Assembly (NCBI GenBank): GCA_037893245.1 | Contig: JBAIAA010001105.1 | Coordinates: forward strand, 408,720-472,719 | Reading direction: 5' to 3' | Source of the DNA: Crossaster papposus | Taxonomy: Eukaryota > Echinodermata > Asteroidea > Velatida > Solasteridae | Length of the DNA: 64,000 bases | Part shown: positions 1 to 64,000 of the stretch, piece by piece | How positions within the stretch are numbered: position 1 is the first letter of the stretch | Layout of the letters: each line of letters opens with the position of its first letter | Position numbers and translations under genes: made by a program | The notes under the pieces: generated by a model | Database searches by the model: none | Seen by the model: the letters and a program-made list of their open reading frames with translations, nothing else | Told to the model about the DNA's origin: nothing

Positions 1-1085
1 AATGTTTTGAAATGTTTTGTCCGTGTAGCGTGCGCGACCGGTACGTGTGTGGCGCGGCGACGAGCCGATAAAGTTGACCGATCACATCGCAGAACACGTC
101 ACATGAAAACGCTTGCGCGCGCGTGTAGTTGTATTTTACGCGCGATCCGGAACTAGGAAAAGATATACGTTCAGTCTTTGGCAGATTTTTTAATACTGGA
201 GACTTTTAGACTTATTTTTACTCAACAAATAATCGATGCATGAGTTTTTTACAACTTTAGACTACAAAAAGGCATAAATGAAATCAAACGTTTTGAGTGA
301 CATGTCGCAGAATATTTGTTCGTGGTTTTGCGGCTCCCGTGATTTCTACAAACCATCCAAACATGTCAAAGTACGAGTCGAAAATCTAGCCAAAATTCCT
401 TTTCTGGATATTTTATTGAAAAGATATTTATGTATCACTATCAAGAAGCTTGTATGTTTCTTTTCAAAATGCACTTCATCTAAAAAAATAGTATTGGAGA
501 CCAAGCCATAAGAGGTAGGTTTTTATTTGAAGCGATCCGGAACTAGGAAAAATCTGGAACTAGGAAAACAACTGTAGTACATCATCAAGCGTAATTCTTG
601 CCAAAAGTTGTCACCGCCGGTCGAGCTGTCCCCGCTGGTCGAGTTGTCTCGCCGGAGGGTTGTCCCACCGAGCCATGCACAACTTCGTCTTAATGCAATG
701 TGTATAGGACTGGTGAAGCGGGCCTTTCTTCTTTTTTTCATTTAGGTTTCATAAGTGAACAGAAAGGAAATAGTCGAACAGACAAAAACAATCGAACTTT
801 GATAATCCAGACCATGTTTAGACTTACCCTTGGCATTATGAAATTATTCCTTTTCACTTAATAAGTTGATTTTATTTCTCATATCATGATGATAAAGTCG
901 CTCGAGCGGCTTGACTAGACGTCATGTATCCCATGTGCGCCCGCGCCGCACGCGCCGCCGGCCCTAGAGCGCATCTTTGGCAGGCCTAACTAAGTTGGGG
1001 CGGTCCCAACTGGGACGGACTAGTTGGGAAATCCCAACTACAGTTGGGATAAAACGCAGCGGTACCAAGCTTGTGGGTGGTGGTG
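1..1085. other. No gene seen; GC-rich then mixed intergenic DNA
   Basis: The first 150 bases are rich in CpG and CGCG. The short open frames here have no recognisable protein features. The only structure noted is the AGTTGGG-rich repeat at its right end, listed separately. Confidence 0.5.
963..1052 (+). repeat. AGTTGGG-rich repeat, copy 1
   Basis: This stretch repeats the word AGTTGGG and its complement CCCAACT in both orientations. The core GTTGGGGCGGTCCCAACTGG reappears inverted at about 8600-8710 with the same order of words. Family unknown; probably a short non-autonomous element. Confidence 0.5.
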
Positions 1086-1949
1086 CCGGTGTGGAAGATA
1101 ATTCTGTCCCCCGGTAAAATTGTCCGGGGGGACAGAATTACCTAGGTAAAAGTGTCCCCCGCCCTGGAGACGTTAATTCTGTCCCCCTCCAGTTTTGTGT
1201 CCCCCAATGTTCCACACATAAGCGGTTATTTTGATGTTATTTCAATGAAAAGCCCACATGGTATTTATTATTTGGACTTCTCTTCCCTTTATCGATTTAT
1301 CAAAACAAAAATACAAATACAACTACATGTAACTTTATTAATTAAATCAACCGATGTACGTTTCTGCGCGAAAGGGAAAATGGCAGTAATCAGTATTTTT
1401 AGACTTCTTGCACGCGTACAGATTCTAGATACCCAGCACGAAATAAGGCAGCACTTTTGACCACCTGTAATTTGTAGGACTCTACACATCCTACAGTCTG
1501 CCACAAATGATGCACCATGGAGGGGTCAGGGGGGGGGGGGGGGGGGCGGAGGGGGGGGGGGGGGGGGGGGGGGCCTTCGAGGCTGTGATTGCGAAACGCT
1601 GTGGTACCGTCCATTCTCAAAATAAGGGGGAACAATTTTCTCACTCGAAAAATAAAGAGTTTTTGGCATCCAATCTTAACATCTTGTCTTTTGTAGTTGT
1701 ACAAGGTTGTTATTTACCTTAATGTTTATCATCCAATGACAAAAATTGTATTGAAAATGAAAAAAGCAGTCGAAAAAATTAAGCGTTGACGTACCGTTGA
1801 TGCGCGTGGAGATTGTGCACAAATACTCAAACGACGTTAACAAATACCTCCCCTAAAAAGGGCAATAATAATCGATAAATTGTGAAAAATCGTGCTTTGA
1901 CCCCACTCATTTTTTTCCATGGATACGTTAAAAAAGGATGTAGCAGTGA

Positions 1950-2559
1950 TATACTGAATTTTAAAAAAAACTGCCTGTGACCCCCTTGCGTTTTATCGTG
2001 TTGTTTTCGAACGAAAATGGCAGAAAATGACATCGCCCCAAACAAAATCCGTGTAGATCGTGCCTGCGTACCTGGCTTTGCGGACGTTGTATGAATCACT
2101 AAATGCGGAGAGCGATACACGGAGCAAATCTGTACGTGTTTCAATGGTGCGCTTCGCGGTAGCGATCTATACGTATTTACTGTGTGAGATGTGTGGCTCA
2201 TGAGCGTGGAAGAACAAATGAGATACATTTCAACGTTGGTGGCGCACTTTCTTGGTATACTGAATTTTAAAAAAAACTGCCTGTGACCCCCTTGCGTTTT
2301 ATCGTGTTGTTTTCGAACGAAAATGGCAGAAAATGACATCGCCCCAAACAAAATCCGTGTAGATCGTGCCTGCGTACCTGGCTTTGCGGACGTTGTATGA
2401 ATCACTAAATGCGGAGAGCGATACACGGAGCAAATCTGTACGTGTTTCAATGGTGCGCTTCGCGGTAGCGATCTATACGTATTTACTGTGTGAGATGTGT
2501 GGCTCATGAGCGTGGAAGAACAAATGAGATACATTTCAACGTTGGTGGCGCACTTTCTT

Positions 2560-2561
<2 letters not shown>
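1950..2561. repeat. Perfect 306-bp tandem duplication
   Basis: Unit 1 (1950-2255) and unit 2 (2256-2561) appear identical over their whole length. Because 306 is divisible by three, the long minus-strand frame here simply repeats the same 102 residues. A poly-C run of more than 40 bases follows. A very recent duplication or an assembly artefact beside the homopolymer are both possible. Confidence 0.85.
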
Positions 2562-2598
<37 letters not shown>

Positions 2599-3413
2599 AC
2601 CCCCCCCCCTGGGAGGGGTGAACCTGTACTACACTGGTTGTTGCGTCTAGTAGGTGCTAGACTTGTGACGTTGCACGGGACAAATTTACCAGGGGGACAC
2701 GTTTAACGTTGGACGGGGAGACAGAATTACCTGGAGGGGGACAGAAATGCTGCAAACAATGCCAGGTCTTCACCCAGAGTGTAGACTGTCTGTGTTTGAG
2801 CCTGCCACTGTTACTGAGATTCAAAGAATTATCATGAAATCTCCTTCAAAATCTTGTGAACTGGATCCAGTGTCGACATCCATGATAAAGCAAAACATTG
2901 ATATATTTGCTCCGTACATCACTAATCTTGTAAACAAATCTCTTAGCTCCGGTTGTTTCCCCGATAGCCTCAAAGTTTCCTACATCAGGCCGCTAATAAA
3001 GAAACCCAACCTGGACAAGGAGGTATTTAAAAACTACAGACCAATTGCGAACTTAAAATATCTTGGAAAAGTCATCGAACGAGTAGTTTCATCACGTATT
3101 TGCGATCACATTCATGCTTTCAACCTGTCAGACATGTTCCAGTCGGCATACAAGCCTTTCCATGGGACAGAAGCTGCACTTGTCCGTGTGAGCAACGACA
3201 TTCTTTCAGCAATGGACAATGGTAATCTTACAGCACTAGTCCTGTTAGACTTGAGTGCTGCCTTTGACACTGTTGATCACAACATCCTTCTCTCTCGGCT
3301 CAAGAATTACCTCGGCATACAGGACACCGCCCTAGCATGGTGCAAATCGTATCTCTTCAATAGAACTCAGCAAATAGAACTCGGAAAGAGACAACCATGG
3401 ACAACATGTGTGT

Positions 3414-5898
3414 TTTCCCACTTTTTTACTTAATCACACAATATCTCCTCCACCCATCCGAAGTCATATTCGCTGGCGACTTCAACATCCATGTTGACGA
3501 TATGTCCAACACCAATGCAAAACAGTTTCAGTATTTGCTCTCATCGTACGGTCTCGTCCAACACATTCATGAGCCAACTCATCGACATGGACATTGTCTC
3601 GATTTAGTGATAACGCGTGAAAATGTCACACCTATAATCTCAAATATTACAATCCACCCTGGACTTTCGGATCACTATGCGATCATCGGCTGCGTTGGCT
3701 TTAAGAAGCCACCCCTCCCAACTATAACTGTGAAAACTCGGCGATGGCGTAATATCGATATCACTGCATTTTGTCACGATATTGGAACATGTCTATCAAA
3801 CATCGACCTCGGCACTGATCAGGACCTTGAAGCTTGTGTTGAAGAGTATGAATGTATGGTGCGTGAAAATGTGGACAAACATGCTCCACAGGCAACACGA
3901 TCCATCAAAGTTCGACCGGAACCACGTTGGTTTAATGATGACATCCGAGCAGCAAGGAAGATTCGCCGTCAGCTCGAACGGAGGTGGCGTGCCTACGGCA
4001 AGCAAGAGGCTGATCGGCAGAGCTTTCGCAAGCAATGCAATGTTGTGAACGACATGATCAACCAAGCGAAAGTGGGTCACTTTTCATCACTGGTGCAGCA
4101 AAGCTCTGGAGACCAGAAAAAGCTGTTCAGGGTTATCGACAAGCTGTTACATAAGTCTACGTCCCCAGTCCTTCCGTCCTCATATTCTGACCAGGACCTT
4201 GCAAATGCATTTTCAGATTATTTTGTCACAAAGATTACAAACATCCGATCCTCATTGATGCCGGTGTCCAACCCCGTCCCACTAGTAGAGCCACATGCAG
4301 ATCCCAAGTGCAGACTGTCTTATTTTGAGCCTACAAATGTTAATGAAATTAAGCGTGTCATCATGAACTCGCCGTCAAAATCTTGCGAACTTGACCCTAT
4401 TCCAACTATGATGATAAAGCAACACATTGATGTGTTTGCTCCTTTTATTACCGAGGTGGTGAACAAATCGTTGGATTCTGGTTGCTTTCCGGACAACCTA
4501 AAGGTTTCCTACATTCGGCCACTTCTAAAGAAGTCCAGCCTGGACAAGGAGATTCTGAAAAACTACAGACCCGTCTCAAACCTGAAGTACCTGGGAAAAA
4601 CCATCGAGCGTATTGTCTCATCCCGCATCTCTGACCACATTCAAGACCATGAGCTATCGGACGTTTTCCAGTCTGCATACAAGCCATTCCACGGGACGGA
4701 AGTTGCGCTTGTTAGGGTCAGTAATGATATCCTGTCTTCGATGGATAATGGTGATATCACTGCGCTGGTTATGCTCGATTTGAGTGCAGCATTCGATACC
4801 GTTGATCATGGCATCCTCTTATCTCGACTTCAAAACTATCTCGGTATACACGACACGGCTCTCGAATGGTGCAGGTCCTATCTCTCAAATAGAACCCAGC
4901 ATGTCTGCATTGGCAATGCAATATCAGATCCTGTTGTTTTAGAGTACTCTGTACCACAAGGGTCTGTGCTAGGCCCACAGTGGTTTACTCTTTATACCTT
5001 GCCAATTCGTGATATCATCTTGAAACATCATCTGAACTACCACGTCTATGCTGACGATACTCAACTCTATATAACCTTCAAGTCTTCACAGGAGCCTGCC
5101 GATTCTTCGATTGCAAGACTGGAGCAATGCATCTCTGAGATCCGATGCTGGATGAAAAACAACTTTCTAAAGCTGAATGAGGAAAAGACGGAGTTTCTCT
5201 TGTTTGGATCACGCCAACAATTAAAAAAGGTGTCTGTGCCATTTATTACAATCGGTGATGCACAGATAGCCCCATCGTTGCAGGCCCGGAACTTGGGGGT
5301 TATATTTGATTCAGCAATGACATTTAAACCTCACGTCGCTAACACTGTCCGTTTGGCATCATTCCAAATTAGAAACATTGGTCGTATTCGCAAGTATTTG
5401 AATAGGAGTGCTACCGAGCACATTATCCATGCATTTGTGACTTCACGACTAGACAACGGCAATTCACTACTCTACGGACTCCCTCAGAATCAAATATACC
5501 GTCTTCAACGTCTTCAAAATACTGCTGCCCGCATCATCACCTTATCTAGGAGGAACTGTCACATAACCCCCATTTTGAAGGAACTACACTGGCTTCCTGT
5601 CTCCCAAAGGATTGTTTTCAAACTCATGCTTCTGGTCCACAAAGCTCTCAACAACAAGGCTCCCTACTACATTAAGGAACTACTACATGAATATTCTCCA
5701 GCAAGAACTCTTAGATCAAGTAACCAGCAACTTCTCAAGGAACCAATTGCTAAACGAACATGGGGCGCCATATCTTTTTCTGTTGCAGCTCCTCGACTTT
5801 GGAATTCATTGCCACTTGAACTCAGATCATGCCATTGTACAACTAGGTTCAAATCGCTTCTTAAAACTCACTTGATGTCGCAAATTTTTAAGGATTAA
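3414..5898 (+). CDS. LINE ORF2 fragment: endonuclease C-terminus plus reverse transcriptase
   Basis: The frame is open for about 830 codons. It begins in the apurinic-type endonuclease with AGDFNIHVDD and continues with the DLVI and GLSDHYAIIG motifs of that fold. The reverse transcriptase follows: SYIRPLLKK, NYRPVSNLKYLGKTIER, MLDLSAAFDTVDH, SVPQGSVLGPQ and the catalytic YADD in NYHVYADDTQLYITF. The C-terminal region has HWLPVSQRIVFKLMLLVHKA, RTWGAISFSVAAPRLWNSLP and a stop at 5896-5898. These motifs fit the CR1/L2 group, which copies its RNA at the target site. The upstream endonuclease residues and ORF1 are absent, so it is not autonomous. The first in-frame Met (3397) belongs to flanking sequence and is not a natural start. 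Confidence 0.9.
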
Positions 5899-5929
5899 TT
5901 ACTTGTTGTTGTCTACAGCGCCTTGAGCA

Positions 5930-5961
5930 CCCTGCAGGGTGGATATGTGCGCTTTACAAAT

Positions 5962-5990
<29 letters not shown>
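5930..5990 (+). other. Conserved LINE 3'-end hairpin and ATT tail
   Basis: CACCCTGCAGGGTG can fold as a short stem just before GGATATGTGCGCTTTACAA and the (ATT)n tail. The same stem occurs in copy A at about 7032-7048 with a changed loop (CACCCAGCAGGGTG), so the stem is conserved while the loop varies. By analogy with L2/CR1 elements it is probably the site recognised by the element's own reverse transcriptase. Confidence 0.6.
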
Positions 5991-5996
<6 letters not shown>

Positions 5997-7201
5997 GTGT
6001 GTATCGGCACTGCGATATCAGACCCTGTTGTCCTAAATTACTCTGTGCCACAGGGGTCAGTACTGGGCCCACAGTGGTTTACGCTGTACACTTTACCGAT
6101 TCGTGACATCATCCTGAAATTTAACCTGAATTACCATGTGTACGCAGATGACACTCAGCTATACATCACGTTTAAATCTTCTCAAGAACATGCCAATGCC
6201 TCCATTGAAAGACTTGAGAAATGCATTCAAGAGATTCGACGTTGGATGCAACAGAACTTCCTGAAGTTGAATGACGAAAAGACAGAGTTCCTTCTATTCG
6301 GGTCCCGTCGAAAATTATCAAAGGTTTCAGTGCCATACATTTCCATCGGTGATGCTCAGATAGCCCCCTCGTTGCAAGCACGGAACTTAGGGGTTATTTT
6401 TGATTCATCAATGACACTTCAACCACACATCAACAACATCATACGTCTGTCATCATTTCACATCCGGAATATTGGTAGGATACGCAAGTACTTGGACAAG
6501 AGTGCCACTGAAAAAGTCATTCATGCATTCGTTACTTCTCGTCTTGACAACGGCAATGCTCTTCTCTGCAGTCTTCCTAACAACCAGATTTCTCGTCTTC
6601 AACGCCTCCAAAACACCGCAGCCCGCATCGTGACACTGTCTAGAAAATCCTGTTCTATCACCCCCATTCTGAAACAACTTCACTGGCTCCCTATCTCTCA
6701 ACGAATCATCTTCAAGCTAATGCTCATCGTCCACAAAGCACTTCACGGCAAGGCTCCCCATTATATCTCAGAACTACTTCAAGTTTACACTCCGTTAAGG
6801 AATCTTCGATCCAGTACCATGCTTCTCCTCAAGGAACCCAAGTCTCGACACTCCTGGGGTGACAGGTCTTTTTCTGTAGCTGCACCACGCATCTGGAACT
6901 CTCTACCACTCGATATTAGATCTTGTCTTTGTACCACAAAATTCAAATTACTCCTCAAAACTTATCTTATGTCACAGGTCTTTACGGACTAATTTAGTTG
7001 TGTCTGTTTCTTTTGTTTGTTTTTTGCGCCTTGAACACCCAGCAGGGTGGATATGTGCGCATTACAAGTCTCTAAATTATTATTATTATTAGAAATACCT
7101 AGGTAAATGTGTCCCCCCGGACAGATTTACCGGGTCACGGCCTGTAAGTCTGTCCGGGGGGACACATTTACCAGGGGGGACAGAATTACCTTTCACACCG
7201 G

Positions 7202-8264
7202 TACGTACGTGCGATGGCGAGCGGTTCTGCAATACGGAGCCCCCAAAAAGACAACTAGTGGGGAAAATGGGGCTAGCGAATGTTTTTTCTGACAACTCTA
7301 AATAATATTTTACACAAATAACCACAACATTATTTTGTTACATGTACCTCGAAATATTTGTTTTTATTATCTAAAAAAATTACGGAGCCCCTAAAGGGAC
7401 ATAATGACGTGACATATACAAATCACCATGAAATAATTTGAGTTTTTTTATTTCGTGCGCTCAAAATAATTACGAGGCGAGCTCACAAAATAAATTATTT
7501 CGAGCACACGAAATGATTTCGAGCACACGAAATAAAGTATTTCGAGCACAAGAAATTTTGGTGAAGTTTGGGCCCCGTTTATGTGCTCTATTTGGCAACA
7601 GAGCGAAGGCATCGTTCTTCAAAATGGCGATGGACATCAGAAGCCACATGATGTTTAGGGATCGTCTTATTGGAATGAACATTTATCCAAAAAGTCATCG
7701 GATTTATTGAACCGAAAATACAAAATGATGAAATAAGCCGAACTAATTTAATCGCCTCAGACGGGGATCGCGGCGCTTTTTGCCATTCGCCAGCAACAAA
7801 CGCAGCAAAATTCAAAATTCACGCAGCAAAATTCAATTAGCAAAAGGAAAATCCGCCTTTTCAAACGATTTTCAGTGCCGGTGTCCTGACCACGGTAGCC
7901 GGAGGTGACAGGTTGAGTTCTCTTTTAATAAATGGGTATAAGGATACTTTCAAATTGTATTCTATGAGCGCCCCGGATCCTAAATCAATATGGAAACAGT
8001 CTCAGCACAATTTAATCCCAAGGTTTGTTTTCTCATTAATGTCGGATATCCTGTTCTACAATAAATTTGTACTTCTTATTTTTCTCAATGATTTAGACCA
8101 TCGTAAACAAACCAGTTTTTATGTGACCCCCAAAAGAAAACGAGCCCCGAGAAAATGCATGCATTGAAAAGCCCAACTTAACCCACAGACGGGGATCGCC
8201 GATGTGTGCCATTCGCCAGCACACGCAGCGAATTAGCGAGAGGGCAATACGTCTTATGTCTCAG
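7202..8264. other. No gene seen; short local repeats
   Basis: The section at about 7430-7560 repeats TTTCGAGCACACGAAA-like words in both orientations. Two direct copies of a CAGACGGGGATCGC ... GCCATTCGCCAGCA ... CGCAGC block lie at about 7757-7835 and 8190-8235. Open frames are short and without recognisable domains. Confidence 0.5.
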
Positions 8265-8620
8265 TACTACGGCGTTCCATTAAGCGCCGCTGCAGGGCGC
8301 TCTCTGTGTGCATAGTTGACATTTTAATCCAAAATAGAGATATCTCTATTAACAATAGATATCTCTAATAGAGATATCTCTATTTCTAATAGAAATATTT
8401 CTATTAATAACAAAGATATCTCTATTTCTAATAGAGATATCTCTATGAATAAAATAGAGATATCTCTATTAGAAACAGAGATATCTCTATTAATAATAGA
8501 GATGTTTCTATTATTAATAGAGATATCTCTATTTTAAGATCTCTATTTTGGATTCAATGTCAAATATGCACGCCGTAGCTCTCTCTAGGCGCGGCTTTGG
8601 TCCCCACTCGAGTTGGGATT
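8265..8620. repeat. Palindromic element built of AGAGATATCTCT units
   Basis: From about 8328 to 8550 the sequence is a run of the self-complementary word AGAGATATCTCT and close variants, joined by TATTAATA-type linkers. It is bounded by inverted ends: TTGACATTTTAATCCAAAAT on the left and ATTTTGGATTCAATGTCAA on the right. Outside these, CTACGGCGT (left) and ACGCCGTAG (right) are also inverted. This suggests a MITE or foldback element whose interior expanded. No coding capacity. Confidence 0.7.
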
Positions 8621-8712
8621 TTCGAACTACTGCATCCCAGTTGGGACCGCCCCAACTGTAGATGGGGCTGGCCCAACTATAGTTAGGACCGTGGCCGTAG
8701 TTGGGGCGTAAC
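8595..8712 (-). repeat. AGTTGGG-rich repeat, copy 2 (inverted)
   Basis: This is the inverted counterpart of the repeat at 963-1052, sharing GTTGGGGCGGTCCCAACTGG and the following AAATCCCAACT word. Family unknown. Confidence 0.5.
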
Positions 8713-9814
8713 ACTAACAGGATCATTAATAGAGCGCCACGAGGCCGCTAGGGACTGTATCCATTAATTTTGGTGAATTATGGCTGTCAACGTCGTTGGT
8801 CTTCATATGTTCCGCCCGTATCCAAATCGATTCGTATTGAAGCGCGCGCTTTGGTCTCCATTCAAGTCGCCCCATTCGAATGAAACGGGCAAATTGACGC
8901 GTTAGCGGTACGGAAAAAAAAAGCGCCATGGGCGCGGTTTGGCCACCACTTCGAAAAGCAAAACATGCATATACGTACCACTACCAAATATGCTTGAAAA
9001 AATTGCCCTGGCCTCAGATTTTTACACATTTTGTACAGAAACGTGTTGTCAAGTTGTTTACTTTATGGGTCAACCACTGCTCTTATTCCTCCATGGGTCA
9101 ACTAAACGCAAAATATACATGCGCGGCCATAATCACACGAGTTTACTTTAATTCCTCGCTACCCGGCGCGGCGCGGCCGGCTGGCCCTGTACACGCGGGC
9201 CTTTTCGAAACCGTTGCTTCGTCTTTGGCTTTGGCTTCGCCTCCAAATTCCGAATTACTGGGAAGCAAATAGAAATGGAAGAAAATTAAAATAGTCTAAC
9301 TTTCGGGTTCACATCAATCGAGTGAATGTTTCTAAAGCACAACAGGCGTCAGAATGTGGCTAGAGACCTTGCAGTTGGGAGTCAAAAATCGCCTTAAGCC
9401 AAAGACGAAGACGAAGCCAGGGATTCGAAAAGGCCCTCATGGCGCGGGTTCGACGTTCGCGCAGCGCAGATCAGTGAATTACAATCACACATTATAGCCA
9501 ATAAGCGTTTAGTACACAGAAAACGTCTTGCGCCCGCGACGTAGTTATTACTGTCCCAGTTTCGTCTTCGTTCGTGCAGATTAGCAATCGGCTGAAACCC
9601 CAACAGAGCCAAAGGCGAGGGTTTTTAAATACCCCTAGCGATCGCGAGAGAGTAGCTAGTGATTCTAGTACTGTATATACAGGTAGTGGTGGGAGCGTAC
9701 TCCTTCACACCGTAGGAACGAAATTGGTGCATAATGACACGTGTGAGGGCGCTTGTCAGCGTTAAATGGATATACACATTAAATAGATATAAATTCCATC
9801 CGAAGACAAGGCAA
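8713..9814. other. No protein gene seen upstream of the tRNA gene
   Basis: The stretch is GC-rich in places (GGCGCGGCGCGGCCGG near 9168). Two partly similar segments, CTTCGTCTTTGGCTTTGGCTTC (9209 area) and its complement-like GCCAAAGACGAAGACGAAGCC (9397 area), form an inverted pair. No convincing exon was found. Confidence 0.45.
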
Positions 9815-9886
9815 TCCCATATGGTCTAGTGGTTAGGATCCGGCGCTCTCACCGCCGTGGCCCGGGTTCGATTCCCGGTGTGGGAA
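9815..9886 (+). tRNA. tRNA-Glu (CTC)
   Basis: The 72-base sequence folds as a cloverleaf: acceptor TCCCATA pairs with TGTGGGA, with discriminator A at 9886. The internal promoters TGGTCTAGTGG (A box) and GGTTCGATTCC (B box) are intact. The anticodon loop CTCTCAC gives anticodon CTC at 9848-9850, which reads Glu codon GAG. The body closely resembles animal tRNA-Glu. No intron is present, and a run of about ten T (from 9893) downstream is a good polymerase III terminator. Unlike the tRNA-like SINE heads elsewhere in the window, it carries no SINE tail, so it is likely a functional gene. Confidence 0.93.
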
Positions 9887-9890
9887 GCTC

Positions 9891-9902
9891 ACTTTTTTTT
9901 TT
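9891..9902 (+). terminator. Pol III T-run terminator of tRNA-Glu
   Basis: A run of about ten T residues begins a few bases after the tRNA discriminator base, as expected for polymerase III termination. Confidence 0.8.
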
Positions 9903-11100
9903 CACTATGCATTTTACTTGGGTTCAGTTGTGTTAGCATATAAAAAAGACCCCACACAATGTTGATTCCCATTATTTTCACAAAATAGGACGTATTTCTA
10001 ATAAACCCTAATATAATCCCCGCCCCCCAAAAAAACAAATACACATAAAAGGTGTTTACGTTTTGTGACTTTTCCCTGACCTGACAATATTTGTGTATAA
10101 CCAGACATATAATTCCTCAGAAATAGTAATAACTAACTGATCTGGGAACCAGACTACTTTTTCTTATGCAGCTTAAACAAAATTCACACGATAAAATACC
10201 TAGTTTTTAATAATTTATTATATTACAGTCAAAATCACAATAATGTTAAACAATCTGAATTTGTTATAAATTAAGTTACATAATTTTTTTTCAACGAACA
10301 ACTTTATTTCCCGTAGCCCCTAGCGTCTTACTCTCCGAGCACGTGCTCTTGTCCAGTAGTACACAATGTAGCCTATACTTTTGTGTACTGCTGGACAAAA
10401 AATACGATACACTACATACATTATGATGCGCAGTACGTACTACATGTACTACTAAACGATTTTATACAAGCCCAATTTATTTTGTTTAGTGTTTACTTCA
10501 TAAATATATCTGGGTTACAGGAAATATATATATAGAATAAACTAATAATACGATTTACTTGTGAATACACTATTTGTATTACCTATTTGTTTTTAATAAA
10601 GATTAGTGTCAAATGTTGAACAGTCGTGTCAAACTTTAGTTAAGGCTTATTTACAACATTAATGATTGTGTTCACGTGATTTAAACACACATAATGCCAT
10701 ACTATTACTACGTGTTTGGTATTATTTAAATAGGTATGTGCGGATTCAATAAAACAAATAAAAATAAAAATTATTAAATAGGCAGTGTAATCATTCGGAT
10801 CACAATCCAATACACACTGTAATATCATTGAATATTAAGTTTTTAGTAGGGTATAGTCTTCGATTAATTATTCCCGATAACAGCCGGTAGACCTTTGGGA
10901 TAAGACTGTTCGTTGGATAGCTGTACTCTTCAAACAATCTCTCCCGCCCGACCTCTCACAAGAAAATCTAAAAAGAAAAAAAGAAAAAGCTAACTGTTAA
11001 CATTCATGCACAACCTTCTGAATGTACACATTCACAGGTTTTGAATCACGCCGTGAACATTGTTTGTGCCAGCGCCATTGCAAGCAGAGTGATTCGCCGT
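9903..11100. other. AT-rich DNA without recognised gene
   Basis: I see no exon, RNA gene or clear repeat in this AT-rich stretch. It contains short inverted words around 10330-10400 (GTCCAGTAGTACACA and TGTGTACTGCTGGAC-like), compatible with a small MITE. Confidence 0.4.
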
Positions 11101-11142
11101 AATTCAGTGCCTGTGATTCTGTCCGCATAATGGAGAATGGTA

Positions 11143-11164
11143 CCCCCCCCCCCCCACACCCCCC

Positions 11165-11195
<31 letters not shown>

Positions 11196-11196
11196 A
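11143..11196. repeat. Poly-C tract running into poly-A
   Basis: Two long C runs separated by CACA are followed directly by twelve A residues. The other strand reads T-run then G-run, a pattern seen repeatedly in this window. Confidence 0.9.
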
Positions 11197-11394
11197 AGTC
11201 ACAGTATTTTGTGGACTCGGGGGGGGGGGCAAGTCCCATAATGGGTACACTCCTGTAAATAAAGCCAACAATCCGTTTTCCGACCTTATTAACAAAGTTC
11301 TACACTTCAAATTCTTCTATCGGAGTTCTGTGTGAGAGCCATACAATTGGGTATTGAAGAAATATCGCACTGCACCTCAGCTCATGGCCCGGGT

Positions 11395-11775
11395 GCGAAT
11401 TTTTTTTAGTTTGCCCAAACGACATCGCCATAGAACTGGTTTTTAGCGCATATGATTGGTTGTTTAACAGCTACGTCATCCATTCATCCATGTGTCGCAT
11501 TGCATAACGTGTACTACTAGGGTAAAATAAGCCCAGAGTGCTAGGGTCAAAAGGGTTAGGGTTAGGGTTAGGGTCAATAAGTTGAGAGTCCCAGGGTCAA
11601 TAAAACCCAGAGTCCTAGGGTCAATAAGTTGAGAATCCTAGGGTCAATAAATTGAGAGTACAATTTATATGTACTACCATGACGTAACAGATAGCCAATC
11701 AGATGCGCTAAAAACAGTTCTGTGGCTAAGTCGTTTGGAAAAAATAATCGCGGCCCGGGCTGCTTCGCTTGGGGC
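11395..11775. mobile_element. MITE-like inverted repeat enclosing a TTAGGG-type array
   Basis: The left arm (about 11413-11480, containing AACGACATCGCCATAGAACTG and TTTTTAGCGCAT) is inverted in the right arm (about 11675-11745, ATGCGCTAAAAACAGTTCTG ... AAGTCGTTT). Between them lies a tandem array of AGGGTCAATAAGTTGAGAGTCCT-like units (about 11538-11665), which includes four GGGTTA telomere-type words at about 11555-11573. No gene. Confidence 0.55.
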
Positions 11776-11849
11776 TTCAATTTCATATTTTGGATGCAAT
11801 AGAGCCTGAAAGTTGACCCCTGGTGGCGCACTTCCGGACACTCGAATAA

Positions 11850-12418
11850 GAAAATTAGCGTGCAAAATTAGTCGGAGTTTTTGAAATTATTTTTGTGTTA
11901 TTTGAAAATGTATGATTTATGCATTCATTCGGTAAAATCATGAACTTCAATAGGATAATAAAAATGTCCTTTGGGACACACATTTTGTTGGGTATAACTT
12001 GAAGGACTTATTCCCATTTACACTAATCTAAAATGACCGCTGATAAAAATTGTTGAAAGAGTCATCTAAACGAGCCTGAATAGAATCTACAATCCATTGG
12101 ATCTAGGTAGGTAAATCTTCACGTATTTTTCATTTTTATTTTCACGCAACGTGATCAAATTAAACAATGAAACTTGTTTTGGTGTGAGATTATCTCTAAA
12201 AGTCAATGGTCAACCCACCAAAAATTGAAATGAAAATGAAAAGATGAGGCGTTGATCATTATTTTTCTGTAGAGCCTGAACACCTGTTAGAGTTCTTAGT
12301 ATTTTTTGAAGAATTTTTTAAGTATAGGCATTTATCACTGGTGTCTCTGGGATTTTGCTTCGCTACTGAAATACCAAGTCTTTCAAACTCTCTGACCTCG
12401 TGCAAGGCCATCGTCGCG
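11850..12418. other. Probable 3' flank/UTR of the WAP-like exon
   Basis: There is no coding signal. A minus-strand AATAAA lies at 12135-12140, roughly 280 bases beyond the stop codon of the exon to the right, so part of this stretch could be its 3' UTR. Confidence 0.35.
12135..12140 (-). terminator. Candidate poly(A) signal AATAAA
   Basis: A minus-strand AATAAA (TTTATT on the plus strand) lies downstream of the WAP-like terminal exon. Such hexamers are common by chance in AT-rich DNA. Confidence 0.3.
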
Positions 12419-12606
12419 TCAGGGGGTGTCTGGTACCATGCACGCGTAGCTGTCGCTGTTGCAGAAGGTATCGCAACATCTTAATACCCCAGGGCATTCG
12501 TCGTCGCAAAACTCAGTTCCGCATTCGTCTAGGCACGGGTTGGACCCCGTGACATTCTGCACTGCTTCACTTTCAACCGGTGGACAATTGCCGTCTTTCT
12601 TGATAC
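12419..12606 (-). CDS. Terminal exon encoding a WAP-type four-disulfide-core-like domain
   Basis: On the minus strand an acceptor (ATTATATTGTAG) at 12607 opens a phase-1 exon that ends at a TGA (12419-12421). It encodes about 62 residues starting IKKDGNCPPV, with NPCLDECGTEFCDDECPG, then the pair in LRCCDTFC and a last Cys in YACMVP. The K-x-G-x-C-P start, the C-P-G-x4-C-C core and the C-x3-C-type ending match the WAP family, which are secreted protease inhibitors or antimicrobial proteins. Nine cysteines instead of eight make the domain slightly atypical. It could be the last exon of a small separate gene or, by phase, an alternative end of the CUB/EGF gene (exon 18 there also ends in phase 1). 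I found no other exon for it. Confidence 0.6.
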
Positions 12607-14990
12607 CTACAATATAATAAATAATGAAGTCATCAATATTTTCGGGGGGGGGGGGGGGGCAAAGGAATCACCAGAAGGGAAAATCACCAGCTAAAACCGG
12701 AAGGGGGGTGGGGGTGGGGGGGATGCCGCACTGCCACAAAACATGGGCAAAAGTTCCCCAATTTGTACCCACAAAGATAATCGAATTATGAACTGCCTAC
12801 ACCGTGTGGCTTTTATTGCCCAACGATGCGTGACTTTGGAGGAATTTTTTTTTACTCAACAATTAGTTGTGCCACTACCTATATATTGCGGTCAAACATA
12901 ATATTTACCACTTATTGGGGAAATGTTTTTACTCAACATTTTGTTATTGTGCCGTTTTGTCGCTTCACCGTTTTGGCATAAATATACATTTATTTGCATA
13001 CATTTAAAGGTAAATTTATTGATGTAGATTTCGTCAGCGTTTTCACAAAGAAACGAATTTGGCCAAAATCTTTATTTTTTGAATAGTATATAGTTTAGGT
13101 AAAAGCATGTGTAACTGTTCTCAATTGAATGAAAAGAGTTGGTGAATCTGAATAACAAAATGTTCCAAATAGACGGGGAAATCGTACTATGCCAGCAACA
13201 ATGTCATTTGCGCCTCATTGCTATAGGCTCTGGAGCTCACCGCCTATTTTGTGCGTCTAAACAATGCAAACAAAATTATAACGGAATTCCACACGTCGAA
13301 CATGTAACCAACATAGATAATGAAGATATGGTTTGAAAGATACACCTTTCCATTTTCAAACGTCCAAATTTGATAATTTTTTTACAGAGTTATGAGTATT
13401 TTTTTCCCGAGAGGTCAAATTGACCATGGGACCAAGTTTTTCAATTTTGTTTGGATGTGCAGGTGTTGCAATGTGGGTGGGCTGTTGGTGATTACCAGCT
13501 AAACGGCCTGTGTCTAATTCTATTCATTTCCAATGGCTAAACACTACCCATCCTCATGTTTACATACATGAATTTTGTTTATTGCAATGTAGACCAGGCA
13601 ATTAACCACAGAAAGGCAAGTATGCTACCTTTGTCCCAATGCCTAAAATTGAATACTTGATCCCATGGTTAAATTGGGCGTCTCTTGAAAAATTACTAAT
13701 AACTCTGTCAACAAATATCAGATTTTGACGTTTGTTATTACATTTTAAAGATGAAACGTGTATCTATACTCTCTATGATGCAGGTTGCACATTATGTGTG
13801 CAGAATTCCATTATACTTTGTTTGTACTTTTTTTGACACAGCACTGTATATTGCTTATTACCCCATGCGACAGGAAACATGACAAAATATTCAGGCATTG
13901 GCCCAAAGAGTTTATTTTCTTTTTGTATCGAAAGGCCGGAGCAGTTTATTGCCAGAGGTTGATCTCAAAACATATTATTATTTTAAACCAACGGTATATT
14001 ACAATAGTATATTACAATAGTATATAAGTTTGCTTCCGATCGGTGCGACTCGGGAACTAATAAAGTATCACCTTTATGTTCCCGTTTGTATGGGCTTAAA
14101 ACTTAAAATCAAATTTGTGTATTCCACGACGCGGAACAACGTCGGTGTAGCTATACTGATTTCAATTGAAACTTAATTCCGTTGAACTTACAATTGCCTC
14201 CGGTCCTCCGCACCCGTGCATGTCCCGAGTCTGTCCGATCGAGGTGGGAAATCACCAGTAGACTGGTAAGAAGTAAACCCCACAGATGCATGCTTTAATA
14301 TACAGGGTGTAAACCAGTCAAATATCTCCGTGTTGCAACTTGCAACTCAACTTGGCAAACAGTTTTTTTGGCGCCAGGAGTTTGGCCTTACCGTGTGATA
14401 CCACTGACGTATGTACCAATCGGAGAAACCCTGCGGCTTTTATGGCGATCCGCAGGCATGTCAGTTTACTATATTTTCAATGATAAATGCAGTATAGATA
14501 TGCAAATGTTAATTATCTATGCTAACATCTATTTTATAATTAGCGATAAGGTGACGGTAGCAGATGTGCGCAATCGGGTTTTTTTGTATGGGTTTTTAGC
14601 GGAGGTGAATCGATCGGGTTGATTTGAAGTGTGGCTAATAGAAACCTGTTGATAGAGTTGTATACAAAGGGCCTAGGCAGCTCGTTATCGATTGTTGCAA
14701 TTAATCATTGTGTAGGCTAAGTGATATATCCTACACATACATGTATACATGTGAGCCACTAAACAAAAAACTAAACTAAACGTTATTCTGTGACGATATG
14801 AACCTAACACGCAGCTATCGATACAATTCAAAATCAATCACCGGAATAATTTGATGAATGTGCGAGCTTTCAGATCAGTTTGACAGTATAACAGTTCGGT
14901 CGCATAGGGTTATTGCTTACTTATGTGACCCTTTTATAAATCAGGGATCGGACTCTCTTCTTGAGGTTGAAATACATCGACCATCGAGTT
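12607..14990. other. No gene seen; intron or intergenic DNA
   Basis: The stretch includes G-rich runs near 12642-12720 but no exon with supported splice sites and no recognised repeat family. Upstream exons of the WAP-like gene could hide here as short signal-peptide exons. Confidence 0.4.
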
Positions 14991-14993
14991 TAT

Positions 14994-15400
14994 TCTGTAA
15001 TGGGCGAAGACGTGTACAAAGCATGTTAGTGCCGTCTTCGCGGAATAACGAATGAGCTAGTCCTAATTATTTACAAACGGACAATAGGTAATGGTTAAGA
15101 TTAATAAGCAAGTTGAAATCGAAATACGTGAAATACATTAAACTACTATTACATTTTCCCGCCGAAACTTTCGCGGGGTCCGCCATATTGGATTGGTGTT
15201 TCGGTCATAAAAAGGTTAACATCAACATGAAATAAATACCTCTTCGGGGATCTACAGGCATAGGCTATGTATCTTGCTTTTAAATACAAGATGTATTAAG
15301 AATGTAAATAAATAAATATAAAGTAACAATTACCTGTAATGGGCGAAGACGTGTACAAAGCATGTTAGTGCCGTCTTCGCGGAATAACGAATGAGCTAGT
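14994..15400. repeat. Near-identical ~66-bp direct repeats 338 bp apart
   Basis: The word block TGTAATGGGCGAAGACGTGT ... GCGGAATAACGAATGAGCTAGT occurs at about 14995-15060 and again at about 15333-15398 with no visible change. About 270 bases of AT-rich sequence separate them. Neither copy resembles a gene. The arrangement could be a local duplication or the flanks of an insertion. Confidence 0.75.
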
Positions 15401-15682
15401 GCCCGATGTCAAACGTTGGGGGCGCTAGGTAAATTACGATTTGTATTTTCTAAGCGAAAAGTATATTCACATGTAAATAAGATGTAAATAAGATGTAAAT
15501 AAGAATAAACGAAGAAAGAACAGAGGAGTCTGTTTATAACCGTCACACTTACTTAATTAATACTTAATAATATATATTTACACAACAATACAAACAAAAT
15601 ATTTACAGACATGTTCCGGAATACAACAATTTATACTTATAGGTATGGCTGTACATTAACTTTTAGAACAGTCCTATAGTTG

Positions 15683-16075
15683 TTTAAGGTATATAGGATA
15701 CACCATTTGCAAATATAACAAAAATATAGGCCTACTACCGAATTATTAAAAAATGTCTTAGTTATTTGAAAGTAAATAATGACTGTAGGCATCCAGCAAA
15801 ATGATTGCGTTAGAACCTATCCTGCAATTGTTCCGAAAAATTGAATTTTATAAAAATAAATTCACGATCGCCAGACAGCGATCGCGAAAAAAAGAACACC
15901 GAAAGAACCACTGCCTAACGCTGGTTGGAAACGAACGCCGTTTTTCTTGCTCTTCTCAGCATTCATGTTTGTAAAACTTCGTCAGTTAATTTAAACGATG
16001 TTTACTATAAAATACAACTCCTAAATCCACCCATTCATTACAATGCAAGCAATTACAAAGGTGTATCCTACCTAC
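15683..16075 (+). mobile_element. MITE family B, copy 1
   Basis: The ends TTAAGGTATATAGGATACACC and GGTGTATCCTACC are inverted. The interior has the family's typical ACCGAATTATTAAAAAATGTC, GCATCCAGCAAAATGATTGCG and a central GATCGCCAGACAGCGATCGCG palindrome. Family-B elements are about 370-390 bp, non-coding and flanked by TTAA/TTTAA. Confidence 0.8.
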
Positions 16076-16294
16076 CAGTTCGCGCCGGATGACGTATATA
16101 AATTCAAAACGGATGACGCATAAACACGCCAAGTTCAAGTTCGGAAATGTATGTCAGCAGCGAGCCAGGCCAGAAATGCGTGGGTGTGCTTCCCGGCACT
16201 ATCAGTCTGAACCCGCTTCGGATCGAGTTTAGTTAAAAATAATCCCGCCAGTGGGCTCGGCGATGTTAAAATAATCCCGGCGCGAACTGGTTAA
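16073..16294 (+). mobile_element. MITE family A, copy 1
   Basis: ACCAGTTCGCGCCGG at the left and CCGGCGCGAACTGGTTAA at the right form the terminal inverted repeats. The interior has GATGACGTATATAAA, GAAATGCGTGGGTGTGCTTC and GATCGAGTTT. It directly abuts the end of the family-B element to its left. Confidence 0.85.
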
Positions 16295-16341
16295 GGCAAA
16301 TTCTTATTTACGGGACGGGCGAAAACCCGCGAAAATAGTGG

Positions 16342-16370
16342 TTTTTTTTTTTTTTTTTTGGGGGGGGGGG
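16342..16370. repeat. T-run followed by G-run
   Basis: About eighteen T are followed by about ten G. The same T-then-G homopolymer junction recurs elsewhere in the window on one or other strand. Confidence 0.85.
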
Positions 16371-16782
16371 ATTCCTATTAGTGGCTCCCCATTACAGTGG
16401 CAACCAAGTCATAACTCCGTATATCAGCGCAATTGCCATAATATCTAACGGATGGCATTACGGAGCTCAGATTTAAAAGTGCTTAAAAAGTCCAATGTTC
16501 GCAATTGTTCGGGCAGATTATTCCAAAATTGGATTGGAAACCTGTGGCGTAGCATTCTATTTTGTCGAGAGGAACTTTTAGTGCCGTTATGGGTTGATTG
16601 CTTTGTTTTGCGAATCATTGTGGTCTGAAAAGATTTGTCATATGCAAAACTAACCAGTGTAGCGGTTTTTGTTGTATTTTGTTAGAAACCTATTTAACCT
16701 AACCCGGTTTTCTCTTCAACCTTGTTCTATGGTTAAACTAACCCATATGAAAATGTGTCGAAGAAAAAGTCAAACGTTTACG

Positions 16783-16855
16783 ATAGTCGGATTCGAACCA
16801 CAGACCTTTCGACCCGTAACTCTCCTATCTACCAACTATGCTATTCGCGAGTTGG
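16783..16855 (-). repeat. tRNA-like sequence (SINE head or tRNA pseudogene)
   Basis: The minus strand reads TAGCATAGTTGGTAGA (A-box-like) and GTGGTTCGAATCC (B box) at tRNA spacing, but the arms do not pair fully. It looks like a tRNA-derived relic rather than a working gene. Confidence 0.5.
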
Positions 16856-17143
16856 TGGAGTTCTTTATAATTCTTAATATTTTTTGATGTATGAGTTGCC
16901 ATTGCTCTTTCTCGTACATTCAAGAACCACCCAGCTCTTGAAAAAAAATATCACGAACCGCTGAACAAAGACGCTCCAGTCGTGCAAAATAATGGAGCGC
17001 TGGGACAATAGGTGGTGACGTCACGGGGGAGTTTAAGTCAGATAATTTTCTCGGTAACGCGCCATTCGAGGGTAATAATGGCCCTCGGGCATTATTACCC
17101 ACGAATGGCGCATATCTCGGGCATTATCTATAACATACATGTA

Positions 17144-17304
17144 TATGTGACCCAGCGCGAGTAAATGAGACACTTTGAGGCAAAAATGAAAATTGAGATT
17201 TTGATTTCATCATTTAAAGCTAAACAAGCTTTAAATGATAAAATCAAAATCTCAATTTTTATTTTTGCCTCAAAGTGTCTCATTTACTCGCGCTGGGTCA
17301 CATA
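17144..17304. mobile_element. Near-perfect palindromic MITE (161 bp)
   Basis: The arms run TATGTGACCCAGCGCGAG...GAGACACTTTGAGGCAAAAA and back, ending CGCGCTGGGTCACATA, with a short centre near ATTTAAAGCTAAACAAGC. Almost every base pairs. There is no coding content. The TATGTGACCC end resembles that of family C. Confidence 0.9.
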
Positions 17305-18050
17305 TTCCGAGCGAAAAAAAGACTGAATTGATCACGACTGGGACCACAAGTCTGGTTTTGTCTAGCTTAATCTTTAAGAGTGCTGTTCTTCTCCATCCTC
17401 GTACGCGCCCGTCGCACCCCGCCACCCCTTAGTACGACAAAGTAGAAAATAGTTGAAAATAGTATACGACAAAGTACATGTCTGGAGGTGGGGGTGTTGC
17501 ATTATTATTGCCGCTGCTGGACACCTTGTCTACAAGATACAGAGAAACAATGAGAAATGTCACAACTGGTTTTAAGCTCCCGAAAAAAAAATAATAACTT
17601 AAAATAAATCTAAACACTAAACAAATAATCTAAACACTTACAGAAGACGAAACTCAAAAATAGTTTATTTTGTACCACTGTTTTAACAAATTATTTACAA
17701 TTTGAATCTGTACTCCTCAACCACCTTTATGTTACGAAGCGAACACCAAGTTCTTACCATTGTTAATACTGATTAGGTCGACCAACAAAAGATTATTTGT
17801 ATTTACTTCAAACAGCTACACAAACCTGAAGCGTTTTACTGTTAGACAAAAAATTATACAAACTTAAAAATGAACATGAACGAAGCCTTGCGCTAAAATA
17901 TATTTTGACTATAAACAAAGTAAAATAACTAACATAATTGTCATCAGCATCGCAGATTGGGTATTCAGCTCAAACTTTACATTCTGAAACATTTAAAATC
18001 AGCTTTTAAAAAGGGCCAATGCTTTAAACTTACCAGATTTTTTTTTTGTA
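17305..18050. other. No supported gene
   Basis: A minus-strand open frame at about 17429-17617 has hydrophobic residues and a possible acceptor near 17537, but no domain and no good donor, so it is not called. Confidence 0.35.
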
Positions 18051-18089
18051 CAGGGACCATATATTTGTTTTAAAGTTACGACGACCCAA

Positions 18090-18260
18090 AGGGTCTTCGT
18101 AAGTTACGACGTATTACATGATGTTGCCATGGTATTTGCGAAGCATATAATGCATCGTAAGTTTCGTGAAATCGTTTTTAGGTCATTTCGTAAGTTTACG
18201 ATGCATATGCTTCGCAACTTATGTTACGATGCATCGCACCGTTTCGTGAAATCGACCCCA
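18090..18260. repeat. Inverted-repeat segment (MITE-like)
   Basis: TTTGCGAAGCATATAATGCATCGTAAG is answered by CGTAAGTTTACGATGCATATGCTTCGCAA, and the words TTTCGTGAAATCG recur. Short and non-coding. Confidence 0.5.
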
Positions 18261-19865
18261 GGTGTGTAGGTCTAAGTTACACCCTCAAATATTAGCCCTA
18301 CCCCACCTTGGTATACAAGTTTTCGCCCGTTCCCGTCTAAAGATAATAATATTGTATTCAGAACAATTTGTTCATCTGAACAAATATTACAAGATAAAGC
18401 ATAACAAAGAGTAAAACAATCGTTTGGGCCACAATGATATTTGTAAAGCATTGTAATCAGTTTCCTATCGAATGTGGAAATAAAAGGCGGGAAATAAAAC
18501 CTGAATTTTTCCCCGATTTTTTTAAAAGCAAATTTCGGTTCAGTCAAGTTTTGGTCGATAGCCTATATACTTTTAATAAAAAACAATTTTGTGTTTTTCC
18601 TTTGGTTAATAAATTCCTTCTTTTGTAGGGGCTCAAGAAAAAAACCAAACTAATCGTTCGATGACGATTCAAGATTGGAACACCTAAAAAACAGGCAACT
18701 GAACTTGGCAAAAGTTGACACGAGGGTTTGTTGGTACATGCATTAGAAAAGAGAATAGCATTTCCTTACAATAACGGTTTGATTTGACAAGTTGTCTGTA
18801 CAAGTTAGTATTTATTGGCATGTAAGAAAAATACTAAGACAAAACGCGTTTAAAGTTTTGTATATTGCGACAAAGAAAGATGTGAATTGATTTCCCATAA
18901 AACAATTTTCTCCTACTACCTATACATTTCTTTACAAGTAGACAAACCAGAAATTACAAATATCAATACAACTGAAAATTTAAAAAACAAAATCACCCTA
19001 TTCGTTATTTTTTAATCACCCTATTCGTTATTTTTTATTTTTCTCCACTATGTCCTGTGACCAGTTTCTGCCAGAAACTCTCACAACATATTATTTATAA
19101 GGTTCAAACTATAGTTTGTATAGTCTTAACACCGAGAACAAAACAAACAATTGATATAATGGAGTGAGTTTAACACCATCGACTCCTCAAATGTGAAATA
19201 AAATGAGCTGTAATCAACAAAATTCCTCTTATTCACTGTGGTGATTTTGCACCCTAATATGGTCAGATATAAATATTTGGCATTTGTAGAAATATGTTAC
19301 TGAACAAAATATCACATTTACATATTTAAGGCCGTCTTGGTATAAAACTACACTAAACATTGCCGAGTAAAATAGAGCTGATCTATATACTCAGTATGCA
19401 AAAAATAACAGATATATACGATGTTAGAATTTCGATATTACAAAATTAATTTATTATTTACAAATGTTTGGATTTCGTATGAAAATAACTAACACTATCC
19501 CGTTGTCGATAATTAGTCGAAAACACTCTAAAGGAAGAACTCGCTTCAAATTTATTTCACATTTGTGTTTGTACCCTTTTTCTACAGTCAAACTACATTA
19601 CAAAAATTGTACATTATGTACACAGATAATTACTACTGTTTTCTATTGACATAGGAAATACATGTTTATGTTTTTATTCCAGTAGTTATCCGCTATGCAG
19701 CATTCCCAGAATACTATAAAACAGATGTGATCGAGATAAGAGAACTTCTGTTTATCAATGTGTAAACAAACAGTAAATTAAAGCTAATTTACAAATTAAC
19801 CACTATTACTATTATCTAGTGAGCACCAATTCATTCACAATCAACTTAAGGATTCTTAACAAGTA
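18261..19865. other. AT-rich DNA without recognised gene
   Basis: I see only short chance frames. A 27-base direct repeat (AATCACCCTATTCGTTATTTT) occurs twice near 18990-19035. Confidence 0.4.
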
Positions 19866-20062
19866 TTAAAAGTAGTATGCACCATTTGCAAAAAAAACCC
19901 CACAAACTACGGAATTATTATGAAATACCTTACTTGCCTGTAAGTGAATAACAGTCTCAAGCATCCTGTGAAATTTGGTATCAATTTTTTACGATTGCCG
20001 GCTGGCAATCGCTGTAAAACCTGACTATTTTCAAACACTGCCCCCAATTTATTGAATTCGTC
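19866..20062 (+). mobile_element. MITE family B, diverged partial copy
   Basis: AGTAGTATGCACCATTTGC, the ACGGAATTATTATGAAATACC block, AGCATCCTGTGAAATT and a central GATTGCCGGCTGGCAATC palindrome match family B at lower identity. Confidence 0.5.
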
Positions 20063-20865
20063 CGAAGGAAGTCAAGGAACCAGACAGCAAGAACAGCACT
20101 TCTATTAACATAAACCCGGTCAGCATCACAATATTTACTATGAATTCCAGTACAGCAAAAGCAAATAGTGTATACTACTTTTGAACCCTTTTGCGTCAAA
20201 CGTATTTAACACGTCATAAAAGCTTATAAAAACAGCAACTTTCAGCAAGTGTATTTTGGAAGTTGCATTAGAGTTCAATAACATTTGCATTTTAACAAGC
20301 ATTTTTAACTTACACTATTAGATCCGAAAAAAAGTGTTTTTCCTTCATTTTGTTTAATACTTTATTAAACCAAAAGACACGATGCATATGAATTCTATAG
20401 TATATATTTTTTTTCTATAGTGCCTCTGATGAGGTGATGCTTGAATTTTTAGGTTATTCATTTAAAATAAATACAACTTTTGAAATGTTCTTAAGAAAAC
20501 AATGATACTTTGAGGTAAAATTCACCATTTGAAGGGCTTTTGGTAATTCCTGCATAGTCCTAAATTGGGGGTGGGGGCTGAACCAAAGGCAGATCCAGAA
20601 CACAATTTGTTTGGGGTAAAAAAAAATTCATTGTTTATTTATTAATGTTTTATTATTATTATTATTATTATTTTATTTTTTTGGGGGGGTGGGGGGGGGG
20701 GGTGCATTTGCCTTCCTCTTCCATTGGAATGAACCATTGAATTTAGAGATTATCTTATAACTTACTTTGGTGTAAAATTTAGGAAGGTATGTGTGCCTAG
20801 CAAGTTTGCATTAAATATACATTTGTATCCTGAGTAGTGCCCCCTAGTAGTAATTAATCCAACCT

Positions 20866-21081
20866 CCCAGACGGCGATCGCAAAAAAAACAAGAACAACA
20901 TAAGAACCACTGCCTGACGCCGGTTGAAAACGAACGCTATTTTTCTCGCTTTTCTCAGTATCCATGATTGTAAAACTTTGGACAGGTCAGGTAAACGACA
21001 ATTACTATAAAAAAAACAAAACCCAAAATCCACCCATTTCTGATAATTCAAGCAATTACCAATGGTGTATCCTACCTTTAA
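20866..21081 (+). mobile_element. MITE family B, right-half copy
   Basis: Starts at the CCCAGACGGCGATCGC centre and runs through CACTGCCTGACGCCGGTTGA to the terminal AATGGTGTATCCTACCTTTAA. The left half is missing. Confidence 0.75.
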
Positions 21082-21596
21082 CTGTAACCTTGCACTAAAA
21101 CAATCACCCTTTTGTTACCGAATTTTGTGGTTGGGATCTTGTGATGCAATACATCAGCCATTAACTGCAGGTGTTATTATATACAGCCGTTAACTGTTTG
21201 TTGATTAATTAAAACAGTTTAAAAGAGTCATCTTGCATTGGTTCTGCCTGCCACCCCAAAATGGAAGAAATATATACAGTTTGGAACTTCAATAATCATA
21301 AACCTTTTACACATTTGGCTGGATACAACTCAAATTTGGCATTTAAGTACGGACAACAATAAAATGATGCACATGTTAATACTCAAGAGTGAATCCCACC
21401 CCCCCCCCAAAAAAAAAAAAATTGTAATTATTCATGCTTTATGAATTTATCTTTCAGTTATTAGTAAACAGTACAACGTGCGATTAAAAAACTCATGCTG
21501 TCTTTTTCCCGACTTAATTATAATAAGTTGGTTGTCGGAGGGAACAGATTTTCGGTGGTCATGCAAGCTGTGATGAAAGGATATTCAACTCTTCCT
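21082..21596 (-). other. Putative 3' UTR/flank of the CUB/EGF gene
   Basis: No coding signal. A C-run followed by an A-run lies at about 21400-21420. Confidence 0.35.
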
Positions 21597-21716
21597 TCAG
21601 TGGACTGGTAATGAGTGTTGGGCCAATGCTTTCGGTTGCTGTAGTGGCTCCTGCATGGTTAGCTTGTGGGTCCCCAGAGCCAAATTCTCGTTCTGTTGGT
21701 CCTCAATGGAACGGAT
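21597..21716 (-). CDS. Exon 20: end of coiled coil and stop
   Basis: Acceptor TTTTCTCCACCAG; enters in phase 0, as exon 19 leaves. It reads [20 protein letters not shown]..., continuing the heptads, then a Gln/Pro-rich tail ending LPVH before TGA. The intron to exon 19 is 6.8 kb and contains the large foldback element. No AATAAA lies within about 500 bases downstream, so this is the least certain exon. Confidence 0.55.
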   Translation of the reverse strand: MRSIEDQQNENLALGTHKLTMQEPLQQPKALAQHSLPVH

Positions 21717-24700
21717 CTGGTGGAGAAAATGGTTGTTTTTAAACTATTTTTTTTCTCCATTGCATGTTGTCATCTGATTTTGTAAAATAAAAAGGACAAA
21801 TTAGTGCAAAAGTGTTGTTGTGTATTGGTCTAGTTTAATTGCCTTATGGAAGCTGATATGACGTCAATTTTACAACTCTTACGTCCGCAAATGTGGGCCA
21901 GTAGTTTTCCGCTAAATTTTGTAATGCTTCTTCCTCTACACCTACACACAGTGTATAAACAGTTTATAAACAATGGCCGGCTATGGGAAAGACAATGTTG
22001 CAGTCACTTATAAAATATTGCATTAGACTACAGCCAGAAATGCCCGTTCCCTTTGGGAATACATTTTTACCGACCTTTGCTACAGCACAACCTAGACTAA
22101 GACTGAGAAAGCAGGGCCTGGCAGTTAATAGCAATTTTAATTTGCAGTGACTGTGTACAGATCGAGTGGGCCAGTTTCTGGATGTCGAGTTTGGTACAAG
22201 AAAAACAACAACGCCAAGTGCTTATAAAGCCCTGACTATCTTCGGGATGCGGCGAAATAAACAAGTAAAATAAATTGTGGTATCTATGATTATATTTGGA
22301 GTGCTGTGGTCTCGTGGTCTGGAGCATTGAATTTGTAATCTGTAAGTAAAGCTACAGGTTGTGGGCTCGAATCCAGCCTGGGACAACTATGCGTGTGCCC
22401 TTGGGCAAGGCACTTTGTCACTCATTGCTTTTCTCCACCAGGAGTAAATGGGTAACTGTGAGGGCAGAGGTGGTTATTGTGGTTGATTTAGCTGCGCTTT
22501 GCACCGAAATGGCAGCATCGAGCTGTATACTCCCCAGGGATCTGAGATGGTATTTAGAATGTTTCACGGTCCCAATGACCAGGGTAATAATGGGAGAGGG
22601 CCTTGAGTATGGAACGCCAAACGTACCAATTTATGATGTTACTGGATACAAGTTATTACGTGATGTCGTCAATCCATTACGTGATGTGGTCAATCCATTA
22701 TGTGATGTGGTCAATCCATTATGTGACGTGGTCAATCCATTATGTGATGTAGTCAATCCATTATGTGACGTGGTCAATCCATTATGTGATGTAGTCAATC
22801 CATTATGTGATGTAGTCAATCCATTATGTGATGTGGTCAGTGTATTATGTGATGTAGTCAATCCATTATGTGATGTGGTCAATCCATTATGTGATGTCGT
22901 CCATCCATTATGTGATGTCGTGAATCCATTATGTGATGTAGTGAACCCATTATGTGATGTAGTCAATCCATTATGTGATGTGGTCAATCCATTATGTGAT
23001 GTGGTCAATCCATTATGTGATGTGGTCAATCCATTATGTGATGTGGTCAATCCATTATGTGATGTGGTCAATCCATTATGTGATGTCGTCCATCCATTAT
23101 GTGATGTCGTCCATCCATTATGTGATGTCGTGAATCCATTATGTGATGTAGTGAACCCATTATGTGATGTAGTCAATCCATTATGTGATGTGGTCAATCC
23201 ATTATGTGATGTAGTCAATCCATTATGTGATGTAGTCAATCCATTATGTGATGTGGTCAATCCATTATGTGATGTGGTCAATCCATTATGTGATGTGGTC
23301 AATCCATTATGTGATGTGGTCAATCCATTATGTGATGTGGTCAATCCATTATGTGATGTAGTCAATCCATTATGTGATGTAGTCAATCCATTATGTGATG
23401 TCGTCAATCCATTATGTGATGTGGTCAACCATTATGTGACGTGGTCAATCCATTATGTGATGTGGTCAATCCATTATGTGACGTGGTCAATCCATTATGT
23501 GACGTGGTCAATCCATTATGTGACGTGGTCAATCCATTATGTGATGTGGTCAATCCATTATGTGATGTGGTCAATCCATTATGTGACGTGGTCAATCCAT
23601 TATGTGATGTAGTCAATCCATTATGTGATGTGGTCAGTGTATTATGTGATGTAGTCAACCCGTTATGTGAAGTGGTCAATGCATTACGTGGTGAGCTATC
23701 CCTTTATATAGCCACTGCCGAATTATGTGAGGTCGTCAAGCCATTACGCGGCGTCGTCAATCCATTATATGATGTAAACCCGTGTGTATTGCGCCGGAGC
23801 TATTTCTTGTTTATACCTCCTGCCGAATTATGTGGTGTTGTTAAGCCATTATGCGGTGTCGTAAACCGTTGCGCGTGCGCAGTCACTCCTAGGTTATAGT
23901 GGTCTGTATTGTGCAGCTCAAGGAGAAATATATAGCGTTGAAAGCATGATGCGCGTGTACTGCGTTTAAGCATGGAGGATGGTTTAAGCTATTTTCTGAA
24001 GTGGACACCAGCTAAGAAACTGTGTGCAGATTGCACTCTGACTTTCTTGTACATAGTATAGGCCTACAATACAATTAAATACATCCATGAAAACGCTTTT
24101 TTTCTTTCCTTTTCGTAATAGGAGTCATCAATCAAAATTAAGCTATTTTTACTTGCTCTTTTATACTAGTCAGCAACTCTGGATGTTTAGTAGTAGTATG
24201 AGATTCAGTAAATAAACGAAATCATTATTTTCGTCTTTTGCACAGCGCGAGGGAATCGATTGTAAATAACCTTAAGCAGGGCAAAGCAAGCAGCGTTCGC
24301 TCCGAACCAGTTTGAGAGTTGATAGATTAGATATTACCTTGTTAGAACTTAAAGTGCAGTCAGTGATAGAATATGGCTCGCACAGTACAGATAAACACTG
24401 TCTCAGCTTTGTATTCATGTTGTCATACTGTTTACAAAAGAAAACTGGGGCATCTAAATTTACTTAAGAGGTGCCCGGAAGGGTTATTGCAATTTTACAT
24501 TTTTTTCCATCTTGGCCCACATTATATGTTGCACTGCACTGCCATGTGACCACTATTACTAGTCACACTTCCTTCACATTGCATATCCTTTGTGAAATTA
24601 TAACTGTATACAGCATTTCTTTCACGGAAATACTAATTTTTCTAAAACGTTTGCGCGATGCCAGTACTGACGTGAACGGATTGCATTTCAGAAACTGTTC

Positions 24701-27700
24701 GTCAAAAGCAAAAACAAGAAAGAAATTTAAAATAAAGCACTTTTGTCTGAAAATCCGTTAAAAAACTGTGAATCAAAATACTGCCCATTTTTTAAATATG
24801 GTCCCTCAAACCCTTTTGTGAACCCTCACTGGTTTTCATGTGGTCGGGCGGCCTTGGCAAACGGAATGAATTTGCTGTTCCTGAGCCGGCTTTCATTTTA
24901 TGTGATACGTAATCTCATTGGTTGCTCATTTTTATCAGAAAAATACCCCAATTATTTATTAATCTTTAACAATCGTATATATTCCAGCATATCCGATGAC
25001 CTGGCGATCACTCACATTTTGATCGTAATAGCACTGAGTGGGTACGTGCAAACGTTGATGTACATTCCCTCAAATTTCAACTTTCCGTATACACTGCTAT
25101 AGTTTAATGTGTTATTATTATTATTATTGTTTTTTAAAAATAGTTTCTGCCATTTGTTGTGGTTTAGAATCTCATTTTTTTTCGAAATTACAGAAAGTTC
25201 ATTTCGGATACATTTATATATGGCTATCTTGGCACTGTTTATTCACCCATACAAGACAATGGTATCGCCCTGAGGTTTGGTAGTCGACCTTGATCGACCG
25301 ACACAAAACACGTGGGTAAAAACTTTAATGAGGTACAAGTTAGAAAACGTTTCCATAGCGGCGGGATGGATACGTTGAAATCGATCTTCACTTTCTGTTA
25401 TTTTTCACTCGGCACAAAACCAAGAATACCTAGTATCGGGAAAGTGCTTTTAAACAAAAGGGAGATATGATGCAGCTCAGTGTTGCTTATATGCAAAATT
25501 AAATTAAGACTGGTTTAAAATGAACAACAAATGATACCATGGCCTATAGATAGTGGTCTGGCATGCATGGCCAAGAATTCGTGGTCTGTGCGTAGTTCTG
25601 CAGATTTGGGGTTCTAGCCTGGCCTGGGCTATGTAGAGGTAGCAAGGGGATAAACAGGCACCTGTTCCAGGAATGTCATCTACTCAGTCAAAGGTCAAAC
25701 ACCGGGCGAGTGAAGTTGGCGATACAATCGAAGGACAGTCCCTTGATATCCATTGGGACTCAGTAGGGATTTAGGGACCGCAGCCTTTTGTATTTTAGAA
25801 AGCATGCATACGGACGGCAATTGGAGGGGCATTTTGTTATTGTCATACCGAAATGGCACATAATTTTTCATAAACCTTATGCATGCAATGCAAAAACGAC
25901 AGCGATCGAACCACCAACCTGCAAAACAACGCGCAGACCATAAATTCAATGGCAGACCACATAGGCCATGGCATATTATTCCGTATTCATTTTTACCAAG
26001 TCTTGTTTAATTTTTTGCATACCAACAGCTGCATCATATCTCCTTTTTGTTTAAAAGAATTGTCCTGATAGTGATACTGTGATATTGATACTGGGTTCTT
26101 GGTTCTGTGCTGAGTACAAAATAACAGAAAGGTATATCTTTCCAGGTTTTAATTTGTACAGTATTTATAATCTCAAATTGAATTGGTGTCCCAGAGACGA
26201 AACGAATGATTTTATCAATATTTTACTGAATCTCATACTATATTAAACATCCGGAGTTGCTGACTAGTATATATGAAAGCAAGTAAGAATAGCTTAATTT
26301 TGATTTATGAGTCTTATTACGAAAAGGAAATGAAAAAAAGCGTTTTCATCAATGAATTTAGTTGTATTGTAGGCCTATACTATGCACCATGCTTCCAAAG
26401 CTACATGCATGTACATGTACATGTATATATTTCTCCTTGGGCTGCACTATACAGATCAAACCTTGGAGTGACTGCGCACGCGCAACGGTTTACGACACCG
26501 CATAATGGCTTAACGACACCACATAATTCAGCAGGAGGTATAAACAAGAAATAGCTCCGGCGCAATACACACGGGTTTACATCATATAATGGACTGACGA
26601 CGCCGCATAATGGCTTGACGACCTCACATAATTCGGCAGTGGCTATATAAAGGGATAGCTCACCACGTAATGCATTGACCACTTCATATAACGGGTTGAC
26701 TACATCACATAATACACTGACCACATCACATAATGGATTCACGACATCACATAATGGATTAACCACATCACATAATGGATTGACTACATCGCATAACGGA
26801 TTGACTACATCACATAATGGTTTCACTACATCACATAATGGATTGACTACATCACATAATGGATTGACTACATTACATAATGGTTTCACTACATCACACA
26901 ATGGATTGACTACATCACATAATGGATTCACGACATCACATAATACACTGACCACATCACATAATGGATTGACGACATCACATAATAGATTCACTACGTC
27001 ACATAATGAATCACTACATCACATAATATATTGACTACATCACATAATGGAATCACTACATCACATAATGGATTGACTACATCACATAATGGTTTCACTA
27101 CATCACATAATGGTTTCACTACATCACATAATGGATTCACGACATCACATAATGGAATCACGACATCACATAATGGATGGACGACATCACATAATGGATT
27201 CACGACATCACATAATGGATTGACCACATCACATAATGGATTGACGACATCACATAATAGATTGACTACATCACATATTAGATTCACTACGTCACATAAT
27301 ACATTGACTACATCACATAATACACTGACCACATCACATAATGGATTGACTACATCACATAATGGTTTCACTACATCACATAATGGTTTCACTACATCAC
27401 ATAATGGTTTCACTACATCACATAATGGATTCACGACATCACATAATGGATTGACGACATCACATAATGGATTGACCACATCACATAATGGATTGACTAC
27501 ATCACATAATGGATTGACTACATCACATAATGGATTGACTACATCACATAATACACTGACCACATCACATAATGGAATCACTACATCACACAATGGATTC
27601 ACGACATCACATAATACACTGACCACATCACATAATGGATTCACTACATCACATAATGGATTGACTACATCACATAATGGATTGACTACATCACATAATG

Positions 27701-30700
27701 GATTGACTACATCACATAATGGATTGACCACGTCACATAATGGATTGACTACATCACATAATGGATTGACTACATCACGTAATGGATTGACGACATCACG
27801 TAATAACTTGTATCCAGTAACATCATAAATTGGTACGTTTGGCGTTCCATACTTGAGTACCAGTCTTGGTAGATACGTGCGCTATATAAGAACTGCCTAT
27901 TAATATTATTATGATAACAGTGAGTAAAAGGGGGGGGGGGGGGGGGCACAAAAACTTCAAGAGAATCAACAAAAACAAGCTTCAGGAGATATTTCTTCTT
28001 TTGTGTGTTTATTTTGTGCATATGATATTCAATTGTGTTGAATAATAAACCAATATCTGCTCGAAAGTGCTAATTTGCTCAAAGCAAAACTTGCTGCTTC
28101 AACGACCAGCTGAACCAATTTTATGGAGCTGCTCAGCACAAAAAGAACAATTGCTAAGCAATATTTAAACAATCTTCCTTGGCAAAAAGAGGGTTACAAA
28201 TGTTCAGGTGATGTATATTGTTTGTGACTGCTATTCAGCTATAACAATCTCATGAAATTTTTGCATGTGACCTGATTTTACTAAGCAAGGATTGTTGTGC
28301 TTAAACACATTTGTGTGATTAAGCAGATCTATAAAATTGGCCCCTGTAGTTCTTACTGAGTATGCCCTTTTTGTGCTAAGCACATTTTTTCGTGCTGATC
28401 TAGCAGCTTTAGGAAAATGGCCCATGCACTGTATAACTGTATCACAACAGTTAATAACTGCAATCTCTGCAACAATCTTACCCTATCCCAGAGTTGCGTG
28501 TTTTGTGCTTCGACTTTCAAAATGGCATTCTGCATGGTTCCTATGGTGTCACGCAAACCCACAATCATCTTTTGCATCTCCTCAAAGTTTTCACAAGTTG
28601 GACAATCTGTCAAAACCAGAGAGAAAACAAATACAATTGACATTTCAAATCATGTGAACACGTTGTATCCAAGTTGATGTGCACTTTTCCTTGATTCGTA
28701 CAAAAACAAATGGTGTTTGCAGCTGCTTCGTTCATACAAAACAATTTGCCATTTTGTTGTCACTAATCAATTAAACTTTACGCTGAATTATTGATTGTTT
28801 GTGTCGTGTTAGCATTCCTTGACAGCTGACATGCTATAGGGCACGACCGGAAGTCTCATTGATCAACTCAATACATGTACTACAAAGTTTTTTTTTAAAT
28901 TGGGTAAATATCTCTGGTCTTATCCCCTATAAGTGACAGGAAAAAAGTGGGAAAATTATTAGTAAGGTTAAAAAAAAACAGGGAAAAAGTGGGAAAATTA
29001 AGAGCGAGGTAAACAAAAAAACAGGGAAAAAGTGGAAAAATTAAGACTGAGATGCTGATTAACCCCCTGGATATGCTGATAAATTACGCTATAAAATGCT
29101 GACGACCCCCTTCCTTTTTTCCACCTGAGGCCCCCCCCCCCACCCCCTAATAAAAAAAACTAGCTATGCCACTGATTTGGAGTTTGATATACAAAAAAAA
29201 CATTGAAGTTTGCACTTACGCTGACAGGAATGCAAATCAACACCAAGTTTGAAGTTGGGTTCACATGAACAGTTGTAGCTGCCATCGTAGTTTGTGCAGG
29301 AATGATCACACCCACCATTTTCCTTCAAAAACAACAACAACAACAACAACAACAAGTGAAAAGAAAGCAATTGAATAAGTTTTTTTATCTAAAGGGTAGT
29401 AACATTTTTGACGTGGAACCATGAAACTATAACTGAAAATTAAAAGTAATTACTGTTTATGTTACAAAATAAAAAACTCCGAACCAAAAATGGGGAAGGG
29501 GGTTAATTTGTTTTTAATGCAGGTTTCATCTTCTAAAAGAAATTAACATATTGTAGGTGCATAAACAGGGAATACACTTTATTAATGACCTTTTTTAAGT
29601 ATTTGTTTGACAGGGAGAAAGGGGATGGGGGTGGGTGGGGGGGATCTGACCACTCATTATTAAGCACACAGCTTGGGTCTGACTGGGGTTGATTATATGT
29701 GACCCGCTCCAGGAAAAGATGACATAAGTCACAAAAAATACAAATAGAGTTATGTACATGATTAAAAAGTCCAGGATATGAGCTTTCATTTGGTACATAG
29801 TACAGCTCCATAGCCCCTCCCGTTCTGGTGATATGATGCTTTTGCAAATTAATGGATTCCATGGAATTCAAAATACACAACTGATAAAACAGGCTATGAA
29901 ACACAACAAAACTAAGACAATACATTGGAACCATGCACTTTTAAAAGATTTTGTTTGACCTTATTTATCGAATTACAGCTTTTTGTTAATTACATCTGAA
30001 ATTTTGGATATTAAAGACAAAAAATGAAAATAAAAATTTGAATTTTTGTTTTTACCCTATTAACTTTAACAGGGCATTACTCATAAATGCATAGTGCAAC
30101 TTATGTCACCTTTTCCTGGAGCGGGTCACATATGTCAAGTATAAGTCAGTTAAGATCTCACTCTCTCATTGACACTGTACTCGGCAGTGCTGGTTTTTCT
30201 TATCTGGTTGAATTCTTCCCATTTACCATTTATTCACCAGTAGGTGGGGTTTTATATGAACAGAAGCAAAATCCAACTAATTGTTACGATGCAAAAAAAC
30301 AGCTAGGGTCCATGCTATATGCTGCACAAATAGTAAATACATGATCATGTCATTGATTGCGGTTACGATCTCACTCTCTCATTTACAATAGGCAGTCCCA
30401 GTTTTCCCCTAACCGGTTGAATACTTTACCCTACCTTTAAAGATATCAAAAAGAAAAGAAACAGAACACCTCTGATTGCCTAGCAACAAATGGCCCATAA
30501 TAGGCCTGCACTGCAGGAATCTGCACTGTTTAGGAATCCCAGGTGGATATGTTATATTTGCTTTCTCCTTAATTTACAACATTTGCACAACGGGCGGTTG
30601 CAGGCACTATGAAACTTATTAGCGGCCTACATGGTGTAGCAACAAAGTATATGATTGTCTAGATGGAAAAATAGGGGTTGAGGGTTGGTGGGTGGTGGGT

Positions 30701-33700
30701 AGGGGTTGGGGGTTGGTGGGTGGTGGGTAGGGGGTGGGGGTTGGAGGGTGGGGGGAAGAGAAGAAATTGTTGACAGCTACTAATTCACTTACATTTTGGC
30801 ATTCATCAATGTCTAGACACTGCTTTAGGTTGTCCGGCATTGCTTCAAAGCCTGCTTCACATGAACAACTACAAGACAGAATATTTTTGGTAAAAGCAAG
30901 TAAAAACCTCATACAGCACGAAGGCAGATGCATTCGCTTTTGCGTGAAGTATGAACTGGCCTTAAAGGTAGGATACACCATTGGTAATTGCTTGAATTAT
31001 CAGAAATATCTTAAAGCTATTATCCAAATATCTTAAAGCTTCAGTACTTGTCCCAATATCTTAAAGCTCCATGTCCCAATATCTTAAAGCTCATGTCCCA
31101 ATATCTTAAAGCTCATGTCCCAATATCTTAAAGCTCCATGTCCCAATATCTTAAAGCTCCATGTCCCAATATCTTAAAGCTCCATGTCCCAATATCTTAA
31201 AGCTCCATGTCCCAATATCTTAAAGCTCCATGTCCCAATATCTTAAAGCTCCATGTCCCAATATCTTAAAGCTCCATGTCCCAATATCTTAAAGCTCCAT
31301 GTCCCAATATCTTAAAGCTCCATGTCCCAATATCTTAAAGCTCCATGTCCCAATATCTTAAAGCTCCATGTCCCAATATCTTAAAGCTCCATGTCCCAAT
31401 ATCTTAAAGCTCCATGTCCCAATATCTTAAAGCTCCATGTCCCAATATCTTAAAGCTCCATGTCCCAATATCTTAAAGCTCCATGTCCCAATATCTTAAA
31501 GCTCCATGTCCCAATATCTTAAAGCTCCATGTCCCAATATCTTAAAGCTCCATGTCCCAATATCTTAAAGCTCCATGTCCCAATATCTTAAAGCTCCATG
31601 TCCCAATATCTTAAAGCTCCATGTCCCAATATCTTAAAGCTCCATGTCCCAATATCTTAAAGCTCCATGTCCCAATATCTTAAAGCTCCATGTCCCAATA
31701 TCTTAAAGCTCCATGTCCCAATATCTTAAAGCTACATGTCCCAATATCTTAAAGCTACATGTCCCAATATCTTAAAGCTACATGTCCCAATATCTTAAAG
31801 CTCCATGTCCCAATATCTTAAAGCTCCATGTCCCAATATCTTAAAGCTCCATGTCCCAATATCTTAAAGCTCCATGTCCCAATATCTTAAAGCTCCATGT
31901 CCCAATATCTTAAAGCTCCATGTCCCAATATCTTAAAGCTCCATGTCCCAATATCTTAAAGCTCCATGTCCCAATATCTTAAAGCTACATGTCCCAATTT
32001 GTGACCAGTCAGAGGTCATGTACATTGCATGATGTTTCAGTCGGTAACCTAAAACATTTTTTTTTTTTTTGCTAAGCAAATATTTTCTGTGCTGCGTAAA
32101 CTTGATTTTATTTTGCAGTTCTTTGAAACTTGGCCACTTACTTGTAATGGCCTTCATAGTTTGTACAGATCTGGCTGCAGCCTCCATTGTCTTTCTCGCA
32201 TTCATTGATGTCTACATGGGCAAAGCATTCAAAACGAAATATCAGTTTGTATTGACACCAAACTTTAAAATGACTGGGGGTGATCATTAGTCTTGGTTGC
32301 AAAACGTCCTAATTGCAGGATGCCGCGCGTGTAGGCCGCTGATGCAGCCGCTTTCTAACGTATGCCGTACACCACGCCGTGACTTCGAATAAGATGTCTT
32401 GGCTAACTGACACAATCGCTTTGAAAATTTTGAGCAGAATTGAGTCGCATTTGCATGCGCGTGTGACGTTGCGTGTATAATCGCGTGACGTAACATGCAT
32501 GTTTTTGTTATGTGATGCAATTATGCACGCAACATCACACGCGCATAGAAATGCGACACAATTCGGCTTGAAATTGTTCAAACGATTTTGTCAGTTAGCC
32601 AAGACCATGGAAAATTTGAAATTTGCGATTAATGATACACTCACATATTTTAAGCGACATTTTTACGAAAAATTGAAAGTGAGGCTTGGAACGCATAAAT
32701 AGTCTGGCAACATCCAATTCAACGGTTTACAAGTTTTTGATTTTGTTGCAATGTCGCACAGGCGTGTGCGTGTAAACGAACAAAATAGTAAGCGACGGTT
32801 GCGCGACTTTTGAAATTATCAGTGCGATAAGGACCACGACAACATTCGACAAAATCGCGTATGTGATTCAGAGAGCACAATAAAAAATGGCTTTATCGTG
32901 AATAAAGTGTATTGCAAAATAATGTTGTTATGTGCCATTAACTCAAGTATGTGTGTAAACACCTTCCATCGTGGACCCCCTATTGTCCTTTTTGGAAGGC
33001 CTCCCATAGGTTTTGTACCTGATTTTCAATCATGGACTTTCTGTCAACCGTTGTCCACTAAAGACCATGTGCCCTCTGTTTACATCTATACATTCAAATT
33101 ATGGAGCAGAATCAGTGTCAAAAAGATCGGACGTGTTTTTACAACTCGGATGCTTTCCTAATTCGGATGTATTCCTAATTCGGATGCTTTTTGCAAACTC
33201 GGATGCTTTTTTAATTCGGATGAATTTGTAATTCGGATGCTTTTTGTAAACTCGGATGCTTTTTTAATTCGGATGAATTCGTAATTCGGATGAATTCGTA
33301 ATTCGGATGCTTTTTGTAAACTCGGATGCTTTTTTAATTCGGATGTTTTTTTAATTGGGATGCTTTTCTAGTTCGGATGCTTTTTTAATTCGAATGCTTT
33401 TCTAGCTCGGATGCTTTTTATAAACTCGGATTTTTTGTCAATTTATTTAAAGAATTTTTCGAAATAAACCGTAAATATAACAATACTTTTTCAAACCCTT
33501 GTAGATCATACAGCATATTAGCCACACTTGTTTAACCTTTCCTGTAATTTTGATGAAAAATTACAGTTAAACTAGCTGCCTAATGAACTAAGTAATCCTA
33601 CTTCGAGTTATTTTTATAGATTTGGAAATGAGAATGAAACATTTAAAACAAAATATACCTCACATGTTATCAAAAACTCATACTTTTATTTCATAATCTA

Positions 33701-36700
33701 CAAGATAATGTTACTGGGCATGTGGGTATAGGCTTCAGCCGAACACTAATTAGTGCCTAATTAGCCCGTTTAATAAATCCCCTTTTCAATGCAGCATTGT
33801 AATGCGTTTTTCGGCTGCGAGTATATCTGCCTCTTTAAAACAAAGTGTACATCACATGTTATTCAAACCTCATATTTGTATTTCATAATCTACGAGATCA
33901 TGTTTCTGGGCACACTTAATTTTGGTATAGGCTTCAGCCGAACAGTAATTAGTGCACTCGCACTCGGGCTTATTTGCAATGTTCTCGGTGAATCAGTTTC
34001 GTCAATCAACAATTTCAACAATTAATTTCACCACGCCAGATTTTATGAGAATGATAACTGTTACTTTATTTAATAACACAACAGCCCTTCAACTATAAAG
34101 TTCTGCATCATTAGATGGATCCTAGTAGTTTGTCAGCTTAGAACGTTAGGTAAAATACGGTTTCAGACCGTGTCCATAATTTCTTTTTTATTTCCACCTA
34201 ATATCGCCCCATAATTCTTTGCGATATATAGCACACTTGGGTCAAATGTAAGTTTCTAAGGTCGAGTGCAAATAAGCAGATATTATCAAAACTACATAAA
34301 ATGTAAACAAAGAACAACGGTTATATGTCAAAATTAGCATATAAAAGAATCTTGGAAACTCCGTTCTGCCACTCGTGCTTGAAAGAACACTTGCCAGATA
34401 GAAAGAGTGGGGCACGGAAAGATAGTCCTTGCAGGTGTGCTTTACAGAAATGTACAATTGCAATTCATGTGGCAAAAGTACAGCAATGATAAAAGCAGGT
34501 CTTGAATTTGTAAAACCACACTGTTGCCGTATTGTTTGAAATTTCTATAAAAGGTTTGACAAATAACTCGAAGTAGAATTACTTCCATTAAGCAGCTAAT
34601 TTAACTGTAATTTTTCATCAAAATTACAGGAAAGGTTTTACAATTACAGGAACAAGTGTGGCTAATATGCTGTATGATCTACAAGGGTTTGAAAAAGTAT
34701 TGTTATATTTACGGTTTATTTCGAAAAATTCTTTAAATAAATTGACAAAAAACTTTTTAGAAAATGCATCACCTTTTGCAGCATGTATTAAATATTTGTC
34801 GCCTTTTGGTGAATGCGGACTAAATCCGCGCGGAGAGAACCGGCCGAATACGCGGATACCTTGAGCCAGGTAAAAGCGCGCGAAAGTTGGACGTTAATTG
34901 GAAGTTGAAGTACGACGTTTTGAAAGTTGAACCACGACGTTTTGAAAGTTGAACCACGAGGTTGCCTGTCCGTTTTAGAACATCATAACATTCAAAACGT
35001 CGTGGTTCAAATTTCAAAACGTCGTATGTGCTGACATCGCGGCAGAAATGTGCACATAAATCTGCATATAAATCTGCTGTACGTGAGTGCGACATATATA
35101 GCTGCGCATAATTAAATGTGCAATGAAAATGTACATGTAGTGCCCATCCGTGCGACATCGCACAAATTTGCGTACTAAGAAATCTGCGCAGAACTTGAAA
35201 TCTAAAATAAAAATATGCGACTTTTCAAAAATCTGCCCAGAAAATATTCATTATCACATAAATCTGTGCAGAAATCTACAATAAAATCTTCCACATCTCA
35301 GATATATGCTTAGATATATACGATAACATGTTTGTCATCGTTCAAATTCGCGCAGAATGCGCGAAATCGCAGAATCTGCGATGTGTGATGTCCTTTCAGG
35401 GCCACCCTAGTGCCGGATTGGGAAAGCATCCGATTTGCGAATATGTTCGGTTTGCAAAAAGCATCCGAGTTTACAAAAAGCATTCAAACTAGAAAAGCAT
35501 CCGAATTAAAAAAGCATCCGAGTTTATAAAAAGCATCCGAGCTAGAAAAGCATTCGAATTAAAAAAGCATCCGAACTAGAAAAGCATCCCAATTAAAAAA
35601 ACATCCGAATTAAAAAAGCATCCGAGTTTACAAATAGCATCCGAATTACGAATTCATCCGAATTACGAATTCATCCGAATTAAAAAAGCATCCGAGTTTA
35701 CAAAAAGCATCCGAATTACGAATTCATCCGAATTAAAAAAGCATCCGAGTTTGCAAAAAGCATCCGAATTAGGAATACATCCGAATTAGGAAAGCATCCG
35801 AGTTGTAAAAACACGTCCGATCTTTTTGACACTGATTCTGCTCCATATCAAATGTGCCCGTAAATATGCGCACGCATCGTGTTTTACATCAATTTGGTTA
35901 AGAGGCGACATCAGAGGTCACATAATTCAAAGGTGGTTTGACCTGTGGCGTCACTCCTCAACCAAATTTTATGCAAAACACGATGTGTGCGCATATGGAC
36001 GGGCATATTTGAATACAGATGTAAACACGTAACGTCAGAGGGCACATCGTCTATTTGAATGCGGATACAACTCACCGAGACATGTGCAATTGTCGGCACT
36101 CATGAAGTAGCCCTGGTCACAGCTGCAGGTATAACTGCCCTGGAGATTCAGGCAGTTGTTCAACTGATTACAACAGGCAAAGTTGGACTCGCACTCGTTG
36201 ATGTCCTCACAGGACTGGCTGTCTCTCTGCAGCTCAAAACCCTCATGACACTCGCACCGATGCCTGGACAAAATAAAAGGCAGAGATAGATTGAGGGAAA
36301 TTCGTTTTAAAATGCACAAAATAATTAGCAGGGCGTTTGGGAGCAGCGAGTGGCCTAGGACGGGTCATTCCATGAAGTTGGAACACAAAGTGTGACATTG
36401 GGTCGTATGAATAAAAACTATCAAATGCTATGAAGTACAAGCAAAACGTAAAAGTATTTACTTCAAAGTAAAAGCAATTAAGGAAAAGCAAATGCTTCAA
36501 TTGGAATGAATTAATTTTTTTTTTTACTGTTTAGCATTTACTGGCTGAAATAGCAGTAAATGCATTTTACTTGCAATTGATTGCACAGCCGAATGGTTTA
36601 TAACAATAACAATGGGTTCTTCCATGAAGTTGGAACACAAAGTGTGACATTGGGTCATATGAATAAAAACTAGCAAATGCTACGAAGTACAAGCAAAGAG

Positions 36701-39700
36701 TAAAACTAATTACTTCAAAGTAAAAGCATTAAGGACAAGCAAATGCTTCAATTCGTATCAATAAAATAAAGTTTTACTGTTTAGCATTTACTGGCTGAAA
36801 TAGTAGTAAATGCTTTTTACTTGCAATTGATTGCACAGCCGAATGTGTAGTCTCTATTGTGTGTACGTACATGTAGTCGTGAACCACATAACGATCGAGG
36901 ATCCCCTATTGTGTTTTCCTTTATTCCTATGTTATACCCAAACCCAATTACCTTAGCGCTTGCCCCAACGATCGAGGACCGAATTCGGACAATCAAACCG
37001 TCGATCGAGGATCCTTTGTTCTCTTTTGTGTTTCGACCCTCGATCGTAATAGGATACAAGAGCACACACACGCAACAGTGCACTCAGCTTTACCCTACAT
37101 ACGTACTGTGGACATTCCTTTGTATTCGTGTAGTTAAACAACTTTGACTAAATACTCATTTTTCTCGCTTCCCAAAAACAAATTTACCCTCAAATTTGGA
37201 TTATGGGCCTCTCAGCTGTCCCTTCTATCTTTTCTATATATAACCCTAACCCGTTTTTCCTCTAGCGCTCTTTTTCAGAAACTGAAAAACGGATTGTGGA
37301 CCTGGGCAAGTGCACAAACCGTAACCTCTTCCCACATCGTGTGGACCTATATTGTTCGGAGGTCCACAGTGCGTATGCAAGACTAACTCACGAATGCTGA
37401 CAGGGGTGTATGAATTAAATCAGAACCTCAAGTTGCTGCTTCACAGTCATGATGCCCTTTTCTGTCTCAGAAATATTGCAAGAAATTATCAGCCATCTAC
37501 GTCTCATTTTCTTCTCCAAATTCAGTACAACTGCTTGTATTTTAATCCTAGACACTCCAACTTCCATGTTTATACCTTTTCCTGCCTAACCACATTATAC
37601 GAAAGCTCCTATTTTTTATATTAGTATTTGCTTCTCTTTTTTCAAGGTAGCCCCGAACCAACCTTGAAAAATTACGAGTAAATACTGCAAATCTGAAGCA
37701 TTTCCTTTTTTTTATTCATACCAAATGGAGCAAATACTACTACTATTCTAGCAAATGCTGGAAAGTAAAAAGTAAATACTTTTAGTCTTTAGCAAATACT
37801 TTCCAGTAAAACCTTTTTGCTTCATTTTTATTGCGATAAAAAATTTAGAGTAAATACTGCAAATCTGAAGCATTCAGTGATACAACTGCTATGGGAATAC
37901 ATGAGACTCCTTTTTGAATGAAACAGAAGCAAAACAGCTGCTACGAGAGTAACGATGGGGGAAAGAATGCTATAGTCTTGACCTACCCTCCTTTATCATT
38001 GATGCACACGTGAGCGCAACCCCCATTCTCATCATTGCATTCGTTGACGTCTGAGCACGATTGACCATCGGCCATCAGGAAGTAGCCTGGTCTGCAGTCG
38101 CAGATAAAGCTGCCAATGTTATTAACACATAGGTCATTGTGGTCGCACAACTCCTGTCCGCACTCATTGATATCTAAATAAAGAAAAAAAGACGGAACAA
38201 ATCTGTGTATTTCTTTTCGCCAAGTCCGAGTTCAGTATACACAATATGATTTGGCTGTAATTTTCGAAAATGGATCGGTTGAGGGAATTAATATTTTTAT
38301 AGTAAATATGTGACCTGCTTCAGGAGAAGGTGACATAAGTCGCGCTATGCATTTATGAGTAAGGGCCTGTTTAAAGTTTATAGGGTAATTGTTTTTGTCT
38401 AATAAATGACATCTTTAATATTCAAATTTTCAGATTTAATTAGCAAAAAGCTGCAATTCGATAGATAAAGTGAAACGAAACCTTTTAAGAGTGCATGGTT
38501 CCAATGTATTGTCTTAGTTTTGTTGTGTTTCGAAGCCTGTTTTCTCAGTTGTGTATTTTAAATTCCATGGAACCATTAATATGCAAAAACGTCATATCAC
38601 CGGAACGGAAGGGGCTATGGAGCTGTACTATGTACCAAATGAAAGCATATATCTTGGACTTTTTAATCATGTACATAACTCCATTTTTAGTTTTTGTGAC
38701 TTATGTCACCTTTTCTAGGAGCGGGTCACATATTGTGACATTGAACTTTTTAAAAGTTTTTTGTTTATAGTTTTGTGTTTAAAAAACAAGAAAACAATGC
38801 TGTTCTTTCAGTCTGGCTCCATGACTTCCTTCAGACGAAACATAACAATTTACATACGTCAGGGAAATATCGGGTTAGGAAACCAGACTAGTTGAATTGC
38901 ACCCATTCACGAATGTTTAACTGTTTTGTAAATAAAATGTGGACTAACTCAATTTTATAAACATTTAAAATAGTCACGTTTTTCCAACGATTGCCAGCCG
39001 CCAATCGTTCGAAATTGATACAAAATTGCACTTTTCTTGAAAACCACAGTACACTAGGTGCCATGATTTCACAGGATGCTTGAGACTTCTTTGTTCTTTG
39101 TTTAATTTTTTAAATAATCTTCTCAACCGTTTAGTTTTCCTTAAGTGTGACGTCTTTACATCCAGCCCATATAAATTAATTTCCGTTAAGAAATTTCCTG
39201 AATGGAAAAGTTTTAATTAAATTCAGTGTCAACAAACTTCAACATTCATTCCTAGAAAATGGCAAACAGCTGCAGGAAAAAAGACACATCCCCTTTTCAT
39301 CACATCCTCCGAGTAAAAAAATAAAATTGCCCCTTGGGGGAAAACTAGTAACTCAAACTGCCACTGACGTACAACGTACAATAGATCGGAAATGTACAAC
39401 GGAAACAAACTTGCGTCATTGTGAGGGGGTCAAAGAAAGTTTACTCTTTTCAAAAAAAGTTTATATAGTCTGTTGAAGTTAAAAGGTCAGGTAAGTTCAA
39501 ATGAATTCATCTCTTAATAATAATAATAACAGGCATTTATACTGCGCTTTTCCAAAACATGATCAAAGCGCATAACAAAAGAAAGGATAAACTAGACATG
39601 TGTTTGTGGACAAACACAGAGCTGTTTCGAGTGTCTAAAATTACCAATTACCAAAATTCTTGGCAATAACCACACCGATTTCCTCTTCTTAACACCTGAA

Positions 39701-42700
39701 GATTAAAATTGGAAACATGGATTTTCAGGGATGTGGATTTTGATTGTAAACAGGTTCGGCTGGATTGGGGGACTATGCCGCAGTTGCAGATCAAGGGGGT
39801 TAGGAGTAGGTGGTACTAGCCCCTCTGCATCCCCCCCCCCCCCCCCACCCCCTTTCAGAAATGTAGGTCTCGAGACCTGGTTTCAGTCTCAGACTCGAGA
39901 TCGTCTCAAGACCACGGTCACGGTTTCGTCCGAGCAGAAATTTTGTCTCGGGAGGGTCAGTCTTGATCTTGAAAGCACTGATCTCTGTTTTGGTTATAGT
40001 CTCGAAAGCCTTGGTCTCAGTCTTGGTCTCGGACATGAAGACTTATATTAACCAGTTCGGATGATGCATAAACACGCTACGAGCAAGGCCAGAAATGTCT
40101 GTCAGCAGCGAGCAAGGCCGGAAATGCGTGGGTGTGCTTCCCCGGTACTGGTGGCCTGAACCTGCTTCAGATCGAGTTTCGTTAAAAATAATCCCGCGCG
40201 TCTACTTGGTGATGTTTAAATAATCCCGGCGCGAACTGGTTAAAACACTCCCTCCCCCCCCCCCCCCCCAACTCCCCTTCCACCAAAATATATATATTTA
40301 TACCCACACAAAGCTAGATCTGTCCCTCCTACGTTCAGCATTTCACTGTTTAATAGCAATTCTTCCACATTAAACAAATCATACTTTTTCCAACAATAGA
40401 TACAAATAAAATAAAAGTGTTTTGAGGTGAACATCTTGTTTCATTTTGGCTTGCTATGGAAGTTGCAAATTCTTGTTCTAAACTTACCATCACAGTGTGT
40501 TTCGTTGATCATGAAAAAGCCTTCAAAGCATGCGCAATGAAATCTGAAAGAAGAAACAAAAAACAGTCGGGTATTAAATACATCCAATTCGTTGACAATA
40601 ACGTATTCAGTTTTTCATGCCATGATGATTTTTTAATGTTTTTATGATGCCACAAATGCCGCTGGGAGGGGCTAGGGGGGAGGTTGTTTTGGTGGATTTT
40701 TTTTTGGGGGGGGAGGGGGGTTTGGGAGGAGGGGTTTGGGAGGGGGGGGGAGTTTACCTCCTTGCCACTTGATACATCACTGCCTACCAGTGTCAACTGT
40801 CTAGTGTCAAACATTTGATGTACTTCACAAAGGTTTTCGGAATCGTTTGGTTAAAATCAATGCCTATCTAAAAACAGATGCATTATCATAAGATTTACAG
40901 GGGAAAAAGGGGGGGCTATTTTTATGAAATGTGCTACGCAATTTGTGATAATATTAAAATCGTATTGTAATCGTATTGAAATTGATTGATTGATTGATTA
41001 TTAGTGTTATGCAAATAGGGATTTTAGTTTTACTGACCCTCCATCAACGTTGATGCATTCTTGTTGGCAATGGTGTAACATTTCATTCTGGCATTCGTCA
41101 ACATCTAAAAACAAACAAAATGTCAATATTGTTGATTGCCCCAAACAGCAAATGTATAAAGAAACAGTAGGCTCAAACACAGTGCACTGAACATCAAATC
41201 TATTTTGCCTTACATTTTTTTCCAATATCTAGTTTGCCTTTAAGAGGGGATACACCATTTGCAGATATCAACAAAAAATACATTTGAATTATAAAGAAAT
41301 ATCTTACTTATTTGAAAGTAAATAATGATTGTAGGCATCCAGCTAAATTATTGCGCTAGATATTCTGTAATTATTCTGAAAAACTGAATTTTTTTTTAAA
41401 TCACTGTCGCCGGATGGCGATCGCGAAAAAAACTAGAACAATATTAGAACAACAGCCCAACGCTGTTTATACTTGCTTTTCTTAGCAACCATGATTGTAA
41501 AACTTTGGACAGGTCAGTTAACCGATATTTACTATAAAATACATCCCCCCAAAACAAACCAATCCTGATAATTCAAGCAATGACCAATAGTGTATACTAC
41601 CTTTAATATGTACGTATTTCAGAATACAATATGAAGAGTTCTAGCACACACAAAAAAGTCACACAAAAAAGTAGCAACATTTGTTGATGTTCGTATACTA
41701 GGCACTTGAGAGTGTTCACTTGATCTCGTAAAAATATTCCATTTTTCATGGAAGCAGCATTTACTGGATTTTGCTCTTGAACTCTTCATATGTTTAACCA
41801 AGCTTCTTGGTTATGGTGAGAAAAAGTGTTGCAAGAATTTGTTTTCCTTGTAAATGATTGCAGATTTACTGGTTTCTATATAAACAATTGTAAATGTACT
41901 TTAGGAAATACAGTTTCTTTGCACAATTCAAGTTAATTCCAATGCTTGCAAACAGCAAGGCACAGTGTATACATTCTCAGTATACATTCTATAATGTAAT
42001 ATTGTGAAAAAAAACCAATATTTCTGAAAATGTTTTTAATTTGTTTTATAATACACAAATAAACCAAAAGGGAAACTCACTAGGTAAATTTGCATAAAGA
42101 AATTGGCAAGGCGGGACTCAAACCTGCAAACCCGTGGTATTCCGGAGGTCGCAGGTTCAAGTCCCGCCTTGCCAATTTCTTTGTTCACTTTGAGAAATGA
42201 TGTATTTTTGTGTATTAATTCTCAGATTGATTGGAAATAAACAAGCATACAAAATGTAGATCTCTGCACCTTTACAGTAATTCCAATCATGTGCCATGTA
42301 TCCTGGGGGGCATATGCACGTGTAGTTGCCTTCTACATTCGAGCACACGGCATTATCTTCGGTGGCGCAGCGATGCGCGTTTGAGTCGGTGGCCGTGCAC
42401 TCGTTGACATCAGCGCAGTAATCAACGTCGGGTTCCTCCTGGAAGTAACCTCCAAAACACCTGCAAAGACGGACAAAAGGGTGATCAGGGGCCAATTTCA
42501 TAGAGCTACTAGGCACACAAATTTGCTTAGTTTAAACATTCTTCTTTGGCAAAGACAGGGTTACAAACCAAATAGTCAGGTGATGTATATTTTACATTGT
42601 TTTTTATTTGTATTAAGCTGAATTTTGCTTAGCATGAAAAAGCATGTGAAGTTTTGGCCGGTAACTTGTTTTTACTGAGCAAGACTTGTTTGTGCTGAGT

Positions 42701-45700
42701 AAATGTTTGTGCTCAATTAGCAGCTCCATAAAATTTGCCCCAGAATTACAAAAGTCTTGCCCAAGGGCACAGGCCCCATAGCCTCAATGCTGGACTCGAA
42801 CCCAACAACCTTTTTTACCCACAGACTGCGAATTCGTGGTCTGCTCATAGGCCCGACTCCTCATAGGCCCGACGCCTCATAGGCCCGACGCCTCATAGGC
42901 CCGACGCCTCATAGGCCCGACGCCTCATAGGCCCGACGCCTCATAGGCCCGACGCCTCATAGGCCCGACGCCTCATAGGCCCGACGCCTCATAGGCCCGA
43001 CGCCTCATAGGCCCGACGCCTCATAGGCCCGACGCCTCATAGGCCCGACGCCTCATAGGCCCGACGCCTCATAGGCCCGACGCCTCATAGGCCCGACGCC
43101 TCATAGGCCCGACGCCTCATAGGCCCGACGCCTCATAGGCCCGACGCCTCATAGGCCCGACGCCTCATAGGCCCGACGCCTCATAGGCCCGACGCCTCAT
43201 AGGCCCGACGCCTCATAGGCCCGTATGAGGTATGAGGTGTCGGACTTACGATACAGCCCCGCGAATTCAATGCTCCAGACCACGATACTCAAAAAATCAA
43301 ATTGCGCCCGCTTATAATTAAGTCCACCATTTCTCAAAAAGGCCAAGTGATGTATAGTTTGCAACATTTTCTCCACGATTTTTGTTCATCTTGGGAAATC
43401 TGATACCTGGAAGATATGCCTGAGCTTGCAAGTATACATCTTATAGTACAAGATCTAAGATAGACTAACCCACATTCCCAGGATCCCAGTGTGTTATAAC
43501 ACCGCTGGCTGCATCCTCCATTGTCACCAACGCACTCATCAATGTCTTCACAGCGTAGCATGTTTCCTAACAGATAGAAGCCCCTATCACAGGTGCATTC
43601 AAAGGATCCTGCAGAGGATGAATAAATAGCAGTGTGCTGTTTAACTTTTGATCAGCAGAGGGATTGTCGCTCTTCACACAGAGACCTGCCTTTCACTATT
43701 GTAAAGGTAGAATACACCATTGGTAATTGCTTGAATTATCATGAATTGGTGGATTTGGGGGGTTTTAACTGCCCTGTTCGAAGTTTTACAATCATGGATG
43801 TTGAGAAAAGCAAGAAAAACGACATTTGTTTTCGGCAGGTAGCTCTTATGTTGTTCTTGTTTGTTTTGCAATCCCCGCCCGCAATCGTGAGATTTTTTTA
43901 ATATAAAATTCAATTTTTCAGAACAATTACAGGATATCTTGCACAATAATTTCTGGATGCGTACAATCATTATTTACTTTCAAATAAGTAAGATATTTCT
44001 TAATAATTCGGTAGTAAAATTGTTCGATATCTGCAAATGGTGTATCTAATTACCTTTAAATCTGTTAACATCATTTACTTAGTTCTGTCCCAAGAGTATG
44101 GAGGTAATAATTTTATAAGCTTGTTTGGTTGTGACTTGCACCCACAACCTTCTGAATGGCCAACCTCAAGTACAATCTGAATAAGATAACCATTTTACAT
44201 TTTTTTCCTCTTCAAATTTCTCTTTAAAACAAGAGCACAATCAGATATTACACTATGAACATCAACAAAAGCCACATTGTGCACTAACAATGAAAACCCA
44301 ATGTTACTTGGCACTAAAATTCAATGTGATTTGTTCAGTGTTATTAGAGGCCAAAGGCAATGATCATTGGACAATAACTAATAAGGTCTAGGCCACGTAC
44401 TGGGCCACGTACTGGACCACTCCCCCCCCCCCCCCAACAAAAATACCTTCTGTGTTTGTACAAGCGTGATCACATGGCCCACTCCTGTCTGCCGCACACT
44501 CATCAATATCCACACACACCCCATTGGTCAGATCTGTTCCCTGGTACCCCGTGCGGCATCGGCACTCGCTGCTACCAGGCAGGTTGACACACACGTGCTG
44601 GCAGTCGCCATTGTGCATCAGGCACTCGTTGATATCAAGGCAACTGGTGCCGTTCTCGTTTTGGATGAAGCCCGGTCGACACTGGCACTCGAAGCTGTTA
44701 AGTGGAACGGAACGGGTGGATTTAGGGGATGGCTTATGATGCCTTATTCCTCTGACTAGTGCTATTAACCAGTTCGCGCCGGGATTATTTTAACATCACC
44801 GAGCCAACGCGCGAAAATATTTTTAACGAAACTCGATCCGAAGCAGGTTCAGGCCACCAGTACCGGGAAGCACACCAACGCATTTCCGGACTTGCTCGCT
44901 GCTGACAGACCCTAATTTCCGGCCTTGCTCGTGGCGTGTTTATGCGTCATCCGTTTTGAATCTAGGGAAAACTTTGCATTTACATTCGTTATCCGGCGCG
45001 AACTGGTTAAGCACTGTGAACAAGTAACAATGGATTTAGTGCCAAGTAACAATGGATTTTCATTGTTAGTGCACCAGGTTTTCTTTTGTTAGATGTTCAT
45101 CATAGTGTATTTTACCCTCACCTTCTCAATTTTGGGGGTAACATTTTAACCATCAATGCAAAGTCAAGCCGGCCGGACCTCAAAGTCTCGGTCAGTTACT
45201 CGGTCGAAGTCTGCAAAAAAAGTCAAACAAGACAGACAAAGCCACAGACCCAGCTCCGCAAGACATACCTGCCGTCAACATTGTTGCAGACATGGCAGTC
45301 CTCTGGTTGTGGGCTACACTCGTCGATGTCGACGCATCTCATGAGGCCCGGGCGCCCCGAGCTCTCCGAGTAGAATCCTGGGAAACACTTGCAGCGGAAA
45401 CCCCCAGGGAAATTGATACAGCTGTGCTCGCACTGGTTTCTGAGCTCCGTGGCGCATTCGTCAACGTCTGGTGGGAAGAATAACAGATTGATGGGTACTA
45501 CGTTTTTGTTTGCGGCGACTCATTTTGCGGCGACCCATCAAGAATTTGGGAAGGGTGGAAATGTGGGGCATTTTCACTTGTCTTTGTGGTTTGGGAAGTA
45601 CCTGTATAGGTGCATGACATCTCTTTGACATCCTTTGATGGAATAATTAAGTTTAGTGGTACAAGAGCAGAAATGTATTAAAGTTTGAGAATGATGGAAA

Positions 45701-48700
45701 GGAGCATTATCAAGGGAGAACAACTTTGAAATCCTGAAGTAGGAACTTTTTGCAGATTGCACATGCACAGCCGGCAGAATTTGCAGGTGGCTAATTTTTT
45801 TTGTCGGGCTGGGGAGAAATTGGTGTTCATATAAAAAAGTTGGAATATTCCTGCTGTAATGCGAAAAAAGAAGTGACCCGCTCCAGGAAAAGGTGACATA
45901 AGTCGCGCTATGCATTTATGAGTAATGGCCTGTTAAAGTTAATAGGGTAAATATTTTTGTCAAAATCTGATTTTCATTTTTTTTCTTAAATGACATCTTC
46001 AATATTCAAGTTTCAGATTTAATTAACAAAAAGCTGGAATTCGATAAATAAAGTGAAACGAAACCTTTTAAGAGTGCATGGTTCCAATGTATTAACTTAG
46101 TTTTGTTGTGTTTCAAAGCCTGTTTTCTCAGTAGTGTATTTTGAAATCCATGGAACCATTAATAAGCAAAAACGACATATCACTGGAACGGAAGGGGCTA
46201 TGTACCAAATGAAAGCTTTTAAATCATGTACATAACTCTATTTGTAGTTTTTGCGACTTATGTTACCTGGAGCGGGTCATTATGGCCAACCTTGCACACT
46301 AAAATAGGGCTGTTTATGTAACAAACAACTGTGAAACTTGTAGAGTGAAAGTCAACAAGTGAGCAATCTGTAGAGAGGACAGTCATTCTTTGTTCAAACT
46401 TCAGGTTTTTTTTACTTATCTTGCCCCTTTGATGTTTTCCTTTTTTTTTTTTTTTTTGGGGGGGGGGGGGGGGTTGGGGGAAGGGTTATTGCCCCCTGGA
46501 ATACCACAAGAAATATTTAAAAAACAGACTTTCATGCCCTCCTTACAGTGTCATAGTCCTGTCTATTATAACACTGGGAAAGGGCATAATGTGTTTTTGC
46601 ATTCAAAGCAGACACGGTCATTAACAGGATATGATTTCAACAAAAGATTTCCAAAATCACATCCAAATTCACATTGTGGATGTGAATTTGAATTTTATCG
46701 CCTAATCCAAGATATGAATTTGGAAGAGGATCTGAAAATGGAAGAGAATGTGAATTTGAAGCTTTTGGATGTAATTTTGGAAATCATTTGTTAAAATCAC
46801 TACGACACTGCTGCCCAACTTTTGGTTCACCGTGAAAACACTCGAGCAACCAACAGATAATATCATCGACACATAAGTTTATCAGGGCCTTGGGCACTGA
46901 CCTTTGCATACTCGACCGTTTGGGCTGAGGCCAAATCCTTCATTGCAGTCGCAGTAGTAGCTCCCTGGCGTGTTGATACAAAGCTGGTTACAGTGGTGGC
47001 CCATAATGCTGTACCCACCCGGATTCTGGCACTCGTCAATATCTGAAAATCAATTGCCAATTGATGGGTTTAACGGAGGACGTATATACACGCAAATTTT
47101 TCCCCAGATTTGAAACGGATGACGCATAAAAACAACAACAGCAGCAAGCAAGGTTGGAAATGCGTGGGTGTGCTTCCCAGTACCATCGGCTTGAACCCGC
47201 CTCGCATCGAGTTTCGTTAAAAATAATCTCGCGCCTCGGCTCGGTGATGTGGAAATTAATCCCTGCACGAACTGGTTGAAAATAATCGCTTTTGCCAAAA
47301 TGAAATACGGGCATCTCTGTAAATTAACGCAATGCACGTCCGACTAGGTGATGTACATGTACAAGGTCGTTAAGGTGGCGGCGTAATTCAGTTCTGTAAT
47401 TGTTTTCAACTCACTAGACGTCACGTTATTTTTTTAAACAATTGTTCATTAACCCTAACCTCTTTGGGCGTGTGCATTTTTGTTTGACCATTTGTGCTTA
47501 ACAACTCTATGAAATTGGCCCCTGGTACCGCAACCAAATGTTTCATAAGATGGAATTTGCGTCGGGTGTCCAAAAATGAAAATTGTTTCAAAATTAAATT
47601 CAAATGTGATAAAGTAAAACATTGGTACATCAGTACACCAGTACATCCACTTAATAATTTCGCAAATCTGAATACAACAGGGAAATATAAGATGGTAACT
47701 GTTCTCTACCTGTGCAGTTGAATCCGTCTTCAGCCAGAACAAACCCAATATGACATGAGCAGTACCGTCCATTAAACTTCTCATGGCAGATGTGGTTGCA
47801 TCCGCCATTGTTGTCTCGGCAGTTGGCTTTGACTGAGAATGTAACGGAAAGGAACAAATTATCATGAGGTAAAACACTATATACCATTTGTCAGTTGTGA
47901 AAGGTGCTTGACGAACAGTTTTTATCTCTGTGAATGCTGCATATTCTGGAAAAAACCAACATTCCTAGATTTTGATTTTAATGCTGAGTCTGCGTTAAAG
48001 GTAGGATACACTATTTGCAGATATTGAAAATATTTACTACCGAATTATTAAGAAATATCTTACTAATTTTAAAATAAATATTGATTCTAGGCATCCAGCA
48101 AAATTATTGCGCTTAGATATCATGTAATTATTCCGAAAAATTGAATTTTATAAAGAAAAATTTTCGATCGCGAAATAACAAAGATAACATAAGAATAACT
48201 GCTCGACGCCGGTTGAAAACAAACGCTGTTTTTTGTGCTTTTCTCGGCATCCATGATTGTAAAACTTCGAACAGTTCAGTTAAATGATATTTATTATAAA
48301 ATACAACCCCTCAAATCTACCCATTCGTGATAATTCAAGCAATTACTACCTTTACAACGCGTGTTTACATCCAGCCGATTACAGCTACTCGCATGTCGTG
48401 CACTGAACAGACCAATAATAGTGCATAACGCACACGTGTTCTTCATTCAAAGGCATGCACATGTATGTGCTTCTGTCGAACGCGTGTGCACTGTTTGGAC
48501 ACTTGCGCACATATACACCTTCAATCTCAACTCCCCCCCCCCCATCCCCTTTGGCCAGTAAACCCAACTCCCTTTTAATTAGGATGTTCAAGCTGCCGTA
48601 CTCACTCCCACAGCTGCGACCATCAATCAGCAGTTCAGCACCAGGGGTGGAGCATTCACAGACGAAAGAGCCGATGACATTACGACACACCTCCTGACAG

Positions 48701-51700
48701 CCACCATTACCGACTAGACACTCGTCAACATCTTGAAGAACAGAAAACAAAAACGAAAAACATTTTCGATGGACACCATAACAACCCCGCAATAGACAAA
48801 AATGTTCATTAACTTTTGATTACCTGATAAATGCCTCTCTTTATTAGCAATAACATTTCCCAAATATAGTATACAATTGTATGTAGTGGAAGTACGCTTG
48901 TCTGTTTTTTTGCCTCCCTGTATATTTTATCCTACCCGTGCAAGCCCAGGCGTTGGCGGCAAGGTGGTAGCCTCGTTGACACTCGCAGTGATAGCTGCCC
49001 TCAGTGTTAACGCAGATCTGGGAACACCGATCGTCTGAAGAACATTCATTCCTGTCTGAAAGATATAGAAAATATATAAATAATTGATTTAGCCTTCACA
49101 ACAAAGAACACATTTGCAATCAAGTCATTGTAAGTCAATCAAGAATAAGTCAAGTCAAGTCAATTGATGAATTATAATGGGGGTTTAAGGAGATTCCTGG
49201 GACATTAAGGGAGGTTCGCGCCGTATTTTGTATTAAAGGAAATATCAGGGTGTGCTAACCACAGATGCTGTCTAGAACCCGTCTCGGATCGAGGTTCGTG
49301 AAGAACAATCCCGCGTCCTCACTTTGTGGTGTTCTTTGAGAAAGTTACACAGGAACTGTGCATGAATTTATAAAATATAAATTTATGTATGTCTTTGCAT
49401 AATATCAATAAAACAACTGTTGACTGTTGTGATGTTGGATATAAAGCCCAGGAAATTAACCCTAGGTTAAATAGGACCACTTTTAAAATAGCCCTCGACA
49501 TAAAGATAATTTTGTACACGACAACAAAGAGATGTTACCACAAAGATACAAATTTGAGAATGTGTGTATGCTCTTTACATGGCATTACGACTGAAGATTG
49601 AAATACAAAAGAGAAAAAAAGGAACAAAGAATCCTTGAACGAAGGTTTCTTTGTCCAAATTTGGTCCATGCTCGTTCGAGTAGCGTAAGGTTAATGGGGT
49701 TAGGTTATAGTACAGGAATAAAGGAAAACACAATAAGAAATCCTTGGTCATTATGTGGTTCACGACTGGGTGTATGCTTGTGTGTTAATGTCTTTCAATA
49801 ACGATATGCTTCGTCATGTTCAATGTTAAGAGGCACTCATGAGACCAAAGTACCCTGGGGGACAACTGTAACATTTACAATATAATTTAACCTTTAAAAG
49901 AATTAGGTCTTCGTAGAAACATCTCCATCAGTTTCAGGATGTGATAAAAGAGCCTTAACGTGTTAGTGGAAGTGGTTACTAATAAGGTGTTGCCATACAT
50001 TTTCCTGAAGATTTGATTTTAGGGCGTATACGCGGTTTGCTTTTGTTGTCTGGAACATCCAATTAACGTTGACCTTTAGAACTGCAGGTGAAACATTGCC
50101 AGAAATGTGAGAAAGCAGATAATTGTTGTGAAAACCACAGATATCTTTGCAGATACCTTTGTTTAGTCACTTTGCCAATAGATTTAAGATGAACTTCGAG
50201 CCAAAATGTTTGAGTGTCCTTGCATGCGGTTAACGAATGTGGCTTGGCACTTTTGAACCTTAACATTTGAGCGTTCGGGGAACTGGTTGCATGCAACCAC
50301 ATTTCCGTTGCACGTTTTCGCTGCCAAATAGACATTAATTTGCAAATATACATTACTAAATGCTAAATATCCTGGGTATTATAAAAACCTTATTTTAATA
50401 AGCTAAAAAAGTTGAGTCGTATGTATACACCATTTGCAGATATCAAACAATTTTACTACCGAATTATGAAGAAATATCTTGAAAGTTATTGAATCCAAGC
50501 ATCCAGCAAAATGATTGCGCTACGGTAGGTATTGTTCCGAAAATTTGATTTTATAAGAACAAAATTTACAATTGTCAGATGGCAATTGCGATAAATAACA
50601 TAAATATTTAAAAAAAATTAAAATAAACCGCAAGAGCTACCGACTAGGTAAATTTGCATAAATGTCTAAGTGATAAAAGAAAACGGCTAGGCGGGACTCG
50701 AACCTGCGACCTCTGGAATACCGAACCGGCGCTCTACCAACTGAGCTATCTTGCCCTATGTTGGCAGTCTTCCAGATTGTCAGTATCTAGAACAAAGATA
50801 CTGATATGTTTGGATGGGGCAAGTCTGGGCAGGGTGGATGAGGCAGTGCGGGGCGGGCAGGGTGGATGAGGCAGTGCGGGGCAGGCAGGGTGGATGAGGC
50901 AAGGCGGGGCAGCTAGGGTGGATTGTGTAGGGCAGGGCAGGTTGGATAGGGCGGGGCAGGGTGGATGGGGCGGGACAGGGTGGATGGGGCGGGACAGGGT
51001 GGATGGGGCGGGACAGGGTGGATGGGGCGGGACAGGGTGAATGGGGCGGGACAGGGTGAATGGGGCGGGACAGGGTGAATGGGGCGGGGCAGGGTGGATG
51101 GAGGGGGGCAGGGTGGATGGGGCGGGGCAGGGTGGATGGGGCGGGGCAGGGTGGATGGGGCGGGGCAGGGTGGATGGGGCGGGGCAGGGTGGATGGGGCG
51201 CGGCAGGGTGGATGGGGCGCGGCAGGGTGGATGGGGCGCGGCAGGGTGGATGGGGCGCGGCAGGGTGGATGGGGCGTGGCAGGGTGGATGGGGCGTGGCA
51301 GGGTGGATGGGGCGTGGCAGGGTGGATGGGGTGGGGCAGGGTGGATGGGTGGGGCAGGGTGGATGGGGTGGGGCAGGGTGGATTGGGCGAGGCAGGGTGG
51401 ATGGGGTGGGGCAGGGTGGATGGGGCGGGTCAGGGCGGGGCAGGAGAAAGGAGAGGGATTCCCTTACCAACACATGTGACTTTGTTCTTGGTCAGTTTAT
51501 AGCCAGCTCTGCAGCGACATGTTGACTTGCTATGTCGTATCTCACAAAGCTGCTCACACCCGCCGTTGTTAACATGACATGGGTTACTCGGTGCAAAATC
51601 CGTATCTGTAAGATTGAACAAGAAACTGCACTGCAATTTTGAAGACAGAAAAGCCACTGCAACTATGTTCTTAGTATCATTAATATTACTTCTGCTGAGG

Positions 51701-54700
51701 CATCCAATCAGTTATATACAGTTGTATTAGATTCACTTTTAGATAGCAATTGGTTGCGACTGACAGTTAAATCTGTTAAAATAATAGCGTTATGGCAAAA
51801 AGACTTGCAACTGATGAGTATTAATAACAAGTTAATCGTTTGCAAAAGTTATTATTTCCAAGTTAGTGCCTGGTTAATTGCACAAGCTTTGGTCAGAAAA
51901 CAAAGTGATTTGTCTGCAAATTTGTCAAAATAACAAAATTAATTGGGGAAAAATATTGCTCAAATTTTTTCACAAATTGTAGGTAAGCGACAAAACTTAG
52001 AAACATTCTTTTTGGAGAAATAATTGTTAATTGAAAATATAAGAAATAAAAATAAAATATTTAACAAACAAAAAAATAATGGAAAATGTGACCGTCCATA
52101 GGCCACCACCAACTGGGGTATAAAATTGCTTGTATTTTCCCCCCATAATTTAAGGAGAATACCACAAACTACATCTGTTGTCATCATGGCCATTATTTTA
52201 AGCTCTCTGCCTTAACCAGTTCGCGCCGGATGACGTATATAAACGCAAGATTCAAAATGGATGACGCAAAAAAATGCCACGAGCAAGGCCGGAAACTGTC
52301 TGTTAGCAGCGAGCAAGGCCGGAAATGCGTGGGTGTGCTTCCCGGTACTATCGGCCTGAACCCGCAACGGATCGAGTTTCGTTAAAAATAATTCCGCCCG
52401 TCGGCTCGGTGATGTTAAAATAATCCCGGCGCGAACTGGTTAAGTGCAAAATTGACACGTGCAACTTTACAGATTTGTGGTAGACAATCCCAAATAGCAC
52501 TGGTTATAATTGCATTCATAAAAAAGAAAAAGATAAAAAAAAGATGTCTTAATTTTGGGACAGCTGAGCTCATGACTGGAATTTCCTGATGACTGTGGGT
52601 GAAAAAGGTGGGTGTTTTGTCTTTAGAATTTGATAGAATTTTCCAGATTAGAGGTAAAAAGGGAACATATTTTTAGAGGAACCACTTCCTTCAAGTCATA
52701 CAGTGAATATGCTGAGACACTAAAAATACAGTATGTTTTTGATCATTTACCACAGAAATATTGTCTATTAATAGTTATGACTATTCATGCAATAACAGGT
52801 GGTATAGACGAAGTATGGGGGTAGGGTGTATTTTATGGTCAAAAATAGAGAACTGTAGACTCTTTCAGTCATTCACTTGAAGCTAGTATAAAATTCACTT
52901 AAAAAACTAGTTTAAACTCGATTTGGTAAATCATTTTGGTAAACGGTTTTATGTTTTAAATTTACGACCGACCACCCGTGGTGAGCGACCATTTTAACTT
53001 TTACTATTTTAGTTAAAATGCTGTCTGGACATAGCCTCGGACAGAGATCGCTAGGCCAATTAAACAAACTTCAGACTGAAAAGATTAGTAACACAAATAT
53101 TTTATTGAAAACTGTGCAGCAAAACTATCGCAGAAATCTTTATCCATAACTCTTGCAATCATATGCCGCATAGGTCTATATACACATAAATTTGCAAAAA
53201 CAAAACATCGCACTGGCTTCCGAGACTCATTTTTGCCCTGCCAGCTAAAAATTATATCTCCACAAACATATGCATATTGACATAATTCCTCACATCCAAG
53301 GAGTTTGAAAATCCCAAGAAAATCCCAACAAAATATCAACCTCCCCCCTCTCAAAAACAAAAAAGAATTAAGGGTTTAGACAAAACCGCAAATACTGCTT
53401 GACTGCTGTCACAGTATGACATAATTTGTTTGGCCAATTCTGTGCTATCATGACGTAAATGACATCAGAACAGTTATAAGGAACTCCCGTGGCTTTCTTA
53501 TTAAGATCAACCTCTGATCGACCAAAGTCATAATTGAGATTGTGATATTTTTTTGGGTGTATTTTCTGTATTAGTCTTGGGAAAGGAAAGAACAGGATAT
53601 AACCCATTTGTCACAGGGTGTGTGTCTAGACTGGAAATCTTTGCATCAATCTGATTAAAAAAATGGAGGGTTGCGACGAATCCAAGGCGAGACCTAGACA
53701 AAGTTAAAGGACTACCCTGCTCAACTCGGTGAAGATGTACATAAAGTCTACTCACAAGAATTTAATTTGTATTCTAATACAACTGACCAATTTGTTCTCA
53801 TTTCATTGTACTGAAAATGTAACAACTTTTTTTCAGAGGAAAGCTAGCATCAGGATACAATCTTGTTCGGTAGTTGTGTTCTTGTATCGTATTACGATCG
53901 AGGATCGAAACACAAAAAAACCCAAAGGGAACAAAGGATCCTCGAAGGACGGTTTGCTTGTCCGAATTCGGTCCTCGATCGTTGGGGCAAGCGCTAAGTA
54001 ATGGGGTTAGGGTATAGTAAAGGAATAAAGGAAAACACAATATCGATCCTCGGTCGTTATGTGGTTCACGACTGTGTGGGATATACACTGTTTTGCAAAA
54101 TTATAGGAAACGGAAAGGGTAAATACCTCTCGCTTTCCTTAACAATAAAAAACTTCCAACACAGTTCCGTTGTCATATGAAACTCCCACTCCCATGAAAA
54201 TCGCGCCTAGATTATTTTAACATCACCGAGCCGACCCGCGGGATTATTTTTAACGAAACTCGATCCAAAGCAGGTTCAGGCCGCCAGTACCAGGAAGCAC
54301 ACCCACGCATTTCCGGCCTTGCTCGCTGCTGACATACATTTCTGGCCTTGCTCGTGGCGTGTTTATGCGTCATCCGTTTTGAATTTGGGGGAAACTTTGC
54401 GTTTATATTCATCATCCGGCGCAAACTGGTTATGAGTTCAGTAACATAGATAAACGACCAATTTATTACTAAGTGGTAAAACTGAATCTTGAGAAATTTG
54501 TACTTACAAGTATTGCAGTTGTGTTACAGTTAATTCAGAGTAAACTCTAACAAACAGGATAAAATAGGTTTTAGAAACACTTGACAGAATTAACAAAACA
54601 GAGAAAGGTAGAACAAGTGGTAGCAAGGTTTACCTATAAAAGAAAATGAAAAAGAACAAAAAAATGACCACCCCTTCACATTTTGGCTTTGACCCCATTG

Positions 54701-57700
54701 TTTTGCAAAATGGTAAATTCAGACTTTCGGTTCATTTTGTAGTGACAGGTCACAATTTTGCCCAGCTCAGCAGCACTGATCTCAAGTCCGTTTTTGCCTA
54801 TAAAACTTCTTACAAATCCCAGTACAAACACAGTGAGTATGGTACTAATCTGACTTGTATGACCCTAGATGAAAGAGTCCAAATTCAATGTTATAGGCTG
54901 CCCGCTGGGTCTGTCTACAAATTCTGAAGGAAACTGTCAATACGTTGACAGGTAGCAGCAAGCAATTTCTATAGGATGACAGGATGACATGATGATGTCT
55001 TGCAGCCGAGTTTGATTTTGCTGGAATTTATCATCGGGCGGCGATAAAAAGGAAATCGGGTTATGTTCCAGCAAGCTGGAAATGAAATGTATCCCATTAA
55101 TTGGTTTCGTCAGGTTTGCTAGATAGAATTTACACATATGAATGAAGACTGTCAAGGCAGGCGGAATTTTTTCTACTTGCGAATTCAATTGAATTGGGGG
55201 AAGTTCACACAAGTTCAAGTTTAGTAACTGGCATTTGAGTGTGTCTTAAAGGCAAGGCAAGTGAACTCTACCAGGTGCCCCTCCCCCCCAAAAAAAATAT
55301 AATAAAATAATAACAAAAATGAAATAATGCAATACTTTGTGATGAGGACCATAGTCTTTTAACCAGTTCGTGCCGGATGACGTATATATATGCAAAGTTT
55401 TTCCCAGATTTAAAAAGAATGATGCATAAACACGCCGCTAGCAAGGCCAGAAATGTCTGTCAGTAGCGAGCAAGGCCAGAAATGCGTGGGTGTGCTTCCC
55501 GGTACCATCGGCCTAAATCCGCCTCGGATGAGTTTCGTTAATAATCCCGCGCATCGGCTCGGTGATGTTAAAATAATCCCGGCGCGAACTGATTAAGTCG
55601 ATTGTGTATCGCCCCTATGTTTTGGACCTATGTTATAACCATGTCTTGGCTATCTTGTGGTCAAATTTGAGCAAAATCAGCAAGAAATCAGCTGCAAAAT
55701 CATCGATTGAATTGCGCAACATGAAAACCCAATTTGCAACTTTCTGTTATAACAATTGCCTTATTAGGACTTGTAACAGATAACATCAATGTACATCTCT
55801 CTTACAGTGTAATGAAATAAAAGAACTTGAGAAAAAAATTTCACAAAAGAAAATTGTATTAACCCTCCTATGGCTTAATTGCAGAGTTGTATTCGAGTCC
55901 CCGCAAGTCCCCGCAAGTCCCCGCAAGTCCCCGCAAGTCCCCGCAAGTCCCCGCAAGTCCCCGCAAGTCCCCGCAAGTCCCCGCAAGTCCCCGCAAGTCC
56001 TTCAGTTTCAAGTCAAGTCACTGGCTATTCAGATGAACTGTTAACAAAAGCATTCCTTTGTCATTGTTCAACCAGTCACTTGCGACTGGCTTTATGAAAG
56101 GACTTGTGACTGGACTTGTGAAAGGACTTGCAGGGACTCAAATACAACACTGCTTAATTGGCCGAAAAAATATGGCCAAATGTCCCGAAAGTACAGATTT
56201 GTTGACAACACACATTCGCATTTTTGTATCACTGTGGAGACATGGCTTTGTTCTCGTGTACAAAATGGTTAGAAAGTCGAGCACATTTTTCAAAATGCTC
56301 CCATTTTCACCATAATTTTTTTCCTGGGTTAAAATTTCGACCCAATATACCCTATATTGTACCCTAACCAAAACACTAACCCTAACCATAGTTTTTGAGT
56401 AATTTAAGTAAAATCCAAAAATCTAATTCGTGAAATTCCCAATGGAGACCTATTCATCTATAGAAATTTACCCTCCGGAGATGTTTTGTCTCCATTGTAC
56501 ACATTGTGTTCATGTCTCCAGAGGGTACCGTATTTCGGAACACAATTCCACCCACAGCTTCAATGTACAAACTCTGTACACAAAAATACACAGTCTTTGC
56601 ATTTTTGTGCTGCTAAACAACCGACACAAATAGTGACTTTTGCATAGAAGGGTTAATAAATGAACAAGCAATTCTGGACATTAGTTAGACTGATTAATAT
56701 AATCAAAAACTTACACGATAAAGGACAAATTTGGCAAATTGGATTTTCAAGTTCCACAATTCAATCAATACTTTTGTTGTCAATTTTGCTCAAATTTGGC
56801 CGTGAGACAGCCAAGACAGACAATTTCCTGAAAGTTTTGTTTGTTTATGAGACACCCTGTACATAATACCAGTATTTAAATGTAGGACACACTATTTACA
56901 GATATTTACTCCACTCCTGCATCTGAAAGACTGCAAAAGATAACAACTACCATCTGGAGAAAAGTGCCGATGTGAAATTGAATCAGAATTTCTAAAGTCT
57001 TTTTTTTTATTGAAAACATGTTTAACAATAAAATCCATTTTTTTATAATAGCCTTCCTCAGGGTTATGTCTTAGCTCCCCTCCTTTTCAACATCTATGTG
57101 AGTGATATATGTATGCCAATTAACTACCTCTTCCAGAAGGTTTGCAGATGATCTTGCCCCTGCTTACTGGGGGCTGACCTTGAGGATATCAGCAGAGTAC
57201 TAACTCAAGATCTAAAGGGGACAGAGAAGCCTGAACCCCTTTACGACAACTGTCACTGCCTTTCACCTCAGCAATCAGCTCGCCAATGCAAAGGTTAGAG
57301 TGTCCTTTTGTGACAAGCCAGTGCTTGGAGTCACCCTGGATCACACCCTCACCTATCCAGAACATCTGAAGAAGGTGGCTGATAAACTAAAGGCAGGGGT
57401 CAACATCAACAGGAAACTTGCAGGCAACAGCTGGGGATCCAATTCATATACACTCTTCGTACTGCAAGTTTAGCCCTGGTTTACTCAATAGCCGAGTTCT
57501 GCTCAACAGCTTAAGCTAATAGCTGCCATACCAGACGAGTTAACACTGTCCTTAACTCTGCAATGTGTGTCATCGCAGGGACGCTGAAGTCAACCCCTTT
57601 GCAGTGGCTCCGCCATGTCCTCTCTCATTGCCCCTCCCTACATATGCCGAAGAGAGAGGATGTTGAAGGTCTTGTGCACCATCGAGGCAAACTCTGACCT

Positions 57701-60700
57701 TCCCATCCATGCTGACTTGAACAACCTGCCCAACATGCGCCTTAAGTCCCGCAAACCCTTTCGGTCGTCAGTCGAATCCTTGGGAGACTTTGACCATAAG
57801 ACTGAGTGGCGCAGACTCTGGGCAGATGCAAACACCAACAATGGAGAAATTATCAAATATCCCACAGTAAAGCGACCACTTGAAGTTGGCCTCCATCACA
57901 AGCATTGGCTCACTCTGAACAGAATCCGCACGCTACAACTTAACTGTGCACACCATATGCAAGAAGAAGAAGACAACCACCTTTTTGAATGAGGCAGCCA
58001 AAAAAGATGTGCGCAAGGACAAGGACAAATTTTTATTTGGCCTCAATTTGTTTCACATAATTCTACTTTGTCCATGTAAAGCACAAAAATACACAGAGAC
58101 TGAGCTCATATGGTACACTAAAGACAAGGTAGCCTTAGTTACTGAAACAAGAGCATCAACATTATTTGTACTTGGAGTTTATAACAGGACATAAACAATA
58201 AAGATTACAAACAAATGAAATAAAAACAAAAAATGAAAACAAGTCAATTCTATAATATTCCAAAAAAGCTTGAACACTGGCAAACACGACTTCTCCGCGA
58301 CTTACACGTAAATCACGATCATGTACATGTAGTTTAGACAACCTGTTCCTAAAATTAAGTCTAGAGAGAAAAATGCAATGAATTGTTCATCTTTTGCATC
58401 GTAAAAGTGCTACGGTCTAGTGGTCTGGAGCATTGAATTCGTGGTCTGCGGGTAATTCTGCAGGTTGTGGGTTCGGACCCGGCCTGAGCTATAGCACTTC
58501 TACGCCTGGGATGAGGCATTATTAATGCCTTGCAGTTGACTAGTTACCACCCAAACCCTATTCATACTCTGAAGAGATCAGATTGTCTTGTTTCAGTGAG
58601 GGGCTGGTTCTTCCACACTTTCCTTTGTAGAACACACCTCGAGGGGAGATTTAAATTGTGTGTGGAGATTTGCATTTAAAAAAAAAAAGGACTTAAACAG
58701 TAAGACAAGTTTAAATTTCTGAATTTTCTGGGGTTTTTATCAGTGATAACAGCATGCATCCATCTGGAAGAAAGACACGGAACGTACACATAGAGAAGGA
58801 GTTAGCAGAACCGTAGTCTCTTCTGTCCCAACGATCATCATCATCATCACGATCATCATCATCATCATCATCATCATCTTCTTCTTCAGACGATGACGAC
58901 GATTCATCATCATCCCGCCTATCTCTATGGTTACCTATAGTTTCTAGGGAAACATATTGAGGGATACCATATTTATACCCTAGACAGAGGTACTCTTTTT
59001 TCAGAATGGGAAAAGTAATTTGTTTTGGTTAGAAAGGCATTTGTTTTGTGTGATTAATTAAACCTAATGTCCTAGGCATTCATTTGGGGTACAGTACACT
59101 GTACTACAAAATAATACACAATTCGTATAGGTCAATGTAGTAAGAGTACAGCATACTACAGTTTACTCAAGCAGTTGTTTGTATTTAGTTACATTAGGGG
59201 TAATGTTTAGCACTTTATACAATATATAATTTAGCACATGAAACACTATCTATAACTGCTTTCTTTTTTATTGGATTTGGTATTTTAGAAGATGTTTTAT
59301 TTTCAAGAAATACATGTACTGGATGCATACATGTAGTGAAATAATTGTCTTCAATCAATCAATTGCCTTTTTAGTAAACAAAAAGGATTGGATTTTCAAA
59401 ATTATTGTGGTTCAATGACATCAAAGTTAGGACAAGAAACCCCCCCCCCAAAAAAAAAAAAAAAAAAAAAAAAACAACTTGACAGGAATCTGTTTTGACC
59501 AGTGATTGATAGCCCAATGACGTGTTTCTCAGTGTATCTTGACGTCAATTCAGATATGACTCATCTGAATCACAATGACACACAATCACATGGGATTTAG
59601 TGTCTAGTGAGGGGATTTAAATGAATAAAGCCCCAAAACTTTTTGGAAGTTATTCCTAAATTGGGAGAGATTACTTTATTTGTGTCTGTCGAGAGGAGTG
59701 ATATTTAATTTTACTTATGAATTTCGGCAGCCAACAAAACGAACAGCTTAAGGTAAGACAAATGTATCAACACATTTTCTTTTTAACCAGTTCGCGCCGG
59801 ATGACGTATATAAACGCAAAGTTTTCCCCAAATTCAAAATGGATGACGCATAAACACGTCGAGTTCAAGTTCGGAAGTGTCTGCCATCAGCGAGCAAGGC
59901 CGGAAATGTGTGGGTGTGCTTCCCGGCACTATCGGCCTGAACTCGCTTCAGATCGAGTTTCGTTAAAAATAATCCCGCCCCTCGGCTCGGTGATGTTAAA
60001 ATAATCCCGGCGCGAACTGGTTAATAAAAAAAAAAAATGAACCAGATCTATACTTTCACTCTGCTTGGGAGTTATTTGGTTTGTTTGTTTTTTGAGAGGG
60101 GAGGGGGTGCCTATTCTACCAGTTTGACATAAATGACAATTTGGATCTCCAACCTCCAGAGATTAAAGATCACCTGTTTTCTTACAAAGATGTGTTTAAT
60201 AATTTAATGTAATTTTAATGGTACACTGAATTGTTTTCTCTCAATTTCAATTTTTCCAACAAAATAAAAAATTTACAAACAGAATACACAATTTACAAAC
60301 AATACACAATTTACAAACAATACACAATTTACATAAAATACACAATTTACATAAAATAAGCTAATACTACGGAAATAAGTCAGTGCTGGCAAAATCCACA
60401 CAATGCGAAAATCCTAAACTACCAAAACATAGAAAGCTTTTGAAAACAGATTCCAGCCAGGAATTAAGCACCAAACAATAGAGCATTTATAGATAATCAT
60501 TAAAAAAAGCAAATGTAAGCAACAGACATAACACTTTGAATAATACTCAAATGGCAAACAATGAGTATTGAGGAATTTCTTATCAAAGTTTTCGGTTTTG
60601 AAGTTAAAAAAATGCATTCAATTTTAGAAGTTGATAGTAGGATTGTCATGCACAAAACTTCCTTTCCATATATGCTCATTTCTTTTTTCCGTTATGGGTA

Positions 60701-63700
60701 CGTAGTGGGTGTAGTATATCCGTCGGAATCGCTGCATTTGAGCAATTGTGAAGGACGACCGCAACAAACACGCAACGTATAGACATGTGCATACAATCGT
60801 GAATTTGTATCACTGTGGAGACACGGCATTGTTCTCGTGTACAACATTTGTGGACGGTCAAAAAGTTTGTTCAAAATGCTCCTACTTGAACCGCAATTAC
60901 TTTCCTGGGTTCAAATTTGGACCAAATATTATACATGTACCTAACCCAACCAGTAACTATAGTTTTTGTGTAAAATTTATTTTGTGAAATTTTCGTGGAG
61001 ATTTATTCACCTAAATTACCCTGCGGAGACATATTCAGTACCATTGTCCATATTGTGCTATATCTTCACAGGGTACGGTATATCAGATCTATATTATGAA
61101 ACCAAATGTTTATGTCCGTAAAAATGAATCGCATGAATGCAATGCAAGCGCAACGGAAACAAATTAAAAAAATTATATGGAAATAAAGGCGGCTTAATTA
61201 TAATAACCACACAAACACAACCATTGAACAACACATGCATTAACATTACATAACCAGCTATCACTTTTCATGCAAACAAAATACACACATGCAAACAAAA
61301 TCTTGAAAAATAAGTCAGTAATTTGAGGTTTTGGGGTTTGGAAGGAAAAACAAAACAATCTAAAAGGAACTTGTTTTATTCTCCAATAAAATCGTAGAAA
61401 AATTGATCCCACAATAACAACGAATTTCATTAATCCAAAATGTCCTTGTTCCTCTCTGCAAACCTTGTCACCCTTTTAACCCACATCCTGTAGGAAAAGC
61501 CCCCAAAAAACTAAACGCAAAAAAGGGGCAAATTGCCAAAAATAAGAAAACAGCTGATGGCTGTTTACAATTGTGCACATAACATGTACGTGCCTCCTCA
61601 TCTATTCCCTTCTATCATTTAAAGGTACATGTAGGATACACCATTTGCAGATATGGTAACATTTTACTATCGAATTATTAAGAAATATCTTACTTAATTT
61701 GAAAGTAAAATAATGATTCTAGGCATCCAGCAAAATTATTGCACTAGATATCCTGTAATTCCGAAAAATGTAATAACAAAATAAAATGAAAATCAAGATC
61801 GTGAAATTCGAGAGCCCTGCAGGTACTAATATTTCACTTGGGTCACATAGTACAGTTTCAAAAGTACAGGAACATTTTGGAAAGATTCATGCAGATTGGT
61901 TGTTAAAAATGTCAGGGATGAGGCGGGTGGGGAGGATGGGGCGGGTGGGGAGGATGGGGCGGGTGGGGAGGATGGGGCGGGTGGGGAGGATGGGGCGGGT
62001 GGGGAGGATGGGGCGGGTGGGGAGGATGGGGCGGGTGGGGAGGATGGGGCGGGTGGGGAGGATGGGGCGGGTGGGGAGGATGGGGCGGGTGGGGAGGGTA
62101 ATGTAACAACTACAACTGATGGGGTTAGTGTTTCAGTGACTCACCAACTTCTTCAAACTCAATATAGAAGCCTTGATAACCGACCGATTCGTCACTCAGA
62201 AATCTCATCATCATCACGTTGTTGGATGTTATGACTGGAGTGGGTATGTCCGAGCCGCAATATCGGCCAATTAGCTTCGAGTCTGAGAGGAAAAAAGGGA
62301 AGACGTATCATGTAATAGCCAATTAACCCTAAACTTCCCAAATCCATCAAAATCAATCCCCTAATTTTGGCAGATTTGGGGGAACTTGGTCCTGCAGGCC
62401 TGATGAGCTGAATAAACGATGATGGATTATGATGGACTTGAATTGGGACAAGGAGCCTGATGAAGCACTGCTGGGGAATCTGATTGATTATGTCCAACAT
62501 GCAGTACTGTTGTTGGATAAGGTGTACTTCATCAATATCAACCTTTATTATGCTTAAAGGGGTTCATGCAGACCTTTCTGGAAGAATTGCTGTTTAATAG
62601 TTTATAATGTGCTTTGGTGTGTAAGTAACAAGACAAGGGGTTATAAAATGGTATAAAATAACATTATTTGGTGTTTAATAATCAGCAAAAATGTAATGAG
62701 CCCCCTCGGTAACCTGTCCAAACACTGACAAATGGTGGCACTGTTCGTGACGTGCATGTAGAATCAAAAGTATTTTAGAAGAATATAGCAGCGTCTAGGA
62801 ATAAGCTACAGCAACACACAAAACATCATTTGAAAGCTAAGGACTTCTTCTTTCTAGAAATGTAATAACTTTTTAATTTTGAGACTTTCCACCTATTACG
62901 TGGTGCCAGGTCACACATGCCCACGGCGTGTGAAAACATGGATGGGATTCATATTCTTTTCTTTCTCGTTTTTCAAAAGCTCCTCTTAGTTTCTTGGCAG
63001 GTGTCTCGCCTTTTTGAGTACCCCAAAACATTGTTGGCACAGCAGTTGGTTTTAACAACTTTTGGTGTTCATGCCAAACGACCTGTACATTTCCAAATTT
63101 GCCTCAAAACAGGTTGGCTCGAAGTGGTCGCTGCATATAGCATGGAGCTCGGTGTCGGACCTATCCACTTCGATCTGATCTGTTTATTGTGTTGCCGCAA
63201 CCTGCAGCAACACATTTGGCTGCCATTTTTATGATTAATGAAGAAAATCAAGAACTACTCGATTATGCAAATTGTCTATGCTAATGAGGTACCATTCTAG
63301 GGGCTGGGCCATTTCCTAAAAAACATTTTTATGATTTTTTTTCTCATATTTATTATTCAAATTTATAACTTTTACATACTGGAAATCACTCATTTAAATA
63401 TAATCTTTCATTTAAGCTAATAAAAAACACATTGCATACACCCTTTAAGGATGGTAAGGTATTGCATGAGAACCAGTGAAGTGTCTATTGCCCACTCTCA
63501 TTTTAAGCTTACATAGCGTCTATAGTTTAATTATTGACAAATGCCTAATGTTTTGAGGATCAAATTGTCTAACAAAAGTCCAACATGCAGTCACTTGCAT
63601 ACAATATGCGCAGCGGACCATCATGCATTGTGGTATTTGAGAGATGCCTGTGTTAATTGCTGTCATTAGACCTGTCTTCCCATGATATGCAAATTATAAA

Positions 63701-63937
63701 TCACTTCTTGATAAAATGTCTAAAACTCACTTTCAGTTGTCCCGTCAAATATCTCTAAGCTGTCATAGCTACAGTAGGTGGGCGTTCCTTCTATCGCAAA
63801 GATGAGAAACTGGAGACGAATCAGCTTGTTGTGGCCGACGGTGATCTTGTAGAGGCAGTTCTGGTTGCTAGGGTAGTAGCCGGGGTAGCTTGGGGAGGTC
63901 AGCTGTCCTCTGGGGCCCAGCAGATTCCTTGAGCATC
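21597..63937 (-). CDS. Secreted CUB / 17 EGF-like / coiled-coil protein gene (20 coding exons, 5'-incomplete)
   Basis: This minus-strand gene runs through most of the window, 5' end beyond 64000. Exons: 63731-63937, 62145-62282, 51468-51605, 48936-49055, 48606-48731, 47710-47832, 46902-47042, 45269-45467, 44447-44694, 43470-43608, 42270-42460, 41038-41104, 40488-40543, 37987-38173, 36076-36263, 32142-32211, 30793-30868, 29220-29322, 28482-28606 and 21597-21716. Together they give 2762 coding bases, about 919 residues. Every acceptor ends in AG, every donor begins with GT, and phases agree at each junction. Order: one CUB, 17 EGF-like domains (mostly calcium-binding), CPTC, then a coiled coil. 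CUB plus cbEGF repeats suggests an extracellular matrix or developmental protein; the Cys pair before a coiled coil recalls matrilin-type oligomerisation. I cannot name an ortholog. SCUBE has the reverse order, and fibropellins have Notch-type EGFs and an avidin-like end. Undetected exons may exist, mainly in the 10.5-kb intron after exon 2. Confidence 0.85.
22300..22606 (+). mobile_element. tRNA-derived SINE, 5' part (split by foldback element)
   Basis: The head GTGGTCTCGTGGTCTGGAGC ... GTGGGCTCGAATCC carries A- and B-box-like words. The body has TTGGGCAAGGCACTTTGTCA, GTATACTCCCCAGGGA and CCAATGACCAGGGTAATAAT, a SINE body type I associate with echinoderm DNA. It breaks at GGCCTTGA (22606) and continues at 27857. 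Confidence 0.8.
22603..22606 (+). repeat. Left target-site duplicate TTGA
   Basis: TTGA here and at 27853-27856 flank the foldback element exactly. Removing the element and one copy restores a continuous SINE (GGCCTTGAGTACCAGTC). Confidence 0.75.
22655..23690 (+). repeat. 21-bp minisatellite, left arm (about 49 units)
   Basis: Unit AATCCATTATGTGATGTGGTC with variants (CGTC, AGTC, CATCC, GTGTATT). Being 7 codons long and stop-free on both strands, it produces long open frames (NPLCDVV repeats one way, HNGLTTS the other) that are not genes. Confidence 0.95.
24240..26190. other. Unpaired centre of the large foldback element
   Basis: No transposase or other domain is recognisable. The longest frame (24743-25102, plus, 119 codons) is rich in Ile, Leu and Ser and matches nothing I know. 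A SINE-like head lies near 25549-25640. The centre may be passenger DNA. Confidence 0.5.
25549..25655 (+). repeat. tRNA-SINE head fragment
   Basis: GTGGTCTGGCATGCATGG ... AATTCGTGGTCTGTGCGTAG ... GGTTCTAGCCTGGCC matches the head of the SINE family at 22300 and 58412. Confidence 0.6.
26660..27805 (-). repeat. 21-bp minisatellite, right arm (about 54 units, inverted)
   Basis: The array is the inverted counterpart of 22655-23690. Its two ends match the left arm unit for unit (for example two CGTGATG units outermost, and a GTGTATT unit just before the inner end), while the middle differs in variant composition and number. Confidence 0.95.
27853..27915 (+). mobile_element. tRNA-derived SINE, 3' part
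   Basis: Begins with the right TTGA duplicate (27853-27856), then GTACCAGTCTTGGTAGATAC and the tail GTGCGCTATATAAGAACTGCC followed by a TATTAATATTATTATG microsatellite. It completes the SINE broken at 22606. Confidence 0.75.
28113..28346. mobile_element. MITE family E, copy 1
   Basis: CCAATTTTATGGAGCTGCTCAGC at the left and AGCAGATCTATAAAATTGGCCCC at the right are inverted. The interior has GGGTTACAAA, CAGGTGATGTATATTG and TACTAAGCAAGGATTGTTGTGC. Related to 42487-42742. Confidence 0.7.
28482..28606 (-). CDS. Exon 19: Cys pair and coiled coil
   Basis: Phase 1 in, phase 0 out. It reads [20 protein letters not shown], then [20 protein letters not shown] with hydrophobic residues at a/d spacing. 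The CPTC just before the coil could form interchain disulfides in an oligomer. Confidence 0.8.
29220..29322 (-). CDS. Exon 18: EGF-like domain 17 (main part)
   Basis: Phase 0 in, phase 1 out. [20 protein letters not shown] followed by [14 protein letters not shown] completes the domain begun by DIDECQN in exon 17. The acceptor tract is an unusual GTT microsatellite. Confidence 0.9.
29696..30132. mobile_element. MITE family C, copy 1
   Basis: Terminal inverted repeats TATGTGACCCGCTCCAGGAA ... TTCCTGGAGCGGGTCACATA. The interior includes CCATGCACTTTTAAAAG and GGAATTCAAAATACACAACTG. About 437 bp, non-coding, in intron 17. Confidence 0.85.
30650..30770. repeat. GGGTTGGTGGGTGGTGGGTA-type G-rich repeat
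   Basis: A short array of GGGTTGG, GGTGGGTAGGGG words, about 25 bases from the exon 17 donor. It could form G-quadruplexes on the plus strand. Confidence 0.75.
30793..30868 (-). CDS. Exon 17: end of EGF 16, start of EGF 17
   Basis: Phase 2 in, phase 0 out. Reads [17 protein letters not shown], then LDIDECQN, a calcium-binding EGF start. Confidence 0.88.
30962..31011 (-). mobile_element. MITE family B end fragment
   Basis: TTAAAGGTAGGATACACCAT then TGGTAATTGCTTGAATTATC is the right end of family B in inverted orientation. It is cut off by the 23-bp minisatellite. Confidence 0.75.
31008..31998 (+). repeat. 23-bp minisatellite (about 42 units)
   Basis: Unit AATATCTTAAAGCTCCATGTCCC, very uniform apart from a few CTACATG variants (for example near 31731-31790 and at the right end) and shorter units at the left. 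Located in intron 16. Confidence 0.95.
32142..32211 (-). CDS. Exon 16: first part of EGF-like domain 16
   Basis: Phase 1 in, phase 2 out. Reads [20 protein letters not shown] then GHY, with the calcium-binding DINEC start. Confidence 0.9.
32396..32605. mobile_element. Palindromic MITE (210 bp)
   Basis: Arms GTCTTGGCTAACTGACA ... GTTGCGTGTATAA and the inverted copy ending TTGTCAGTTAGCCAAGAC pair over about 85 bases with few mismatches. The centre holds CGCGTGACGTAACATGCATG. Confidence 0.85.
33143..33432 (+). repeat. CGGATGCTTTT subrepeat array, left arm
   Basis: Units of about 14-18 bp: AATTCGGATGCTTTTT, AAACTCGGATGCTTTT, AATTCGGATGAATTCG. Inverted counterpart at 35424-35812. Confidence 0.9.
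33655..33970 (+). repeat. Tandem pair of ~190-bp units in the element centre
   Basis: CTCACATGTTATCAAAAACTC ... CATAATCTACAAGAT ... GGCTTCAGCCGAACACTAAT recurs from about 33845 with modest divergence. Confidence 0.7.
34775..35423. mobile_element. Insertion inside the right arm of the second foldback element
   Basis: This segment has no counterpart in the left arm. It contains an inverted pair (TACGACGTTTTGAAAGTTGA ... TTCAAAACGTCGTA, about 34910-35030) and many AAATCTGCGCAGAA-like words (35040-35390). Family unknown; it may contain one or two small insertions. Confidence 0.5.
35424..35812 (-). repeat. AAAAGCATCCGAATT subrepeat array, right arm
   Basis: Inverted copy of the array at 33143-33432, with the same order of variant units and a longer inner end. 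Confidence 0.9.
35852..36013. mobile_element. Palindromic MITE inside foldback arm (162 bp)
   Basis: TCAAATGTGCCCGTAAATAT ... CACGCATCGTGTTTTAC is inverted as GCAAAACACGATGTGTGCG ... GGGCATATTTGA. It interrupts the right arm's outer end, absent from the left arm, so it inserted later. Confidence 0.8.
36076..36263 (-). CDS. Exon 15: end of EGF 14 and EGF 15
   Basis: Phase 2 in, phase 1 out. [18 protein letters not shown] ends one domain; [19 protein letters not shown], then [20 protein letters not shown] is the next. The donor is only about 30 bases from the foldback element. Confidence 0.92.
36368..36860 (+). repeat. Tandem dimer of a ~252-bp repeat
   Basis: The block starting TTCCATGAAGTTGGAACACA and ending near TTGATTGCACAGCCGAATG occurs at 36368 and again at 36620 with small differences. 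Both contain several AGTAAATGC/GCATTTACT words. Confidence 0.8.
36874..37066 (-). mobile_element. MITE family H, copy 1
   Basis: Begins AGTCGTGAACCACATAACGA and ends CCTCGATCGTAATAGGATAC, with ACGATCGAGGATC-type inverted words and GGACCGAATTCGGACAA in the middle. Other copies at about 49600-49771 and 53878-54073. Confidence 0.75.
37640..37880. repeat. AGTAAATACTGCAAATCTGAAGC repeat pair
   Basis: The block GAGTAAATACTGCAAATCTGAAGCATT occurs at about 37675 and 37857, separated by TAAATACT/AGTATTTGC words. Possibly related to the dimer at 36368. Confidence 0.5.
37987..38173 (-). CDS. Exon 14: EGF 13 and start of EGF 14
   Basis: Phase 1 in, phase 2 out. [39 protein letters not shown], then [20 protein letters not shown]. 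Two calcium-binding starts. Confidence 0.92.
38307..38732. mobile_element. MITE family C, copy 2
   Basis: TATGTGACCTGCTTCAGGAG ... TCTAGGAGCGGGTCACATA ends, with interior AAGAGTGCATGGTTCCAATG and GAACGGAAGGGGCTATGGAG. Same family as 29696-30132 and 45872-46280, opposite in orientation to copy 1. Confidence 0.85.
39515..39600 (-). repeat. SINE/LINE 3'-end fragment
   Basis: TAATAATAATAATAACAGGC then TTTATACTGCGCTTTTCC is the inverted tail type GCGCAGTATAAA-(ATT)n shared by the SINEs and LINEs here. Confidence 0.55.
40048..40243 (+). mobile_element. MITE family A, copy 2 (internally deleted)
   Basis: TTAACCAGTTCGGATGATGC at the left and GGCGCGAACTGGTTAA at the right, with the usual AATGCGTGGGTGTGCTTCC interior. 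About 45 bases near the left end are missing. Confidence 0.85.
40488..40543 (-). CDS. Exon 13: end of EGF 12
   Basis: Phase 2 in, phase 1 out. [19 protein letters not shown]. Very short (56 bp) but both splice sites (TTCTTTCAG, GTAAGT) are good and it completes the domain begun in exon 12. Confidence 0.88.
41038..41104 (-). CDS. Exon 12: start of EGF 12
   Basis: Phase 1 in, phase 2 out. [20 protein letters not shown] then DGG, a calcium-binding start. Confidence 0.88.
41240..41606 (+). mobile_element. MITE family B, copy 4
   Basis: Full-length: TTAAGAGGGGATACACCATT at the left, AGTGTATACTACCTTTAA at the right, central GCCGGATGGCGATCGCG. In intron 11. Confidence 0.85.
42096..42182. repeat. 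Snap-back tRNA-SINE relic (32-bp inverted arms)
   Basis: AAAGAAATTGGCAAGGCGGG...AACCTGC at 42096-42127 is inverted at 42151-42182 with two mismatches. The arms are the B-box end of the tRNA-like SINE also seen at 50685-50756, and CACTAGGTAAATTTGCATAAA precedes both copies. It lies about 90 bases beyond the exon 11 donor. Confidence 0.8.
42270..42460 (-). CDS. Exon 11: end of EGF 10 and EGF 11
   Basis: Phase 2 in, phase 1 out. [15 protein letters not shown] finishes EGF 10 (joined to WECG of exon 10). [16 protein letters not shown] ... [20 protein letters not shown] is EGF 11, with a longer first loop than its neighbours. Confidence 0.92.
42487..42742. mobile_element. MITE family E, copy 2
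   Basis: AGGGGCCAATTTCATAGAGC at the left, GCAGCTCCATAAAATTTGCCCC at the right. The interior matches 28113-28346. A partial copy end lies near 47470-47525. Confidence 0.75.
42760..43300 (-). mobile_element. tRNA-SINE interrupted by a minisatellite
   Basis: The right piece (43258-43290) reads on the minus strand ATCGTGGTCTGGAGCATTGA. The left piece (42760-42844) continues with GACCACGAATTCGCAGTCTG, GGGTTCGAGTCCAGC and GTGCCCTTGGGCAAG. They are head and body of the SINE family at 22300 and 58412. The 16-bp array lies between. Confidence 0.7.
42845..43224 (+). repeat. 16-bp minisatellite (about 23 units)
   Basis: Unit TCATAGGCCCGACGCC, nearly invariant (first unit has GACTCC). It ends in a degenerate GTATGAGGTATGAGGTGTCGG. 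Located in intron 10 inside a SINE. Confidence 0.95.
43470..43608 (-). CDS. Exon 10: end of EGF 9 and start of EGF 10
   Basis: Phase 1 in, phase 2 out. [19 protein letters not shown], then [20 protein letters not shown] and GSWECG. Confidence 0.92.
43702..44059 (-). mobile_element. MITE family B, copy 5 (inverted)
   Basis: GTAAAGGTAGAATACACCAT at the left and AAATGGTGTATCTAATTACC at the right; interior reads in the opposite sense to copy 4. Confidence 0.8.
44447..44694 (-). CDS. Exon 9: EGF 7 end, EGF 8, EGF 9 start
   Basis: Phase 2 in, phase 1 out; the largest exon found. [71 protein letters not shown]. The donor (GTATTTTTG) is followed by a C/G-rich run. Confidence 0.93.
44765..45010 (-). 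mobile_element. MITE family A, copy 3 (inverted)
   Basis: TTAACCAGTTCGCGCCGGGA ... ATCCGGCGCGAACTGGTTAA, 246 bp, full length, opposite orientation to copies 1 and 2. Confidence 0.9.
45269..45467 (-). CDS. Exon 8: EGF 6 and start of EGF 7
   Basis: Phase 1 in, phase 2 out. [36 protein letters not shown], then [20 protein letters not shown]. Confidence 0.93.
45872..46280. mobile_element. MITE family C, copy 3
   Basis: GTGACCCGCTCCAGGAAAAG at the left and TTACCTGGAGCGGGTCAT at the right; slightly trimmed, same orientation as copy 2. Confidence 0.8.
46436..46480. repeat. T-run followed by G-run
   Basis: About seventeen T followed by about seventeen G, in intron 7. Confidence 0.85.
46630..46800. 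repeat. Inverted repeat GATTTCCAAAATCACATCC
   Basis: GATTTCCAAAATCACATCC is answered by GGATGTAATTTTGGAAATC about 130 bases later, and CACATTGTGGATGTG lies between. This explains the long plus-strand open frame here, which is not called as a gene. Confidence 0.6.
46902..47042 (-). CDS. Exon 7: EGF-like domain 5
   Basis: Phase 1 in and out. [48 protein letters not shown]. Complete calcium-binding EGF in one exon. Confidence 0.93.
47069..47280 (+). mobile_element. MITE family A, copy 4 (diverged)
   Basis: TTAACGGAGGACGTATATAC ... GCACGAACTGGTTGAA, with GAAATGCGTGGGTGTGCTTCC interior. Confidence 0.75.
47710..47832 (-). CDS. Exon 6: EGF-like domain 4
   Basis: Phase 1 in and out. [39 protein letters not shown]. 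It lacks the DxDEC calcium motif, so is probably non-calcium-binding. Confidence 0.92.
47995..48354 (+). mobile_element. MITE family B, copy 6
   Basis: TTAAAGGTAGGATACACTAT at the left, AAGCAATTACTACCTTTA at the right; lacks part of the terminal GGTGTATC. Confidence 0.8.
48606..48731 (-). CDS. Exon 5: EGF-like domain 3
   Basis: Phase 1 in and out. [41 protein letters not shown]. Confidence 0.93.
48936..49055 (-). CDS. Exon 4: EGF-like domain 2
   Basis: Phase 1 in and out. [40 protein letters not shown]. Confidence 0.93.
49200..49345 (+). mobile_element. MITE family A, degenerate copy 5
   Basis: GTTCGCGCCGTATTTTG, ATGCTGTCTAGAACCCGTCTCGGATCGAGG and AACAATCCCGCGTCC align to the family interior at low identity. 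Confidence 0.45.
49600..49771 (+). mobile_element. MITE family H, diverged copy
   Basis: GGAACAAAGAATCCTTGAAC, TAAGGTTAATGGGGTTAGG and TTATGTGGTTCACGACTG match 53878-54073. Confidence 0.65.
50422..50610 (+). mobile_element. MITE family B, left-half copy
   Basis: TATACACCATTTGCAGATATC, TTTTACTACCGAATTATGAAG and AATTGTCAGATGGCAATTGCG; right half missing. Confidence 0.65.
50640..50756 (-). mobile_element. tRNA-like SINE relic
   Basis: Minus strand: GGGCAAGATAGCTCAGTTGG, TAGAGCGCC, GTCGCAGGTTCGAGTCC, then GGTAAATTTACCTAGT-type flank. A and B boxes are good, but the anticodon arm does not pair and U33 is absent, so it is not a working tRNA. Shares its 3' flank with 42096-42182. Confidence 0.7.
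50818..51450 (+). repeat. 19-bp G-rich minisatellite (about 33 units)
   Basis: Unit GGGTGGATGGGGCGGGGCA with block-wise variants (GGGACA, GCGGCA, GTGGCA) that occur in runs, as expected from local amplification. It starts about 17 bases beyond the exon 3 donor on the transcript, so the pre-mRNA carries the C-rich strand. Confidence 0.95.
51468..51605 (-). CDS. Exon 3: EGF-like domain 1
   Basis: Phase 1 in and out. [47 protein letters not shown]. No calcium motif. First EGF after the CUB domain. Confidence 0.93.
52212..52443 (+). mobile_element. MITE family A, copy 6
   Basis: TTAACCAGTTCGCGCCGGAT ... CCGGCGCGAACTGGTTAA, 232 bp, full length. Confidence 0.92.
52444..53877. other. Intron 2 DNA without recognised feature
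   Basis: No exon with supported splice sites or known repeat was found; several short chance frames only. Confidence 0.4.
53878..54073 (+). mobile_element. MITE family H, copy 3
   Basis: TTGTATCGTATTACGATCGA at the left and GGTCGTTATGTGGTTCACGA at the right; contains TCCGAATTCGGTCCTCGATC. Inverted relative to 36874-37066. Confidence 0.75.
54200..54431 (-). mobile_element. MITE family A, copy 7 (inverted)
   Basis: TCGCGCCTAGATTATTTTAA at the left (first bases of the end lost), ATCCGGCGCAAACTGGTTA at the right. Confidence 0.85.
55359..55596 (+). mobile_element. MITE family A, copy 8
   Basis: TTAACCAGTTCGTGCCGGAT ... CCGGCGCGAACTGATTAA, 238 bp. Confidence 0.9.
55897..56000 (+). repeat. 10-bp minisatellite (about 10 units)
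   Basis: Perfect TCCCCGCAAG units, followed by related GGACTTGTGACT/GACTTGTGAAAG words to about 56130. Confidence 0.95.
56207..56536 (+). mobile_element. MITE family I, copy 1
   Basis: GTATCACTGTGGAGACATGG at the left, ATGTCTCCAGAGGGTACCGTAT at the right, with CTCGTGTACAAAATGG, TTCCTGGGTTAAAATTTCGAC and ACCATAGTTTTTG inside. The second copy is at 60790-61084. Confidence 0.75.
57045..57970 (+). pseudogene. Degenerate LINE reverse-transcriptase fragment (Jockey-like)
   Basis: Frame-broken stretches give [17 protein letters not shown], a degraded RRFADDLA (catalytic box region), [38 protein letters not shown] and a C-terminal section with [17 protein letters not shown]. The wording is that of a Jockey/CR1-type RT lineage different from the LINE at 2749-7090. 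Several frame changes and stops make it an old relic. It lies in intron 2 of the host gene, opposite strand. Confidence 0.75.
58412..58505 (+). mobile_element. tRNA-SINE head
   Basis: GTGCTACGGTCTAGTGGTCT, GGAGCATTGAATTCGTGGTC and GTGGGTTCGGACCCGGCC match the SINE family head at 22300. Confidence 0.7.
58788..58943 (-). CDS. Candidate in-phase acidic exon (Asp/Ser/Glu/Arg-rich linker)
   Basis: In the 10.5-kb intron between exons 2 and 3, the minus strand has an acceptor (TATGTTTCCCTAG), 156 open bases and a donor GTACGT (58782-58787). Entering in phase 1, as both neighbours require, it reads [20 protein letters not shown], then a long run of Asp broken by Arg, and ends [15 protein letters not shown]. 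It also leaves in phase 1, so inclusion or skipping keeps the frame. The charged residues appear only in this frame, which supports coding. The GAT/GAA repeat could equally be a chance microsatellite, and the polypyrimidine tract is modest. If real it is a flexible acidic, perhaps calcium- or polycation-binding, linker between CUB and EGF domains. Confidence 0.45.
59783..60024 (+). mobile_element. MITE family A, copy 9
   Basis: TTAACCAGTTCGCGCCGGAT ... CCGGCGCGAACTGGTTAA, 242 bp, full length and flanked by TTAA at both ends. Confidence 0.92.
60790..61084 (+). mobile_element. MITE family I, copy 2
   Basis: TTTGTATCACTGTGGAGACA ... CTTCACAGGGTACGGTATATC; interior parallels 56207-56536. Confidence 0.75.
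61617..61785 (+). mobile_element. MITE family B, left-half copy
   Basis: TTTAAAGGTACATGTAGGAT, ACACCATTTGCAGATATGG and GGCATCCAGCAAAATTATTGC; ends at the CCGAAAAATG point. Confidence 0.75.
61920..62097 (+). repeat. 18-bp G-rich minisatellite (about 10 units)
   Basis: Unit GGTGGGGAGGATGGGGCG, nearly perfect. It lies 47 bases beyond the exon 2 donor and contains G-runs able to form G-quadruplexes on the plus (template) strand. Confidence 0.95.
62145..62282 (-). CDS. Exon 2: C-terminal half of CUB domain
   Basis: Phase 1 in and out. [20 protein letters not shown], then [20 protein letters not shown] and [14 protein letters not shown], the SDxS element and the final GFxIEF are standard CUB features, and the Cys pairs with one in exon 1. 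Confidence 0.93.
62554..63450. mobile_element. Possible MITE with TTAAAGGG ends
   Basis: TTAAAGGGGTTCATGCAGAC at the left and GCATACACCCTTTAAGG at the right are partly inverted. The interior (about 0.9 kb) has no recognisable gene; a plus-strand frame at 62917-63234 shows no domain. Confidence 0.4.
63731..63937 (-). CDS. Exon 1 (first in window): N-terminal half of CUB domain
   Basis: Phase 1 in and out. Reads [40 protein letters not shown], then [14 protein letters not shown]. The SPxYPxxYPxNxxC start and DxLEIFDG are diagnostic of CUB domains; the Y/D residues fit the calcium-binding subtype. The upstream intron continues past the window, so signal peptide and earlier domains are not seen. 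Confidence 0.94.
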
Positions 63938-64000
63938 CTGTTGAGAATAGAAGTAGGCAAACATTGATTCATACAATTAGGCATCTTAAATACTAGGATC

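Follow-up and report, generated by a model that had tools for sequence, protein, structure and literature searches.

A foldback transposon with minisatellite arms in Crossaster papposus and its probable IS3EU/GingerRoot-type mobilisation

Introduction

A 64,000-nucleotide stretch of the Crossaster papposus genome (hereafter the window) contains two long inverted arms built of 21-bp tandem units around a central segment. What is this structure, and which enzyme moves it? A sequence-only reading had taken it for a foldback transposon of TU/FB-like type. The two namesakes differ: Drosophila FB/NOF is a Mutator-type foldback, while the sea-urchin TU elements carry tandem repeats of 15-bp units in the outer part of their long arms and make 8-bp duplications. 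Here we delimit the element, compare it with its relatives across the genome, and ask which transposase superfamily best accounts for it.

Results

The window element is a genuine foldback transposon of 5244 bp (22608–27851; A type). Two inverted arms of ~1.6 kb flank a ~1.9-kb centre (about 24245–26186), and the terminal 63 bases are identical on the left and the right. TRF placed the left array at 22655–23690 (49.4 copies, 93% matches) and the right array at 26664–27804 (54.4 copies, 88% matches), both with a 21-bp unit. Further inward, the arms agree at 95.0% over the 241 bases adjoining the arrays and at 85.6% over the innermost ~200 (202) bases, up to about 24244 and 26187. The features are as follows, in window coordinates.

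22602–22607, no strand: target-site duplication CTTGAG, left copy; identical to 27852–27857 and present once in five uninterrupted paralogous sites read
22608–27851, forward: complete A-type foldback, 5244 bp; from the inverted ends (TATGGAACGCCAAACGTACC...), the flanking duplication and 91 exact end matches genome-wide
22608–22654, forward: left terminal unique end; equal to the right end, first 14 bp common to a second family
22655–23690, forward: left array, 48 units, arm lineage 1; from TRF and unit codes, best partner C493.R (92%)
23691–24237, forward: left inner arm; from comparison with the C483 right side and with the right inner arm
24238–24584, forward: ~348 bp that this subfamily has and the C483 copy lacks, through either insertion or deletion; covers the final few bases of the match to the right inner arm
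24585–26186, forward: non-coding centre; at least 42 genome matches of 24600–25600, no ORF ≥150 aa
25632–25641, forward: deletion junction, 10-bp overlap of two C483 matches; from comparison with the C483 copy
26187–26663, reverse: right inner arm; reverse complement of the left inner arm
26664–27804, reverse: right array, 52 units, arm lineage 2; from TRF, best partner C160.R (92%)
27805–27851, reverse: right terminal unique end; identical to the left end
27852–27857, no strand: target-site duplication CTTGAG, right copy; identical to 22602–22607

The element lies within an abundant repeat, one copy of which it splits, and is bordered on both sides by a perfect 6-bp duplication, CTTGAG. When the flanks were joined and compared with the host repeat, all 40 copies scored, among 2203 candidates, crossed the junction uninterrupted; the five paralogs that were read aligned without gaps and held a single CTTGAG each. 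A TA dinucleotide duplication of Tc1/mariner type was rejected, as the 6 bp outside the TATGG ends are repeated and the empty sites that were read hold one CTTGAG. We then tabulated 27 A-type end pairs, comprising 25 convergent pairs chosen by eye from the 91 exact-end sites plus C25 and C1467, which have one mismatched end each. The 6-bp duplication was perfect in 18 pairs and matched at 5/6 in three; one pair had a perfect 7-bp duplication. The remaining five showed no match and may represent recombined or mispaired ends. Random re-pairing of the flanks of all 31 tabled pairs, over 2000 rounds, reached a 6/6 match 0 times, and an 8-bp duplication, found in 0 of the 31, was rejected.

These ends belong to a family, as had been proposed: the 20-bp end occurs in 91 exact copies genome-wide (control, 0), with different 6-bp duplications at different copies. 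Its first 14 bp, TATGGAACGCCAAA, occur at 492 sites compared with 5 for the reversed control pattern, an excess not due to chance. Apart from such pattern totals, genome counts are lower bounds: 100 of the 492 sites were listed, and the search with the first 63 bases scored 40 of 124 candidates. Centre sequence recurs as well, with at least 42 matches to 24600–25600 (40 of 96 candidates scored). At single-ended loci, 3-kb stretches were read for seven of nine. Three copies, C53, C160 and C493, are 98.8–99.8% identical to the window copy over a 2970-bp core and carry a different duplication each; we propose that a shortened element with arms and a ~2-kb centre spread in a recent burst. A second family has the first 14 bp in common with the window family and differs beyond them. 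Its copy at C106:1239925–1264543 spans 24.6 kb, with arrays, a multi-exon transposase and the duplication GTACAC.

The window copy encodes no candidate mover, in keeping with the earlier expectation. No ORF in its centre reaches 150 aa, and we rejected coding capacity elsewhere because the ORFs of that size at 22350–27881 are arrays and arms read in frame. The sequence-only reading had also suggested a search for complete copies whose centre encodes a transposase, and one was found. This 22.6-kb relative (C483:294970–317569) has the ends and arms of the window element. Between them lies a five-exon gene whose joined reading matches Pfam rva_4 at E 1.7e-86; the corresponding value for the C106 enzyme is 4.6e-84. 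The closest NCBIfam models are IS481 and IS3, at 6.4e-15 and 4.5e-07 for C483 and at 1.5e-21 and 1.4e-11 for C106, all below the models' own cut-offs. The C483 exons were joined by eye; the joins that follow exons 2, 3 and 4 all show GT...AG, the exon 1–2 join was not located, and the joined protein has one surplus residue at the exon 4–5 join. The lack of an HHCC zinc domain before the core characterises IS3EU/GingerRoot transposases; in that region Pfam listed weak helix-turn-helix-type matches for both enzymes, below cut-off. The C483 copy also holds a HECT-like gene (HECT piece, E 7.6e-08). A 15.1-kb candidate for a full-length element, C435:362292–377409, was rejected as an inflated copy; a B-type foldback is nested within it, and between its inner arm and its right array some 7.7 kb do not match the window element.

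Alignment with C483 revealed how the window copy is composed. Window 22654–24237 matches the right side of the relative at 93.0% identity, as does 24585–25641 at 97.9%, while 25632–27851 matches its left side at 92.4%. The window copy corresponds to the two C483 sides meeting in an overlap of 10 bp and lacks ~16.8 kb of the relative. Given the imperfect duplication of the C483 copy (5/6) and its 92–98% identity to the window copy, the comparison does not require C483 to be active or to be the direct parent.

The arrays told a different story from the one first read from them. Of the initial description, the layered plan stood (identical ends, 48 and 52 units of 21 bp, diverged inner parts, ~1.9-kb centre). 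The claim of unit-by-unit agreement at the array ends, with differing middles, largely failed in the window: 33% of aligned units agree between left and right (shuffled control, mean 28%, maximum 31%). At the outer end the exact common run is one unit, extending to five when each unit may carry one mismatch; the inner ends agree in one exact unit plus a last, longer unit with one mismatch. Each array is far closer to arrays of other copies than to its partner, the left to C493.R (92%) and C53.L (89%), the right to C160.R (92%) and C493.L (88%). The pattern first described does occur in the C483 copy, where 40 outer units agree within one mismatch and 85% of units match (control mean 53%, maximum 60%). 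This comparison covered 13 copies, with both arms from nine, one arm from three and none from C43, whose inner arm was unrecognised. The earlier proposal was unequal exchange within the array centres, later than the origin of the arms; the unit order instead identifies the two window arms as separately inherited lineages, each with block gains and losses.

Discussion

We conclude that the window element is very probably a non-autonomous, internally deleted cut-and-paste DNA transposon of IS3EU/GingerRoot type with minisatellite foldback arms, mobilised in trans by an rva_4 enzyme. IS3EU elements are reported always to have TA..TA ends and usually 6-bp duplications (PMC10045372), and fungal families to have TAYGG..CCRTA ends (PMC12730594). 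The window and the copies read begin and end TATGGAACGCC...GGCGTTCCATA (TATGG...CCATA), 18 of the 27 A-type pairs have a perfect 6-bp duplication, and a DDD/E transposase nearest the prokaryotic IS481/IS3 models is found in the relatives C483 and C106, not in the window copy. The placement fits on ends, duplication length and IS481/IS3 similarity, rather than on a tree; we infer that rva_4 is the Pfam name of this superfamily. What the window family adds is long minisatellite foldback arms and, in C483, the HECT-like gene. Extra genes are known in fungal IS3EU, namely TET/JBP and alpha-kinase (PMC12730594). The IS3EU/GingerRoot literature searched contained no foldback element, no long minisatellite foldback arms and no HECT-like gene; in the accessible text of an oyster satellite paper, two satellite repeats are tabled as DNA/IS3EU and 'foldback' appears solely in a reference title (PMC8268682).

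On this account, rva_4 transposase (IS481/IS3-like, DDE integrase-like) from full-length copies elsewhere in the genome would recognise the TATGGAACGCCAAA... ends, excise the element and reinsert it with a 6-bp staggered cut; the integrase-like enzyme of the C483 relative is, judged by sequence, the likely mover. A deletion bounded by short sequence matches, of 10 bp in this case, may have removed the transposase and HECT genes, leaving the arms and ~2-kb centre that then spread recently. The 21-bp arrays would change through gain and loss of unit blocks. In some copies, one arm seems to be a duplicate made from its partner. The arrays may also provide extra transposase-binding sites. From the 130-bp C850 copy one would expect arrays to be dispensable.

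Several other readings share part of this evidence. A false palindrome or collapsed array is a natural worry, in that long inverted arrays assemble poorly and the array lengths could be wrong. A single locus or assembly palindrome is nonetheless excluded as an account of the family by the 91 ends, the differing duplications and the unlikeness of the arms to each other. The order of units and the inner sequence are not the same in the two arms, flanks vary among the tabled copies, and the same two arm types recur together in independent copies, leaving an artefact with a negligible probability. Membership of the sea-urchin TU family (1983), with TU's own mover, would suit the host, whose mitochondrial code and gene order are those of an echinoderm, and the layered plan of long arms with tandem repeats on the outside. 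Units of 21 bp and duplications of 6 bp nonetheless differ from the 15 and 8 bp of TU, and we consider this unlikely. A Mutator-superfamily foldback, resembling Drosophila FB/NOF, would have the same anatomy of long inverted tandem-repeat arms around a non-coding centre. The authors of Tetris suggest that this element, with 8–10 bp duplications and no enzyme found, belongs to Mutator, as most foldbacks are said to do, Galileo (P) being among the exceptions (PMC4079207); Tm1 is "Mutator/Foldback" in its paper's title (PMC3169594). FB-type membership, as the earlier label implied, is not supported: duplications here are 6 bp, not 8–10, the termini are TA...TA, and the enzyme that such ends enclose gave matches to rva_4 and to the IS481/IS3 models, with no Mutator model among the Pfam and NCBIfam profile matches of the C483 and C106 enzymes. 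A Mutator origin is thus extremely improbable.

Galileo, of the P superfamily in Drosophila, resembles the window family in its foldback-like arms, tandem-repeat numbers unequal between arms, deletion derivatives and chimeric copies without matching duplications (PMC3573991). The arm repeats of Galileo are reported to contain transposase-binding sites (PMC3688188). It differs in its 7-bp duplications and THAP-domain P-type transposase, against an HTH-like, integrase-like enzyme here; a 7-bp duplication occurred in one A-type pair, and the C483 and C106 enzymes had no Pfam THAP match at E up to 0.1, so we rejected P membership. Ginger1 and Ginger2 were rejected on duplication length, reported as 4 bp and 4–5 bp respectively (PMC10045372). 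Finally, an unrelated transposase could recognise the ends, with the rva_4 genes of C483 and C106 as passengers. Matches to rva_4 are common in the genome (at least 150, with 150 of 434 candidates scored), so chance inclusion could have happened once. However, two families alike in the terminal 14 bp and unlike beyond them each include a copy that bears a related multi-exon rva_4 gene inside its ends, and both the ends and the length of the duplication agree with reports on a superfamily whose enzymes are IS481/IS3-like. We regard passenger genes as very unlikely and retain the IS3EU/GingerRoot reading.

A broader idea, speculative and rather doubtful at present, is that an echinoderm IS3EU/GingerRoot transposase runs a whole class of foldbacks, in which several families kept the short TATGGA... 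end and repeatedly swapped arms for unrelated arrays (21-bp ATTATGTGATGTGGTCAATCC, 21-bp CGATCGGTCTTTTACATCGAC and 17-bp TCGGATGCTTTTCTAAT), with sea-urchin TU among the members. That a full-length relative carries a transposase from a different lineage supports independent evolution of foldback arms around unrelated transposases. The C483-type enzyme is a concrete candidate for tests on array-bearing ends, and, since the order of units can be read in each arm of related copies, the growth of long inverted minisatellites and copying between arms become traceable. The full-length relative may also open a route to the mover of the echinoderm TU elements.

The foldback element and its insertion site

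The foldback transposon spans 5244 bp (22608-27851), and its two ends, identical over at least 63 bases, start TATGGAACGCCAAACGTACC. Its arms carry arrays of a 21-bp unit, ATTATGTGATGTGGTCAATCC:

22655-23690, + strand: left array of 21-bp units
26664-27804, inverted: right array of 21-bp units

The inner arms are 95.0% identical over 241 bases and 85.6% over the innermost ~200, and the ~1.9-kb centre contained no ORF of at least 150 aa.

CTTGAG flanks the element on the left and right. Joined into 164 bases, the flanks align to an abundant repeat (best E 1.6e-57; 40 scored of 2203 candidates), and 40/40 repeat matches listed span the junction. All five uninterrupted repeat copies that we read align to the joined flanks without gaps, each with a single CTTGAG. 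These empty sites with one CTTGAG thus establish both the 6-bp duplication and the exact ends without recourse to the inverted-repeat match. The insertion target (22511-22607 plus 27858-27924) belongs to a very abundant repeat with 2203 first-look candidates, which we would guess is perhaps a SINE.

Other features of the window and assembly

Several other repeats lie in the window. In the region 2669-6992, the reverse-transcriptase frame of one non-LTR retrotransposon (2669-3433 and 5892-6992) seems to be interrupted by that of a relative (3364-5898), which has both endonuclease and reverse transcriptase; an (ATT)n tract lies at 5965. A 306-bp unit is perfectly duplicated in tandem at 1950-2561 and followed by a poly-C run, and at 31005-31998 a 23-bp unit recurs 43 times with 97% matches.

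The mitochondrial contig, C1841 (16,330 bp), holds a COI frame followed by ND4L and COII, with genes named by eye. In COI, we judge that 7 AAA codons stand at Asn positions, 7 AGA codons at Ser positions and 21 ATA codons at Ile positions. The genetic code and gene order of this contig point to an echinoderm. The multi-megabase contig C8 has COX1 matches (5208663, 2872001) readable in the standard code, in contrast to the mitochondrial copy, which has 13 TGA; C8 perhaps comes from a bacterial symbiont or is contamination.

A recently spread family

The 20-bp A-type end of the element occurs exactly 91 times in the genome (44 +, 47 -) and its first 14 bp occur 492 times, against 0 and 5 for control patterns. 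The 91 exact ends yielded 25 convergent pairs with spacings from 130 bp to 22.6 kb; adding two pairs in which one end is mismatched gave 27. A perfect 6-bp duplication flanks 18/27, a perfect 7-bp duplication flanks one (C354), three match at 5 of 6 positions, and five have non-matching flanks. Random left/right pairings of flanks from the 31 tabled pairs (the 27 and four others) reached 6 of 6 in 0/2000 trials.

Over a 2970-bp core, the copy on C53 matches the window element at 99.8% (2557 bp) and 99.3% (418 bp), and those on C160, C493 and C17 are 99.6%, 98.8% and 97.2% identical to it. Each of the four has its own, differing duplication. Near-identical cores thus lie between different duplications, so the spread is recent. 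Copies C285 and C650 are 99.7% identical over 1563 bases including the arm, with 1 mismatch and 3 gapped bases, and have the duplications TCTATC and GACGCG, respectively; C485 is a gapped relative (92-93%). At 130 bp, the copy on C850 is hardly more than two ends with a perfect duplication, and if it inserted in that state, the arrays are dispensable for transposition.

Longer relatives carry an rva_4 gene

On contig C483, A-type ends at 294970 (+) and 317569 (-) lie 22.6 kb apart. The window element matches this copy in two pieces: its right part aligns with the left side of the C483 copy (92.4% over 2.2 kb), and its left part aligns with the right side (93.0% and 97.9%). At window 25632-25641 these matches overlap by 10 bases. 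Between them, ~16.8 kb (C483:297188-314013) is absent from the window copy. Two coding features lie in this copy:

L053:3660-8677: transposase-like gene, read from five exons, within the part missing from the window copy
L082:2580-2918 (C483:307179-307517), - strand: HECT-domain piece (E 7.6e-08), further on than the five-exon gene

The joined translation matches Pfam rva_4 (E 1.7e-86); its best NCBIfam matches, IS481 (6.4e-15) and IS3 (4.5e-07), fall below the cut-offs of those models. Exons 2, 3 and 4 each join the next exon at GT...AG borders, and the exon 1-2 join was not located. The HECT ubiquitin-ligase-like piece is a possible passenger gene of the full-length transposon; further likely exons, judged by eye, lie upstream of it. 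The C483 duplication is imperfect (CAATAG/CAATGG). We regard this copy as a relative of the window copy and claim neither an active copy nor a direct parent.

A second family has a comparable member, a 24.6-kb element at C106:1239925-1264543. Both of its ends start TATGGAACGCCAAAGAGGCATAAACC, its arrays hold a different 21-bp unit (18.3 copies per end), and its duplication is GTACAC. It carries a multi-exon rva_4 gene (rva_4 4.6e-84, IS481 1.5e-21). A shorter element with these same ends is nested in an A-type element (L034:1907-4550, duplication ATTATG), and another relative lies at L031:3112-4886 (duplication 5 of 6). The two families have the terminal 14 bp in common and diverge beyond. It is mainly because both include an rva_4-bearing copy that we link the enzyme to the ends.

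Two arm lineages

Each array was split into single units and its variant order compared with that of other arrays, using both arms in 9 copies, one in 3 and none in 1. The left and right arrays of the window element are alike in 33% of units, barely above shuffled order (mean 28%, maximum 31%). The left array finds its counterparts in C493.R, C53.L, C160.L and C17.R (R and L denoting right and left arrays) at 86-92%, and the right array in C160.R, C493.L, C53.R and C17.L at 73-92%. Since each array resembles those of other copies rather than its partner, the window subfamily has two arm lineages, which are co-inherited at each transposition and altered by block gains and losses; C493.R and C160.R, for instance, show repeated blocks of units.

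The C483 arms agree over 40 outer units within one mismatch and in 85% of units overall (control mean 53%), and partial agreement is seen in C144 (58%, control mean 32%) and C435a (50%, control mean 37%). Such agreement suggests that one arm is occasionally copied over its partner. Left-right agreement in C160 and C17 was not above their own shuffled controls. C25 (L039) and C1467 (L042) have in common an unusual left arm (85% of units), with 2 of 6 and 5 of 6 duplication bases matching, respectively; C25 is like the recombined copies reported for Galileo. In that element, according to PMC3688188, the arm repeats contain sites bound by the THAP domain of the transposase. The 21-bp units may, by analogy, serve as additional transposase-binding sites.

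Superfamily placement

As reported, IS3EU families invariably end in TA..TA and usually have duplications of 6 bp (Kojima, PMC10045372), IS3EU and GingerRoot form one lineage (PMC10045372), and fungal families have TAYGG..CCRTA ends with a 6-bp duplication (PMC12730594). The TATGG..CCATA ends and 6-bp duplications found here agree with both descriptions. Together with the IS481/IS3 similarity, they suggest that Pfam rva_4 belongs to the IS3EU/GingerRoot superfamily. The window holds a second foldback, with different arms:

33100-35847: ends TATGGAGCAGAATCAGTGTC, 17-bp units, 6-bp duplication TCAAAT

With up to one mismatch allowed, the genome has 845 occurrences of this end (control 0), and the ends and duplication of this foldback fit the same superfamily. 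Among the papers listed on IS3EU, GingerRoot, foldback, sea-urchin TU and echinoderm elements, Repbase and subscription papers aside, no title or abstract opening named an IS3EU foldback. In oyster, two satellite repeats carry the annotation DNA/IS3EU (PMC8268682), which hints that the IS3EU superfamily and tandem repeats meet elsewhere too.
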